Assembly: GCA_013044035.1 (NCBI GenBank)
Contig: JABEVE010000106.1
Span: 1 to 56,839, forward strand
DNA: 56,839 bases
Direction of reading: 5' to 3'
Origin: Burkholderiales bacterium
GTDB lineage: Bacteria > Pseudomonadota > Gammaproteobacteria > Burkholderiales > Burkholderiaceae_C
Below the pieces are notes generated by a model. That model saw nothing but the letters and a program-made list of their open reading frames with translations, was not told the origin of the DNA and did no database searches. The position numbers were made by a program, and so were the translations under genes. This document shows positions 1 through 56,839 of this stretch, one piece after another. Positions within the stretch are counted from its first letter, which is position 1. Each line of letters opens with the position of its first letter.

Positions 1-1
1 C

Positions 2-934
2 CAGGGTGTGGCCGCTGCCGGCGCCGGCCCGCAGTGGCGCTACACCGACGCCGGCAGCGGCCACACCCTGGCGCGCTCCGAAGGGCTGGGCGTGGCCAGC
101 CTGGCGCTGTTCGCCAGCGGCCGGCTGTCGGACGACCCTGCCCAGCCCTTGCGCTGCGACGCCGCCGCGTTGCGCCGCATCGACGCTGCAACGCTGGCAC
201 GGGCCTTCCAGGTTGGCCCCGACAACCCCTTGGTGGGACTGGAAGGCCGCGCCCGACTGCTGCGCAATCTGGGCGACGCCATGCGTGCCGCGCCCGACGT
301 GTTCGCCGACCCCGAGCGCCCCGAAAGTCTGCGCCTGGGGTGCTTGTTCGACCATTGCCTTGCCCACACCGCGACGCCGGACGAGCAGGGGAACCTGAGC
401 GTGCGCGCTGACACCCTTCTGGCCACCCTGCTGCGCCTGCTCGGCCCGGTGTGGCCGGGCCGGCTGAAGCTGGCCGGCGTGAATCTGGGCGACTGCTGGC
501 ATCACCCAGCCACCGATGATGGCTACATGCCCTTCCACAAACTGACGCAGTGGCTGACTTACTCGCTGGTCGAGCCGCTGCAATGGGGCGGCCTGCCGGT
601 GCGCGAACTCGACGCCCTCACCGGCCTGCCCGAGTACCGCAACGGCGGCCTGCTGCTCGATTGCGGCTTGCTGCAACCGCGCGACGCCGCGCTGGCGAGC
701 CAGCCCCTGACCGTGGACAGCGAACCGGTGGTGGAGTGGCGCGCCCTCACGGTTGCGCTGCTCGACGAACTCGCCGACGCCGTGCGCGCGCAACTGGGCG
801 TGAGCGCGGCGCAATTTCCGCTGACCCAGGTGATCGAGGGCGGCGCCTGGTTCGCCGGCCGCCGCATCGCCGCCGAACGCCGCGCCGACGGCGGGCCGCC
901 GCTGCGCATCGTCAGCGACGGCACGGTGTTCTGA
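2..934 (+). CDS. URC4/Urg3-like protein (DUF1688), 5' end outside window
   Basis: The reading frame is open from the first bases of the window, so the N-terminus is missing; about 310 residues remain of a family that is usually around 400. The protein resembles the DUF1688 family, which includes yeast Urc4/Urg3 of the URC uracil-degradation pathway. In that pathway uracil is first converted to UMP and then broken down to urea and a three-carbon product; the exact reaction of Urc4 is not settled. The assignment rests on recognising the general sequence style (for example YMPFHKLTQWLTYSL and LTGLPEYRNGGLLLD) and above all on the neighbour: upp, which encodes the Urc6 activity, follows 57 bases downstream. 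A GTP-cyclohydrolase-II-like Urc1 gene would be expected just upstream of the window. Confidence 0.8.
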   Translation, partial: QGVAAAGAGPQWRYTDAGSGHTLARSEGLGVASLALFASGRLSDDPAQPLRCDAAALRRIDAATLARAFQVGPDNPLVGLEGRARLLRNLGDAMRAAPDVFADPERPESLRLGCLFDHCLAHTATPDEQGNLSVRADTLLATLLRLLGPVWPGRLKLAGVNLGDCWHHPATDDGYMPFHKLTQWLTYSLVEPLQWGGLPVRELDALTGLPEYRNGGLLLDCGLLQPRDAALASQPLTVDSEPVVEWRALTVALLDELADAVRAQLGVSAAQFPLTQVIEGGAWFAGRRIAAERRADGGPPLRIVSDGTVF

Positions 935-991
935 CGCCCCAGGCCACGCCCGGCTCGCCCCATCACAACCCAGCAGCAACGGAGAACCCCG

Positions 992-1627
992 ATGAACGAT
1001 CCCATGGTCCATGTCGTCAACCACCCGCTGGTGCAGCACAAGCTGACGCTCGCGCGCAGCAAGGACACCACCACCGACAACTTCCGCCGCCTGGTGCGCG
1101 AGATCGCCGCGATGCTGGCCTACGAGGCCACGCGCGACCTGCCCACCGAGGAGGTGGAGATCGTCACCCCGGTCGCCGCCTGTCGCATGCCGCTGCTCAG
1201 CGGCAAGAAGCTGTGCCTGGTGTCCATCCTGCGCGCCGGCAACGGCATGCTCGACGGCATGATCGACCTGCTGCCCAACGCCCGCGTCGGCCACATCGGC
1301 CTGTACCGCGACCCCGACACGCTGGAGCCGGTGGAGTACTACTTCAAGGTGCCCGACGACATGGCCGAGCGCCTGGTCATCGTCGTCGACCCCATGCTCG
1401 CCACCGGCAACTCGGCCGCCGCGGCGCTGTCGCGGCTCAAGGACGCCGGCGCGAACACGCTCAAGCTCGTCAATCTTCTGGCCGCACCCGAGGGCCTGCA
1501 CACGGTGCGTGCGGCCCACCCGGACGTGCCCATCACCTTGGCTGCGGTGGACGAGCGCCTCAACGAACACGGCTATATCGTGCCCGGCCTGGGCGATGCG
1601 GGCGACCGGATTTTCGGGACCAAATGA
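992..1627 (+). CDS. upp: Uracil phosphoribosyltransferase
   Basis: Converts uracil and PRPP to UMP in the cytoplasm. The 211-residue length is normal for the family. The PRPP-binding loop is visible as [18 protein letters not shown], and the C-terminal uracil-binding end reads [13 protein letters not shown]. The ATG at 992 is preceded by a GGAG sequence; a second in-frame Met lies four codons later. The stop codon overlaps the start of the next gene (ATGA), so translation of the regulator is probably coupled. Lying between a URC4-like gene and cytosine deaminase, it likely supplies UMP both for salvage and for URC-type uracil degradation. Confidence 0.97.
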
Positions 1628-2424
1628 TGGCTGCCGCGTCGGCGCTGGTCGCTGCGGCTGCGCCGCGGCAGCGCACTGCCGCGGCGGCCGCGGGCCGCAT
1701 CCGCCTGGCGAACGAGGCCGCCATCGTGCGCGCGGCCGAGGCCGTGTTCGCGCGTGACGGTTTTCGCGGCGCCAGCATGGCCGCGATTGCCGCGCAGGCC
1801 GGGGTGGCCAAAGCGAACATCCACTACTACTTCCGCACCAAGCAGCAGCTCTACCGCGCGGTGCTGGAGGGCATGCTGCACGACTGGCTGGCCGAGACCG
1901 ACGGCATTCGCGCCGATGCCGACCCGGCGCAGGCGCTGGGCGCGTATGTGCGCGCCAAGATGGCGTTGGCGCAAACCCGGCCCGAGGCCTCGCGCGTGTT
2001 CGCCGGCGAGATGCTGCGCGGCGCCCCCGAGATGCAGAACATTCTGCGCGGCGAACTGCGCGAGCTGGTGGCGCGCAAGTCGGCCGTGATCGAAGGCTGG
2101 ATCGCGCAGGGGCGCATGGCGCCGGTCGATCCGCCGCACCTGTTGTTCACCATCTGGGCCGCGACCCAGACCTATGCCGACTTCGCCCCCCAGGTGCGCG
2201 CCGTGCTGGGCGCGCGCAGCCTGCGCGGCGCGGCCTGGCAGCGCGCCACCGACCACGTGGTCAGCCTGGTGCTGCGCGGCTGCGGGCTGGGCGATCGGCT
2301 TGAAGCGGCATCGGCCACAGCCGCCGCGCCGCGCCGTGCGGCTGGCGGATCCCCCACGCCAGCCGCTCCCCACCCCAGCCCTCCCCGCTTGCGGGGAGGC
2401 AGCAAAACCTCCGGGCAGGGCTGA
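1624..2424 (+). CDS. TetR-family regulator, RutR-like
   Basis: A 266-residue DNA-binding regulator. An N-terminal TetR helix-turn-helix occupies about residues 25-72 ([20 protein letters not shown] is the recognition region). The C-terminal ligand domain resembles that of RutR, the uracil-responsive repressor of pyrimidine catabolism in E. coli. The ATG at 1624 overlaps the upp stop; a second ATG follows directly at 1627. The operon context (uracil and cytosine uptake and breakdown) suggests uracil or thymine as effector; that is inference. The last 35 or so residues are Ala/Pro/Ser-rich and come from DNA containing a palindrome at 2381-2398, so the ancestral C-terminus probably ended near residue 225. 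Confidence 0.85.
2381..2398. repeat. REP-like palindrome inside the regulator's 3' end
   Basis: CTCCCCGC-TT-GCGGGGAG is a perfect 8-base inverted repeat. Its flanks (CCCCAGCC before, GCAGC after) resemble small palindromic repeats scattered through many proteobacterial genomes. It is translated as the Pro/Arg-rich tail of the TetR protein (PSPPRLRGG). There is no T-tract, so it is not a classical terminator. Whether the element is dispersed in this genome cannot be judged from one copy. Confidence 0.5.
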
Positions 2425-2471
2425 GAGCACGCCCCGACCAGGCGACTGCAACAACCCGAAAGGAACGCACG

Positions 2472-3746
2472 ATGCTGGACCTCATGCTTCGCAACGCCAC
2501 CTTGCCCGACGGCCGGGTCGGGATCGACATCGGCATCGAGCACGGCCGCATCGCCGCGCTACAGCCGCATCTGCCGGCGCAGGCAGGGCGCGAAATCGAC
2601 TGCGCCGGTCAGCTCGTCACCCCGCCCTTCGTCGACGCGCATTTCCACATGGACTCCACGCTCAGCTACGGCCTGCCGCGTGTCAACCGGAGCGGCACGC
2701 TGCTGGAGGGTATCGCGCTGTGGGGCGAACTCAAACCCTTGCTGACGCAGGAGGACCTGGTCGAGCGCGCGCTGGCGTATTGCGACTGGGCGGTGGCCAA
2801 GGGACTGCTGGCGATCCGCTCCCACGTGGACGTGTGCGACGACCGCCTGCTGGCGGTGGAAGCGCTGCTGCACGTGCGCGAGCGGGTCAAGCCCTATCTC
2901 GACTTGCAACTCGTCGCCTTCCCGCAGGACGGTGCGCTGCGCTCGACCAGCGCCCTGGCCAACCTCGAGCGCGCACTTGACCTGGGCGTGGACGTGGTGG
3001 GCGGCATTCCGCACTTCGAACGCACGTTTGCCGATGGCACCGAGTCGGTGCGCGTCCTGTGCGAACTGGCCGCGGAGCGCGGGCTGATGGTGGACATGCA
3101 TTGCGACGAATCCGACGATCCGCTGTCCCGCCACATCGAAACCCTGGCCTTCCACGCTCAGCGTCTCGGGCTGCAGGGGCGCGTCACCGGCTCGCACCTC
3201 ACCTCCATGCACAGCATGGACAACGATTACGTCTCCAAGCTGCTGCCGTTGTTGCGCGAAGCGGGCGTGGCCGCCATCGCCAATCCGCTGATCAACATCA
3301 CCCTGCAGGGCCGGCGTGACACCTACCCCAAGCGCCGCGGCATGACCCGCGTGCCCGAGCTGCTGGCCGCGGGCATACCCGTGGCGTTTGGCCAGGACTG
3401 CGTGATGGACCCGTGGTACAGCCTGGGCAGTGGCGACATGCTCGAAGTGGCCCACATGGGCCTGCATGTGGCACAGATGACCGGGCAGGACGCGATGCGC
3501 CAATGCCTGGCCGCCGTCACCACCACGCCCGCCGCCATCCTCGGGCTGCAGGGCTACGGGCTGGAGGTCGGCTGCCGCGCCGACCTCGTGCTGCTGCAAG
3601 CCGGAGACCCGGTCGACGCCATTCGCCTGCGTGCCACGCGGCTGGCGGTGATCCGTGGCGGCAAGCTTATCGCCGCCACGCCACCCGCGACCGCGGCCCT
3701 GCAGTTGCCGGGTCGCCCGGCCGCGGTGGATTGGCGCCGTGGCTGA
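2472..3746 (+). CDS. codA: Cytosine deaminase (amidohydrolase)
   Basis: Deaminates cytosine to uracil and ammonia in the cytoplasm, feeding the upp step. The 424-residue protein follows E. coli CodA along its whole length. Metal ligands and catalytic residues are visible: H57 and H59 (VDAHFHMDS), H210 with E213 (MHCDES), H242 (GSHLTSMHS) and D309 (AFGQDCVMDPW). The conserved NPLINITLQGRRDTYPKRRG segment is present. The residue after the metal Asp is Cys310, where E. coli CodA has Asp314; this position influences substrate choice, so related substrates are possible. The ATG at 2472 has AAAGGA upstream. It follows the regulator by 47 bases in the same operon. Confidence 0.93.
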   Translation: MLDLMLRNATLPDGRVGIDIGIEHGRIAALQPHLPAQAGREIDCAGQLVTPPFVDAHFHMDSTLSYGLPRVNRSGTLLEGIALWGELKPLLTQEDLVERALAYCDWAVAKGLLAIRSHVDVCDDRLLAVEALLHVRERVKPYLDLQLVAFPQDGALRSTSALANLERALDLGVDVVGGIPHFERTFADGTESVRVLCELAAERGLMVDMHCDESDDPLSRHIETLAFHAQRLGLQGRVTGSHLTSMHSMDNDYVSKLLPLLREAGVAAIANPLINITLQGRRDTYPKRRGMTRVPELLAAGIPVAFGQDCVMDPWYSLGSGDMLEVAHMGLHVAQMTGQDAMRQCLAAVTTTPAAILGLQGYGLEVGCRADLVLLQAGDPVDAIRLRATRLAVIRGGKLIAATPPATAALQLPGRPAAVDWRRG

Positions 3747-3889
3747 TGCCCGGGCAGCGCCGCATGCGCGGACTGCAGCCCAGCCGGGGTCCACGCCGGG
3801 CCCCGCACCGTACCCCTCATGCCCGGCTTGGAACGTCGCACCGGGCCGGCATGCGTCAGGGTCATCGGGAATGAATTTTGCTTTGTTTT

Positions 3890-3916
3890 TGTCTACGATT
3901 AGGTGTCGTTCAGACA
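3890..3916. promoter_or_regulatory. Imperfect inverted repeat over a candidate -10 element, upstream of the permease
   Basis: TGTCT-ACGA (3890-3898) faces TCGT-TC-AGACA (3906-3916), an inverted repeat with a two-base bulge. It covers TACGAT (3894-3899), a plausible -10 element, just after an unusually T-rich stretch (3875-3893) in this GC-rich region. The 225-base gap between codA and the permease could thus hold an internal promoter and operator. It does not match the recalled RutR consensus (TTGACCA-N2-TGGTCAA), so the regulator is unknown. Confidence 0.3.
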
Positions 3917-3971
3917 GCGCCAGACTGCCCCCGACACGACGCATCCCCGCCCTGCACAACGAGGACACTCC

Positions 3972-5381
3972 ATGAACAGTTCCATCGCCCCATCCGCCCT
4001 GCCAGGCTACGAGCCCGGCATCGAAACCCGCGGCATTGAACGCGTGCCGCCGCATCAGCGCGCGCATGTGCGCATCTTCGACAACTTCACCATGTGGCTG
4101 TCGGCCAATCTGGTCATCTCCACCGTGGCGCTCGGCGCGCTCGCCATCCCGGTGTTCGGCCTGGGGTTCTGGGACAGCGTGGCGGTCATCGTCGGCTTCA
4201 ACATTCTGGGGGTGCTGCCGGTGGCGTTCTTCTCCACGCTGGGCCCCAAGCTCGGCCTGCGGCAGATGACCATCTCGCGCTTTTCCTTCGGCTGGAATGG
4301 CGCCAAGGTCATGGCGCTGTTCAACGTCGCCGCGTGCATCGGCTGGTCGGCGGTGAACGTCATCGTCGGCGCGCAGATCGTCACGGCCATTTCCGGCGGC
4401 GCCGTGCCCACCTGGGCCGGCATCCTCATCATCGCCGCCCTCACCACCACGGTCAGCATCTACGGCTACCGCTACGTGCATCGCTATGAGCGTTACGCGT
4501 GGATGCCCATGGCCATCATTTTCCTCATCGTGCTCGCCACCGCGGGCGGCCAGATGCAGGCCATTCCCACCCCGGCGTGGACCATGGCGCATGTGGCCTC
4601 GCTGGTGTCGTTCGGCGGCGCCATCTTCGGCTTCGCCACCGGCTGGAGTTCCTACGCCGCCGATTACAACGTCAACCAACCCGAGAACACGGCGCCCTCG
4701 CGCGTGTTCTGGCTCACCTTCCTCGGCGTGTTCATTCCCTGCGTGCTGCTGGAGATCTTCGGCATGTCGCTCACCACCGTGGCCGCCTATGGCAAAGCCA
4801 GCGCCAACGGCGGCGGCGCCCTGCTCGCTGCGGTGCTGCAGCCCCTGGGCGGCACGGGCCAGTTGCTGCTGCTGTTGCTGGCGCTGTCGGTCATCGCCAA
4901 CAACATCCCCAACGACTACAGCCTGGGCCTGTCGATGCAGGTGCTGGGCAAAGGCTTTCAGAAGATCAACCGGGCGGTGTGGACCCTGATCGGAGCCGTG
5001 GTCTACATCGCCATCGCCATTCCCTCGGCCGCGCACTTCAACGCCACGCTGGAGAACTTCCTGCTGCTGGTCGCCTACTGGCTGGGGCCCTGGGCCATCA
5101 TCCTCATCCTCGAGCACGCCGTGTTCCGCCGCGGGCGCTACAACGTGGACGACTGGAACACCCGCGCCAAGCTTCCCTCGGGCTGGGCCGCCGTCATCGC
5201 AATGGCACTGGGCCTGCTCGGCGTCTACCTGGGCGCGGCGCAGACCATGTTCGTCGGCCCCGTCGCCGGCTTGTTCAACCCGCCCTACGGCATGGACATC
5301 GGCTTCGAGCTCGGCGTGGTGGTCGCCGCCATCGCCTACCTCATCCTGCGTCCCGTCGAACTGCGAGGAACGGCCGGCTGA
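3972..5381 (+). CDS. NCS1-family cytosine/purine permease
   Basis: An inner-membrane nucleobase transporter of 469 residues with about twelve hydrophobic segments, of the purine-cytosine permease (NCS1) family that includes CodB and fungal Fcy2. Family features are the N-terminal RGIERVPPHQR and NFTMWLSANLV, the GWSAVNVIVGAQIV helix, SYAADYNVNQP, and NNIPNDYSLGLSMQ. The start at 3972 is preceded by GAGGACACTCC. Its place between cytosine deaminase and a uracil permease makes cytosine the most likely substrate, but NCS1 specificity cannot be read from sequence alone. Confidence 0.88.
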   Translation: MNSSIAPSALPGYEPGIETRGIERVPPHQRAHVRIFDNFTMWLSANLVISTVALGALAIPVFGLGFWDSVAVIVGFNILGVLPVAFFSTLGPKLGLRQMTISRFSFGWNGAKVMALFNVAACIGWSAVNVIVGAQIVTAISGGAVPTWAGILIIAALTTTVSIYGYRYVHRYERYAWMPMAIIFLIVLATAGGQMQAIPTPAWTMAHVASLVSFGGAIFGFATGWSSYAADYNVNQPENTAPSRVFWLTFLGVFIPCVLLEIFGMSLTTVAAYGKASANGGGALLAAVLQPLGGTGQLLLLLLALSVIANNIPNDYSLGLSMQVLGKGFQKINRAVWTLIGAVVYIAIAIPSAAHFNATLENFLLLVAYWLGPWAIILILEHAVFRRGRYNVDDWNTRAKLPSGWAAVIAMALGLLGVYLGAAQTMFVGPVAGLFNPPYGMDIGFELGVVVAAIAYLILRPVELRGTAG

Positions 5382-5527
5382 CATCTCCGGCGCCGGGGTT
5401 GCGCCGACACAAGCGACTGCCGCCGTGCCCGGCGGCTGCCGGACGCGCCCGAGCACCCGCATATCCATCACAACAGGGCCGCCACGCAGACCCAGAGGCA
5501 AGCCCGACAACCCAGGGAGTTGCAACC

Positions 5528-6850
5528 ATGGCCGAGTCTTATTTCCCCAAATGGAAGGTGAAGATCAGCGGCGTTATCGCACCGGATGAGCGCTTGCCGG
5601 CGCCGCAGAACCTGGCGATGGGCCTGCAGCATGTGGTGGCCATGTTCGGCTCCACCGTGTTCGCGCCACTGCTCATGGGCTTCAACCCCAACATCGCCAT
5701 TCTGATGAGCGGCGTGGGCACGCTGATTTTTTTCCTCATTGTCGGCGGTCGGGTGCCGAGCTATCTGGGCTCCTCGTTCTCGTTCATCGGCGCGGTGATT
5801 GCCGCCAGCGGCTACTCCGGAACCGGGCCGAATGCCAACATCGCCTTGGCACTGGGCGGCATCGTCGCCTGCGGCGTGGCGTACGCGCTCATCGGGCTGG
5901 TGGTCATGGGCATCGGCGTGCGCTGGATCGAGCGCCTCATGCCGCCGGTGGTCACCGGCTCGGTGGTCGCCGTCATCGGCCTGAACCTGGCGCCCATCGC
6001 CATCAAGTCGCACGGCGCCACCAGCTTCGACGACTGGATGGCCGTGGTCACCTTCGTCAGCGTCGGCCTGGTCGCGGTGTACACGCGCGGCATGGTGCAG
6101 CGCCTGCTCATCCTGGTGGGCCTGCTCGTCGCCAGCGTGGTGTACGCGGTGCTGGCCAACGGTTTCGGCCTCGGCCCGGCGATGGACTTCGCCGGCGTGG
6201 CCAACGCCGCCTGGTTCGGCATGCCGCAGTTCACCGTGCCGATGTTCCAGCCCCGGGCCATCGGCCTCATCGTGCCGGTGGTGGTGATTCTGGTGGCCGA
6301 GAACCTGGGTCACATCAAGGCCGTCACCGCGATGACCGGGCAGAACCTGGACCGCTACATGGGTCGCGCCTTCCTGGGCGACGGCCTGGCCACCATTGTC
6401 TCGGGCACCGCCGGCGGCACCGGGGTGACCACCTACGCCGAGAACATCGGCGTCATGGCCGCCACCAAAATCTATTCCACGCTCATCTTCGCCACCGCCG
6501 CGGTCATCGCCATCGTGCTCGGCTTCAGCCCCAAGTTCGGCGCGCTCATCCACCTCATCCCCTTCCCCGTGCTGCGCGGCGTGGCCATCGTCATCTTCGG
6601 CCTCATCGCCGTGTCCGGCGCGCGCATCTGGGTGGACAACAAGGTGGACTTCTCCGACAGCCGCAACCTCATCATCGTTGCCATCACGCTGATGCTGGGC
6701 ACGGCCGACTTCACGCTGAAGTTCGGCGGCTTCGCCCTCGGCGGCATCGGCACCGCCACCTTCGGCGCCATCCTGCTGTACGCGCTGCTCGGCCCCAAGG
6801 GAGGCCACGCGACGCGGGATCCGGGCAAGGTGCTCGACGCCGTGCAGTAA
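5528..6850 (+). CDS. rutG: NCS2-family pyrimidine permease, RutG-like
   Basis: A 440-residue inner-membrane transporter of the nucleobase:cation symporter 2 family. It follows E. coli RutG closely from end to end: VAPDERLPAPQNLAMGLQH at the start, GGRVPSYLGSSFSFIGAVI, WIERLMPPVVTGSVV, the conserved VAENLGHIKAVTAMTGQN helix, and GGTGVTTYAENIGVMA. Uracil (and possibly thymine) is the expected substrate. The ATG at 5528 is preceded by GGGAGTTGCAACC. It is the last gene of the + strand pyrimidine operon. No other rut gene is present, so here the RutG-type carrier serves a cluster built around upp and URC4 rather than the Rut oxygenase pathway. Confidence 0.92.
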   Translation: MAESYFPKWKVKISGVIAPDERLPAPQNLAMGLQHVVAMFGSTVFAPLLMGFNPNIAILMSGVGTLIFFLIVGGRVPSYLGSSFSFIGAVIAASGYSGTGPNANIALALGGIVACGVAYALIGLVVMGIGVRWIERLMPPVVTGSVVAVIGLNLAPIAIKSHGATSFDDWMAVVTFVSVGLVAVYTRGMVQRLLILVGLLVASVVYAVLANGFGLGPAMDFAGVANAAWFGMPQFTVPMFQPRAIGLIVPVVVILVAENLGHIKAVTAMTGQNLDRYMGRAFLGDGLATIVSGTAGGTGVTTYAENIGVMAATKIYSTLIFATAAVIAIVLGFSPKFGALIHLIPFPVLRGVAIVIFGLIAVSGARIWVDNKVDFSDSRNLIIVAITLMLGTADFTLKFGGFALGGIGTATFGAILLYALLGPKGGHATRDPGKVLDAVQ

Positions 6851-6862
6851 ACCGGCCGGCGA

Positions 6863-8341
6863 TCAGTCCGCGAGCGCCTCGCCCCGTTCTGCCGCCACCG
6901 TGCCGAAACGAAGCAGTTCCAGCCCCGCGCTCTTGCCGTCGCGCAGACGACCCAGCAAGAGCCGGTAGGTGTCCAGGTCGAACGCCTGTGCACGCGCCTC
7001 GGCCCGGCGCGCGTGCAGCACGGTGTCGAGTTCCTCGGCGTCGCGCGCGGTGCCGAGATGGCACCACTGGTCGAACACATGCACCTCGCTGCGCGCTCCC
7101 ACCGCATCCCATTCGCGCAGGCCGATGGGTCCGCCGTAGGGCCACGCCTGCAGACGTTGCGCCGCCAGTGCCATCTGAAGCCGCAAGTGATGGCGCTGCG
7201 GGCTTTCCTCGCCGCAGCACACCCCCTTGCAACGCCCGAGCTGGTGGGCGAAGCATCGCCCCTTGCCCGATTCCAGGCCCAGCGCCTGCGGACACAGCGC
7301 CTGCGCTTCGGCCAGTTCGCGCAGTGCGTCCAGCGCCTGCCGCTTGCTGCGGTAGGTGCCGTACAGGCGGGAGAATTCGGCGGGATGCAGGGCATCGCCG
7401 CGCACCAGTTCGAGCAAGGGACGCTCGCGAGGGTCGTCCGCCAGCCGCCAGGCGCACAAGTTGCGCTCGCGCCGCAACTGGCGGTTGAGCAGCGGTTGCA
7501 GGTTCTTCACCAGGCGCGCTTCCAGCAGCAGGGCGCCGAACTCGCCAGCGGTTTCGCGCCATTCGACGCGGCGCAATTCCTGCGCGATGCGCATCTCGCG
7601 CGGCTCACGGTGGTCGGCCTGGAAGTGCGCCTGCACCCGAGCGCGCAGGCGCACGCTCTTGCCGATGTACAGCGGAATCGGGCCTTGGCCGTAGAACAGG
7701 TACACACCCGGGCCGGTGGGAATGCTCTCCAGCGGTGTTTCAAGCCGGGGCGGCACGCTGGCGCTGGCGCGCAGCAGTTCGCCAGCCGCTGCTTCCAGAC
7801 GAGTCGCGCCCAACTCGTGGCGCACCACGTCGAGCCAGGCGCGCAGCACGTCCACATCGCCCATCGCGCGGTGCCGCGCCAGGGTCTGCAGGCCGTGGCG
7901 GCGCATGATGGCGTCCAGTCCATGGCCCTGCGCCGCAGGGTAGAGCCGACGTGCCAGCCGCACGGTGCACAGCGTCTTCACCCGCAGGTCCACGCCCTCA
8001 CGCGCGGCGGCGTTCTTCAGGAAGCCGTGGTCGAAGCGCACGTTATGGGCCACCAGCACGGCGCCGTCCAGCAGATCGAGTAATTCTGGCAGCACGGCGC
8101 CGAAAGACGGCGCGTCGGCCACCATGGCGTCGGTGATGCCGGTGAGCTGCTGGATGAAACCGGGGATGCGCTGCCCCGGGTTGAGCAGCCGGCTCCAGCG
8201 CGCCACCTCGCGCCCATCCTCGAAGCGCACCGCCGCCACCTCGGTGATGCGGTCGTGCACGGGATTGCCCCCGGTGGTTTCCAGATCGAGCAGAACGTAG
8301 CGGGGCAGCATGGGGGGATTGTGCGACAGGCCCGCGACCAC
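6863..8341 (-). CDS. DnaQ-type 3'-5' exonuclease fused to a UvrC-like GIY-YIG domain
   Basis: A 492-residue two-part nuclease. Residues about 11-190 are an exonuclease of the DnaQ/DEDDh type: LDLETTGG (DxE), AHNVRFDHGFL and HRAMGDVDVL (H-x5-D). Residues about 207-290 are a GIY-YIG endonuclease (GPGVYLFYG and LYIGKSVRLRARV), as in UvrC and the UvrC homologue Cho. A Cys-rich stretch (CFAHQLGRCKGVCC) follows, as in related UvrC/Cho proteins. A DNA-repair role is likely. AAGGAG lies directly against the GTG at 8341; an ATG at 8311 (MLPRYVLLDLETTGG) is an alternative start that loses nothing conserved. The gene is convergent with rutG, 12 bases away. Confidence 0.88.
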   Translation of the reverse strand: MVAGLSHNPPMLPRYVLLDLETTGGNPVHDRITEVAAVRFEDGREVARWSRLLNPGQRIPGFIQQLTGITDAMVADAPSFGAVLPELLDLLDGAVLVAHNVRFDHGFLKNAAAREGVDLRVKTLCTVRLARRLYPAAQGHGLDAIMRRHGLQTLARHRAMGDVDVLRAWLDVVRHELGATRLEAAAGELLRASASVPPRLETPLESIPTGPGVYLFYGQGPIPLYIGKSVRLRARVQAHFQADHREPREMRIAQELRRVEWRETAGEFGALLLEARLVKNLQPLLNRQLRRERNLCAWRLADDPRERPLLELVRGDALHPAEFSRLYGTYRSKRQALDALRELAEAQALCPQALGLESGKGRCFAHQLGRCKGVCCGEESPQRHHLRLQMALAAQRLQAWPYGGPIGLREWDAVGARSEVHVFDQWCHLGTARDAEELDTVLHARRAEARAQAFDLDTYRLLLGRLRDGKSAGLELLRFGTVAAERGEALAD

Positions 8342-8374
8342 CTCCTTGCGCGGCCCACCCGCCGGGGCGGGATC

Positions 8375-9262
8375 TCAGCGCCCCAACGCCACCGCAGCAA
8401 GCAAGCTCAGCGCAATCAGGCCCGCGGCCAGCCAGGCCCAGGCCTGCCAGCGCAGGGTGCCGCTCAGGCCGTCTGGCGGCTGGGTGGAGAGCAGGAAAAT
8501 GCGCCGCCCCGTCGGCTTGCGCAACACGTGGGTCTGCGGCCGCGCGGCCTGCTCGCGCCGGGCTTGTTCCACCTGCAGCTGGGCGGCGGCGCGCAGCTGC
8601 GCGAACTCGGCGGCGTCGAGCTCGCCGTCACGGTTGGCGTCGAAGGCGGCGCGCTGGCGCGGGTCGGTCTTCAAGGCGATGACGCGTTCGCGCACATCGT
8701 CCTGCGGCGAGGTCTGCAGCGGGTCCAGGCTCTCGAACTGGCCGAGGGCGTAGAGCTTGTCGCCCGGCAAAATCAGTTCCTCCGTGTAGCGGTGGTCGGC
8801 ATCGCCGGACCACAACACCGCGCCCGGCGACTCGGGCACGAACTGCGGCGTGGCCCCGACCCAGGTGCGCTTATCGCGTGCGCGCACCTCGGCGCCGTCG
8901 GGGTCGACGATGCACCGCCCGCTGCCGTCGTCGAGCCAGAACTGGGCGTCGCTCACGCCCTGCTGTTCCACCTCCCAGCCCGAATTGCCGCCCTCGCCCT
9001 TGCGCCGTTCGACGCGGAAGCGGTACCAGGCGCAGAGCGCTCCGGTGAGCGGTGCGTGCAGCGGCACGTCGGGCGGCAGCGCCTGACCGATGAGTTCCAC
9101 ATAGCCCTGCGCGGCTGAACGGATGCGTGCAGTGGGCATGTCTTCCATCAGCCGCCGGCGCCGCTGCAGGCGGAAGAACTGCACCGCGCCGATGGCCGCG
9201 ACGGCCAGCAACAGGGCGACGCCTTCCGGGTTGTGCTGCAGCCAGCGCACCAAGGCGGTCAC
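8375..9262 (-). CDS. GIDE-domain membrane protein with an EF-hand loop
   Basis: A 295-residue membrane protein with one hydrophobic segment near the N-terminus (about 13-31) and one near the C-terminus (about 270-292). The middle resembles the GIDE domain (bacterial relatives of the MULAN/MAPL ubiquitin ligases, without the RING): LTGALCAWYRFRVERR, DDGSGRCIVDPDGAEV and ELILPGDKLYALGQFE. Residues 208-219 form a full EF-hand calcium loop (DANRDGELDAAE), followed by an Ala/Gln/Arg-rich, probably helical stretch. It is followed by GLTG-type C-terminal hydrophobic residues. The gene sits 60 bases downstream of lemA on the same strand, a pairing known for GIDE and LemA genes. The molecular function is unknown. 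Confidence 0.8.
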   Translation of the reverse strand: MTALVRWLQHNPEGVALLLAVAAIGAVQFFRLQRRRRLMEDMPTARIRSAAQGYVELIGQALPPDVPLHAPLTGALCAWYRFRVERRKGEGGNSGWEVEQQGVSDAQFWLDDGSGRCIVDPDGAEVRARDKRTWVGATPQFVPESPGAVLWSGDADHRYTEELILPGDKLYALGQFESLDPLQTSPQDDVRERVIALKTDPRQRAAFDANRDGELDAAEFAQLRAAAQLQVEQARREQAARPQTHVLRKPTGRRIFLLSTQPPDGLSGTLRWQAWAWLAAGLIALSLLAAVALGR

Positions 9263-9322
9263 GGCGCGGCGTGGAACGCAGCAGGCCGGGAGAACGTGTT
9301 GCGCGAAGCCACCGTGCCGCGC

Positions 9323-9907
9323 TCAGGCGCCGGAGCCGATCTGGCCGAACAGCTCCTTGAGGTCGACGTCGGCCTTCTCGGCATCGACCACCTTGAACAG
9401 GATGGTCGGCAGGAAGCCGAACAGCCGCGCCACCAGCACGTCGGGGAACTGCTCGACGCGCACATTGTTGGCGTTGACGGCGGCGTTGTAGTACTCGCGC
9501 CGGTCGGCGATACTTTCCTCCAGGCCGCTGATGCGCGCCTGCAAGTGCGCGAACGCCTCGTTGGTCTTGAGGTCCGGATAGGCCTCTGCCACCGCGAACA
9601 GGCGCGCCAGGCCGCTGCGCATTTCGCCCTCGGCGCGGCTCAGCGCGCCCACGTTGTGGGCCTGCCGTGCGTCCTGCACCTGCTGACGCGCGCGCACCAC
9701 GTGCGTGAGGGTTTCCTGCTCGAAATGCATGGACTGGCGGCAGACCTCCACCAGCTTGGGCAGCTCGTCGTGGCGCTGCTTGAGCAGCACGTCGATGTTC
9801 GACCAGGCTTGCGCCACGGCGTGCTTGAGCCCGACGAGGTTGTTGTAGATCATCACGCCGTAGAACAGCAAGGCGACGAGCAGGGCGATCAGGACGGCGA
9901 GGAACAT
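9323..9907 (-). CDS. lemA: LemA family protein
   Basis: A 194-residue protein with one N-terminal membrane helix (FLAVLIALLVALLFYGVMIY) and a long helical body typical of LemA: NNLVGLKHAVAQAWSNIDVL, LKQRHDELPKLVEV, ISGLEESIADRREYYN and the family signature FPDVLVARLFGF. The function of LemA proteins is not established; they are small membrane-anchored helical bundles. The reading frame extends further upstream, but homology begins at the ATG at 9907, and the longer form would put charged residues ahead of the membrane helix. It is divergent from ychF and probably co-transcribed with the GIDE gene. Confidence 0.92.
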   Translation of the reverse strand: MFLAVLIALLVALLFYGVMIYNNLVGLKHAVAQAWSNIDVLLKQRHDELPKLVEVCRQSMHFEQETLTHVVRARQQVQDARQAHNVGALSRAEGEMRSGLARLFAVAEAYPDLKTNEAFAHLQARISGLEESIADRREYYNAAVNANNVRVEQFPDVLVARLFGFLPTILFKVVDAEKADVDLKELFGQIGSGA

Positions 9908-10006
9908 GGCGGAATCTGACAGGGCACGCGCAAATGCGCAAACGTAACAAATCCTAACAAGGCTGGACCGCCGCACGGCGCGCTCTGTCCGCCATAGGTG
10001 GCCTCC

Positions 10007-10012
10007 TACAAT
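10007..10012 (+). promoter_or_regulatory. Candidate -10 element of ychF
   Basis: TACAAT lies 29 bases upstream of the ychF start. No good -35 hexamer is seen at the usual distance. Assigned by position and similarity to TATAAT only. Confidence 0.35.
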
Positions 10013-10041
10013 GCGCGCTTTGCCCCCCCAAACCACCTGCC

Positions 10042-11133
10042 ATGAGCCTTAAATGCGGCATCGTCGGCCTGCCCAACGTGGGCAAGTCCACCCTGTTCAA
10101 CGCGCTGACCCAAAGCGCGATTCCCGCTGAAAACTACCCCTTCTGCACCATCGAGCCCAACGTGGGCGTGGTGGAGGTGCCCGATGCGCGCATGGGGCAG
10201 CTAGCGGCCATCGTCAAGCCGCAGCGCATCGTGGCGGCCGTGGTGGAGTTCGTCGATATCGCCGGTCTGGTGGCGGGCGCCTCGCAGGGCGAGGGGTTGG
10301 GCAATCAGTTTCTTGCGCACATCCGCGAAACCGATGCCATCGTCAACGTCGTGCGCTGCTTCGACGACGAGAACGTCATCCATGTGGCCGGCCGCATCGA
10401 CCCGCTGGCGGATCTTGCCGTGATCCAGACCGAGCTGTGCCTGGCCGACCTCAGCACCGTGGAAAAGGCCATCCATCGGCTGAACAAACAAGGCCGCTCC
10501 GGGGACAAGGACGCGCTGAAAACCGCTGAGCTGCTGCAGCGCTGTGAACAGGCACTGAACCAGGCGCAGCCCGTCCGCGCCATGGGTTTGTCCGACGACG
10601 AGATGGCGCTGATCCGGCCGCTATGCCTGATCACCGCCAAACCGGCGATGTTCGTCGGCAACGTGATGGAAGACGGTTTCAGCGACAACCCCCATCTCGA
10701 CAGTCTGCGCGACTACGCGGCAAAGGAGAACGCGCCTGTCGTGGCCATTTGCGCCAAGCTGGAAAGCGAGCTGGCTGGCATGTCGGCGGAAGAAAAGCAG
10801 GAATTCCTTGCCGAGCTGGGCCAGGACGAACCCGGGCTGCACCGCCTCATACGCGCCGGCTACAGCCTGCTCGGCCTGCAGACTTACTTCACCGCTGGCG
10901 TGAAGGAAGTGCGCGCCTGGACCATCCCCATTGGTGCCACCGCACCCCAGGCGGCCGGCGTGATCCACACCGACTTCGAACGCGGCTTCATCCGCGCCCA
11001 GACCATCGGCTTCGACGACTACATCAAGCACAACGGCGAGCAGGGCGCCAAGGATGCCGGCCGGATGCGCGCCGAAGGCAAGGACTATGTGGTGAAAGAC
11101 GGCGACGTCCTGAACTTCCTGTTCAACGTCTGA
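10042..11133 (+). CDS. ychF: YchF family ATPase (Obg-related P-loop protein)
   Basis: A 363-residue translation-associated P-loop NTPase found in nearly all bacteria. The P-loop is GLPNVGKST (residues 8-16), followed by [15 protein letters not shown] and the G3 region [17 protein letters not shown]. The position normally holding NKxD reads NVME, the NxxE variant that makes YchF prefer ATP over GTP. The C-terminal TGS-like domain ends [18 protein letters not shown]. It binds ribosomes and is linked to oxidative stress in other bacteria. Length and start match the family exactly. It is transcribed away from lemA. Confidence 0.97.
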
Positions 11134-11330
11134 GCCGTGGACGACGCGAGAAGCCAAGGACCTGTATCATGTGGGAAGTAGATATGCACAAGGTTGTCGT
11201 TTTGCAGGTTTTTGCTGTTCACTGCCGCTCCCCGCGGCAAGCCCGGTTGAATCCCCCAAGTGATGTTCTTGCGTGTTTCTGCACTGCGGCGGCATGTGCT
11301 GCGCAGCATTTGAAAAAGTAAGGAATGATC

Positions 11331-11540
11331 ATGGCGACCCAAACGGGCATTGTGAAATGGTTCAACGAAGGCAAGGGCTTCGGCTTCATTGCCCAGGATG
11401 GCGGCGACGCCGACCTGTTCGTCCATTTCAGCGAAATTCAAGGCAGCGGCTTCAAGACCCTGACCGAAAACCAACGCGTCGAATTCGAAGTCAAGCAGGG
11501 CCAGAAAGGCCTGCAGGCTTCCAACGTGCGTCCGGTCTGA
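11331..11540 (+). CDS. Cold-shock domain protein
   Basis: A 69-residue single cold-shock domain protein. The RNA-binding motifs RNP1 (GKGFGFI) and RNP2 (LFVHF) are both present. An ATG also exists at 11325, but AGGA at 11321-11324 is directly against it and is 6 bases from the ATG at 11331, so the second is the better start. A leader of nearly 200 bases separates it from ychF; such long leaders are common in csp genes and often control translation. No cold-specific element could be confirmed by eye. A strong terminator follows. Confidence 0.95.
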
Positions 11541-11562
11541 TTTTCGACCCAGCCGTTGGCTG

Positions 11563-11593
11563 AAAAACCGCGACTTCGGTCGCGGTTTTTTTT
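11563..11593 (+). terminator. Rho-independent terminator of the cold-shock gene
   Basis: A perfect 8-base stem ACCGCGAC/GTCGCGGT (11567-11574 and 11579-11586) closes on the very stable TTCG tetraloop. It is preceded by an A-tract and followed by seven Ts. It is placed 22 bases after the csp stop codon. Confidence 0.93.
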
Positions 11594-11674
11594 CGCCCGC
11601 GTTTTTTTCGCCGCGTTGGCGCCGGTACTCCAGCCAGTGCCATGCTGAAAATCCGGGTCCAACCCAGGGATGCC

Positions 11675-12379
11675 TCAGGCGCCGACGCTGATGTCCAGCA
11701 CGCCCACGCCATCCACGCCGCCGCGCAGGCAGTCGCCGCGCTGCACCGGCCCGACACCGGCGGGCGTGCCGCTGAAGATGAGGTCGCCAGCTTCCAGCCG
11801 GAACAGGCACGAAAGATGGGCGATGATTTCAGGCACACTCCAGATCATGTCGCCCAGCTTGCCACGTTGGCGTGATGCACCGTTCACTTCCAACCAGATC
11901 GCCGCGCTCGGTGCCAGCGCGACCCCCTGGGCTGGCACCAGCGCTGAGCAGGGCGCCGCGGCATCGAAGGCCTTGCCCACCTCCCAGGGACGACCGAGCT
12001 TCTTTGCCTGCGCCTGCAAGTCGCGGCGCGTCAAGTCAAGCCCCACGGCATAACCCCAGACATGGCCGAGCGCCGCGTCCACCGCAATGTCCCGGCCACC
12101 TTGGCCGATGGCCACCACCAGTTCAATCTCGTGGTGCACGTCGCTGCTGGCCGGCGGATAGGGAAACACGCCGCCGCTGCCCAGCAACGCGTCGGGCGTT
12201 TTCATGAAAAAGAACGGCGGTTCTCGCGCTGGGTCGTGGCCCATTTCGCGCGCATGTTCGGCGTAATTGCGCCCCACGCAATACACCCGACGGACCGGGA
12301 ATCGCTCGAGACTGCCCACCACGGGCAGGCTGGGGACCACGGGTGCAAAGACATAGCTGGGTTCGGCTTGCAAGGACAT
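11675..12379 (-). CDS. Fumarylacetoacetate hydrolase family protein, fumarylpyruvate hydrolase-like
   Basis: A 234-residue member of the FAH family, metal-dependent C-C hydrolases of aromatic degradation. Recognisable are [33 protein letters not shown], the metal-binding region [28 protein letters not shown] and [15 protein letters not shown]. The short single-domain form and these motifs fit the fumarylpyruvate hydrolase branch (gentisate pathway), but no other gentisate gene is nearby, so the substrate is uncertain. The frame is open for another 90 codons upstream; the ATG at 12379 ([11 protein letters not shown]) is chosen because homology starts just after it. A 9-base tandem repeat (CGATGGGAT twice, 12393-12410) sits in its leader. 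Confidence 0.85.
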
Positions 12380-12651
12380 GGCTGGATGGCTCCGATGGGA
12401 TCGATGGGATCGTGACGCACCGGCCCCGATTTGCCGACAGGCAGGCGGCCAGCTTGTGCGTCCAGCCGAAAGCTTAGGACAACACCCACCATCCAGACCC
12501 GACACCAGCGCGTTCGCCGCATTCCCCGATCTCCCACCATCAGCCTTCGCCGCGCAGTCGCGGCCAGGACACTCGCCTCGACGCCGGCGCCGGCAAAAGA
12601 CGAGCGACCCACGTAGGATGGCGGGCTGACATTCATACGCCTCCAACAAAC

Positions 12652-13533
12652 ATGAACCCCGGCGTGGCTTACGCCCTGGGCGCCTACACTTTGTGGGGCC
12701 TGTTTCCGCTGTATTTCAAGCTGTTGCACCAGGTGCCAGACCTGCAAATTCTGGCTCACCGCATGGTGTGGTCCTTGCTGCTGGTGTTTCTCATCCTGTT
12801 GGTGCTCAAGCGCTGGGCCTGGATGCAACTGCTGCGCGAGCAGCCCGCGGTGCTGGCGCGCTTCACCGGCAGCGCCTTGCTGCTGGCCTGCAACTGGGGC
12901 ACCTACATCTGGGCCGTGAACCACGACCATGTGGTCGAGGCCAGTCTGGGTTACTACATCAACCCGCTGCTGAACGTGGCGCTGGGCACTTTCATCCTGC
13001 ATGAGCGCCTGCGGCCGGCACAATGGCTCGCCGTCGGCATCGCGGCGCTGGGGGTGGGCTGGATGACGACCGAAGTGGGCCATGTGTCGTGGATCGCCCT
13101 GGCCCTGGCGTTCAGCTTTGCCGGCTACAGCCTGCTGCGCAAGACGGCGCCGCTGGGCTCGCTCGAAGGTCTGGCTGTGGAAACCGCGGTGCTGTTTCCG
13201 CTGGCGCTGGCCTATCTGGCCTGGGAAAGCGCGCAGGGCGCGAATGTGTTCGCCAGCGGCGACTGGAGCCTGCGCTGGCTGCTCGTCGCCGCCGGACCGG
13301 TGACCACCATTCCGCTGCTGCTGTTCGCTGCCGGGGCGCGGCGCATGCCGTTCTCGCTGCTGGGCATCCTGCAATACCTCACCCCCACCATCCTGCTTGC
13401 GTTGGGAGTCTGGCTGTATCACGAGCCTTTTGGCACGACCAGGGCCATCGGCTTCGGGCTGGTGTGGGCCGGCATCACCGTGTATGTGGTGGAGGGCCTG
13501 CTGTCCCTGCGGGCAAGGCGCTACGCCGCTTAA
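12652..13533 (+). CDS. rarD: EamA/RarD family transporter
   Basis: A 293-residue inner-membrane protein with about ten hydrophobic segments, of the drug/metabolite transporter superfamily. The N-terminus [20 protein letters not shown], the AHRMVWSL segment, [20 protein letters not shown] and [12 protein letters not shown] are typical of RarD. E. coli RarD has been reported as chloramphenicol-related, but natural substrates are unknown. It is divergent from the FAH-type gene, with about 270 bases between them. Confidence 0.92.
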
Positions 13534-13550
13534 ACCCGAGCCGGCCCGCC

Positions 13551-13823
13551 TCAGCGGCGGGCGCGCCGGCAGGTGAGCACGCTGGCGGCGACGGCTGCGG
13601 CCAGGGTGCTGGCGTAGTCGAGCACGGCACCATCACGCAGCAAACCACTGCCGACCAGGACGAGATGCGTCACGAGTGCGGCCAGCGCCGCCCGGCATAC
13701 CTGTCGGCTCAGCGTCGAGGCGCAGGGCCGCAGTACCCTCAGGCTGACCGCGCCGATGGCGCCACCCACCACCAGGGGCATGACGCTGGTGCCCGCCAGC
13801 CACATCAGCAAGAGGCTCAACAT
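13551..13823 (-). CDS. Small hypothetical membrane protein
   Basis: A 90-residue protein with two or three hydrophobic stretches (LLLMWLAGTSVMPLVVGGAIG, ALAALVTHLVLVG and TLAAAVAASVLT) and a basic C-terminal end. No family was recognised. The frame continues 42 codons further upstream, but that part is hydrophilic and His-rich and looks unlike a real N-terminus; the ATG at 13823 fits a membrane protein better. It is convergent with rarD. It could be a holin-like or conserved small membrane protein; no function is claimed. Confidence 0.5.
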   Translation of the reverse strand: MLSLLLMWLAGTSVMPLVVGGAIGAVSLRVLRPCASTLSRQVCRAALAALVTHLVLVGSGLLRDGAVLDYASTLAAAVAASVLTCRRARR

Positions 13824-13985
13824 GCGGCGGACATCCAAAACCCTTGCTGGAGCGTTATGCCCTTTGCAGTCGCTGGTGGTGGAAAAACAATGGTCATGGT
13901 CGAGTTTGCGGCGCGCATGGATATGGATGCCTGGCATCGACAACTGCATTGACCTGCATCAGCCGCACGGAGTGCCATCCATTCG

Positions 13986-13991
13986 TAAAAT
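13986..13991 (+). promoter_or_regulatory. Candidate -10 element of hemA
   Basis: TAAAAT followed by AG, 12 bases before the hemA start. The same TAAAATAG string precedes erpA at 25135. A TTGACC hexamer at 13949 is too far upstream (31 bases) to be its -35. Confidence 0.35.
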
Positions 13992-14003
13992 AGCCAACTC
14001 ACT

Positions 14004-15341
14004 ATGTTATTAGCCGCCGTTGGAGTCAACCACCAGACCGCGCCACTCGATGTGCGCGAGCGTCTCGCATTTTCGGCCGACGGTCTGAAGGATGCGCTGC
14101 GCACGTTGCGCGACAACCTGGCTGCGCGCCGGGGCGGCAGCGAAGGCGCGGTGGAAGCGGCCATCCTCTCCACCTGCAACCGCACCGAAATTTACTGCGC
14201 CGCCGAGGCCGACCCGCGCGAGGCGCTGGTGCATTGGCTGGCGCAGTCGCGCGCGCTGCGCGAAGGCGACTTGATCGACCACAGCTACCGCCTGGTGCAG
14301 GACGACACTGTGCGCCACGCCTTTCGCGTCGCCAGCGGGCTCGACTCCATGGTGTTGGGCGAGCCCCAGATCCTCGGCCAGATGAAAGACGCGGTGCGCG
14401 CCGCGACCGACACCGGCACCCTGGGCAGCACCCTGGGGCAGATGTTCCAGCGCACCTTTGCCGTGGCCAAGGAGGTGCGCAGCGCCACCGCAATCGGCAC
14501 GCATTCGGTGAGCATGGCCGCCGCCAGCGTGAAGCTGGCGGAAACCGTCTTCGAGGACCTGGCCGACTGCCGCGTGCTGTTCATCGGCGCCGGCGACATG
14601 ATCGAACTCGTCGCCACCCATTTCTCGGCGCGCAAGCCGCGCTTCATGGCCATTGCCAACCGCACGCTGGAGCGCGGCGCCAAGCTGGCAGCGCAGTTCA
14701 GCGCCGAAGCCATGCGCCTGGCCGATGTGCCGCAGCGCCTGCCCGAGTTCGACGTGGTCGTCACGTCCACGGCCAGCACCCTGCCCATCATCGGCCTGGG
14801 CGCGGCCGAGCGCATGGTCAAGCAGCGCCGCCACAAGCCTGTGGTGATGGTCGATCTGGCCGTGCCGCGCGATATCGAGGCCGAGGTCGGCGAGTTGCCC
14901 GACGTCTATCTCTACACCGTGGACGACCTCACCGAACTCGTGCGCACCAACAGCGAGAAGCGCCAGGCCGCGGTGCAACAGGCCGAGGCCATCATCGAAA
15001 CCCGGGTGCAGGGCTTCTTGCAGTGGATGGACAGCCGCGAACAAGTGCCGCTGATTCTGCAACTGCAAGACGTCAGCCGCCAGTGGCAGGCCGCCGAACT
15101 CGACCGCGCGCGCCGGCAACTGGCGCGTGGTGAAGACGCCGAGGAGGTACTCGACATGCTGGCGCGCAATCTGTCGCAAAAGTTCATGCACAACGCCTAC
15201 GCCGCCATGCACCACAGCAACCCCGCGCACCGCGAGCAAGTCGCACGCGCGGTGCAGCGTTTGTTTCTCGCGCCGCACCGCGGCTGCGGCAGCAATGGCG
15301 ATGGTGGCGACGGCCGCGGCAAGGACGCCAACAACAGCTAG
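14004..15341 (+). CDS. hemA: Glutamyl-tRNA reductase
   Basis: Reduces glutamyl-tRNA(Glu) to glutamate-1-semialdehyde, the first committed step of tetrapyrrole synthesis by the C5 route. The N-terminus [20 protein letters not shown] and the catalytic cysteine region [10 protein letters not shown] are present, as are [13 protein letters not shown], the NADPH-binding [13 protein letters not shown] and the substrate-recognition [16 protein letters not shown]. The 445-residue length is slightly longer than usual because of a Gly/Asp-rich tail ([19 protein letters not shown]). It heads the conserved block hemA-prfA-prmC-grxD-ubiX. Confidence 0.97.
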
Positions 15342-15428
15342 CTGAGTTGTTGGCGCGTGCCGGGCCGCAAGCTTGCGCCGCGCGCTGCACGCGCTCATGT
15401 GTCCGCTGCGGACCTCCACATACCACCC

Positions 15429-16508
15429 ATGAAACCATCGCTACGCGACAAGCTGGCCGCCATGTTGCGCCGCATGGACGAGATCGACGCCCTGCTCGGT
15501 GCGCCGGACGGCTCCACCGACCCCGACCGCCTGCGCACCCTGGGCAGCGAGCGCGCCGAGTTGGCGCCGGTGGCCGCGTGTTATGCCGAATTGCTGCAGG
15601 CCGAAACCGCACACGCCGACGCCCAGGCACTGCTGGCCGAGCCCGAGATGCGCGCCCTGGCGCAGGACGAAATCGCATCCACGCAGCAGCGCATCATGGC
15701 GCTCGAGGCCGAACTGCAAACGGCACTGCTGCCTCGCGACGCGGACGACCGCAAGCCCGCGTTTCTCGAGGTGCGCGCCGGGACCGGGGGCGACGAGTCC
15801 GCCCTGTTCGCCGCCGACCTGCTGCGCATGTACACCCGCCATGCGGAGCGCCGCGGCTGGCGCTGCGAAGTCATCAGCCATGCCGACAGCGACCTCGGCG
15901 GCGTGAAAGAGGCCGTGGTGCGCATCAGCGGCGAGGGCGTCTACGGCCGGCTCAAGTTCGAGAGCGGCGGCCACCGCGTGCAGCGCGTGCCCGCCACCGA
16001 GTCGCAAGGGCGCATCCACACCAGCGCCGCAACCGTGGCGGTGATGCCCGAGCCCGACGCTCAAGCCGCGGTGCAGATCAACCCGGCCGAGTTGCGTATC
16101 GACACCTTCCGCGCCTCCGGCGCCGGCGGCCAGCACATCAACAAGACCGACTCGGCCGTGCGCATCACCCACCTGCCCACGGGCCTGGTGGTGGAGTGCC
16201 AGGACGACCGCTCGCAGCACCGCAACAAGGCGCAGGCGCTGGCGGTGCTGGCTGCGCGCCTGGAGCAGCGCCAGCGGCAGCAGGCGCAGGCGAAGGAAGC
16301 CGCGCAGCGCAAGAGCCTGGTCGGCAGCGGCGACCGCTCCGACCGCATCCGTACCTACAACGTGCCGCAAGGGCGCGTCACCGATCACCGCATCAATCTC
16401 ACGCTCTACAAGATCGACGCCATCCTGAACGGCGATCTCGACGAACTGCTCGACGCCCTGCACGCCGAACATCAGGCCGAGTTGCTGATGGCGCTGGGCG
16501 AGGCATGA
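15429..16508 (+). CDS. prfA: Peptide chain release factor 1
   Basis: Recognises UAA and UAG stop codons and triggers peptide release. The GGQ motif appears in [20 protein letters not shown]. Just before it is the [20 protein letters not shown] region, which carries the PxT-type stop-codon recognition sequence of RF1. The 359-residue length matches the family. The ATG at 15429 is chosen because [19 protein letters not shown] aligns with other RF1 N-termini; the frame is open further upstream. It is followed 76 bases later by prmC, which methylates the GGQ glutamine. Confidence 0.97.
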
Positions 16509-16584
16509 ACCGCAGCGTCGTGATGGCCACCACCCATCGCCACCATCGCTACGCCACGCCCAGTCGCACAACGTGATAATGCCC

Positions 16585-17466
16585 ATGACCCTTGAAGCCT
16601 GGATGCGCCAGGCCGGCCTGGCGCGCATCGACGCGCTGGTGCTGCTGCGCGAGCTGGCCGGCATCGGCCATGCCACCTTGCTCGCGCATCCCGAAATCTC
16701 GCTGGACGCCGCGGCCCTCGGGCCGCTGGACACTGCCGCCACACGCCTGCGGGCCGGCGAACCGCTGGCTTATGTGCTGGGCTGGCGCGAGTTCTATGGC
16801 TTGCGCTTCGCGGTGAGCCCGGCCGTGCTGGTGCCGCGTCCCGAGACCGAGTTGCTGGTGGATTTCGCCCTGGCGCGCACACCACACGACGGCTACGCCA
16901 CCGTGCTCGACCTGGGCACCGGCAGCGGCGCCATCGCCGTGGCTGTGGCGCATGCACGGCCTCAGGCCGAAGTGTGGGCCGTGGACTCCAGCGCCGACGC
17001 ACTGAGGGTGGCCGCCGCCAACGCCCAAGCGCTGTTGCCGCGACCGCGCCCTGGCGGTCCGTTGCTCCTGTTGGCCGGCGACTGGTTCGCCGCGCTGCCA
17101 GCGGCTGCACCACGCTTCGACCTCATCCTCGGCAACCCGCCTTACGTCGCAGCGGGCGATCCCCACCTCGTCGCACTGGCGCACGAGCCGCAACTCGCCC
17201 TGGTGGGCCGCGCCAGCGCCGACGGCCTGGCTGACATCCGCCGCATCGTCACCATGGCGCCCGCGCATCTGGCCGCCGGCGGCTGGCTGGCCCTGGAGCA
17301 TGGCCACGACCAGGCCGCCGCCGTGCAGGCGCTGCTGCGCTCAGCGGGCCTGGTGGCGGTGCAGACCCGGCCCGACCTCGCGGGCATTGCGCGCCTGACA
17401 CTCGGACAGGCGCCAGCCAGGGCCCGCATCCGCCCGAACTCCGGCTCGAGTGCACCGATGACGTGA
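16585..17466 (+). CDS. prmC: Release factor glutamine methyltransferase
   Basis: Methylates the GGQ glutamine of release factors using S-adenosylmethionine. The SAM-binding motif VLDLGTGSGAIAVAVA and the catalytic LILGNPPYV motif are present, together with the family sequence VLVPRPETELLVDFAL. The ATG at 16585 is used; GTG at 16573 and ATG at 16579 are alternatives in the same frame. At 293 residues it is slightly long because of a tail (ARARIRPNSGSSAPMT) lacking conservation. The prfA-prmC pairing is conserved across bacteria. Confidence 0.95.
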   Translation: MTLEAWMRQAGLARIDALVLLRELAGIGHATLLAHPEISLDAAALGPLDTAATRLRAGEPLAYVLGWREFYGLRFAVSPAVLVPRPETELLVDFALARTPHDGYATVLDLGTGSGAIAVAVAHARPQAEVWAVDSSADALRVAAANAQALLPRPRPGGPLLLLAGDWFAALPAAAPRFDLILGNPPYVAAGDPHLVALAHEPQLALVGRASADGLADIRRIVTMAPAHLAAGGWLALEHGHDQAAAVQALLRSAGLVAVQTRPDLAGIARLTLGQAPARARIRPNSGSSAPMT

Positions 17467-17509
17467 ACAGCCTCTAGACCCTTCCACCGCGCTCGCCGGG
17501 ACCAAAACC

Positions 17510-17515
17510 TACAAT
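17510..17515 (+). promoter_or_regulatory. Candidate -10 element of grxD
   Basis: TACAAT, 46 bases upstream of the grxD start, in a short gap after prmC. No matching -35 element is seen. Confidence 0.3.
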
Positions 17516-17561
17516 TCCTCCATGCGGCCAAGTCCGCGTTCACCGATTTCCAGAGGCTCCC

Positions 17562-17876
17562 ATGTCCGACGTGATTCAACGCATTGACCAACTCGTCAAG
17601 TCCAACGAGGTGGTGCTGTTCATGAAAGGGACGCCGCAGTTTCCGCAATGCGGCTTTTCCGGGCGAGCGGCCCAGATTCTCAAGGCTTGCGGCGTGAACC
17701 AGTACGCCAGCGTCAACGTGCTGGAGGACCAGGAGGTGCGCGAGAGCATCAAGCAATACGCCAACTGGCCGACCATTCCGCAGCTCTATGTGAAGGGCGA
17801 ATTCGTGGGCGGCTCGGACATCATGATGGAGATGTACGAGAGCGGCGAGTTGCAGCAACTGCTGACACAGCCCTGA
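17562..17876 (+). CDS. grxD: Monothiol glutaredoxin (Grx4 type)
   Basis: A 104-residue monothiol glutaredoxin involved in iron-sulfur cluster transfer. The active-site CGFS sits in [20 protein letters not shown], and the glutathione-binding [20 protein letters not shown] is complete. The single cysteine and CGFS motif place it in the Grx4/Grx5 class rather than the dithiol class. It is likely co-expressed with ubiX, whose start lies 26 bases after the grxD stop. Confidence 0.97.
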
Positions 17877-17902
17877 GCGCAGCGACGCCTCCGGACCGTC
17901 GC

Positions 17903-18508
17903 GTGCGCCTCATCGTCGGCATCACCGGCGCCACTGGCGCCATCTATGGCGTGCGGCTGCTGCAGCACCTGCGGCGGCTGGGTGGGGTGCATACGCATCT
18001 GGTGGTCAGCAGCGCCGGCTGGCTGAGCGTGAAGGCGGAACTGGATCTGGGCCGGCGCGAGGTGGAGGCGCTGGCCGACGCAACGCATCCGATTGGCGAC
18101 GTGGCCGCCAGCATCGCCAGTGGCTCGTTCGCCACCGCCGGCATGGTGGTGGCGCCATGTTCGATGAAATCGCTCGCGGCCATCGCCCACGGCATGTCCG
18201 ACAACCTGCTGACCCGCGCCGCTGACGTGTGCCTGAAAGAACGCCGCCGCCTGGTGCTGATGGTGCGCGAGGCACCGCTGAATCTGGCCCACCTGCGCAA
18301 CATGACGGCCGTAGCCGAAATGGGCGGCACCCTCTTCCCGCCCATGCCCGCGTTCTACCAGCGACCACAGAGCCTGGAGCAGATGGTGGACCACACCCTG
18401 GGCCGGGTGCTGGAACAGTTCGGCATCACCCACGATCTGGCGCCGCAGTGGCAGGGCTGGCCCGAGGCAGCGCCGGGGGCAGCAGCCGATTCGAGCGCAG
18501 GCGGCTGA
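17903..18508 (+). CDS. ubiX: Flavin prenyltransferase UbiX
   Basis: Makes prenylated FMN, the cofactor that UbiD-type decarboxylases need in ubiquinone synthesis. The N-terminus RLIVGITGATGAIYGVRLL holds the FMN-binding motif; VVAPCSMKSLAAIAHGMSDN and VREAPLNLAHLRNM carry conserved active-site residues. The GTG at 17903 is used because it starts exactly at the conserved N-terminus and no ATG is nearby in frame. At 201 residues it is close to the family length; the last 15 residues are Ala/Gly-rich and unconserved. Confidence 0.95.
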   Translation: MRLIVGITGATGAIYGVRLLQHLRRLGGVHTHLVVSSAGWLSVKAELDLGRREVEALADATHPIGDVAASIASGSFATAGMVVAPCSMKSLAAIAHGMSDNLLTRAADVCLKERRRLVLMVREAPLNLAHLRNMTAVAEMGGTLFPPMPAFYQRPQSLEQMVDHTLGRVLEQFGITHDLAPQWQGWPEAAPGAAADSSAGG

Positions 18509-18543
18509 CCACGCCCGCATCATCCACCCCCGCACGACACGGC

Positions 18544-19731
18544 ATGCCGTCTGCCCCATCGTCATCCGCTCCTCGCCTGCTCGCCGCCGGCCTCGCGCTG
18601 CTCGGCACAGTCGCACCGGCTGGCAAGGTGCTGGCGCAAACCCCGCCGGACCCCGCGCCGCAGGGCGGCGAGTTCCAGATCGCACCCTACAACGCCCCGG
18701 CGCTGCCGCCTTACAAAACACTGGAAAACGGCCTGTCGTTCTCGGGCCATCTCGACAGCGAAGCGGTTGGTGTGGCCGCTGGCGGACAGCATCGCCAGCT
18801 GGCGAGCGACACCCTGCTGCAGTTCGGCGGCAGCCTCGATACGGCCAGGGCCGGCCTGTGGGCTGGCGGCAAACTGGACTTCAGCCTGATGGGCGTGAAG
18901 ACCAACGGCGATTTGCCGGCGCAGACCGGCTCGGTGCAGACCACCAGCAACGACTGGGCGCCCAATTTCCTGCGGCTGTACCAGTTCAGCTATCAGCAAA
19001 ACCTAGGCGTGGGCTTCGTGCGCGCCGGCATCATGGACGTCAACTATTACTTCGCCACGGTCGGGCTGGCAGGGCAGTTGCTCAACGCCTCGTTTGGCCC
19101 TGTGCCCACGCTGACCAACAACGCCGACATCGCCACCTTTCCGAACCCCGGTCTGGGCTTGATGGGCGGCGCCGACCTGGGCGATGGCTACGCGCTGCAG
19201 GCCGGCGCCTGGCAGGCCAACCCGCCCGAATTCAGCGGCGTGCTGCAATCGGGCGCGCTGGCGCTGGTGGAGGCGAGCAAGAGCATCGGCACCCTGGCGG
19301 ATGGCCAGCCGCGCCAGGTGTTCAAACTCGGGCTGTGGCATATGCGGCAGAACGACCCGCTGCTCGGTCCGTCCACCGGCGGGGTCTACGGCATCGGCGA
19401 AACCCGCTGGGACATGGCCGATGGGCCGCACTACGGCGCCTTCGTGCAGTTGGCGGCGAGCAACGGCCGGGTGAACTCGCTGCCCTATTACCTGGGCCTC
19501 GGACTGCGCGTGCAGCGACCCTTCGCCAGCCGACCGGATGACAGTCTCAGCATCGGCCTGGCCCGCGCCAGCCTGCACGCGCTGCACCCGGAAACCGTGC
19601 TGGAAATGAACTACGCCTACAGGGTGGTCCGTGGCGTGTATCTGCAGCCGGATATGCAGCGCATCTGGAATGCCGGGGGCAACGGCCCGCCGGCCACGGT
19701 GCTCGGGGTCAGGCTGCACCTGGAATACTGA
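18544..19731 (+). CDS. OprB-like outer-membrane porin
   Basis: A 395-residue exported protein. It begins with a signal peptide (about residues 1-32, hydrophobic core LLAAGLALLGTVA, likely cut after VLA). The rest is rich in Gly, Asn and aromatic residues with alternating patterns, as in beta-barrel porins, and ends with a C-terminal aromatic residue (LHLEY). Segments such as LRLYQFSYQQNL, VRAGIMDVNYYFA, LPYYLGLGLRVQRPF and ETVLEMNYAYRV fit carbohydrate-selective porins of the OprB type. The substrate is not known. It is convergent with the next gene. Confidence 0.75.
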   Translation: MPSAPSSSAPRLLAAGLALLGTVAPAGKVLAQTPPDPAPQGGEFQIAPYNAPALPPYKTLENGLSFSGHLDSEAVGVAAGGQHRQLASDTLLQFGGSLDTARAGLWAGGKLDFSLMGVKTNGDLPAQTGSVQTTSNDWAPNFLRLYQFSYQQNLGVGFVRAGIMDVNYYFATVGLAGQLLNASFGPVPTLTNNADIATFPNPGLGLMGGADLGDGYALQAGAWQANPPEFSGVLQSGALALVEASKSIGTLADGQPRQVFKLGLWHMRQNDPLLGPSTGGVYGIGETRWDMADGPHYGAFVQLAASNGRVNSLPYYLGLGLRVQRPFASRPDDSLSIGLARASLHALHPETVLEMNYAYRVVRGVYLQPDMQRIWNAGGNGPPATVLGVRLHLEY

Positions 19732-19834
19732 GCCAAAGTCCCAAGGGGCGGCGTGCCGCTCAGCCTCCCGATGTGGTCCAGGATGCGGCGCCAGCCCTTC
19801 ACCGGCCCGGACAGAACCCGCATCAGTCCGCGGC

Positions 19835-21964
19835 TCAAGGCGGAGCCATGCCAGCGCGCTGCAGAGGGCCGGGCACGCCCTGCGGAGCGTTGCCCTCGAA
19901 CCCACGCCCGAATGTGCCCACCGTCCCACCCGAGCGCCCGGCCTCGCTCCATGGGCTGGGTCCGTAGCCAGGCAGGGGGCCGCGAACTTGGGCCTGGCCC
20001 TGGGGCGGCAGATGCTGGCGCCAGGCCGGAGCAGGCCGTTCGAAGCGCTGCGGCGCTTGCCCTGGGCGCTCGATCGATGGGGGTGGCCCCGCACCGCGCC
20101 CAGGCATCTGCAAGCCCGGCGGCTCGAGGCCTGGCCCGGGACGCTGGTCGTGGTGTTGGTCGAATCTTTGCACGGGGCGTTCAGACACGTCGGGTACGGG
20201 GCGCGAAAACCTGCGATCCCGTTGCCCTGGCTCCAGGGCCTGTTGCGGTTGCCTTGGAGTTTGCGGCTGCGGGACGAACACAAACGGCCGCGCGGACCGT
20301 CCATGCTCTCCCGGCTGCGTCTGCAGGCTGGACTGTGGCCTGGGTGACGGCTCCGCCCCCGGAGCTTGACCAGGACGCATCGATGGCGGCATTGCGGTTT
20401 GGCCCGGGAACGGGCGCTGCCCCGGGACCGGCACGATACGCACGGGCACTCGTTCGGGCGCGGTGTTGCGCAGAGGGTGGCCTCCGTATCTGTCGGAGGG
20501 CTGCAGCCCTCCGACCTCAGGCACGCTGAAGCGTTGCGACAGAGGTCCAGGCTCGCGCGTGGCCAGCACTGGGCGCGACCTGAATCCCGCAGGCCAGGGC
20601 ATCGGCCGCGCCCCGGCGATGACACTGGCTGCCAGCGGGTGCGCATCGGGCGCCGTGGCCAGTGGCAGGATGCGCGCCTGCAAGGCGGGCAGGTGATGCA
20701 CATGCTCCTGCACCGGCAAGCCCTGAACGAAGGTGGAGCGCGGCACCAGGGTGAGGGCATGAGGCGGCAGGTGGCGCGGGTCGAGTTCACGGCGCACGTT
20801 GATCCAGTCGTGTTCGCGGTCGCTGATGGGCGTGCAGCGGTTCACCGCCACGAGATAAGCCGGGGTGTAGGCGTAGGACGGGCGGTAGATCTGCCCGGGG
20901 CCGAGCGGGAACCAGCCCACGGCCGGAGCGCCACCCGCCACGCCGAAGGAGAAAGTGACGCCGGGCGCGGCGCCGACGAAAGCCACCAGCGCCGGGGCAT
21001 ACACGGGGCGCACCACCGCGGGGCCCGGCACCCAGGCCCAGGCGGAGCCGACCCAGGCCCAGCGACCGTAGTGAAAGGGCGCGAAGCCCCAGGGCTCGGC
21101 CGCAATCCAGGTCCAGCCCCAGGGCGCTACCCAGGCCCAGTGGCCGTTGCGGTAGGGCACCCAGCCGGGGGCGACGCGCGGGTACCAGACGGGCCCATAT
21201 TGCGGGCTCTGGGCCCACTCCCCCCAGGCGTCGAGCCCCTGGTAGCCGGTCACCCAGGGCGAGACATAGCGCGCGGAGATGGAAGCATCTTCGCGCGCAT
21301 TCAACTGGCTCACCCATTGGTCGAAAGCGTCGGCCGGCGGATTGTCTTCGGCAGCGACCACGGTGAGATCCTGCCCGGCAAAGCGCACCCTCTGCCCCGC
21401 CTCCACCGGATAGGGCACGGCGCTCTCGCCATAGGCCGTGCCCTGGCCGGTGCGCAACGCAGCGGTGGTGGTATCGGCGGCCGGGCTCACGTCCAGGCGC
21501 ATATCCCCCGCGCTCTGCAACTGAAAGGCGAGGTTGGGCGTGTCCACCTCCACCCGCCGATCCGGTCCGAAGGCGCGCACCTGCAATTGCGCCGTACCCT
21601 GCGACAGCGACAACTGCACGTCATGCTCGCGCAGATCGAGGACCGTGAGATCCGTGTCCGAGCCCAGGCGGATCGCATCCGGCCCGGCGACGATGTCGGC
21701 GCGACCACCCGGCGGCACCCACAGCCGATCGCCGATGGTGATGGGCCGGTTCAGGCCGGCCGCGATCCAGTTGCTGGCGCCGGCTGGCAGCAGACTCACC
21801 TCGCCCTGAAACGCGGCGATGCGGCCGACCAGCGCGGGCGGCTCCCCGGCATGCGCGAGAGGCGCCAGACCGATGATTGCAAGCCTGAACAGGCTGGGTA
21901 GAGCCCGAGACACGATCCATCGCAAACTGCGGAGCCGACGAACACAGCGTGGGAGCGGATTCAT
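19835..21964 (-). CDS. Secreted FecR-like protein with Trp-rich repeats (DUF6600 type)
   Basis: A 709-residue exported protein with a signal peptide cut near residue 39 (LAPLAHA). Residues about 44-190 resemble a FecR-type domain (VGRIAAFQGEVSLLPAGAS, GDRLWVPPGGRADI). Residues about 235-320 are extraordinarily rich in Trp, Tyr, Pro and Gly, with short repeats such as GHWAWVAPWGW, EPWGFAPFHYGRW and VGSAWAWVPGP, as in DUF6600 proteins. The last 230 residues are Pro/Gln/Arg-rich and low in complexity, likely an unstructured periplasmic or surface region. No function is known; cell-envelope or extracellular binding roles are guesses. Confidence 0.75.
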   Translation of the reverse strand: MNPLPRCVRRLRSLRWIVSRALPSLFRLAIIGLAPLAHAGEPPALVGRIAAFQGEVSLLPAGASNWIAAGLNRPITIGDRLWVPPGGRADIVAGPDAIRLGSDTDLTVLDLREHDVQLSLSQGTAQLQVRAFGPDRRVEVDTPNLAFQLQSAGDMRLDVSPAADTTTAALRTGQGTAYGESAVPYPVEAGQRVRFAGQDLTVVAAEDNPPADAFDQWVSQLNAREDASISARYVSPWVTGYQGLDAWGEWAQSPQYGPVWYPRVAPGWVPYRNGHWAWVAPWGWTWIAAEPWGFAPFHYGRWAWVGSAWAWVPGPAVVRPVYAPALVAFVGAAPGVTFSFGVAGGAPAVGWFPLGPGQIYRPSYAYTPAYLVAVNRCTPISDREHDWINVRRELDPRHLPPHALTLVPRSTFVQGLPVQEHVHHLPALQARILPLATAPDAHPLAASVIAGARPMPWPAGFRSRPVLATREPGPLSQRFSVPEVGGLQPSDRYGGHPLRNTAPERVPVRIVPVPGQRPFPGQTAMPPSMRPGQAPGAEPSPRPQSSLQTQPGEHGRSARPFVFVPQPQTPRQPQQALEPGQRDRRFSRPVPDVSERPVQRFDQHHDQRPGPGLEPPGLQMPGRGAGPPPSIERPGQAPQRFERPAPAWRQHLPPQGQAQVRGPLPGYGPSPWSEAGRSGGTVGTFGRGFEGNAPQGVPGPLQRAGMAPP

Positions 21965-22526
21965 GGTGGTGAGCTTGGGCGGAAACGCTGGATTGGGTTG
22001 CGTTCACCATCAACGAACGACAGCCGCCCGCGCATGACAGCGGCTTGTGTACACGTACGGCCAGATGTAACCCGCCGCCGTGACTCGCCAGGAAACGCAC
22101 GGCCGTTCTCATGTTTCCTAGGCCCTGACGGGCGTGGATCAGCGGGCCGATCCTGGGACGCTCACAAGCCAGTCGGCGCTGGCGCAACAGTGTGCCGGAA
22201 CTGGTCCATGCCGGCGCCAGCGATCCCACGGCATGGCAGGCCCCCATGCGCAAGCATCAAGCCCGCAGCCGCCTGTCATCGGCCTGACAACGGCATGGGC
22301 GAGATTCGCACTGCACCCATCCGCCAACCCGCACGCCATCACTCAACCCCATGACGCACACCGCCGAGGGCCACTTGCGCCGCCCCGCGGGCTCTAGGAT
22401 GGGACAGTTGGCACTCGACGCTTCTCGGTGCTCGCTGGGCTCGTTGCACCTTTCCTACGCCATTTTTCGGCCATTTTTTTCTTGACCATTTTTCATTCCA
22501 CCACACCAACCTCGGTTCCGGCACGG
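21965..22526. other. Gene-free stretch upstream of the panD remnant
   Basis: About 560 bases with no coding region that looks real on either strand. It holds the leader of the FecR-like gene on its left and, at 22440-22500, an unusually T-rich run (several blocks of 4-7 Ts) just before the panD remnant. No repeats, tRNA or terminator structure were seen. Confidence 0.5.
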
Positions 22527-22652
22527 ATGATGTTGCGCGCCAAAATTCACCGCGCCACGCTCACCGGAGCCGATCTGCATGACGAGGGCTCCTGCGGTAT
22601 CGACCTGGCGCTGCTGGATGCGCGCAACGGCATCGCTGCCATGAAGACTTGA
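22527..22652 (+). pseudogene. panD: Truncated aspartate 1-decarboxylase (panD) remnant
   Basis: Forty-one codons beginning [18 protein letters not shown] and continuing [14 protein letters not shown] match the N-terminus of PanD, the pyruvoyl-dependent enzyme that makes beta-alanine for pantothenate. The self-cleavage site Gly-Ser (EGSCGID) and the Lys of the active site are still present. After LLDA the similarity stops and the frame ends at 22652; the other two frames downstream show no PanD sequence, so about two thirds of the gene, including the catalytic Tyr58 region, is gone. It is probably inactive. Confidence 0.8.
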
Positions 22653-22723
22653 TTGCGGCAGCGTCACGTGGTCTGCGTGGGCAACTCCGGAGCCACTTCT
22701 GCACCGGGCCGCAGTTTTCAGCA

Positions 22724-22946
22724 TAGAATCTGCAATTCCGGTTTTTTTGGCCGCCGGAACCATGGCCCAAGGGCCATGCCGCACGATCCGCGAAATGCAC
22801 GCGGGGTTCACGCAGAATCCGTCCTCTCCGGAGTTTGTCAGTGCGGCTTGGATCCATGCAACGAAACCCGAAATCCATGCGAGAGAGCCTGCCGCAGCAT
22901 CCGAGCAGGATAAAAGCGCCGCAACCCAGTGAATGAACCCACATCC
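22724..22946 (+). promoter_or_regulatory. Candidate -10 element and leader of the rplM-rpsI operon
   Basis: TAGAAT at 22724-22729 resembles a -10 element. The roughly 215 bases between it and the rplM start contain no gene, but they include a short hairpin ATGGCCC-AA-GGGCCAT near 22761-22776. A ribosomal-protein leader with feedback control is possible; no known L13 leader motif was confirmed. Confidence 0.35.
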
Positions 22947-23375
22947 ATGAAAACCTTCAGCGCCAAACCGGCCGAAGTGACGCATGAGTGGTTTGTGATT
23001 GACGCGACGGACAAAGTCCTCGGCCGTGTCGCCAGCGAAGTGGCACGTCGTCTTCGCGGCAAGCACAAACCCATTTATACGCCTCACGTCGACACCGGCG
23101 ATTTCATCATCGTCGTCAACACCGCCAAGTTGCGCGTCACCGGCAACAAAGCCGAAGACAAAATTTATTACCGTCACACCGGCTACCCCGGCGGCATCTA
23201 CGCCACCCGCTTCAAGGACATGCAGGCCAAGCATCCTGGCCGCGCCCTGAAATTGGCGGTCAAGGGCATGCTGCCCAAGGGCCCGCTGGGCTATGCCATG
23301 ATCAAGAAACTCAAGGTCTATGCCGAGGCGGAACATCCGCACACCGCGCAGCAGCCCAAGAGCCTGGACCTTTAA
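22947..23375 (+). CDS. rplM: 50S ribosomal protein L13
   Basis: A 142-residue large-subunit protein, the same length as E. coli L13. It shows [20 protein letters not shown] at the start, [24 protein letters not shown] and [18 protein letters not shown]. The ATG at 22947 is chosen over the GTG at 22929 because MKTFSAK is the conserved N-terminus. It forms an operon with rpsI, whose start is 9 bases after its stop. Confidence 0.98.
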
Positions 23376-23384
23376 GGAGCGGCC

Positions 23385-23777
23385 ATGATTGGAGATTGGA
23401 ATTACGGCACCGGCCGCCGCAAGAGTTCCGTGGCCCGCGTGTTCATGAAAAAAGGCAACGGCAACATCACCGTGAACGGCCTGGCGCTGCAAGAGTATTT
23501 CGGTCGCCAGACCTCCATCATGGTGGTCAAGCAGCCGCTGGTGCTGACGCAGAACGAAGCGCTGTTCGATATCAAGGTGAATGTTCGCGGCGGCGGCGAA
23601 TCCGGCCAGGCCGGCGCGGTGCGCCACGGCATCACCCGGGCGCTGATCGACTATGACGCGGCGTTGAAATCGGCGCTGTCGAACGCCGGTTTCGTCACCC
23701 GCGACGCCCGCGAAGTGGAGCGCAAGAAAGTTGGCCTGCACGGCGCGCGCCGTCGCAAGCAGTTCTCCAAGCGCTAA
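23385..23777 (+). CDS. rpsI: 30S ribosomal protein S9
   Basis: A 130-residue small-subunit protein. [19 protein letters not shown] at the N-terminus, [19 protein letters not shown] in the middle, and the basic C-terminus [11 protein letters not shown], which reaches the ribosomal P site, are all present. It is preceded by AAGGAG. A terminator follows 53 bases after the stop. Confidence 0.98.
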
Positions 23778-23830
23778 GTCGCAAGCCAGGAGCGATCGCG
23801 GCGCCTGGCGACTTCGCCGCGATCCAGGAA

Positions 23831-23855
23831 AGCCCGTCCACTGGACGGGCTTTTT
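23831..23855 (+). terminator. Rho-independent terminator of rplM-rpsI
   Basis: AGCCCGTCC/GGACGGGCT forms a perfect 9-base stem (23831-23839 with 23843-23851) with a 3-base loop, followed by a run of Ts. Confidence 0.92.
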
Positions 23856-24027
23856 CATGCTTGCCGCATTCGCTCCGGACAGGCATAAACCCAAGCCCTG
23901 GACTCGTCCGGCGCCAGGCAAAATCCGCCGACATCCGCCGCGGCTCGTCACTTCAGGCCGGTGCAGCGCCAGCCGCCGCCCGTTACCATGGATGCCTTCG
24001 ATCGACGGGGGTGATGGAGTGAGCGCA

Positions 24028-25077
24028 GTGCGGATTGGAATTGTTGGCGGCACAGGCTACACGGGCGTGGAACTGCTGCGCTTGCTGCTGCGCCACCCGC
24101 AGGCCGAACTGATCGCCATCACCTCGCGCAAGGAAGCCGGCCAGGCCGTGGCGGAGATGTTTCCAAGCCTTCGCGGCCATACCGATCTGCGCTTTTCAAC
24201 CCCCGACGATGCGCCGCTGGCGCAGTGCGACCTGGTGTTCTTCGCCACTCCGCACGGTGTGGCCATGGCCCAGGCGCGCAGCCTGCTGGCAGCCGGGGTG
24301 CGCATCATCGATCTGGCCGCCGATTTCCGCCTGCGCGACACCGCCGCGTTCGAGCAGTGGTACGGCATGCCGCACGCTTGCCCGGATTTGCTGGCCGAAG
24401 CCGTCTACGGCCTGCCTGAACTCAACCGCGACGCCATTCGCAAGGCGCGTATCGTCGCCAACCCGGGCTGCTACCCCACCACGGTGCAAATCGGTTTCGC
24501 CCCGCTGCTGCGCACGGCAGGTCTGGTGGACGGCGCGCACCTCATCGCCGATTGCGCCTCGGGAGTGTCCGGCGCGGGACGCAAGGCGGAACTCGGCCTG
24601 CTGTTCAGCGAAGCTTCGGACAACTTCAAGGCCTACGGCGTCAAGGGCCATCGCCACGGGCCGGAAATCAACCAGGAACTGCGCCGCATCGCGGGCCTGG
24701 GCGATGCCGACCCTGCCCTGCATTGCCTGTTCGTGCCGCATCTGGTCCCGATGATTCGCGGCATGCACAGCACGCTCTATGCGCGCCTCACTCCCGAAGG
24801 ACAAAAGCCGGATTTGCAGGATTTGTACACGCAGTTCTACGCCAACGAACCCTTCGTCGATGTGCTTCCCGCGGGAAGCACGCCGGACACTCGCAGCGTG
24901 CGTGGCGCGAATGTTTTGCGCCTGGCAGTGCACAAACCCACGCCCGACACCGCCATGCTCCTGGTGACACAAGACAACCTCACCAAAGGGGCCTCGGGCC
25001 AGGCGGTGCAAAACATGAACCTGATGTTCGGGCTTGACGAGGCCATGGGCCTGGGCGGACTGGCGCTGCTACCCTGA
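24028..25077 (+). CDS. argC: N-acetyl-gamma-glutamyl-phosphate reductase
   Basis: Third step of arginine synthesis: NADPH-dependent reduction of N-acetylglutamyl phosphate. The nucleotide-binding N-terminus [19 protein letters not shown] and the catalytic cysteine region [14 protein letters not shown] are clear, along with [11 protein letters not shown] and [11 protein letters not shown]. The GTG at 24028 is chosen because it gives the family N-terminus directly and has GGAG 8 bases upstream; GTG at 24019 adds three residues, and an ATG at 23988 is also in frame. About 349 residues, normal for the family. Confidence 0.95.
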
Positions 25078-25134
25078 GCCCGAGGCCGGTGGTGGCATTT
25101 CACGCCACCCGCCCGGGCTCATGCCGCCGCAGCC

Positions 25135-25140
25135 TAAAAT
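25135..25140 (+). promoter_or_regulatory. Candidate -10 element of erpA
   Basis: TAAAAT followed by AG, 24 bases before the erpA start and matching the string upstream of hemA. AGGAG at 25154-25158 is the ribosome binding site. Confidence 0.4.
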
Positions 25141-25164
25141 AGTATCTTTAGCCAGGAGAAAATC

Positions 25165-25548
25165 ATGAGCGCAGTCATGCAAGACAGCATTGCCCCTTCA
25201 GCCGCCTCGGCCGAGATGCCCAGTCCGCTGCTGTTCACCGACAGCGCCGCAGCGAAGGTCAAGGAGCTGATTGACGAGGAAGGCAACGCCGACCTCAAAC
25301 TGCGCGTGTTCGTCCAGGGCGGCGGCTGCTCCGGCTTCCAGTATGGCTTCACCTTCGATGAGGCAGTGAACGACGACGATCTGCAATTGGCCAAAAACGG
25401 CGTCACCTTGCTGATTGATGCGGTAAGCCTGCAATACCTCACCGGCGCCGAGATCGACTACAAGGAAGGGCTGGAAGGCGCGCAATTCGTCATCAAGAAC
25501 CCCAACGCCACCACCACCTGCGGCTGCGGCTCGTCGTTCTCGACCTGA
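25165..25548 (+). CDS. erpA: Iron-sulfur cluster insertion protein ErpA
   Basis: An A-type carrier of 127 residues that delivers Fe-S clusters to target proteins. The three cluster-binding cysteines are visible in [12 protein letters not shown] and TTTCGCGSS. An N-terminal extension of about 20 residues precedes the conserved [16 protein letters not shown]. It lies directly downstream of argC and ends in a strong terminator, so it is probably transcribed alone. Confidence 0.97.
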
Positions 25549-25566
25549 ATTCCCCACGCCCCGAGC

Positions 25567-25594
25567 AAACCGCCCCGCTTGGGCGGTTTTTTTT
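25567..25594 (+). terminator. Rho-independent terminator of erpA
   Basis: AAACCGCCC/GGGCGGTTT forms a perfect 9-base stem (25567-25575 with 25581-25589) with a 5-base loop, followed by a T-run to 25594. The integron-type cassette begins about 150 bases further on. Confidence 0.93.
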
Positions 25595-25686
25595 GGCATT
25601 CGATCGGCCCAACGGCATCATTCTGAACGCTATGGCGCTGGAATGATTCGAACGTCCTCCCAAGCTTCGCGGCTTATGGGATGATA

Positions 25687-25743
25687 AATGTAGTTATTTT
25701 GTCGGATAACATCCGATTCTGGCGTTATCCGACGATCTACATT
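25687..25743. repeat. Nested inverted repeat next to the cassette core site
   Basis: Outer arms AATGTAG (25687-25693) and CTACATT (25737-25743) enclose perfect inner arms GTCGGATAAC (25701-25710) and GTTATCCGAC (25724-25733). It ends two bases before the GTTGGGC core site at 25746. It could be part of an attI or a degenerate attC, or a REP-like palindrome: TTATCCGAC-CTAC is reminiscent of enterobacterial REP sequences. There is no T-tract. The surrounding DNA is clearly richer in A and T than its neighbours. Confidence 0.5.
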
Positions 25744-25771
25744 ACGTTGGGCGTCATAAATGGGAGGCCGA

Positions 25772-26008
25772 GTGTCTAGCAATCGTCATGTGCCATTCAT
25801 TACGGGCGTCGTCGCCTTGGGCCTCACTGCGTGGCTTCTGCTTGGTTTCTCGGGTTGGTGGCGCTACATCCCCGGTGCGCTCTTGCTCGCCTTCGGCTGG
25901 GTGTCGTTGAAGACGGCGTTGTTTGCATCAAGTCAGGAACTAAAAGAACTCACAGGTACGGGCCCAATGTCGGAGGAAACACGCAAGAAGTTTGAGGACC
26001 GTCTATGA
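25772..26008 (+). CDS. Cassette ORF 1: small membrane protein, unknown
   Basis: A 78-residue protein with two hydrophobic stretches (ITGVVALGLTAWLLLGFSG and IPGALLLAFGWVSLKTALF) and a hydrophilic C-terminal tail (GTGPMSEETRKKFEDRL). No family was recognised. GTG at 25772 is chosen because GGGAGG (25762-25767) lies 4 bases upstream; ATG at 25760 is possible but has no ribosome site. Codon use is less GC-rich than in neighbouring genes. Its stop overlaps the next start (ATGA), so the two are likely translated together. Confidence 0.6.
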   Translation: MSSNRHVPFITGVVALGLTAWLLLGFSGWWRYIPGALLLAFGWVSLKTALFASSQELKELTGTGPMSEETRKKFEDRL

Positions 26009-26295
26009 ACCCCGCGCTTCTGGTCACGGTCGCAGGGCCATTTCTTGGTGCGGGTGGTTGGTTCTCTCAAACCATGTGGCTGTTTTGGGTTGGCGTCGCC
26101 ATCTGTGTAGTCACGCTGTTTCTCAACATGGCCTCCGGAGTCATGAGGCTGCCGGTCCTGCCTGTTCTGTTTATGGCAATCGCAGCATGGCTCTTGAATC
26201 CTTGGTACCTCGGTCTGGGGGCAGGTCTCATCGCGTGGACCGCACTCGAAGCTGTGGGCGAAGTTATCGGCCTGCGCAAGGAGCGGCGCTTGTGA
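26005..26295 (+). CDS. Cassette ORF 2: small membrane protein, unknown
   Basis: A 96-residue protein that is mostly membrane: four hydrophobic segments (about 2-17, 21-40, 47-66 and 70-85) and a short basic C-terminus (GLRKERRL). No family was recognised. It is coupled to ORF 1 by a 4-base overlap, has GAGG 8 or so bases before its ATG, and ends 7 bases before the attC site, the normal place for the last gene of a cassette. Confidence 0.65.
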   Translation: MNPALLVTVAGPFLGAGGWFSQTMWLFWVGVAICVVTLFLNMASGVMRLPVLPVLFMAIAAWLLNPWYLGLGAGLIAWTALEAVGEVIGLRKERRL

Positions 26296-26302
26296 GAATG
26301 AC

Positions 26303-26360
26303 GCCCAACCCTTCGTTCCAGCGGACTGCCTTCGGCAGCCGCTGAACTCAAACGTTGAGG
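26303..26360 (+). other. attC recombination site
   Basis: A 58-base site with left core GCCCAAC (26303-26309) and right core GTTGAGG (26354-26360). Between them is an imperfect hairpin: CAGCGG-A-CTGCC pairs with GGCAG-C-CGCTG around a TTC loop, leaving unpaired bases of the kind that define the recombining strand of attC. The right core departs from GTTRRRY at its last base. This matches the layout of integron attC (59-base) elements. Confidence 0.85.
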
Positions 26361-26448
26361 CTCGACTTCTCAGCCTCAGCACAGGCCACTCCCGGCCGAG
26401 AGCGGGCGGATGCTCGAACCGAGACCGGCCAGCAATTCGACCCCTGCA

Positions 26449-26474
26449 TTCCAGAAGCATTCTGACTTCTGGAA
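26449..26474. repeat. Inverted repeat between the cassette and anmK
   Basis: TTCCAGAAG (26449-26457) and CTTCTGGAA (26466-26474) form a perfect 9-base inverted repeat with an 8-base loop, just beyond the anmK stop. Without a T-tract on either side it is at best a weak terminator. Confidence 0.4.
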
Positions 26475-26479
26475 CGCGT

Positions 26480-27607
26480 TCAGGCCGGGTAGAGGGCGCC
26501 GAGTACGCGCGGCCCGGCGGCTCCGGTGACGGCGGGGAGGTTGCCCGGCAGGCCTTGCAAGGTCTGCTGCGCCAGCCAGGCGAAGGCGGCTGCCTCTACC
26601 TGTTCGGCCGGAATGCCCTGTGTGTCGCTCAGGCTGCACGGTACGGGGCCGAGCGCGGTCCGCAGCCTGCGCAGTAGATCGGCATTGCGCGCCCCGCCGC
26701 CGCACGCCAGCAAACGCGACACGCCGGGCATGGCACGCTGCAGCGCCTCGGCCACGCTGTGCGCCGTCAGGGCCGAGAGGGTGGCCTGGACGTCCTGCGG
26801 TGCAGGGGGCTGCGACAGGCGGGCCAGCTGGCGGTTGAGCCAGTCGGCGTGAAAGTTGTCGCGCCCGGTGCTTTTGGGGGCAGGGCGGGCAAAGTAGGGA
26901 TCGGCCAGACACTGCCGCAGCAGATCGGCCTGCACCGCACCGCTCGCGGCCCAGGCGCCTTGGGCGTCGAAGGCCTGCCCGGTGTGGCGCTGTGCCCAAT
27001 GGTCGAGCAGCACATTGCCCGGGCCGGTGTCGAAGCCGAGGGTGCGACCATCGGCGAACAGCAGGCTGAGATTGGCGAAGCCGCCAAGGTTGAGCACGGC
27101 GACATCGGCGCCGGGCTCGGCAAACACGGCGCGATGGAACGCGGGCACTAGCGGCGCGCCCTGCCCGCCGGCGGCCACGTCGCGGCTGCGGAAGTCGGCC
27201 ACCACGGCAATGCCGCAGCGCTCGGCCAGCAGTGCCGGGGCGCCCAACTGCACGGTGTAGCCCAGCTCGGGCCGGTGGCGCACGGTCTGGCCATGCGCGC
27301 CGATGGCGCGGATGTCGCCAGCCGTCAGACCGGTGTCGCGCAGCAGGGCGGCAACGACCTCGGCGTAGAGTTCGGCGAGTTGCTGCGCGGCGAGGGCGCC
27401 GCGGTGGAGTTCGTCGGGGCCGGAAGTGTTCAGGGCCAGCAATTCCTGGCGCAATGCGGCGGGAAAGGCGCGTGCGGCATGGGCGCGCACGCAGGGCGGG
27501 GCACCTGCGGCGCTGGCGAGCAGCACGCCGTCCACTCCGTCGAGCGAGGTGCCCGACATCAGGCCGATGAAATGACCTGGGCCTGGGCCGCCGGGTTCAG
27601 TCGACAC
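26480..27607 (-). CDS. anmK: Anhydro-N-acetylmuramic acid kinase
   Basis: Phosphorylates and opens anhydroMurNAc released during cell-wall recycling, giving MurNAc-6-phosphate. The N-terminal ATP-binding GLMSGTSLDGVDGVLL, TVRHRPELGYTVQLG, the ADFRSRDVAAGGQGAPLVP region and LGFDTGPGNVLLD are all present. It is 375 residues, normal for the family. The start at 27607 overlaps the 3' end of the upstream M23 peptidase by 11 bases, so the genes form an operon; joining a wall-fragment kinase to wall peptidases makes biological sense. Confidence 0.95.
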   Translation of the reverse strand: MSTEPGGPGPGHFIGLMSGTSLDGVDGVLLASAAGAPPCVRAHAARAFPAALRQELLALNTSGPDELHRGALAAQQLAELYAEVVAALLRDTGLTAGDIRAIGAHGQTVRHRPELGYTVQLGAPALLAERCGIAVVADFRSRDVAAGGQGAPLVPAFHRAVFAEPGADVAVLNLGGFANLSLLFADGRTLGFDTGPGNVLLDHWAQRHTGQAFDAQGAWAASGAVQADLLRQCLADPYFARPAPKSTGRDNFHADWLNRQLARLSQPPAPQDVQATLSALTAHSVAEALQRAMPGVSRLLACGGGARNADLLRRLRTALGPVPCSLSDTQGIPAEQVEAAAFAWLAQQTLQGLPGNLPAVTGAAGPRVLGALYPA

Positions 27608-29078
27608 GCGCCAGCCGCACGGCGTCGTCGCTGCACGCAGCCTGCGCGAGCTGGGTGCGCATCACCGACGTTGCGGCGAAGAAGGCCGCCTTCTCGCCCA
27701 GCGGCAAGGCCTGGCTCGGCGGCACGTAGCGCGCCATGGTCAACGGGTCGACGACGCGGCCCTTGACGTGGAACTCGAAGTGCAGATGCGGCCCGGTGGA
27801 CCAGCCGGTGTTGCCGGATTTGGCGATGACCTGGCCCGCCGCGACCTGCTGGCCGGTGCGCACGTCGAGCGCGCTGAGATGGGCGTAAACCGTCTCGAAG
27901 CCGCCGGGATGGTCGATTTTGACGACATTGCCGTAGCCGTTCTCCGGTCCGGCCTTGGCGACGCGACCGTCGGCCACGGTGCGCACGGGTGTGCCCACGG
28001 CAACGTGAAAATCGATACCTTCGTGCAACTGCGTGCGCTTGACCACAGGGTCGAAGCGCATGCCGAAACGCGAGGTGATTGGGCTCCCGGGCATGGGCGA
28101 AGCGAGAAACACGCGCTGCAGGCTGTGGCCCTCGGGGCTGTAGTAGGCGCCCGGCCCGGTCGCGCCGTGCGGAGCGAACCACAACGCCTGCACGCTTTTG
28201 CCGCGGCTGGTGATTTCGGCGGCAAGCACGCGCCCCGGGCGCACCCCGCGGCCGTCGAGCGTGTGCATGGCATACACCACGGCGAAGCGGTCGCCGCGGC
28301 GCAGGTCTCGCTTGAGGTTGAGGCGGTCGGCAAAGATGCGCCCGAGTTGCGCTGTCACGGTCGGTGGCAGGTCGGCGCTTTGCGCTGCGCTGGCCAGCGT
28401 GCCGCGTATTTCGCCGGCGGCCATGCGGGTCTGGGTCTGCATGGCCAGCGGGGTGAGGGTCTTGGACCAGCCGTCGGCCGAGGGCGTCAGGGTCAACCGC
28501 TGCCAAGTGGCGTCGACCGGCGCGGCGGAATCATCTTGCGCCCCTCGGGGGGGCAGCTTGGCAGGCGGCGTGTCTGCCGCCGTTCGTTGCGGCGCCAGGG
28601 CCAGGTTGCCCTGCAGTTGGCGAAGCTGTCCGGCGCTGTCGACCTGGGCTGAAATCTCGGTGCCGGCATTGCTCAGCATCAGGCCACGCATCTGGCTGTC
28701 GGCGCTGAGTTGGCGCAAGGTGGCCGGATCGGTGACACCCAGGCGTCTGAGCAGGGTCTGCACCGTATCGCTGCGATGGATTCGGGCCGTGCGGTAGAGC
28801 AGCACCGGTTGGTCGTCCAGCGCCTGGGCCTGAGACGCGGCATCGGTCTGCAGGGCGATGGTCAGGGTGGTTTGCGGGCTGAGCGCCGGGTCGGGTGTAC
28901 CGGGAGCGATGGCGTAGGCGGCGATGCCGCTGCCCATCAGCGCCAGCCCCACGGCCAGCGCGACGCGCTGGGGATGGGCCTGCAAAATATCGCGCGCAAC
29001 ACGGCCGCTCAAGGCCAGTTCCGCGCGCACGGCTTGCAGGCGAGCATGCAACGTCAGTGGGGACGACTGGCGAGTCAT
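27597..29078 (-). CDS. M23 family metallopeptidase (active-site motifs complete)
   Basis: A 493-residue cell-wall peptidase of the LytM/M23 family. One membrane helix (about residues 40-58) anchors it in the inner membrane; the rest is periplasmic. A region with TVQTLLRRLGVTDPATLRQL resembles the OapA/LysM-like part of these proteins. The C-terminal peptidase domain has the zinc ligands HEGID and HLH (H431 and H433, in GPHLHFEFHV). The ATG at 29078 is used; a TTG at 29087 would overlap the stop of the gene upstream. It is a paralogue of the next protein, with the same length and architecture. Confidence 0.92.
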   Translation of the reverse strand: MTRQSSPLTLHARLQAVRAELALSGRVARDILQAHPQRVALAVGLALMGSGIAAYAIAPGTPDPALSPQTTLTIALQTDAASQAQALDDQPVLLYRTARIHRSDTVQTLLRRLGVTDPATLRQLSADSQMRGLMLSNAGTEISAQVDSAGQLRQLQGNLALAPQRTAADTPPAKLPPRGAQDDSAAPVDATWQRLTLTPSADGWSKTLTPLAMQTQTRMAAGEIRGTLASAAQSADLPPTVTAQLGRIFADRLNLKRDLRRGDRFAVVYAMHTLDGRGVRPGRVLAAEITSRGKSVQALWFAPHGATGPGAYYSPEGHSLQRVFLASPMPGSPITSRFGMRFDPVVKRTQLHEGIDFHVAVGTPVRTVADGRVAKAGPENGYGNVVKIDHPGGFETVYAHLSALDVRTGQQVAAGQVIAKSGNTGWSTGPHLHFEFHVKGRVVDPLTMARYVPPSQALPLGEKAAFFAATSVMRTQLAQAACSDDAVRLARVD

Positions 29079-29083
29079 TGGCT

Positions 29084-30565
29084 TCAACCCTGTTGCGGCG
29101 CTGCCGTGCGCCCGCCTGGCGCGCGCCCGGCGGGCGCACTGGCCACCTCAGGGCCGGGAACCAGCGCCAGCATCTGCCGCGGCGTGGCGGTCTGGGCAAA
29201 GAATTCGGTGCGCAAGGCGCCGGGCACCGATGTGCCCTTGGGCGAGTAATGCGCAATGGTCAGCGGATTGACCGGGGTGCCGTTGACGAAGAACTGGAAA
29301 TAGAGGTGCGGACCGGTGGACCAGCCGGTGTTGCCCGACAGCGCCACGACTTCACCCTGCTTCACCGGTTCGCCCACATGCACCTCGAACTTGCTGAGGT
29401 GCGCATAAATGGTGGCAAAACCATCGGGATGCACCACCTTCACATATTTGCCGTAGCCCGTGCCCCAGCCGGCGTAGGCCACGCGGCCGTCGGCAATGGT
29501 CTTCACCGGCGTGCCCACGGGAATGGCAAGGTCGATGCCTTTGTGGAACTCGTGGAAGTGCATCACCGGATTGGTGCGCCAGCCCCAGCCCGAGGTGATG
29601 CGGTCATACGGCAGCGGCGACAGCAAGAAGGCGCGCGCCAGACTGCCGCCCTTGGGGTTGTAGTAACCGGCGGCCTGCGGGTCCCCCGGCGGGCTGAACC
29701 AGACGGCCGAATGCACATGCCCCTGGTTGATGATTTCGGCCGAGATGATGCGCCCCACGCGCAGCACCTGCCCTTGAGCTTCATACACGCGGTAGGCCAC
29801 GGTGAAGCGATCGCCCGGACGCAGGTCGCGGCGGAAATTCACTTCGCCGGCGAACAGATTCACCATTTGCGTGGCGACGGAATCGGGCATGCCGGCGGCG
29901 TCAGCCGCGGCGAAAAGGGTGCTCCGGACCACGCCGGTGGCCATGCGCAACTGCGCTTGGGCCGTTTGTTGCGTGACCTTGCTTTGAAAGGCACCGTCCG
30001 GCTGCGACACCAGCGTCAGCAAGCGCCAGGTCTGCTGCGCTGGCTGCGCCAGGGTCAGGGCTGTGTTCTGCGAAGCAAGGGGTTGAGCGGCCTTCGCTGT
30101 GGCTGCTTTGCCGCCCTGCGGCAGACGCGCTTGCAAGCTCACCAATTCACCCAGACTGTTCACCTGGGCCGTGACCACGTGCCCCGGTTCTGCGAGCAGG
30201 GCGCGCAGATCGGCATTGGCGGCAAGCTGACGCAACTGGGACGGATCCGTGACCTGCAGACGGCGCAGCAGGGACTCCACCGTGTCGCTGGCCTGGACAT
30301 AGGCCGTGGCGTAAACCGATGAAGGCTGGTCTTCGAGCGCCTGCGCCTGGGGCGTGAGGTCAAGCGACAGCGGCACGGTCAGCGTGGTGGCCGGCGGCAG
30401 TTGGGGTTGGGGGCCATATTCAGCCAGGCCAAAGGCTGTGGCGCTGGACAGCAGCAGGACCGATCCCACGGCTGCGGTGATGCGCCCAGGGTGGTTCTCG
30501 ACCGCCTCACGCAGCTGAAACAGGCCAGCGCGTAACCGGGCCGAAGTTTTCGCGATCAAACTCAT
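29084..30565 (-). CDS. M23 family metallopeptidase paralogue with altered HxH motif
   Basis: Also 493 residues and built like its downstream paralogue: a membrane helix at about 29-50, a LysM/OapA-like region ([20 protein letters not shown]) and a C-terminal M23 domain. The HxxxD motif is intact (HKGID), but the HxH motif reads H420-L-Y422 (GPHLYFQFF), with Tyr where the third zinc ligand is expected. It may therefore be inactive, or act as a regulator of other wall hydrolases as some LytM proteins do. The ATG at 30565 has AAGGAG 7 bases upstream, and it is divergent from tyrS. Confidence 0.9.
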
Positions 30566-30752
30566 GCGCACTCCTTGAATGTCGAGTGGCGGAACAACCG
30601 GTCGGCATCGGCCAACCAGGGCGAAGGGGATGGAGCGCACCGCGCCCAGAAACGGCGGGCGGTGCCGAACGACAGCCGGTTCAAGCCGTTCTCCGCCGCA
30701 GCGGGTGGAGAAGGCCGCCGGACGCGGCTCCAATACACTGCCAGATCTGCGC

Positions 30753-30788
30753 GATGTTGCGAGTGCTCACGATGTCGCGAGTGCTCAC
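30753..30788 (+). repeat. 18-base tandem repeat upstream of tyrS
   Basis: GATGTTGCGAGTGCTCAC is followed directly by GATGTCGCGAGTGCTCAC (one base different). It lies 65 bases before the tyrS start, downstream of a TACACT hexamer (30734-30739) that could be a -10 element. It may be an operator or just a chance duplication. Confidence 0.5.
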
Positions 30789-30853
30789 GGGAGCCAGACT
30801 GCAGGGCGGCGCCGAGTTTAACAGCCGTTTCACGCGAAAATCCACACAAGTCC

Positions 30854-32161
30854 ATGGCTGATTCCTTTGCTCACAAACCTGACGCCCCAGGGGGCGCCTC
30901 CTCGCAACGCCCTGTCCCAGAGCACACCCGGATGCCACCCTTGACCCCGGAACAGACCCAGGCGGTGCGGCAAGCCCTGGCCGTGACCAAGCGCGGCTGC
31001 GCCGAACTGCTGGTGGAAACCGACTGGGTCGCCAAACTGACCCGCAGCGCCCGAACCGGCCAGCCGCTGCGCATCAAGCTCGGCCTCGACCCCACGGCGC
31101 CGGACATTCACATCGGCCACACCGTCGTGCTCAACAAGCTTCGGCAGTTGCAAGATCTGGGCCATACGGTCATTTTTCTGATCGGCGACTTCACCTCCCG
31201 CATCGGCGACCCGTCCGGGCGCAACGCCACGCGCCCGCCGCTGACCCTCGAGCAGATCAAGACCAACGCCCAGACCTATTACGCCCAGGCCAGCCTGGTG
31301 CTCGACCCGGACAAAACCGAGGTTCGCTACAACTCTGAATGGAGCGAGCCGCTGGGGGCCGACGGCATGATTCGCCTGGCCGCCAAGTACACCCTGGCAC
31401 GGCTGCTGGAACGCGATGACTTCACCCAGCGCCATAAGGCGGGGATTCCCATCGCCATGCACGAATTGCTCTACCCCTTGATGCAGGGTTACGACTCGGT
31501 CGCCCTCAAGAGTGATCTGGAACTCGGTGGCACCGACCAGAAGTTCAACCTGCTGGTCGGGCGCGAGTTGCAAAAGGAATACGGCCAGGAGCCCCAATGC
31601 ATCCTGACCATGCCCCTGCTGGAAGGTCTGGACGGCGTGGAGAAGATGTCCAAGTCAAAAGGCAACACCATCGGCATCCAGGAGGAGCCGGCGACCATGT
31701 TCGCCAAGCTGCTGTCGATCAGCGACGTGCTGATGTGGCGCTATTTCGAGTTGTTGTCGTTCCGGCCGCTCGAGGAAATCGCGGCGCTGAAAGCCGAAGT
31801 CCATGCGGGACGCAACCCGAAGGACGCCAAGGTGATGCTGGCACGCGAGATCGTCACCCGCTTCCACAGCGCTGCTGCGGCCGACACCGCGCAGGCCGAC
31901 TTCGAGCTGCGCGCGCGCGGCGGCGTACCCGACGACATTGCCGAGTGTCGCCTCAGCCTGCCCGCCGAAGGCCTGGGCCTGCCCGCCGCGCTGAAACAGG
32001 CCGGCCTGGTGCCCTCCACCGCCGAGGCCCTGCGCATGATCGAACAGCGCGGCGTGCGCGTCGACGGCACCGTGGCCGAAGACCGGGCGCTGAAACTGGG
32101 TGCCGGCACTGTGGTGCTGCAGGTGGGTAAGCGGAAATTTGCGCGGGTGACGCTAGGCTGA
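30854..32161 (+). CDS. tyrS: Tyrosyl-tRNA synthetase
   Basis: Charges tRNA(Tyr) with tyrosine. Class I signatures are [13 protein letters not shown] (HIGH) and [13 protein letters not shown] (KMSKS); the tyrosine pocket region [20 protein letters not shown] and a C-terminal S4 RNA-binding domain ([15 protein letters not shown]) are present. About 435 residues. The ATG at 30854 follows GTCC without a clear ribosome site; the first 30 residues are not conserved, so a start at Met27 (30932) is possible. The sequence belongs to the TyrS branch with KMSKS rather than KFGKT. Confidence 0.95.
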
Positions 32162-32270
32162 GCACCACCGGGCAGCGAGCCGGGCAGGCGTGCCAGCCTG
32201 CGGCAAGAAGAGACGCTTTTGGTCTGCGAGTGACGCGAACCGTCACCCTGAGCCCTGCCCATGCGCCATT

Positions 32271-32516
32271 TCAAACGCGCTTGACCAGCCGGATCAGGAA
32301 CAGCAGCACGATGGCGCCCAAGGTGGCGACGATGAGGCTGGGGAGGATGCCGCCTCCCGGGAACAAGCCCAGCAGGCGGAAGAGAAAGCCGCCGAGGAAG
32401 GCGCCAACGACACCCACCACCAAATCGCCCAGCAGGCCAAAGCCGCTGCCTTTGGTGATTTTTCCTGCCAGCCAGCCAGCGATGATGCCGATGATGAGAA
32501 AACCGATCAAGCTCAT
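32271..32516 (-). CDS. GlsB/YeaQ/YmgE family stress membrane protein
   Basis: An 81-residue protein with three membrane helices and the family's Gly-rich pattern (FLIIGIIAGWLAGKITKG, LLGDLVVGVVGAFLGGFLF). This is the old transglycosylase-associated protein family; members are small inner-membrane proteins linked to stress in several bacteria, with no known activity. An AAGGAAA ribosome site precedes the start. It is convergent with tyrS. Confidence 0.92.
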   Translation of the reverse strand: MSLIGFLIIGIIAGWLAGKITKGSGFGLLGDLVVGVVGAFLGGFLFRLLGLFPGGGILPSLIVATLGAIVLLFLIRLVKRV

Positions 32517-32612
32517 GGTGTTTCCTTTGGGTCAGGTGCAGCTTGCCGCAGGGAAATTCCCCGGATTCATTCGGCGCAGCCTAGAGGCTGTGGCCGTGGA
32601 CCGCAAGCCTGA

Positions 32613-33863
32613 TCAGAGCATCGTTCCCGCAGCCTGGCTCAGCGCCCGCTCCGCCAGGCGGGCGTAGAGCGCCGCGCCCAGCGGCAGCACGGCATCGTTG
32701 AAGTCATAGCGTGGGGTATGCAAGAAGCCTCCGGCCTCGCAGCCCTGGCCCAAGCGCAGGTAAGCGCCTGGCCGGGCCTGCAGCATGAACGCGAAGTCTT
32801 CGGCGCCCATGCTGGGTGGCAGATCGCGCACCACGGCGGCATCGCCCACCAGTTCAGCGGCCACTTCGGCGGCGTAATGTGCGACTTGCGGCGTGTTGAT
32901 GGTGGCGGGGTAGATGCGCTCATAGTGCAGTTCGGCGCTGGCGCCAAAGGCCTGCGCGACCGATTGCACGATGCGGCCGAGACGCTTTTCCACCAGCGCC
33001 TGCACCTCGGCGCGAAAGGTGCGTACCGTACCCACCAGGATCACCTGGCGCGGAATCACGCTCATGGCGGAGAGGTCGCCGCCCTGCATGGCGCAAATGC
33101 TGACCACGGCCTCGTCGAGCGGGTTGACGTTGCGGGCGACGATGCTTTGCACCGCGGTGATGATGTGGGCCGACACCAGCACCGGGTCGATGGTCAAGTA
33201 GGGGTGCGCGCCGTGGCCGCCTTCGGCCGTGACCTTGATGGTGATGCGATCGGCTGCCGCCATCATCGGCCCGGGTGTGAGGCCGATGCGCCCGGGCGGC
33301 AAGGCCGGCCAGTTGTGCATGCTGAATACCCAATCCGTCGGGAAGCGCTCGAACAGCCCGTCGTCCATCATGGCCTTGGCGCCGCCCAGGCCCTCCTCGC
33401 CGGGCTGGAAGATGCAGTGCACGGTGCCGGCGAAGTTGCGCGTGGCCGCCAGATAGCGCGCCGCGCCAAGCAGCATGGCGGTATGACCGTCGTGGCCGCA
33501 GGCGTGCATCACCCCGCCCTTGCTGGAGCGCCAGGGAAAGTCGCTGTCTTCCTTGATGGGCAGCGCATCCATGTCGGCGCGCAGGCCGACGGCCCGCACG
33601 CCAGGCTCGGCGCCGCCGTTCTCCGGCGTGTCGGGGGAGGACTCGTGCGCGTGTCTGCCGCGGATGACCGCGACCACACCGGTGCGGCCGATGCCGGTCT
33701 GCACCTCATCGACCCCGTAGCGCCGCAGTTCGTCCGCGACGAAGGTGGCCGTGCGGTGCTCCTCGAAGCCGAGTTCCGGGTGGGCGTGCAGATCACGCCG
33801 GATGCGCGTGAGTTCAGCGTGATACGCGCTGATGTGTTGAATGGGACCGGTGAGCTTCCACAT
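32613..33863 (-). CDS. M20 family amidohydrolase/aminoacylase
   Basis: A 416-residue metal-dependent hydrolase of the M20D branch (hippurate hydrolase and IAA-amino acid hydrolase relatives). The metal site is seen in GLRADMDALPI, VMHACGHDGHTAMLLG and QPGEEGLGGA; the dimerisation domain follows, and SMGAEDFAFMLQ closes the active site. It cleaves N-acyl amino acids in known relatives; the actual substrate here is unknown. The ATG at 33863 (MWKLTGPIQHI) is chosen; the open frame further upstream overlaps the kynU promoter region. Its divergent position next to kynU could hint at a role with acylated aromatic compounds, but this is only context. Confidence 0.88.
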   Translation of the reverse strand: MWKLTGPIQHISAYHAELTRIRRDLHAHPELGFEEHRTATFVADELRRYGVDEVQTGIGRTGVVAVIRGRHAHESSPDTPENGGAEPGVRAVGLRADMDALPIKEDSDFPWRSSKGGVMHACGHDGHTAMLLGAARYLAATRNFAGTVHCIFQPGEEGLGGAKAMMDDGLFERFPTDWVFSMHNWPALPPGRIGLTPGPMMAAADRITIKVTAEGGHGAHPYLTIDPVLVSAHIITAVQSIVARNVNPLDEAVVSICAMQGGDLSAMSVIPRQVILVGTVRTFRAEVQALVEKRLGRIVQSVAQAFGASAELHYERIYPATINTPQVAHYAAEVAAELVGDAAVVRDLPPSMGAEDFAFMLQARPGAYLRLGQGCEAGGFLHTPRYDFNDAVLPLGAALYARLAERALSQAAGTML

Positions 33864-34113
33864 ATGGGGGGCTTGCCGCTGCACCTTGTGGTGAGATGTT
33901 CCATTGAAGCACCGACGCCGCAGCGCCGCAAACACGTTGGCCAATGCCTGCATGGCCACCGCTGGCATGCCGGGCTGCGGCTGGGCCCGAGCGCAAGCCA
34001 AATTGGCCGATGCGCGGGGGCGGGAACCTGGACAGGCGTAGGCTTTCGCCGATGGCTTCGGAGCCACTCCCGGACCAGCCCGTTCCTTGCTTGCAGCCTT
34101 GCGAGAACCCGCC

Positions 34114-35382
34114 ATGCTCACACGTGACGCCTGCACCGCGCTCGACGCGCAAGACCCGCTCGCCGACCTGCGCACCCAGTTCGACTTGCCCGCCGGCCGC
34201 ATCTATCTCGACGGCAACTCCCTCGGCGCCCTGCCACGCAGCACCGCCCCGCGGCTGCAACAGGTGGTGACGCAGGACTGGGGGCAAGGGCTGATTGAAA
34301 GCTGGAATACGGCCCACTGGATGACCTGGCCACAGGGCGTTGGTGACAAGATCGCGCGGCTGATCGGCGCCGCTCCGGGCGAAGTGATCGCCGCCGACTC
34401 GACCTCGGTCAACCTCTACAAGGTGTTGAGCGCAGCCACCCGGGTCCAGCGCCTTGCGCAGCCGGCGCATCACGTCCTGCTGAGCCAGCGCGACAACTTC
34501 CCCACCGACCTCTACATCGCCCAAAGCGTGTGTGCCGCAGCCGGCTGGCGGCTGGAACTGGCGGAGGCTGGGGCCATCCAGGCCCGGCTCGCCGCCGGCG
34601 ATGTGGCCGTGCTCATGCTGACGCACGTGAACTACCGCACCGGCGCCCTGCACGACATGGCCGCGCTCACGGCGCAGGCGCATGCCGCCGGCGCGCTCGC
34701 GGTGTGGGACCTGGCGCATTCGGCCGGCTCGGTGCCGGTGCGCCTGCATGCGGTCGATGCCGATTTCGCCGTCGGCTGCGGCTACAAATTCCTCAATGGC
34801 GGCCCCGGTGCGCCCGCCTTCGTCTGGGTGCATCCGCGCCATGCAGACGTGGCGCAGCCCCTCTCGGGCTGGATCGGCCATGCGCAGCCGTTCAACTTCA
34901 CCACGCACTACAAACCCGCCGCCGGCATCAATCACTATCTGTGCGGCTCTCCGCCCATCCTGGGTCTGGCCGCGCTCGACTGCGGCGTCGACTCGGTGCT
35001 CGCGGCCGAACCGCTGGGCGGCATGGCGGCACTCCACGCCAAGGCCGGGCAACTTGGCGACCTGTTCATGCGTCTGGTGGACGAGCGCTGCGCCGGCCTC
35101 GGACTGGATGCGGCATCGCCGCGTGACGCCGCACAGCGCGGCAGCCAGGTCAGCCTGGCCCACGCCCAGGCCTGGCCCGTGATGCAGGCGCTGATCGCGC
35201 GTGGCGTGATCGGCGATTTCCGCGCCGGTGTCAACGGCGATCCCGACCTGCTGCGCTTCGGCTTCACACCGCTTTATTTACGCTTCGTGGATGTGTGGGA
35301 TGCGGTGGAGACGCTGGCCGACATCCTTGGCAGCCGCAGTTGGGATGTGCCCACCTTCCACGCCCGCAAGGCCGTGACCTGA
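34114..35382 (+). CDS. kynU: Kynureninase
   Basis: A PLP enzyme that cleaves kynurenine to anthranilate and alanine. The N-terminal [47 protein letters not shown] and the PLP lysine region [18 protein letters not shown] are typical. About 422 residues. The ATG at 34114 is preferred to the TTG at 34087. It precedes kynA by 50 bases, so the two form an operon of tryptophan degradation. The formamidase gene kynB that usually goes with them is absent here. Confidence 0.96.
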
Positions 35383-35432
35383 GCCCGCCTGCACGACCGC
35401 GGACGAACAACGCACACCACCCACACACCATC

Positions 35433-36260
35433 ATGTCCCTGCCCCCGACCGAATCTCCACGGCTCGACTTTGCCCATGACCTGAGCTACGCCGACTACCT
35501 CCACCTGGCCGACGTGCTGAACGCACAGCACCCGCTGTCGCCCGATCCGAACGAGCTGCTGTTCATCGTGCAGCACCAGACCAGCGAGTTGTGGATGAAG
35601 CTCATGCTGCACGAGCTGCACCAGGCGCGAGCCCAGATCGTCGGCGAAGCCATGCCCGCCGCCTTCAAGACCCTGGCGCGGGTCTCGCGCGTCATGGAGC
35701 AACTGGTGCATGCCTGGGGCGTTCTGGCCACCATGACGCCGCCCGAATACTCTGCCATCCGCCCCTACCTCGGGCATTCCAGCGGCTTTCAAAGCGCACA
35801 GTACCGGAGCATCGAGTTCATGCTCGGCAACAAGAACGCCGCCATGCTGCGCCCGCATGCGCACGACGCCACCGTGCTCGCCGACGTCGAAGCCGCGCTG
35901 CGACAACCCTCGCTGTACGACGAGAGCCTGCGCCTGCTGGCACGTCGTGGACTTCCCGTTCCGGCCAGCCACATCCAGCGCGACTGGGCCCTGCCCTATG
36001 CCGAGAGTGCCGACGTCGAAGCCGCCTGGCTCACGGTTTACCGCGCGCCCCAAGCGCATTGGGACCTGTACCAGCTCGGCGAAAAGCTCACCGACCTGGA
36101 AGACGCCTTCCGCCTCTGGCGCTTCCGCCACGTTACCACCGTGGAGCGCATCATCGGCTTCAAGCGCGGCACCGGCGGCACCTCCGGCGTGGGCTATTTG
36201 CGCAAGATGCTCGACGTCGTGCTGTTCCCCGAACTCTGGCGTTTGCGCACGGACCTGTGA
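35433..36260 (+). CDS. kynA: Tryptophan 2,3-dioxygenase
   Basis: Heme enzyme that oxidises tryptophan to N-formylkynurenine, the first step before kynureninase. The 275-residue protein shows [38 protein letters not shown], and the heme-ligand and substrate loop [20 protein letters not shown]. The ATG at 35433 gives the family N-terminus; the frame is open further upstream. It is the last gene of the kynU-kynA pair. Confidence 0.97.
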
Positions 36261-36414
36261 ACACGCGGCCCATGGCCAGGACCACGCATCAACACCCAGG
36301 CCCCGATGGGTCGTCGGTCAAGATGCTGACGCCATGCAGAATGACGCTATTGAACCGATTCGTCATCGGCTCTCCAACCCGCTTCACTCTGCTCTCGAAC
36401 CTGCCTGGGAAACC

Positions 36415-37428
36415 ATGGATGCTGCTCATGCCGCCTTCGAACCCGTCTCGACGACCGTGACCGTTGGCGTCGTGATTTCCATCGTCGTGCCTTGCCATGA
36501 CGAGGTCGGCAATCTGCAAGCGCTCTACACGCGGGTGCGCGAGGTCATGGCCCAGCAAGCTGAAGCCTGGGAGATGGTCTGCGTCAACGACGGCAGCCGC
36601 GACCAGACCCTGGCCCAGCTGCTGGCGCTGCGCCGGGCCGATGAGCGCGTGGTCGTGATCGATCTGTCGCGCAATTTCGGCAAGGAAGCGGCACTGACTG
36701 CGGGACTGGAGCATGCGCGCGGCCAAGCCATCATTCCGCTGGACGCCGACCTGCAGGACCCGCCCGAGTTGATCCCGGAGTTGTTGGCGAAGTGGCGTGA
36801 GGGCTACGACGTGGTCAACGCGGTGCGCATCGCGCGCGATGGCGAGGGCTGGCTCAAGCGCATCACGTCGCACATGTTCTACCGCGTGATCAACCGCCTG
36901 AGCCACGTCGACATTCCCCCCGACACCGGCGACTTCCGCCTGATCACGCGACCGGTGCTCGAAGCCCTCATGGCCCTGCCCGAGCGCCGTCGTTTCATGA
37001 AAGGCTTGTTTGCATGGGTGGGATTTCGCACCGTCGCCATTCCCTATCGACGCAGCCCGCGGCACGCCGGGCGCAGCAAGTGGAATTACTGGAAGCTGTG
37101 GAACTTCGCGCTCGAGGGGATCACCTCGTTCAGCATCGCACCGCTGCAACTGGCTTCCTATTTGGGATTTGCAGTGTCGTTGTTCGCTTTCGCCTACGCA
37201 GCCTGGGTGGTGATGCAAACCTTGCTGCATGGAAATCCCATCAAGGGCTATCCGTCGCTGATGGTGACCTTGCTGTTTCTGGGTGGCGTCCAACTGATGG
37301 CGCTAGGGGTGATTGGCGAGTATCTCGGCCGGCTCTACGAGGAAAGCAAGCAGCGTCCCGTGTATCTGGTGCGCCGGACGTGGCCGGATCGGGATGGCGG
37401 CGAAACACCCAGCGTTTGGCCGACATGA
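36415..37428 (+). CDS. Family 2 glycosyltransferase, GtrB/DPM1-like
   Basis: A polyprenyl-phosphate sugar transferase of about 337 residues. The N-terminal GT2 domain begins VVISIVVPCHDEVGNLQAL and carries the nucleotide-sugar DxD region DADLQDPPELI. Two C-terminal membrane helices (LASYLGFAVSLFAFAYAAWVV and LMVTLLFLGGVQLMALGVIG) anchor it. The end GEYLGRLYEESKQRPVYLV is typical of GtrB-like enzymes. ATG at 36415 has GGGA 6 bases upstream; ATG at 36334 is an alternative. With the GtrA and GT39 genes next door it probably loads and transfers a sugar in the periplasm. Confidence 0.9.
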   Translation: MDAAHAAFEPVSTTVTVGVVISIVVPCHDEVGNLQALYTRVREVMAQQAEAWEMVCVNDGSRDQTLAQLLALRRADERVVVIDLSRNFGKEAALTAGLEHARGQAIIPLDADLQDPPELIPELLAKWREGYDVVNAVRIARDGEGWLKRITSHMFYRVINRLSHVDIPPDTGDFRLITRPVLEALMALPERRRFMKGLFAWVGFRTVAIPYRRSPRHAGRSKWNYWKLWNFALEGITSFSIAPLQLASYLGFAVSLFAFAYAAWVVMQTLLHGNPIKGYPSLMVTLLFLGGVQLMALGVIGEYLGRLYEESKQRPVYLVRRTWPDRDGGETPSVWPT

Positions 37429-37789
37429 AATTCACCACCATGCCGGCCAGCGAGCCCGCCGCCACGGCGAGCAGGGGTTTGAGGGCGCCGGCCGCATCCA
37501 GTGCGTGCAGCGCCAGCATGTAGGTTGCGAGGTTGACCACGCCGCCCACAGCCATGGCCGACAGATAGCGCCACCACTCACCCCAGGTCGGCGGCACATG
37601 CCTGAGCGCAAACGTGTGGCGACGGTTGATTTGCCAGGTGACGACAACCGCGCATAGAAACGATGCCAGGCGCCCGGCGCCGTAACCCCAGCCGAGATGC
37701 AGAAAAACGTACAGCAAGCCGGCATCGACGACAAAGCCAAGCCCGCCGCTGAGGGCGAATAGGATGGGCTGCCTGAATGTCGACAACAT
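37241..37789 (-). CDS. GtrA-family flippase, overlapping the GT2 gene tail to tail
   Basis: A 182-residue membrane protein; residues about 5-131 form the GtrA domain (ILFALSGGLGFVVDAGLLYV, FLCAVVVTWQINRRHTFAL, VNFMSAKRWVFRR), with four helices. GtrA proteins are thought to flip polyprenyl-linked sugars across the inner membrane. The stop is at 37241, so the last 60 or so codons lie on the opposite strand of the GT2 gene; the overlap even includes the conserved NFMSAKRWVF. The hydrophilic C-terminal 50 residues (TSGAPDTRDAACFPRRAG onward) are not conserved and likely result from reading through the antisense of the GT2 gene. Confidence 0.88.
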   Translation of the reverse strand: MLSTFRQPILFALSGGLGFVVDAGLLYVFLHLGWGYGAGRLASFLCAVVVTWQINRRHTFALRHVPPTWGEWWRYLSAMAVGGVVNLATYMLALHALDAAGALKPLLAVAAGSLAGMVVNFMSAKRWVFRRHPDPATSGAPDTRDAACFPRRAGRDTRQSPLAPSVGRHPETARSPSATDSP

Positions 37790-37808
37790 CGTTTTGAACG
37801 GGTGGGAA

Positions 37809-39230
37809 ATGAAGCTTTCGATTTCAAGAGTCAGCCGGGCTGGCTTGGTCCGCTTGCTGATCGCACTGGCCGCGCTGAGTTTCTTGTTGACCTTGCGCGC
37901 CGAGTATATGGGCGAGGAAGCGGTGTATTCACTGCTCTCGCTCGAAATGCATCACTACGGGAGCGATCTCACGCCCATCCTTTACGGTGCCGTCTATGGT
38001 CGTCCTCCGCTGTTCAATTGGCTGATCATGCCGCTGGCCGACTGGCTGGGCTGGCAACATGTGCTGCAGGCGGCGCGCATCGTCACCGCGCTGGCAACCT
38101 TGGCGACTGCGGGGCTGACGCTGTGGATCGCGCGCATGTCCGGGTTGGCGCAGCAGGCCGCCGAGCTGGCGGCGCTCGTGTTTCTGAGCATGGCCTACGC
38201 CCTCTTCTGGTACGGCTGGATCTCCTATTCCGACGCCCTGTTCGGGTTTTGCATCCTGCTGGCCATTGCCGCCGGCATCGCCGCCGTGGTCGAAAAACGC
38301 CACGCCTGGCTCCTGCTGGCCTGCCTGGCTTTGATCGCCGGGTTTCTGACCAAAGCCCTGACGATCTATGTGTTCTACGCCGCAGCCATGCTCGTGCTCG
38401 CCGTGCGGCAGAAAAGCTGGGGGTTCCTGCTCCACTGGCGCAGCCTGCTCATCCACGCGGCAGCGCTGGCGTTTCTCTGGGTCTGGTGGCGCCTGCTCAC
38501 ACCCGGCATGTCGCAGGGATCGGGCATGCTTGGCGACATCCTCAGTCGCATGCAGGAACAGCATCACCAGAATTACCTGGGCGATCAGTTGGGTTTTGTC
38601 GTCGACGGGTTCAAGATGCTGCTGCCGCTGTCGCTGGTGCTTCCGGTGCTGGCGTGGCGCGATCGGCGGCGCCAGAGGCTGGGTGGATCAACAGGGCAGC
38701 CCGCCACCTTGCCACCCATGGTGCGGACCCTGTTCTGGATCGTCGCGCTGAACTTTCTGCCTTATTTGATAGCCCCGCAAAGCAACGTGCGCTACGTCTA
38801 CCCACTGACGGGGCTGGTAGCTGTGATCTTCGCCGCCATGGCTGCGAGTCGAGACTGGGAGCGGGCCGTGATCGTCGCCGCGGCCAGCTTCATCGCCCTG
38901 AAATATGCCCTCGGCATCGGATGGCTTCCTGCCTACCAGCAGCGCGTGCACAACTTCAGGGCCGCGGCCCTGGATATCACCAAGGTGGTCGGCTCAGCCC
39001 CGCTGTATGTGGACAACACCGCGTGGCAAGGGCTCAGCGTGGCGGCCAACATCGACGTGATGCGCCTGCAGCATCCGCTGCGGTTTCCGCAGCCCGGCGA
39101 TCAGGGCTATCTGCTCGCCTACAGCAAGAAGCCTGACTGGCCGGTCGTCGTCAAGGTGTATCGCTTCGGCGATCCGTTGTATCTGTTGTGTCGCGGCTCG
39201 CAGTGCCCACAGCCTGCGGCCCATCCCTAG
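37809..39230 (+). CDS. Family 39 glycosyltransferase (ArnT-like membrane protein)
   Basis: About 473 residues with ten or more membrane segments. The first periplasmic loop EYMGEEAVYSLLSLEM has the acidic residues typical of the GT39/PMT superfamily, which uses polyprenyl-phosphate sugars as donors. YGRPPLFNWLIMPLADWLG resembles the second conserved region (RPPLF). A soluble C-terminal part follows. The ATG at 37809 is chosen, 19 bases from the divergent GtrA start. Along with GT2 and GtrA it makes a small system for decorating a lipid or glycan at the cell surface; the acceptor is unknown. Confidence 0.85.
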   Translation: MKLSISRVSRAGLVRLLIALAALSFLLTLRAEYMGEEAVYSLLSLEMHHYGSDLTPILYGAVYGRPPLFNWLIMPLADWLGWQHVLQAARIVTALATLATAGLTLWIARMSGLAQQAAELAALVFLSMAYALFWYGWISYSDALFGFCILLAIAAGIAAVVEKRHAWLLLACLALIAGFLTKALTIYVFYAAAMLVLAVRQKSWGFLLHWRSLLIHAAALAFLWVWWRLLTPGMSQGSGMLGDILSRMQEQHHQNYLGDQLGFVVDGFKMLLPLSLVLPVLAWRDRRRQRLGGSTGQPATLPPMVRTLFWIVALNFLPYLIAPQSNVRYVYPLTGLVAVIFAAMAASRDWERAVIVAAASFIALKYALGIGWLPAYQQRVHNFRAAALDITKVVGSAPLYVDNTAWQGLSVAANIDVMRLQHPLRFPQPGDQGYLLAYSKKPDWPVVVKVYRFGDPLYLLCRGSQCPQPAAHP

Positions 39231-39339
39231 TGCCGGCCCCCTCCAGAGACTCGCACGCGCCGGGGTGGCAACAGCCTGAACAGGCTCGACCCAGTCCGCA
39301 TGGCTTTTCTAAGATGCAGCCTGGCCGACCCACGACCCC

Positions 39340-40731
39340 ATGAACCGTTCATCTCCATCCCCAGCCGACCTGCCCGCACGCAGCCTGCGCGCGGTGTGGC
39401 ATCCCTGCACGCAGATGAAGCGCCACGAGGGCGCGCCGCCGCTGGAGATCGTGCGCGGTGAGGGCGTGTGGCTCATCGACGCGCAAGGCCGGCGCATTCT
39501 GGATGCGGTGAGTTCCTGGTGGGTGAACCTGTTCGGCCACAACCAGCCGCAGATCAAGGCAGCGATCACGGCGCAGATGGATCGCATCGAGCATGTCATG
39601 CTCGCCGGGCTGACGCATGCGCCCGTGGTGGAATTGTCGGAGCGTCTGCATGCGCGCACCGGCCTGGGCCATGCCCATTACGGCAGCGACGGCGCCAGCG
39701 CCACCGAAATTGCGCTGAAAATGAGCGCGCACTATTGGCGCAACCACGGCCAGCCACAGAAGAACCGGTTCATCGGCCTGGCCGGCGGCTACCACGGCGA
39801 AACCGTGGGCGCGCTGGCCGTGACCGACGTGCCGCTGTTCCGCCAGAGCTACGCGCCGCTGGTGCGCGTTGCCGCCACCGTGCCGGTGCCTGACCTGCGG
39901 CGCAAGCCTGCGCATCGGAGCGAGGCCGACTGGGTGGCGCATTGCGCAAGCGCGCTGGAGCGGCATCTGCAGCAGCATGCCTGCCGCACCGCCGCGCTCA
40001 TCGTCGAGCCGCTGGTGCAATGTGCCGCCGGTTTCGTCTTCTACCCGCCCGCCTACCTTGCCCGCGTGCGCGAGTTGTGCACCCAGTATGAGGTGCATCT
40101 GGTGGCCGATGAAATTGCCGTGGGCATGGGCCGAAGCGGCAGCTTGCTGGCCTGCGAGCAGGCCAGCGTGCGGCCCGACTTCCTCTGCCTGAGCAAGGGC
40201 CTCACCGGAGGCTATCTGCCGCTGTCGGTGGTGCTCACCACCGACATGGTGTACGCCGCGTTCTATGACGACGATGTCGCGCGCGGCTTTCTGCATTCGC
40301 ATTCCTACACCGGCAACCCCCTGGCTTGCAGCGCGGCGCTGGCGACGCTGGATCTGCTCGACGAGGCCCGCCTGGCCGCCAACCGCGACCTGGCTGCCCG
40401 GCTCGACGCCCTCTTCGCTCCGCTGCACGCGCACCCACGCCTGACGCATGCGCGCCACCTCGGCCTGATCTGGGCCTGGGACGTGGCCGATGCGCCGGCC
40501 GACTTCGCGCGCTGCTTTGCCGCCGAAGCGCTGGCGCGCGGCGCGCTGCTGCGCCCCATCGGCAGCACGCTGTACTTCATGCCGCCCTATGTCATCGACG
40601 AAGCCGCCGCCGTGCACTTGCGTGACGCTGCGCTGGGAGCGCTGGATACCGTGTTGACAGAAACGCGCACGCCAACACCCAACCACCCGCGCGACGGCGC
40701 CGCCGCCACGCCACAAGCCTCGCTGCCTTGA
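39340..40731 (+). CDS. bioA: Adenosylmethionine-8-amino-7-oxononanoate aminotransferase
   Basis: PLP enzyme of biotin synthesis that uses S-adenosylmethionine to aminate KAPA to DAPA. VWHPCTQMKRHEGAPPLEI, SSWWVNLFGHNQPQIK, GGYHGETVGALAV and the PLP lysine region LSKGLTGGYLPLSVVLTT are the family hallmarks. At 463 residues it is a little longer than E. coli BioA because of a Thr/Pro/Ala-rich tail. It starts a bioA-bioD-bioF operon. No BirA box or biotin operator was recognised upstream. Confidence 0.96.
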   Translation: MNRSSPSPADLPARSLRAVWHPCTQMKRHEGAPPLEIVRGEGVWLIDAQGRRILDAVSSWWVNLFGHNQPQIKAAITAQMDRIEHVMLAGLTHAPVVELSERLHARTGLGHAHYGSDGASATEIALKMSAHYWRNHGQPQKNRFIGLAGGYHGETVGALAVTDVPLFRQSYAPLVRVAATVPVPDLRRKPAHRSEADWVAHCASALERHLQQHACRTAALIVEPLVQCAAGFVFYPPAYLARVRELCTQYEVHLVADEIAVGMGRSGSLLACEQASVRPDFLCLSKGLTGGYLPLSVVLTTDMVYAAFYDDDVARGFLHSHSYTGNPLACSAALATLDLLDEARLAANRDLAARLDALFAPLHAHPRLTHARHLGLIWAWDVADAPADFARCFAAEALARGALLRPIGSTLYFMPPYVIDEAAAVHLRDAALGALDTVLTETRTPTPNHPRDGAAATPQASLP

Positions 40732-40818
40732 AGCGGCGGGCTTGACAACCAACACCAAGGACAGTCGTCCTCCCCGGCCCGCACGTTCCACCCCATCGCC
40801 CAACGTCAAGCAACCACG

Positions 40819-41493
40819 ATGAACGACCGCCCCGCCCCCGCCTGGTTCGTCGCCGGCACCGACACCGAAATTGGCAAGACCCTGGTGGCCTGCGCCCTGC
40901 TGCACAAGCTGCGCACCCGGTTCACGCGCGTGGTCGGTGCCAAACCGGTGGCGGCGGGCCTGGAGGCGAATGGCATCAACGCCGACGTCACCCGACTGCG
41001 CGCCGCCAGCAACCTGCAGGTGCCGGCCGAACTCGACAACCCCTACGCGCTGCGCGAGCCGGTGTCGCCACACCTGGCGGCACGCGCCGAGGGGCGCGTG
41101 ATCGACCTGCACCGTATCGCCAACGCCGTGGCGCAACTGCGCCTGCTGGCCGAAGCCGTGGTGGTCGAAGGCGTCGGCGGCCTGCTCGTGCCGCTGTCCG
41201 ACACCGCCGACGGCGGCGACCTCGCCCGCCTGCTGCGCCTGCCCGTGGTGCTGGTGGTCGGGCTCAAACTGGGCTGCCTCAACCACGCGCTGCTGACCCA
41301 GGAAGCCATCGCTTCGCGCGGGCTGCATTTCGCCGGCTGGGTCGGCAACAGCATCGATCCCGCCATGCTGCGCGCCGACGACAACCTCACCACGCTGCGC
41401 AGCCGCCTGCGCGCGCCCTGCCTGGGGGTGATTGCACACATGACCGCGCCCGATGCGGCGCAGGCGGCGCATCGGCTGGACTTGCCGACGTGA
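40819..41493 (+). CDS. bioD: Dethiobiotin synthetase
   Basis: ATP-dependent enzyme that closes the ureido ring to make dethiobiotin from DAPA. The P-loop [20 protein letters not shown] is at the N-terminus, and [17 protein letters not shown] carries the second nucleotide motif. The 224-residue length is normal. It is 87 bases downstream of bioA and is followed by bioF. Confidence 0.96.
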
Positions 41494-41587
41494 GCGCGGC
41501 GCGCAGAGCTGTCCTGCATGCATCGCGCCCGGCCAGACGACCCGGCACGGCCCACGCGCGACCTTGCTGCGCAGCGCCGGCGCGGCC

Positions 41588-42775
41588 ATGATCTCCGCCC
41601 CCACCGCCTCCATGCCCCACGACTTCGCCACCAGACTCGCCGCCCTCGACGCCGCCCACCTGCGCCGCAAACGCCGTGTGGTGACGCACTACGACGGCGC
41701 ACATCTCACGGTGGATGGCCGCGTGATGCTGGCGTTCTGCGGCAACGATTATCTCGGCCTGGCGCAGCACCCGACGCTGATCGAGACGGCGCAATGCGCG
41801 GCGGCGCGCTGGGGCGTGGGGGCTACGGCGTCGCCGCTGGTGTGCGGCCACAGCGGCGCGCACGAGGCGCTGGAAGCTGAACTGGCGGCCTTCGTCGGAC
41901 TGCCGCGGGCGCTGTATTTCTACGCCGGCTTTCCGGCCAACGTGGGCATCGTGCCGGCGCTGGTGGAGCGTGGCGACGCGGTGTTTTCCGATGCGCTGAA
42001 CCACGCCTGCCTGATCGACGGCGCCCGGCTGTGCCGTGCCGACGTGCAGGTTTACGCCCACGCCGATGTCGATGCGCTGGGCACGTTGCTGGCGGCCAGC
42101 AGCGCGCGCCGCAAACTGGTGCTGACCGATGCCGTGTTCAGCATGGACGGGGACGTTGCCCCGCTGCGCGACATGCTGGCGCTGTGCGAGCGCCACGACG
42201 CCTTGCTGCTGATCGACGACGCCCACGGCTTCGGCGTGCTCGGCCCCGAGGGACGCGGCACGGCGGCGCAACTGGGCCTGCGCAGCGCGAACCTCGTCTA
42301 CATGGCGACGCTGGGCAAAGCCGCGGGCGTGGCGGGCGCCTTCGTCGCCGGCGATGACGCGACGGTGGAGTGGATCATGCAGCGGGCGCGCAGCTACATC
42401 TTCGCCACCGCGGCACCCGCGCTCATTGCCGAGACGCTGCGCGCCAGCCTGAAGCTGATCGCCGCCGAAGGCTGGCGGCGCGAGCGCCTGCGCACCCTGG
42501 CAGCACGGTTGCAGGCCAGTGCCGCGCAGCTGCCGCCGGGGTGGGCCTTGGGTCAGTCCGACACCGCGATCCAGCCCATCCTGATCGGCGACAACGCCGC
42601 CACGCTGCAGGCCATGGCCGCACTGTGGCGCGATGGCCTGTGGGTGCCGGCCATCCGCCCGCCCACCGTGCCGATGGGCACCGCGCGCCTGCGCATCAGC
42701 CTGTCGGCGGCACATACGGTTGAACAGGTGGAACGTCTGATCGCGGCGCTGACCGCAACCTGCGCCGCGGCCTGA
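41588..42775 (+). CDS. bioF: 8-amino-7-oxononanoate synthase
   Basis: PLP enzyme joining alanine and pimeloyl-ACP to give KAPA in biotin synthesis. [73 protein letters not shown] and the PLP lysine segment [17 protein letters not shown] identify it. About 395 residues from the ATG at 41588; ATG at 41612 is equally possible, and neither has a clear ribosome site. bioB and bioC are not in the window. Confidence 0.95.
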
Positions 42776-42799
42776 TGCCGCAAGCGGCGCCGGCGCCAC

Positions 42800-43378
42800 T
42801 CAGTCGGCCGCGCCAGCGAGGGCTTTTTCAATGCGTCGATCCGGCACCAGCCACGTCAGCGCCACCGCCACATACACCACCTGCGCCAGCGCGGGCGACC
42901 ACGGCGCGAGGGCGATGCCCAGCACGTACAGCAGCGGCGAGAGTTTGCCCTTCCAGTCGCGCCCGATGGCATGCCCCAGCGTGATGGAGCCGGCGGTGAT
43001 GATGGTCCGCTGCAGCACCCAGTAGGCCAGCGCCGCCATCAACAGCACCAGACCGTAGAACGCGGTGGGCCAAGGCGCAAAGTGGTTCTCGCCCATCCAG
43101 CCGGTGGCAAAGGGAAACAGCGAAAGCCAGAACAGCAGCAGCAGATTCGCCCACAGCACCGCGCCGCTGACCTTGCCGGCGGCGTGCAGCATGTGGTGAT
43201 GGTTGTTCCAGTAGATGCCGACGTAGACGAAGCTCAGGATGTAGCTGAGGAACACCGGCAGCAGCGGCGCCAGCGCCTGCAGGCCGGAGCCGTGGGGCAC
43301 CTTCAACTCCAGCACCATGATGGTGATGATGATGGCGATGACACCGTCGCTGAAGGCTTCGAGTCGGTTCTTGCCCAT
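42800..43378 (-). CDS. TMEM175-family membrane protein
   Basis: A 192-residue protein with six hydrophobic segments. The family hallmark FSDGV is at residues 9-13 (LEAFSDGVIAIIITIMVLEL), the sequence that lines the pore in TMEM175 potassium channels. Bacterial members have been described as K+ leak channels; whether this one conducts K+ is not shown. It lies 50 bases downstream of the ABC transporter ATPase on the same strand and is convergent with bioF, so it may be the last gene of the transporter operon. Confidence 0.88.
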   Translation of the reverse strand: MGKNRLEAFSDGVIAIIITIMVLELKVPHGSGLQALAPLLPVFLSYILSFVYVGIYWNNHHHMLHAAGKVSGAVLWANLLLLFWLSLFPFATGWMGENHFAPWPTAFYGLVLLMAALAYWVLQRTIITAGSITLGHAIGRDWKGKLSPLLYVLGIALAPWSPALAQVVYVAVALTWLVPDRRIEKALAGAAD

Positions 43379-43428
43379 GCCGCGCTCCCTGTGCTTGCGT
43401 CGAGAGAATTTTCGCAGACGGTCCCGCT

Positions 43429-44502
43429 TCAGCCGCGCGACCAGACCTGCACATGCGCGGCGCGAATGTCCACCCTGAGTTCCTGGCCGAGCGCCAGCGC
43501 GTGATGATCGGCCAAACGGTAGGGCGCATGCAGCCATAGCAAGGCGTCGCCACAACGCAGCGCCGCGGTGGTGTCGGCGCCGCGCACCATGAGGTGTTCG
43601 ATGCGGCCTCGCACCGGGTTCTCGCTCGGGCGCAGCTCCCGCTGCTTGATGGGCGGCAGGCGCACGTCGTCGGCCGACACCACCCAGTCCACCACGGCGC
43701 CGGGCGCGAGGTGCGCGAGCTGCCGGGCTTGCGGAATCCGCAGGGTGAGCGCGGCTTCGCCCCAGTGCAGCAAGGTGCATGCACATTGCGGCTCGTGCCT
43801 GAGCACGGTGGCGCTGAAGCGGTTGCGGTACCCCAACAGCGCCGCGGCCTGAATGCTCGCGGGATGGGCGAAGACGTCGCGCGGCGTTCCCTGCTGCACC
43901 ACCCTGCGCCCGGCCAGCAGCACCATCCAGTCGGCCATGGCGGCAAGATGGGCGTCGTGCGTGGCGGCCAGCGCGGGGATGGACAGGCGATGCATGCGCG
44001 ACACCAGCTCGGCCATGACGTCGTCGCGCGTGCTGGCGTCGAGGGCGGAGGTGGGTTCGTCGAGCAGCAGAATTTGCGGCTTGCGCGCCAGCGCCCGCGC
44101 CAGGGCCACGCGCTGCTGCTGGCCGCCGGAGAGTTGATCCGGGCGCGTGTCGGCCTGCGCGGCCAGGCCCACGGCAGCCAGCAAGTCGCACGCCGCCTGG
44201 CGCTGCGCGGGAAGGCGGCCGCCCAGCGCGTAGGCCACGTTCTCCCAGGCGCGCAAATGCGGGAACAAGGCATGGCCTTGCGGCAGATAACCCACGGCGC
44301 GGCGCTGCGGTGGCAAGCCGTCGAATGGCGTGGTGCGGCCCGGCACCAGCCCGGCAATGGCCTTGAGCACGGTGCTCTTGCCCTCGCCGCTGGCGCCCAG
44401 CAGCACGGTGAAGCCGCGCACCATGAAGTCGGCGTCGAGCGCGATGGGCTGACGGACCTGAACACGGATCGGCATCGAACCCTGGTCCGACTTCAGCGGC
44501 AT
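43429..44502 (-). CDS. ABC transporter ATPase, molybdate/tungstate type
   Basis: A 357-residue cytoplasmic ATPase subunit. Walker A is [18 protein letters not shown], the signature is [15 protein letters not shown], and Walker B is [12 protein letters not shown]. The C-terminal 120 residues look like a TOBE domain ([27 protein letters not shown]), as in ModC and sulfate transporter ATPases. The ATG at 44502 is used; ATG at 44475 is an alternative. It is 16 bases downstream of the permease gene. Molybdate or tungstate as substrate is inferred from the ModE-like regulator and operator upstream. Confidence 0.9.
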
Positions 44503-44518
44503 GGGCACGCTGTCATCC

Positions 44519-45364
44519 TCACCTGCGCGCATACGCCCGACGCGACAGCGCCCCAAGCAAAAGCGGCAGCGGCAGGCCGATGAGGAAGAACAGCCACAGC
44601 AGCGGATACACGGCGGACAAGCCCGTGTCCTGCAGGTTCACCCACAGCTTCACCGGAATGCCTTGCGGGTAATAGGCGACGATCAGCACGATGCCGAATT
44701 CGCCCAAGGCCCGCACCCAGGCCAGCGCCACGCCGGCGCCCAGCCCCAGGCCCGCGAGCGGCACGGTGATGCGCCAGAATGTGCGCCAGGGTGATTGCCC
44801 GAGGGTGAGCGAGATTTGTTCCAGTTCGCGCGGCACACCCTCGAAAGCCGACCGTGCGGCGACGATGAAATAGGGCGCACTGCCGTACACCTGCGCCAGC
44901 AGGAAGGCTTGCGGCGTGTTGGTCAGGTTCAAGCCCAGGCGGCCCAGCGGCTGGCCCATCCAGCTGTACGGTCCATAGCTCATCGACAGCAACAGGCCCA
45001 TGGCCAGCGGCGGCGTGAGCAGGGGCAGCAGCACCAGCCATTCCATCGCCCACTTGCCACGAAACTCGTGCCTTGCCAGCCACCAGGCCACCGGTGTGCC
45101 GAAGATGACGACGATACCCAGCGCAACCAGGGTGTAGGCCACCGACACCCCGAGCGCGCCGAGGTCGCCCTGCTGCAGGTGCAGGGCACTCCACGGCGTG
45201 CTGATGAACAGGCCGACGAACGGCAGGCTGAGGAAGACCAGCCCGGCCAGGCCGAACACCGCCACCACCCAGGCACGCTGCGCCGGCGCCTGGGGAGGCT
45301 GATGGGGCGGCAGGCGCGTTGGCATGTGGGCCGTGGCGGCGTCATCCAGCGGAGTGATCGGCAT
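44519..45364 (-). CDS. ABC transporter permease, molybdate/tungstate type
   Basis: A 281-residue inner-membrane permease with six hydrophobic segments and the ABC permease loop [24 protein letters not shown] (the EAA motif). [22 protein letters not shown] is typical of the ModB/WtpB/CysTW group. The ATG at 45364 is used; ATG at 45325 also works. The gene sits between the binding-protein gene and the ATPase gene of a complete importer. Confidence 0.9.
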
Positions 45365-45422
45365 GGTGCAAACGAAGCAACTGCCGACAGCGGCAGCGTG
45401 GGCGCCATTGTCGCCCGCCGCC

Positions 45423-46358
45423 TTACCGCAGGTCGCCACCCTTGGGTGGGCTGTAGCCGTAGTCCCTGAACATCGTCTGACCTGCGGCGCTGGTCATGAG
45501 CTTGATCAAGGCCCTGCCCGCCTGCGGGTTGGGCGCGTTGTTCAGCACCGCGGCGTAAAACACCAGTGGCTGGGTGGACAGACGATCGGTCTTGCCGTTG
45601 GGAAGTTCGATGTTGAAATGGGCCTTGCCGTACCAGTCCCGGATCATGCCGGGGTCGCTGAGGTTGATCTGCTCCGGCAGCTTCACATACGGCAGCTTGT
45701 GCGAGATGACGGCACTGAGGTAGCCCGACGTGGCGTCGAGCTGGCCCGATTCCAGGCGCGACAGCAACGAAGGTTCCGTGAAAATTTGTTGCTGGTTCTG
45801 GATCTTTCCCAGGATTTTTACGGCCAGCCCCGGCTGCTTGTAGAACCGCTCGGCCAGCAGCATGGTGAACACGATGTTGCGGCCTTGGGGGTCGGTGACA
45901 GGGTCGGTGCGGCCGAAACGCAGGCCCGCTTGTTGCAGCACCGCATACCACGGAGTCTTGCCTGCGGCCGCGGCTTCGAAGTCTTGGGCGTACTTGCTCT
46001 TGGGGCTGTAGGCAATCACCATCTGGGTGCTGGCCACGGGCACGGCCGTGTCGATCAGCCCCGCTTTCCGCAACACATCGATGGGACCCGGCGTGATCGA
46101 GACGAATACATCGGGACGGATCTGTCTGGCCGCGATGAGATGCGCCAGGCCGAAAGCACCCGCGCCCTGGCCCTGGTACTGCACATGCGCCTGCCTGGCG
46201 ATGGCCGGGCCCAGCGCCTTGTCCATCAAGGCCCCCATGGAGCCGGCATAGGCCACGGCCAGAACGGGCTCGGCCGCCCGCGCGGCGGGCATGGTCATGG
46301 GCAGCGCCGCAGCCAGGGCGATGGCAAGACTCAGTGTTGTCAAGGTGCGTCGACGCAT
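45423..46358 (-). CDS. ABC transporter substrate-binding protein, molybdate/tungstate type
   Basis: A 311-residue exported binding protein. A signal peptide spans about residues 1-29 (LTTLSLAIALAAALPM, likely cut after ARA). LAVAYAGSMGALMDKALGPA and PDVFVSITPGPIDVLRKAG match the WtpA/ModA type of oxyanion-binding proteins. The ATG at 46358 is the first codon that gives a normal signal peptide. A degenerate ModE-like site lies 94 bases upstream. The oxyanion (molybdate, tungstate or another) cannot be told apart by sequence here. Confidence 0.85.
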   Translation of the reverse strand: MRRRTLTTLSLAIALAAALPMTMPAARAAEPVLAVAYAGSMGALMDKALGPAIARQAHVQYQGQGAGAFGLAHLIAARQIRPDVFVSITPGPIDVLRKAGLIDTAVPVASTQMVIAYSPKSKYAQDFEAAAAGKTPWYAVLQQAGLRFGRTDPVTDPQGRNIVFTMLLAERFYKQPGLAVKILGKIQNQQQIFTEPSLLSRLESGQLDATSGYLSAVISHKLPYVKLPEQINLSDPGMIRDWYGKAHFNIELPNGKTDRLSTQPLVFYAAVLNNAPNPQAGRALIKLMTSAAGQTMFRDYGYSPPKGGDLR

Positions 46359-46451
46359 CGTCTGCTCCGTCGGTTTCAGCGAGGGGAAGACCCGGAAAGA
46401 CAAACTCAACACGGAAAAAATCGCATCGGCGGGCGGCCCTAGCTTGCCAGG

Positions 46452-46475
46452 CAAAATATGCACGGGAATATATCG
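46452..46475 (-). promoter_or_regulatory. Degenerate ModE-like operator upstream of the binding-protein gene
   Basis: CAAAATA-N10-TATATCG on the + strand; read on the coding strand it is CGATATA-N10-TATTTTG. It keeps the 7-10-7 spacing of a ModE box, with one arm near perfect and the other 5 of 7 matching. It lies 94 bases upstream of the binding-protein start. Confidence 0.4.
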
Positions 46476-46603
46476 AAAGCCGAACCGGCACATGGTGCAA
46501 GATGTAACGGGTGGCGCTCGCGCAGCCCTCGGCCTGGCCGCGCGGATGGCCTGCACCACCCGGCGCTGCGTCGGTGTCGGCACGATGCGCCGGCAGGAGC
46601 GAT

Positions 46604-47599
46604 TCAGCGTGCCGCCTGAGTGGCAAGCTTCTGGCTGGCCTCGGTGTCGATCGCACGCCGTGCCGCAGCGGCAGGCGCCAACGATGCCTGGTCGGCGGCT
46701 GGCTGCCGACTGCCCTGGCGCACGAAGGCAACCACGTCGTGCAGCACCGGCGACATCCAGCGCAAGGGCTTGGCGAAACTGCCGATCAGGGTCTCGTGGT
46801 TCACGCCCGTGTACAGGTCGAGCGTGACCTGCGCGCCGTCGGCCTTGAGCTTGTCGGCCAGTTGCACGCTGTTGCGCTGCGGATTCACCAGACTGTCAAC
46901 CTTGGCCGCGCCGATGAACGTGCGCGGCACCTGCGCGTCGTGCACATGGTCGATGGGCATGCAGCCCGCCGGGTAGTCGGGAAAATGGAACACCGGCTGC
47001 ACGGCGCGGTCGGTGATGGGCAGAAAATCGTAGGGCCCTGCCAGGCCGATCCAGCCTGCCAGCATGGCGGGTTTCATGCCCACGCCTTCCAGCCAGCGCG
47101 GGTCGAGTGCCAGCATGGCGGCGTTGTAGCCGCCGGCGCTGTGACCCATGACGTAGAGTTGGTGCGGGTTGCCGCCGTATTGCGCAATGTCTTGGTAAGT
47201 CCAGGCCACGGCGCGGGCGTTGTCGCGCAGAAAGGCGGGGTAGCGCACTTCGGGGTAGAGGCGGTAGTCGGCAATGACGGTGACGATGCCGCGTGCCGCC
47301 AGCGCCTCGCCGACAAATTTGTACATCGCGCGATTGCCGCTGTTCCACGAGCCGCCGTAGAAGAACACCACCACCGGGTAGCCTGCTGCGGGCTGTGGGT
47401 TGCGGACACCGGTGATGGGCTGGTAGACGTCGAGCCGCTCGCGCGGCGCCGAGCCGTAGGCAATGCCACCACGGAACACGTACGTGTCGGTGGGCGTGAG
47501 GCGGTTGATCATCGCCACCGGCGAGCAGGCGGCGGCCAAAGGGGTCAGGCAGAGCAGGGCGAGATGTTTGAGCGAGCGGCGTGGGATGGCGGCGATCAT
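46604..47599 (-). CDS. Alpha/beta hydrolase lipoprotein
   Basis: A 331-residue esterase-like protein. A lipobox (LTPLAAAC) near residue 26 predicts a lipid anchor after signal peptide cleavage. The alpha/beta hydrolase fold shows VVVFFYGGSWNSGN (oxyanion region), the nucleophile motif VMGHSAGGYNAAM, and a likely catalytic His in GVNHETLIGSF. It resembles the BD-FAE/acetyl-esterase group. It lies between the ModE-like regulator and the binding-protein gene on the same strand; why an esterase should be in a molybdate cluster is unclear. Confidence 0.82.
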   Translation of the reverse strand: MIAAIPRRSLKHLALLCLTPLAAACSPVAMINRLTPTDTYVFRGGIAYGSAPRERLDVYQPITGVRNPQPAAGYPVVVFFYGGSWNSGNRAMYKFVGEALAARGIVTVIADYRLYPEVRYPAFLRDNARAVAWTYQDIAQYGGNPHQLYVMGHSAGGYNAAMLALDPRWLEGVGMKPAMLAGWIGLAGPYDFLPITDRAVQPVFHFPDYPAGCMPIDHVHDAQVPRTFIGAAKVDSLVNPQRNSVQLADKLKADGAQVTLDLYTGVNHETLIGSFAKPLRWMSPVLHDVVAFVRQGSRQPAADQASLAPAAAARRAIDTEASQKLATQAAR

Positions 47600-47677
47600 G
47601 GGCGTCGGTGATGGTGGATGGGGCACGGATCGTTGGCCGCGCACCATCCACACTACGCCCGGATGGCGTCGCCGGAT

Positions 47678-48250
47678 TCAATCGACTCTGCCACCTGCCT
47701 TGCGCGGGCGGCCACGGGGACGCGACGCGGTTGTGACGGGCATACCGACCGCGGCGTCAACCGCGGCGTTCACCATGGCGGCCTCGGGAGCCGCAACAGC
47801 CGCGCCGGCTTGCGCTAGAGGCGCGCCCCGATGTGCGGCGTCGCCTGCACCGGTCGAGTCGTCGGTAAATACATCGCTCGGCGCCTCGCCACCTTCGCGC
47901 AACAAGGTGTTGAACACCCGCATATCGGCCTCGATCGCGCGCATGGCCTTTTGCTCCAGGCGCCGGTAACGCCGCAGCACCTCATACCCCAGGGGCGTGA
48001 GCAGCGCGCCACCGCCGCCGCTGCCGCCCTTGCTCGCCTCCACCAGCGGCTCCTTGAAGGCGCGGTTCAGGCTGCTGGCCAGCAGCCAGGCGCGGCGGTA
48101 GCTCATGTCCATGTCGCGCGCGGCCGCCGAGATCGAGCCGGTACGCGCCAGCGCCTCCAGCAACTTCGCCTTGCCCGGCCCGATGGCCGTGCCCTGCTTG
48201 ATTTCCAGGCGAACCTTGGGAATGGGTGCTGAACAATCGGATGGAGACAT
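47678..48250 (-). CDS. ModE-like regulator with an AT-hook tail, no molybdate-binding domain
   Basis: A 190-residue protein. Residues about 12-120 match the DNA-binding domain of ModE, a winged helix of the LysR type: GPGKAKLLEALARTGSISAA, ARDMDMSYRRAWLLASSLNR, GGSGGGGALLTPLGYEVL. The C-terminal TOBE/molbindin part that senses molybdate in E. coli ModE (262 residues) is missing; instead there is an Ala-rich linker and PRGRPRK, an AT-hook DNA-binding motif. A matching operator lies 58 bases upstream of its start, so autoregulation is likely. Confidence 0.88.
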   Translation of the reverse strand: MSPSDCSAPIPKVRLEIKQGTAIGPGKAKLLEALARTGSISAAARDMDMSYRRAWLLASSLNRAFKEPLVEASKGGSGGGGALLTPLGYEVLRRYRRLEQKAMRAIEADMRVFNTLLREGGEAPSDVFTDDSTGAGDAAHRGAPLAQAGAAVAAPEAAMVNAAVDAAVGMPVTTASRPRGRPRKAGGRVD

Positions 48251-48651
48251 GGCAGCGACTCGGACTTGGCAATGGAAGGGAGTCCAACCGGGACTTCGTC
48301 AGACCCACGTTATACCCAAAAAATCATAACGCCTTCCGCCTCTGCACTCAAGGACATGCCGGGCCAACTCCAGTGCACTCGGTTCCCGCATGGGCGCCGG
48401 ACACGCCATACCTGCTGGACTGACCAGGCGACCAGCCGCGGCTGGACGGAGATGCCGCCGGGGACGTGATTCGGCGCGCACGGAGCCCGCAACGCACGCC
48501 GGACGCTCACCAGCCGTGGTCAGCCCGGCGTTGCGCACCGGTCCGACTTTGGCGGGAAGCGCACCGCCGTTGTCATGCGGCAGGCCTGTCGGTTTGCGAC
48601 CTATTCTGTCGCACTTGCCACGCACAATCCTCTCAACCCCAGGAGAGCACC
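48251..48651. other. 400-base intergenic region holding the ModE operator
   Basis: A divergent spacer between the ModE-like gene and the AAA ATPase gene. It holds the ModE box at 48308-48331 in a short AT-rich patch, and AGGAG at 48641-48645, the ribosome site of the ATPase. No RNA gene or repeat was seen in the rest. Confidence 0.6.
48308..48331 (-). promoter_or_regulatory. ModE box (operator)
   Basis: CGTTATA-N10-CATAACG. The E. coli modA operator, as recalled, has exactly the same arms and spacing (CGTTATA-N10-CATAACG). It lies 58 bases upstream of the ModE-like start, in an AT-rich patch that could also carry the promoter. This supports a molybdate- or tungstate-controlled regulon for the genes below. 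Confidence 0.85.
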
Positions 48652-50775
48652 ATGCGACGCAGCCACCTTGATTGTGAATCCGACCGTCCAGCCGCGAGCA
48701 CGACCCAGCTCGACCCCATCGTGCAGCTCTGGATCCTGCGCATCCTGTTGCCGCTGGACGGTTTGCACCGTCTGCTGACTGAGGGAGTCGGGAGCATGCC
48801 GCTGCTGGAACGCGTGGGCCTGCGCTCGCGCGACATCGACGACGAAGCCACCACGGCGACGCGGGAACGGCAGATCAAGCGCCAGCTCAAGCCCCTGTGG
48901 GACCGGGCCGAGCGCAGCGCCAGCGAGCTCACCGCGCCCCAGGCACTGACAGACAACGTCGCTCGTCTGGCCGCACTGGTGCATCTGTCCGAGACCGAAT
49001 GCCGCATCCTCGAATTCGTCTGCCTGCTGCACAGCGTGCGCGAACTCGACGACGCCGCCGACGCCCTGGGGCATCTGACGACGTCCAAACTGCAGTCCAT
49101 GCTGCAGCACATCCTGGCGCTGCCGGGCGACGCGGTGAAGCAGGCGCTGTCCTCGCGTGGGCAACTGATGCTCAGTGGGCTGATCAAGATCGAGAAATCG
49201 GGGCATTACCAACTGAGCGGCAAGCTGGAATTGTTGTCCGAACAGTTTGCCGACACCATCCTCGCGCCCGACGCCGACCCCATGGCCTTGCTGCGCGGCG
49301 TGGTCTCCCGCAGTGCGCCGCCCACGCTGCGGCTCGACGACTATCCGCACCTCGGCCTGAACCTGCCCATGCTCCTTGCCTATCTGCGCGAGACGCAGAC
49401 GCAGCAGCGGCCCGGCGTCAATGTGCTGCTGTACGGCCCACCCGGCACCGGCAAGACGGAACTCAGCCGCACCCTGGCGCAGGAACTCGGCTGCGAACTG
49501 TTCGAGATCGCCTACGAGGACGAAGATCACGACCCCATCGGCGGCGAAGACCGCATCCAGGCCTTCCGCGCCGCGCAGCGCTTTCTGCGGCGCGAGCAGA
49601 TCATGCTGCTGTTCGACGAGATCGAAGACGTGTTCCAGGGCGACAGCCTGCCGGGCCTGTTCGGCGCCGCCTTCCTGCGGTCCGGCGCCGGCCGCCGTTG
49701 CAAGGGCTGGATCAACCAGACGCTGGAGGGCAACACCGTGCCCACCTTCTGGCTGACCAACGCCGTTGCCAATCTCGATCCCGCCTACATCCGCCGCTTC
49801 GACTTCGTGCTGGAGCTGCCGGTGCCACCGCAGTCGGTGAGGCAGCGCATCGCCACCGCCTGCGTCGGTGAACAGGTCGATGCCGCCACCGTGCGCGCGC
49901 TGGCCGCGAGCGACGTTCTCGCCCCCGCCGTGCTCACCCGCGCCGGCGCCGTGCTGCGCACCATCGACGCCCGGCTGCCGCCGGAACAATCCGCCCCGGC
50001 CCTGCTGCAACTCGTCAACAACACCCTGCAGGCGCAAGGCCACGCCACCATTGCGGCGCACGACTCCAGCCGCCTGCCCGAGGTCTATGACCCCGCCTAC
50101 GTGCACACCGACGCCGACCTCGCCGCCCTGGCCGACGGCATCGCCCGCAGCGGCAGTGCCCGGCTGTGTCTGTACGGCCCACCGGGCACGGGTAAAACCG
50201 CCTACGCCCGCTGGCTGGCGCAACGCCTGCAGCGCCCGCTGCTGGTCAAGCGCGCCTCCGACCTGCTGAGCAAATGGCTGGGCGAGAGCGAACGCAACAT
50301 CGCCCGCGCCTTCCAGGAGGCCGAGCGCGAGCGCGCGGTGCTGCTCATCGACGAGGTGGATGGCCTGCTGCAGGAGCGGCGCGGCGCTACCCACTCCTGG
50401 GAAGTCACCCAGGTCAACGAACTGCTCACCCAGATGGAGGCGTTCTCCGGCGTGTTCGTCGCCACCACCAATCTGGTGCGCGGGCTCGATCAGGCCGCCC
50501 TGCGGCGCTTCGACCTCAAGGCCAAGCTCGACTACCTTCGCCCCGATCAGGCCCAGGCGCTGCTGCGGGCGTATGGCCTGCATCTGGGTTGGTCCTGCAC
50601 CGACGCCGCACAGCGCGCGGTGGCCCGCCTGCCCAGCCTGACGCCGGGCGACTTCGCGGCGGTCGTGCGCCGCCACCGCTTTGCCCCTCTGGCCGACGCC
50701 ACAGCCCTGGTGCGGGCGCTGGCTGACGAATGCACCCTCAAGGACGCGCCGAAGGCCGTGCTGGGGTTTGTGTGA
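48652..50775 (+). CDS. Two-domain AAA ATPase
   Basis: A 707-residue protein. About 240 N-terminal residues of mostly helical character (no family recognised) are followed by two AAA modules. Module 1 (about 255-420): Walker A YGPPGTGKTELSRTLA, Walker B MLLFDEIEDVF. Module 2 (about 500-700): Walker A YGPPGTGKTAYARWLA, Walker B VLLIDEVDGLL, and a segment like FtsH/Cdc48 sensor regions (VATTNLVRGLDQAALRRFD). Both P-loops and Walker B acids are intact, so both rings may hydrolyse ATP. ATG at 48652 has AGGAG 6 bases upstream. Function is unknown; remodelling of protein or DNA complexes is the usual AAA role. Base composition is like the core genome. Confidence 0.85.
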   Translation: MRRSHLDCESDRPAASTTQLDPIVQLWILRILLPLDGLHRLLTEGVGSMPLLERVGLRSRDIDDEATTATRERQIKRQLKPLWDRAERSASELTAPQALTDNVARLAALVHLSETECRILEFVCLLHSVRELDDAADALGHLTTSKLQSMLQHILALPGDAVKQALSSRGQLMLSGLIKIEKSGHYQLSGKLELLSEQFADTILAPDADPMALLRGVVSRSAPPTLRLDDYPHLGLNLPMLLAYLRETQTQQRPGVNVLLYGPPGTGKTELSRTLAQELGCELFEIAYEDEDHDPIGGEDRIQAFRAAQRFLRREQIMLLFDEIEDVFQGDSLPGLFGAAFLRSGAGRRCKGWINQTLEGNTVPTFWLTNAVANLDPAYIRRFDFVLELPVPPQSVRQRIATACVGEQVDAATVRALAASDVLAPAVLTRAGAVLRTIDARLPPEQSAPALLQLVNNTLQAQGHATIAAHDSSRLPEVYDPAYVHTDADLAALADGIARSGSARLCLYGPPGTGKTAYARWLAQRLQRPLLVKRASDLLSKWLGESERNIARAFQEAERERAVLLIDEVDGLLQERRGATHSWEVTQVNELLTQMEAFSGVFVATTNLVRGLDQAALRRFDLKAKLDYLRPDQAQALLRAYGLHLGWSCTDAAQRAVARLPSLTPGDFAAVVRRHRFAPLADATALVRALADECTLKDAPKAVLGFV

Positions 50776-50858
50776 GGCCGCGTGCGCTCTGCCAGCAGAT
50801 ACCCTCTTTGCAGCTTCAACCCTCCCTCCACATCCCCGCCCCAATCGAGAACCGCACC

Positions 50859-52313
50859 ATGCCGCCAGGACTGTCCAAATCGCGCATCATCAGCCACCGC
50901 CAATGTCCCAAGCGCCTGTGGCTGCAGGTCAAGCGCCCGGATCTGCTCGACGATTCGGCAACGCAATCCGTCCTGTCGGTCGGCAACACCGTCGGCACAC
51001 TCGCCCGGGCCATGATCCCCGACGGTGTGCTGATCGACGCCGCCGATCTGCGCGAGGCCCTGCGCCAAACAACCAGCGCCCTGGCGGCCAAGCCCCGGCG
51101 CGTGCTGTTCGAGGCCACGGCGCAGCATGACGGCGTGCTGGTGCGGGCCGACGTGTTGTCGCCGCTGCAGCGCGGCTGGCACATGATCGAGGTGAAGTCA
51201 TCGAGCAAACTCAAGGACTACCACGTCGAAGACGCCGCCATCCAGAGCTGGGTACTGCGCCAAGCCGGCGTGCCGCTGGCGGCGGAGTCCATCGCCGTGG
51301 TCGATACCGCCTACGTCTATCCGGGCCAGGGCCGCTACGCCGGCCTGCTGCGGCAGGAGGAGATCACCCGCGACGTGGCCGAACGTCGCGGCGAGGTGCC
51401 GCAGTGGATTGCCGCCGCCCGCAAAACCCTGACCGCCACCAAGGCGCCGCGCATCGACCCGGGGCCGCAATGCAACTCACCCTTCGCCTGTCCGTTTCAG
51501 GCGCATTGCATCCCGCCGGCAGAAGGCTACCCGGTGGACATCCTGCCCTACGGCGGCAAGCTCGCCACAGCGCTCAAGGCCGAGGGCTACGCCGACCTGC
51601 GCGACGTGCCCAAGAGCCGCCTGAGCAACCCCCGCCACCTGCAGGTCTGGCAGGCCTCGCGCAGCGGCAAGGCGGTGGTCGACCCCATCCTGCCCCAGAC
51701 CCTGCGCGCGCTCGGCTACCCGCGCACCTACATGGACTTCGAGAGCCTCAACCCGGCCATTCCCATCTGGCCCGGCACCCGGCCTTACCAGCAGGTCGTG
51801 TTCCAGTGGTCCTGCCACATCCAGACGCGGGGCGGGCGCGTCACCCACCGGGAATTTTTATCCGACGGCCCGCAAGACCCGCGGCACGCATTTCTCACCA
51901 CCCTGCTCGACGCCGTGGGCCGCTCGGGGCCGGTGCTCGTCTGGAACGACGCTTTCGAGAAAACCCGCCTGCGCGAACTCGCCACGATCTTCCCCGCGTT
52001 CGCTCCGCGCATCGACGCCCTCATCAATCGCCTTGTGGACCTGCTGCCGCTGTTCCGCAAACATTACTACCACCCCGCCATGATGGGCTCCACCTCGCTC
52101 AAGGACGTGCTGCCGACGATCGCCCCGGATCTTGCGTATGACGACCTCGAAGTGGCGAACGGAACCATGGCGCAAGAGGCGTTTCAGCGCATCTTGTTAC
52201 AGCGCATACCACAAAGCCAGCGAGAATCGACACGGCAAGCGCTGCTCCAGTACTGCGAGCGGGACACGGGGGCGCTGGTGCGGGTGGTGCGCGAGTTCGA
52301 AGCAAAGAATTGA
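50859..52313 (+). CDS. Cas4/RecB-like nuclease fused to a DEDD-type domain (DUF2779)
   Basis: A 484-residue protein. The N-terminal half looks like a Cas4/RecB nuclease: Cys16 in HRQCPKRLW, the PD-(D/E)xK core as Asp in LVRADVLSP plus EVK in MIEVKSSSKL, and three more cysteines at 205, 211 and 217 (CNSPFACPFQAHC), the pattern that holds a 4Fe-4S cluster. The C-terminal half is DUF2779 with exonuclease-like acids: MDFESLNPAIP (D293, E295), LVWNDAFEKTRLREL and YCERDTGALV. It probably processes DNA or RNA ends. It is 84 bases downstream of the AAA ATPase. The ATG at 50859 is used. Confidence 0.85.
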   Translation: MPPGLSKSRIISHRQCPKRLWLQVKRPDLLDDSATQSVLSVGNTVGTLARAMIPDGVLIDAADLREALRQTTSALAAKPRRVLFEATAQHDGVLVRADVLSPLQRGWHMIEVKSSSKLKDYHVEDAAIQSWVLRQAGVPLAAESIAVVDTAYVYPGQGRYAGLLRQEEITRDVAERRGEVPQWIAAARKTLTATKAPRIDPGPQCNSPFACPFQAHCIPPAEGYPVDILPYGGKLATALKAEGYADLRDVPKSRLSNPRHLQVWQASRSGKAVVDPILPQTLRALGYPRTYMDFESLNPAIPIWPGTRPYQQVVFQWSCHIQTRGGRVTHREFLSDGPQDPRHAFLTTLLDAVGRSGPVLVWNDAFEKTRLRELATIFPAFAPRIDALINRLVDLLPLFRKHYYHPAMMGSTSLKDVLPTIAPDLAYDDLEVANGTMAQEAFQRILLQRIPQSQRESTRQALLQYCERDTGALVRVVREFEAKN

Positions 52314-52324
52314 CAAAATCCAAT

Positions 52325-53635
52325 ATGCCAATCAACAACACAAAGACCAAGGTTACAAACGATTCTTCTCAGTGGTTTTCCCCCATCCCAAGCGCTTCGA
52401 CAGCCAAACGGCTGAGCCTGGATTTCGGGCTCCGATCAGATGACCTCTTTTTCCGTGAACTAATCGTTCCGGGAATCGGAAGCGTCTGGTTCGTCCGCCA
52501 GCTTTCCTGGCCCCTGGCCGCACTGGCATTGCGCAAAAAACTGCCGAGCTCGCGGCTTCGCCCGGCGGAAATCTGCTATGCAATCGAGGCTCTGGCGTGC
52601 AAACTGGAATTCAAGTACGGCGACAAGGACTCGCGCCGCACTCTCGGGCGGCGTGCCTTCGAACGCGACGAAAACGGGGGGCAGTGGTCGTTTTCGCAGT
52701 TGCGCAAGGTGACGAACTATGTCCGCAACACACATCGCCAAGCTGCCATACGCGCCATCCGCAGCGAACAGGGGCTCGGTCTTGCGCACGGTACACGCTT
52801 TGACCTCTTTGAATTGGAACCCGTTGGGCTGCAAATGGCCGAGGCATTCCTCTCGCAGCGTGTGGGCCAGGGGCGCGGAACCACACTTGAAACCTGGCTG
52901 CGCAACTGGATCGAAGGTCAACAACAAATTCCCGACAAGCCGAAAACCCTGCGCGAGGCGCTCACACCAGAGCGTGCAACGCAGAAAGAATGTGATCTGA
53001 TCCGCACGCGGCTTCTCGGAATCGATACGCTAGCTTGCAAGAAGCGGCAGCAGCTTGCACGTGTGATCGGGCGCGCAGCAAGTCTGTCCAGTATCGAGGA
53101 TGTCGACGTCACACGGCTGCGCAATGATGGCCATACTGCGCAGGCCGACGAAGTGCTTGCCGCGTGCGCTTTCGGCGCCATGCTCGACCGTGCCCGTGAC
53201 GTCGTCTCCAAACTGACCAGCGCAGTTGAGAGTGTCCGAGGGAGCGTTGCGCTCACAACGCTAGCCAAAGGTTCAGACATCCAAGGTGCGCTCGAGAACC
53301 TGCGCAAAGTCGCGAACAGCTATATCGAAAGGGCCGGCACTGCGAAAGTGCAGCTCGCTAGCTCACATGCCTTCGCCAAAGCATTCATTGATGACGATGG
53401 CGTTGGGGGTATACGATTTCTGGTGCAACGCTCCGACCAGGTTCTGGGGCTTGCGAATGGCACCGTCAGTCGCGGCCCTCTGTTTCGCATCGTCCCCTCT
53501 ACCGACGGCAGTGAAGCACCCGACAACACCGAGGACGATGAACAGGGGAGAGCGCCCGACTTCACCGGAAGAACATTCCGCCTTGCGAATCTGCACGCTC
53601 TGTTGCGCGATCTCAATGCCGGGGGCGCGCAATGA
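52325..53635 (+). CDS. Unrecognised 436-residue protein, first gene of a coupled set
   Basis: No family was recognised. Soluble, mostly helical by composition, without signal peptide or membrane segments. Visible features are an aromatic N-terminal part (FFRELIVPGIGSVWFVRQLS), a basic middle with several Arg/Lys clusters, and an acidic linker near the C-terminus (APDNTEDDEQGRAPD). The start at 52325 is 11 bases after the DUF2779 stop; TTG at 52310 would overlap it. Its stop overlaps the ATG of the PLD gene by 4 bases, so they are translated together. Base and codon use are less GC-rich than in the genes before it, a sign of transfer. Confidence 0.75.
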   Translation: MPINNTKTKVTNDSSQWFSPIPSASTAKRLSLDFGLRSDDLFFRELIVPGIGSVWFVRQLSWPLAALALRKKLPSSRLRPAEICYAIEALACKLEFKYGDKDSRRTLGRRAFERDENGGQWSFSQLRKVTNYVRNTHRQAAIRAIRSEQGLGLAHGTRFDLFELEPVGLQMAEAFLSQRVGQGRGTTLETWLRNWIEGQQQIPDKPKTLREALTPERATQKECDLIRTRLLGIDTLACKKRQQLARVIGRAASLSSIEDVDVTRLRNDGHTAQADEVLAACAFGAMLDRARDVVSKLTSAVESVRGSVALTTLAKGSDIQGALENLRKVANSYIERAGTAKVQLASSHAFAKAFIDDDGVGGIRFLVQRSDQVLGLANGTVSRGPLFRIVPSTDGSEAPDNTEDDEQGRAPDFTGRTFRLANLHALLRDLNAGGAQ

Positions 53636-55506
53636 AGGCCGAGACACTGCTCGACATATTCGAGCCGCCAGATGGCTTGGTCGGGCACAGCGCGGCCCTC
53701 GTCGCCATGTCGGGCGAGGAGAATTTTCTAGAGGATGCCATGCTGCGTTTCACGCGGCTGGTCCCGCGACAACGAGCGGAACTTGGCGTCACCTACGCGT
53801 TCCTCATGCTCGACGGACACGCATCAACGTCACGGCAGACGGTTTTTCCGCCTAGGCGCATCCCCGGTCTCCACGAGTTTCAGCCGCGCCAAGTCGACGC
53901 CAAATCGTTATTGCATGCGAAAGTCGCGCTGCTAGCGTTCTCTCAGTCTCGCATGGGCCCGCCCAGTCACCTGCGGTTGGCCGTGCTCACGGCCAACTAC
54001 ACGTATACCTCGGCACGGGAGCAACTTGAGTTGGTGTGGATCGTCGATGTTGCCCTCAATGGCAAGGCGGGCAGCGAGGACCGCGTTGATGTCGCGGCTG
54101 CGGGCAAGTTCGTGCAAGAACTCCTCGATGGGCGCTTCTACCGCGACAAGCAAGCGGGTTTGACCGCACGACTCGATACGCTTCTTGAAGTTTCGTCTTC
54201 AGTCGAGCCGGCCCGCCGCAACCGCAAGCCGCGCTTCATCCACTCGCTTGAGGCCCCGCTGTACGGCCAGATCCGCGAGCGTTTCCGCAGCGCGATAGAC
54301 AAGCCGAGGAACCTGCTGCTTTGTGGCTCCGGGTTCTACGAGGAGCCGTCACGTCATGCAGTCAAACCGGAAGTCTTAGCCAAACTTGAAGAATTGGGAA
54401 AGTTCACAGATACCTTTCGTCGCGTTGTCCTCGTTGAACCCGACAACGCCGGGGCTGTAGGGGAGTGGGCTAAAAATGGACAAACCGAGGGCTGGGAGAT
54501 TTTTCGGCCCTTTGATTCCCATTTCCATCGTCGGAGGCTACATGCAAAGTTCGTGTACGCGGGTCATCTCCGCGATGGCCAGGTGAGCAACGGTTGCCTT
54601 TATCTTGGTTCCGGAAACCTCTCAAAACGCGGCATTCTTTCTCACGGCAAGATGACCGGAGGGCATGTGGAGACGGGAGTGGTGTTTACTGTCAATGACC
54701 GTCTCGATGGCGATGCACTTGTGGAAAGATTCTTCTGTTCCTGCAGAAGTAAAAGCATTCGCGAAGGCGAATGGTCAGTCAATCAGCCGGGCGACGCTCC
54801 CGACGCGCAGCCCATCCTCGACGCGCCGCCGATCCTCTCTGCGGCCATCAAGCTGGAGCCGCGGCGCCTAGCTTTGTTCTGGCGCGATGACGTCGGCTCC
54901 GGTGCGCACGCGCGTATCTCATGGACGGGGCGCGACGGCTTCGATGTGATCCAGAGCCAAGACGACGTCCCGTTGAACGCCGATGAAAATCCGGCGGCAA
55001 TCTCCGTAAGCGATCAACGCGGTGCATGGACCGTGCCCGTCGTGGACGACACTGGGCGCGTCGGCTGGCAGCCGAAGGGGTGCGACACCTTCGCTGACGC
55101 ACTGGATGCTCTTCTCGACTTCCCTATGCGTCCGGCCGAGGACATGGACGAAGACGAGGAGGGCGAGGTCGTTGAAGGCAACACCAAAGACGCAGTGATG
55201 GGCCATGCGCAAGCTCAACAGACCAAGCACTATGCCCTGCACGCAGCAGCCGAACTCATTGAAAGCATCGCAGCGCTGCAATCGGCGTTGTCCGATCCGA
55301 TGTTTAACGACTGGCTCGATCATCTCGACCGGATGTTCCGCGCCTCATTCCCCAAGGATCTGATCAAAATTTGGCAGAAACATGGGCTCAATGTTTTCAT
55401 GCATCTCAAAAAGAAGGAGCTGTGTCCGTCGAGATGGAGCGACGATCAACGCCGGCGCTATGCCGAGATGCTTGACCGGCTGGCAAAGGTTTGGGAGCTG
55501 CAATGA
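53632..55506 (+). CDS. Phospholipase D/Tdp1-like protein
   Basis: A 624-residue protein with two HxK motifs of the PLD superfamily: LLHAKVALLAF (about 92-102) with N in LTANYTYTS (about 119-127), and LHAKFVYAGHL (about 303-313) with GSGNLSKRG (about 326-334). HxK followed by N, without the usual Asp, is the pattern seen in tyrosyl-DNA phosphodiesterase and PLD-type nucleases. The C-terminal 250 residues contain an acidic stretch (EDMDEDEEGEVVEG) and a helical end. It overlaps its neighbours on both sides by 4 bases (ATGA). DNA end-processing or nuclease activity is likely but unproven. Confidence 0.82.
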   Translation: MKAETLLDIFEPPDGLVGHSAALVAMSGEENFLEDAMLRFTRLVPRQRAELGVTYAFLMLDGHASTSRQTVFPPRRIPGLHEFQPRQVDAKSLLHAKVALLAFSQSRMGPPSHLRLAVLTANYTYTSAREQLELVWIVDVALNGKAGSEDRVDVAAAGKFVQELLDGRFYRDKQAGLTARLDTLLEVSSSVEPARRNRKPRFIHSLEAPLYGQIRERFRSAIDKPRNLLLCGSGFYEEPSRHAVKPEVLAKLEELGKFTDTFRRVVLVEPDNAGAVGEWAKNGQTEGWEIFRPFDSHFHRRRLHAKFVYAGHLRDGQVSNGCLYLGSGNLSKRGILSHGKMTGGHVETGVVFTVNDRLDGDALVERFFCSCRSKSIREGEWSVNQPGDAPDAQPILDAPPILSAAIKLEPRRLALFWRDDVGSGAHARISWTGRDGFDVIQSQDDVPLNADENPAAISVSDQRGAWTVPVVDDTGRVGWQPKGCDTFADALDALLDFPMRPAEDMDEDEEGEVVEGNTKDAVMGHAQAQQTKHYALHAAAELIESIAALQSALSDPMFNDWLDHLDRMFRASFPKDLIKIWQKHGLNVFMHLKKKELCPSRWSDDQRRRYAEMLDRLAKVWELQ

Positions 55507-56765
55507 CCTTCTCATGGGAAAATTGGGTTGTGGCACTGCAGGGGACGCAAGAGTCCCCGCTTCTTGACGATGGACAGCGGGCCTCGCTTGCTTGGATGGG
55601 GAAACGCCTGCCGCAAAGCGGCCTTGTGCTCGCCGACGAGGTCGGCACCGGCAAGACTCGCATCGCCTGCGCTGTGGTTCAGGCCGTGCTGAAGGTCAAC
55701 GGTCGTGCGGCAGTCGTCGTTCCGCATGGCTTGATGCACCAATGGCAGGAGGAGGCGAAGAAGCTGGGCATGCCGCCAGCCAAAACGTTCACTTCGGTGA
55801 GCGACTTCGTTGAGAAAGCAAAAGACCTCATCAAAAACGAGCAATCCAAGCTGTGGGACAGCATCGCCCCGAAACCAGACGCACCGGAATGGCTGTTGAT
55901 CTCTCACGGCTTTCGCTCGCCGCAAGTGCGTCAAGGCAAAAAACTTGCCGAATGGCGTGTAGCACTACCTTCCTACGTCCTCGCACAACTGTCTTCAAAA
56001 GCCGCACGAACAGACCGTCGGACACTGGTCGGCAAGCTGCTTGACGATCCGCACAAAGTGATTAAAAGCATTTCTGAAGAGATCGCTGACAGATTTGACA
56101 AAAAAGGCAGAGAAGTTCTTCGCAAGCGACTCGAAGAGTTGCCGCCGTATCGACGCGGCGGTGACAACAAGAGTTTGGCGGAAAACCTTCAGAACGGAGG
56201 ACGCGAAGTTGTCGAAAAACTCCTGGGCTACTGGCTTGGTGAATTCGACCTCCTCGTCATAGATGAGGCGCACAAGAGCAGAAGCGAAGTCGATGACCCT
56301 GATGACAAGACCACTGTAGTTTCGGGCTCCTTGCTCTCGCGCCTGGTCGATTCCATTTTGCGGCAGCCCCAGACCGGGCGGCGGCTTTGCCTTACGGCAA
56401 CGCCCATGGAACTCGAACCGTCGCAGTGGCTCGACCTCCTCAAGCGTGCGCGTAGCGACCTGAACGCAGTTGAAGTGAAAAAGAAAAAGACGGTGAAAGT
56501 GACGATTGAAGAATTTCAGGTCGCAACTCGCGACGCGGCGATCGCACCGGACGAATCGGAGCGCCTCGCCGAACTGATAAATGCGTCAAAGGCGTTTGAG
56601 GACATGCTCAAAGACTTTGTGACCCGGCGCAGGCGCAATGAAGACGAGATCATCCAACACTTCAGTTCGCGCCTAGGACAGTCGAATGGAAAACCCCACC
56701 CGCATCGGCGCTCCCGGCCATTACCGATTGGCTGGGCTGATGGGCGATGTCCCGGAATTTGTTGA
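55503..56765 (+). CDS. SNF2-type helicase, first half only
   Basis: A 420-residue reading frame with the N-terminal domain of a superfamily 2 (SNF2-like) helicase: motif I LADEVGTGKTRIACAVVQ, motif Ia VVPHGLMHQWQEEAKKLG, DEAH box LLVIDEAHKSRSE and motif III RLCLTATPMELEPSQ. The C-terminal helicase domain (motifs IV-VI) is absent: the frame ends at 56765 shortly after VTRRRRNEDEIIQHFSS, 74 bases before the window edge. Either the gene is interrupted (possible mobile intron just after the stop) or it is frameshifted. Its start overlaps the PLD stop by 4 bases. Lower-GC codon use matches the two genes before it. Confidence 0.8.
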   Translation: MTFSWENWVVALQGTQESPLLDDGQRASLAWMGKRLPQSGLVLADEVGTGKTRIACAVVQAVLKVNGRAAVVVPHGLMHQWQEEAKKLGMPPAKTFTSVSDFVEKAKDLIKNEQSKLWDSIAPKPDAPEWLLISHGFRSPQVRQGKKLAEWRVALPSYVLAQLSSKAARTDRRTLVGKLLDDPHKVIKSISEEIADRFDKKGREVLRKRLEELPPYRRGGDNKSLAENLQNGGREVVEKLLGYWLGEFDLLVIDEAHKSRSEVDDPDDKTTVVSGSLLSRLVDSILRQPQTGRRLCLTATPMELEPSQWLDLLKRARSDLNAVEVKKKKTVKVTIEEFQVATRDAAIAPDESERLAELINASKAFEDMLKDFVTRRRRNEDEIIQHFSSRLGQSNGKPHPHRRSRPLPIGWADGRCPGIC

Positions 56766-56772
56766 ACGGATA

Positions 56773-56839
56773 GTGTGAAGGTGGCGGCTCCTTTCGCCCG
56801 CATGAGAGCATGCGGGTGCCTCGCAAGCAAAGAAAGGAG
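56773..56839 (+). mobile_element. Candidate 5' end of a group II intron
   Basis: GTGTG at 56773-56777 fits the GUGYG start of group II introns. It is followed by a perfect 8-base stem CCCGCATG/CATGCGGG (56797-56804 with 56809-56816) with loop AGAG, of the kind found in intron domain I. It begins 7 bases after the premature end of the helicase frame. The window stops too soon to see a reverse transcriptase gene or domain V. Another mobile element or plain non-coding sequence would look the same at this length. Confidence 0.3.

Follow-up and report, generated by a model that had tools for sequence, protein, structure and literature searches.

A probable variant of the Azaca defence system, broken by a mobile element, in a Burkholderiales bacterium

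Introduction

What might a run of three tightly coupled genes, for an unfamiliar protein, a Tdp1-like protein of the PLD type and an SNF2-type helicase, do for the bacterium that carries it, and is the copy considered here still able to do it? A preliminary description of the window (the whole stretch of DNA analysed, 56,839 nucleotides, which is the entire contig C57) took the trio for part of a nucleic-acid-processing, possibly anti-phage, system related to DISARM or to clusters with DUF1156 methylases. A different comparison is developed below, with Azaca, a system said to have been described by Millman et al. in 2022 and reportedly composed of ZacA (DUF6361), ZacB (PLD) and ZacC (a helicase). 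The reading preferred here, at a probability of roughly two in three, is that these genes belong to an Azaca-like defence operon which attacks DNA, a new variant in that its first gene cannot be recognised as ZacA, and that the copy in the window is broken.

Organization and spread of the module

The features of the locus are as follows.

48652..50775 (about), + strand: AAA+ ATPase with two AAA domains (PF00004, E 1e-43, in two stretches)
50859..52313 (about), + strand: DUF2779 protein with a Cas4-like N-terminus and a weak RNase H-like C-terminus (PF11074, E 3e-44)
52325..53635, + strand: gene 1, 436 aa from an ATG start, family unknown, model mostly helical
53632..53635, + strand: ATGA overlap of gene 1 and the PLD gene (sequence)
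53632..55506, + strand: putative phosphodiesterase of the PLD type, Tdp1-like and distantly related to ZacB, 624 aa (motifs, model matches and profiles)
53914..53997, + strand: predicted catalytic motif 1, H95-x-K97 ... N122, invariant in 74 sequences
54541..54672, + strand: predicted catalytic motif 2, H304-x-K306 ... G326-S-G-N329 ... E347, invariant in 74 sequences
55503..55506, + strand: ATGA overlap of the PLD and helicase genes (sequence)
55503..56741, + strand: SNF2-type helicase, N-terminal part (413 codons), C-terminal helicase domain missing (PF00176, E 7e-10)
56742..56839, + strand: end of a multicopy mobile element and contig break (repeat at other contig ends)

Gene 1, the PLD gene and the helicase gene thus follow one another on the plus strand, and the preliminary description was right both about the 4-base ATGA overlaps, read from the sequence at 53632-53635 and 55503-55506, and about base composition, the GC content of the three genes (0.590, 0.591 and 0.566 in order) lying below that of the whole window (0.667). 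It placed the trio at the end of a core-gene region and sought the other genes of the system beyond the window; instead, an AAA ATPase gene and a DUF2779 gene adjoin it upstream on the same strand, and these are the likely partners, inside the window, the downstream side holding the end of a mobile element, where the contig also ends. Both upstream reading frames extend beyond the intervals given, the ATPase frame being open from 48466 and the DUF2779 frame from 50730, and both starts are uncertain; the DUF2779 gene ends 11 bp upstream of the gene 1 ATG. In the DUF2779 protein the RNase_H_2 match is below its cut-off, and the PADLOC Cas4 model matches at E 6e-8. Rfam gave no match anywhere in the window at gathering thresholds.

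Comparison loci, 87 in number, were picked by the presence of the PLD gene. Gene 1 is found in 87/87 of them and the helicase in 82/87, and in the five loci without a helicase the contig ends within 291 bp. The order gene 1-PLD-helicase recurs in 82 of these PLD-selected loci, which is more than chance. The trio is a widespread bacterial module that has apparently escaped cataloguing; no published description of it was found in the limited paper collection searched. Its spread is patchy: with the source genome counted, the PLD gene is present in 3/349 genomes of the order and 2/28 of the genus. The trio is carried on plasmids and on one viral contig; among viral contigs, one of 30 patterned stretches encodes a PLD relative, and the PLD was found in none of 50,697 phage records. 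Plasmids searched with the first gene of locus L216 yielded nothing, and a genome scan with the window's PLD protein alone returned 43 candidates, none of them related, the alignment query being the one that succeeded. Ku and ligase genes are found close to one plasmid-borne copy of Azaca.

A Tdp1-like protein related to ZacB

Tdp1 (tyrosyl-DNA phosphodiesterase 1), known in humans as an enzyme of DNA repair, has an active site made up of two H-x-K...N motifs. In predicted fold and in its double H-x-K...N motifs the middle protein of the trio is Tdp1-like, a putative phosphodiesterase: the pattern H-x-K...N / H-x-K...GSGN...E is invariant across the 74 PLD members, with N standing where the HKD aspartate would be, and every one of ranks 1-38 in the search of the PDB with the predicted model is a Tdp1, at 10-14% identity in those matches. 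The Tdp1 family model PF06087 is matched by 32/74 members at E <=0.1 (best 1.9e-6), and the PLD profile run against PDB sequences gave nothing convincing. This agrees with the preliminary assignment of a PLD/Tdp1-like protein, whose activity is a prediction. It differs from Tdp1 in having an extra C-terminal part and in sharing an operon with an SNF2 helicase.

Kinship with ZacB is apparent across the family. The PADLOC ZacB model is matched by 67/74 PLD members at E <=0.001 (best 3.3e-12), none of the 74 matches another PADLOC PLD model, and in 14 control genomes the ZacB model found no match at 1e-10. Aligned to ZacB with hhalign, the PLD family gives a probability of 94.8, E 5e-8 and a global E of 3.5e-9, against E 0.3 for the gene 1 and SNF2 profiles used as controls; the converse search with the trio PLD profile recovered two of four genuine ZacB proteins, and H-x-K...N and H-x-K...GS(G/A)N...E are kept in 4/4 aligned ZacB sequences. 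The window's own protein is below threshold for ZacB and matched no PADLOC model, nor did that of locus L045. Taken alone, the seven-member clade to which it belongs aligns with ZacB at a probability of 57 and E 1e-4; to the other PLD members the clade is plainly related (E 5e-86). A ZacB profile built in this analysis detected 22/74 PLD members at 1e-3 and the window's protein at 0.011, and gave a non-trio ORF in locus L052 a better score than any PLD member. On these profile comparisons the PLD family is a distant relative of ZacB at family level, and the window's clade is less close than the family as a whole.

The first gene and the broken third gene

Gene 1 could also start at an in-frame TTG at 52310, which would give 441 aa. 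Its product, described from the outset as unlike anything recognised, has no match in Pfam, PADLOC or NCBIfam, and across the family no model of PADLOC-DB 2.0.0 recognises gene 1 apart from stray matches; neither ZacA (PADLOC) nor DUF6361 (Pfam) is matched by any of 73 gene 1 members, and hhalign against ZacA gives E 0.07-0.26. The structure prediction that had been proposed for the 436-residue protein yields a mostly helical model (pLDDT 88.1) with best Foldseek matches of E 1.0 in the PDB and 0.27 in BFVD. A helix-hairpin-helix stretch of the model at residues ~137-176 may be a winged helix, and the gene 1 profile found nothing convincing among PDB sequences.

The third gene does encode an SNF2-type helicase, as first described, but not one that is whole or that merely runs off the window, since a mobile element has broken it at 56742. 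An intact helicase has ~895 codons, and the window's copy is homologous over the first 413 only: residues 1-413 are 69% identical to residues 1-409 of the L045 helicase, which is intact and has a Helicase_C domain, and beyond residue 413 homology ends, the frame running on into a repeat that starts at ~56742 and reaching its stop there, at 56765. The genes earlier assigned to 52310..56839 are real, with the helicase only partial. The same genome has identical sequence, 97-99 bp of the repeat, at three further contig ends, and in a same-genus genome the repeat precedes transposase-like ORFs; the element, probably of the IS256 family, had no match to its contig-end repeat in the plasmid collection. 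A search of the rest of the assembly (95.15% complete) with the corresponding halves of two relatives did not recover the missing C-terminal half and gave no more than short matches to other helicases. As a home for the lost half, contig C70 was considered and rejected. With the second motor domain of its helicase gone, the system is likely to be inactive in the source genome.

Alternative explanations

How far the system extends upstream is a separate matter from what it does. A tentative reading, somewhat short of even odds, is that the trio alone constitutes the system and that the AAA, DUF2779 and WYL genes form a separate neighbouring module. Among the 349 genomes of the order, AAA occurs in 34 and DUF2779 in 30 (E <=1e-30), against three for the PLD; AAA-DUF2779-WYL runs occur without the trio in loci L181 and L182; 34 of 68 trio loci with at least 6 kb upstream show none of AAA, DUF2779, WYL, PD-(D/E)XK and UvrD; and in the window GC differs between the half with the upstream pair and the half with the trio. 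The same arrangement nevertheless recurs, as AAA-DUF2779-trio with DUF2779 directly upstream in L045, apparently of the same genus, and as AAA-DUF2779-WYL-trio, with WYL between DUF2779 and the trio, in L065 and L095. An AAA homologue lies in the fetched flanks of 21 of the 68 loci, and some trio loci are accompanied by WYL, PD-(D/E)XK and UvrD genes.

Repair rather than defence, in which the Tdp1-like enzyme would free the cell's own DNA of covalently trapped proteins while SNF2 cleared roadblocks and RecB-like partners resected, is unlikely. The Tdp1 fold and motifs, the recombination-type partners (PD-(D/E)XK with UvrD, and DUF2779) and the Ku and ligase genes near the Azaca plasmid copy are all consistent with such a role, but the patchy spread, the plasmid and viral-contig carriage, the kinship with ZacB and the BREX genes that adjoin some trio loci argue for defence. 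Membership in a DISARM or BREX-related (DUF1156/DUF499/DUF3780) restriction system is very improbable, for although the SNF2 protein scores against the DrmD and BrxH models, and an HKD nuclease with a Swi2/Snf2 helicase is given as the effector of BREX-related systems (PMC12839542), none of the 74 PLD members matches any PADLOC PLD model besides ZacB, N replaces the HKD aspartate, and inspection by eye of the listed neighbour clusters common to at least three loci showed no methylase, single methylase matches being present among 121 sampled neighbours, a tally that had no control set. The broader preliminary view of a nucleic-acid-processing, possibly anti-phage, system is supported by the trio's linkage, the ZacB kinship and the BREX neighbours; its suggested kinship with DISARM or with DUF1156, DUF499 and DUF3780 systems found no support.

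Proposed mechanism

In the Azaca-like, DNA-attacking operon preferred here, the mostly helical gene 1 protein would act as a sensor or adaptor marking foreign DNA, the SNF2 motor would travel along the marked DNA and strip bound proteins, and the Tdp1-like enzyme would cleave the DNA backbone by way of a covalent phosphohistidine intermediate. Partner nucleases, the DUF2779 protein here and the PD-(D/E)XK and UvrD pair elsewhere, would resect the ends, and the AAA and WYL partners would probably remodel or regulate. A more specific proposal, which we consider quite unlikely, is that the Tdp1-like enzyme would be a defence effector unlinking or cutting protein-capped invader DNA (relaxase, terminal-protein or topoisomerase adducts) and opening it to RecB/AddAB-like resection, an immunity recognising protein-DNA adducts that would be common to Azaca and the trio variant.

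Comparison with known systems

DISARM likewise pairs a PLD protein with an SNF2-like helicase, but its DrmC is matched by 0/74 trio PLD members, and DrmA and DrmB were not recognised among the clustered or sampled trio neighbours listed. In the PLD-helicase fusion (NF042964) and SauUSI, too, a PLD domain works with an SF2 helicase, there within a single chain, whereas the trio has separate genes and gene 1 besides; the window's truncated helicase scores 55 bits against NF042964 (cut-off 1100), and SauUSI is a weaker fold match of the PLD model (E 1.3e-4).

With Azaca the trio shares the order first gene-PLD-helicase on one strand, overlapping or adjacent, comparable lengths of the first two genes, and a PLD protein with the H-x-K...N / H-x-K...GS(G/A)N...E pattern; moreover, to judge from sequence comparison, the partners are common to at least one genuine Azaca locus, L214 having WYL, PD-(D/E)XK (39%) and UvrD (47% identity) genes that resemble the ones accompanying some trios. 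The two differ in the first gene, which in the trio is not recognisable as ZacA/DUF6361, and in the helicase, mostly ~850-940 aa by ORF call against 1031-1096 and not closest to ZacC: the PADLOC ZacC model matches the helicases of L045 (1e-15) and L033 (6e-12), and several other SNF2 models, PDC-M27C, DrmD, BrxH and HmaA, score higher. ZacC is described as a helicase (PMC12278908), and the mechanism of Azaca is listed as unknown in a review (PMC12926258), none having been found in the limited paper collection searched. The trio forms a further branch next to Azaca, widespread and apparently uncatalogued, and it offers a concrete handle: a predicted active site of the Tdp1 type, in which the invariant residues can be named, and partner nucleases found repeatedly alongside both the Azaca and the trio cores.

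Organization of the trio

The window ends in three plus-strand genes, preceded on the same strand by two others:

about 48652-50775, + strand: double AAA ATPase
about 50859-52313, + strand: DUF2779 protein, with weak signals of Cas4 and RNase H type
52325-53635, + strand: gene 1, 436 aa, matching no Pfam, PADLOC or NCBIfam family
53632-55506, + strand: PLD gene (Tdp1-like phosphodiesterase), 624 aa
from 55503, + strand: SNF2-type helicase gene, incomplete

The preliminary description had proposed consecutive genes joined by ATGA overlaps, and the genes and both overlaps (gene 1/PLD and PLD/helicase) are indeed present, but the third gene is incomplete, its homology ending at about 56742. The trio is also, as had been remarked, less GC-rich than the rest, with 0.590, 0.591 and 0.566 for gene 1, PLD and helicase against 0.667 for the window; the two upstream genes stand at 0.689 and 0.671. 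Residues 1-413 of the helicase share 69% identity with the uninterrupted one of locus L045, where the same AAA-DUF2779-trio run has a full-length helicase. This locus appears to belong to the same-genus genome G719, since its PLD gene lies at the same contig coordinates as the G719 match; within the genus the PLD gene is present in 2 of 28 genomes, our own included.

Helicase homology stops where a repeat of 97-99 bp begins. The repeat recurs at the ends of three more contigs, and this element end breaks the assembly at four places (contigs C57, which is the window, C41, C37 and C54). In one same-genus genome the repeat precedes ORFs whose sequence patterns resemble an IS256-type transposase. 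A search of the assembly (95.15% complete) using C-terminal halves from two relatives did not recover the missing half and gave only short matches to other helicases; that half may be either lost or unassembled. Elsewhere in this genome (contig C70, 2-1768), another helicase gene, which matches Helicase_C, is cut off by the end of its contig.

Conservation and partner genes

A scan of named genomes with the PLD alignment found 127 relatives; the best 80 loci, together with 7 plasmid records, gave 87 loci, all selected by the PLD gene and not all independent. Homologues of the trio do co-occur in other genomes: a scripted count places gene 1 in 87/87 of these loci and the helicase in 81, five of the six misses being loci that end 291 bp or less from the PLD match. 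Because the helicase of the sixth (L036) lies behind an insertion that splits the PLD gene, the count becomes 82/87. That locus, on Novosphingobium plasmid pSA1 (9137-13446; insertion of about 2.3 kb), is a further case of a disrupted system. Record titles among the best 80 of the 127 relatives include Proteobacteria, Archangium, Polyangiaceae, Acidobacteria, Planctomycetes, Lentisphaerae, Latescibacterota, Desulfobacteraceae and Nitrospirota, and within the order the PLD gene occurs in 3 of 349 genomes (own genome counted). On Paracoccus versutus plasmid pBEN (L034, 10756-13770), gene 1 and PLD form a single open frame of 1004 aa, possibly a natural fusion, which, if true, would support physical association of the two proteins.

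For 68 loci the sequence extends 6 kb or more upstream. Counting partners anywhere in the locus, WYL proteins occur in 29 of these, the AAA ATPase in 21, the PD-(D/E)XK and UvrD pair in 11 (UvrD alone in a twelfth) and DUF2779 in 5, while 34 have none of these. In the order, AAA is found in 34/349 and DUF2779 in 30/349 genomes (E 1e-30 or better, own genome counted). AAA-DUF2779-WYL runs exist also without the trio and are therefore an independent module that at times accompanies it. In the viral collection IMG/VR, one contig (L198, 3891-20119) carries AAA, WYL, trio, PD-(D/E)XK and UvrD in one run.

A Tdp1-like enzyme

Ten residues are invariant in 74 PLD members (H95, K97, N122, H304, K306, G326, S327, G328, N329 and E347), and the HKD aspartate is missing, an H-x-K...N arrangement that corresponds to the Tdp1 layout. 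At E 0.1 or better, PLDc_2 is matched by 57/74 members and the Tdp1 family by 32/74 (best 1.9e-6); the window's own PLD matches neither at that threshold. Its AlphaFold2 model (pLDDT 89.9), with identities of 10-14%, has only Tdp1 structures as PDB matches 1-38 (best E 3.5e-10).

Defence context

The inference of a defence role stands in its general form. The Haematobacter trio locus comes after a BREX-1 cluster; by similarity to annotated Haematobacter genes, L081, L086 and L097 contain PglZ-like ORFs, and L036, L086 and L097 BrxL-like ones. A scan of 121 of the 487 neighbouring ORFs gave 124 matching models, and the first 25 of them include GajA, methylases of types I and II, PglZ, MkoA, mad2 and WYL, in 1-2 members each; these are occurrences rather than a measure of enrichment. 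The suggested route through DISARM or DUF1156 clusters was not borne out: no PADLOC PLD model except ZacB matches among the 74 members. One member has a stray match to JetB.

Relation to Azaca

ZacB belongs to Azaca, a known anti-phage system of ZacA (DUF6361), ZacB (PLD) and ZacC (helicase). PADLOC ZacB matches 67/74 PLD members at E 0.001 or below (best 3.3e-12), with the PLDs of the window and L045 matching no PADLOC model. Profile comparison of PLD with ZacB gives E 5e-8 (global 3.5e-9), against E 0.3 for gene 1 and SNF2 control profiles, and ZacB retains H-x-K...N and H-x-K...GS(G/A)N...E in 4/4 aligned. The link is weakened by several results: the window's seven-member clade reaches ZacB only at probability 57, E 1e-4 (it joins the other PLD members at E 5e-86); our own ZacB profile finds 22/74 members at 1e-3 (window PLD 0.011), its best neighbourhood-ORF match being another protein in L052; and the trio PLD profile recovers 2/4 genuine ZacB. 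That ORF in L052 (14830-17124, - strand; 2e-9) is a second PLD-type gene near the trio.

Of the other two genes, the helicase compares with ZacC at E 6e-11 and gene 1 with ZacA at E 0.07; 0/73 gene 1 members match ZacA and 0/73 match DUF6361, a few having single stray matches to other families. Across 398 genomes of the phylum, ZacB occurs at 1e-10 or better in nine, four of them strong (1e-116 or better); these four alone carry DUF6361, in the order ZacA-ZacB-ZacC. Six of 45 plasmid records with DUF6361 were examined, and in each the DUF6361 gene precedes a middle gene, which five records annotate as phospholipase D, and a large gene (annotated helicase or helicase-related in 5/6). Separately, the Azaca copy of Bradyrhizobium elkanii pBel61 (L225) begins no more than 6 kb from genes for Ku, DNA ligase and an SOS peptidase, and L216 (3270-9470) holds a further trio-like run of 434, 686 and 943 aa, perhaps another branch, whose middle gene is related to the trio's PLD family and whose first has no detectable gene 1 similarity and no Pfam match.

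A genuine Azaca locus, L214 (1-12451), has WYL, PD-(D/E)XK and UvrD genes directly before it; the last two share 39% and 47% identity with their counterparts next to the Haematobacter trio (L030). Among ten genuine Azaca loci examined, only L214 has this close pair; a Mesorhizobium Azaca plasmid has, in the matching position, a distantly similar UvrD and a gene annotated PD-(D/E)XK that lacks similarity to the trio-associated one. The common partner set beside both cores suggests that they may do the same job.

The genes are linked, fold and motifs are akin, and the window's helicase is broken. In the mechanism we propose, gene 1 would provide recognition, translocation would be ATP-driven, the Tdp1-like enzyme would cleave the backbone and partner nucleases would resect; the target could be either plain or protein-capped DNA. 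The trio appears to share the build of Azaca but has no recognisable ZacA, and because ZacA was tested for and not found, we keep the two apart: the trio looks like a new variant built like Azaca.
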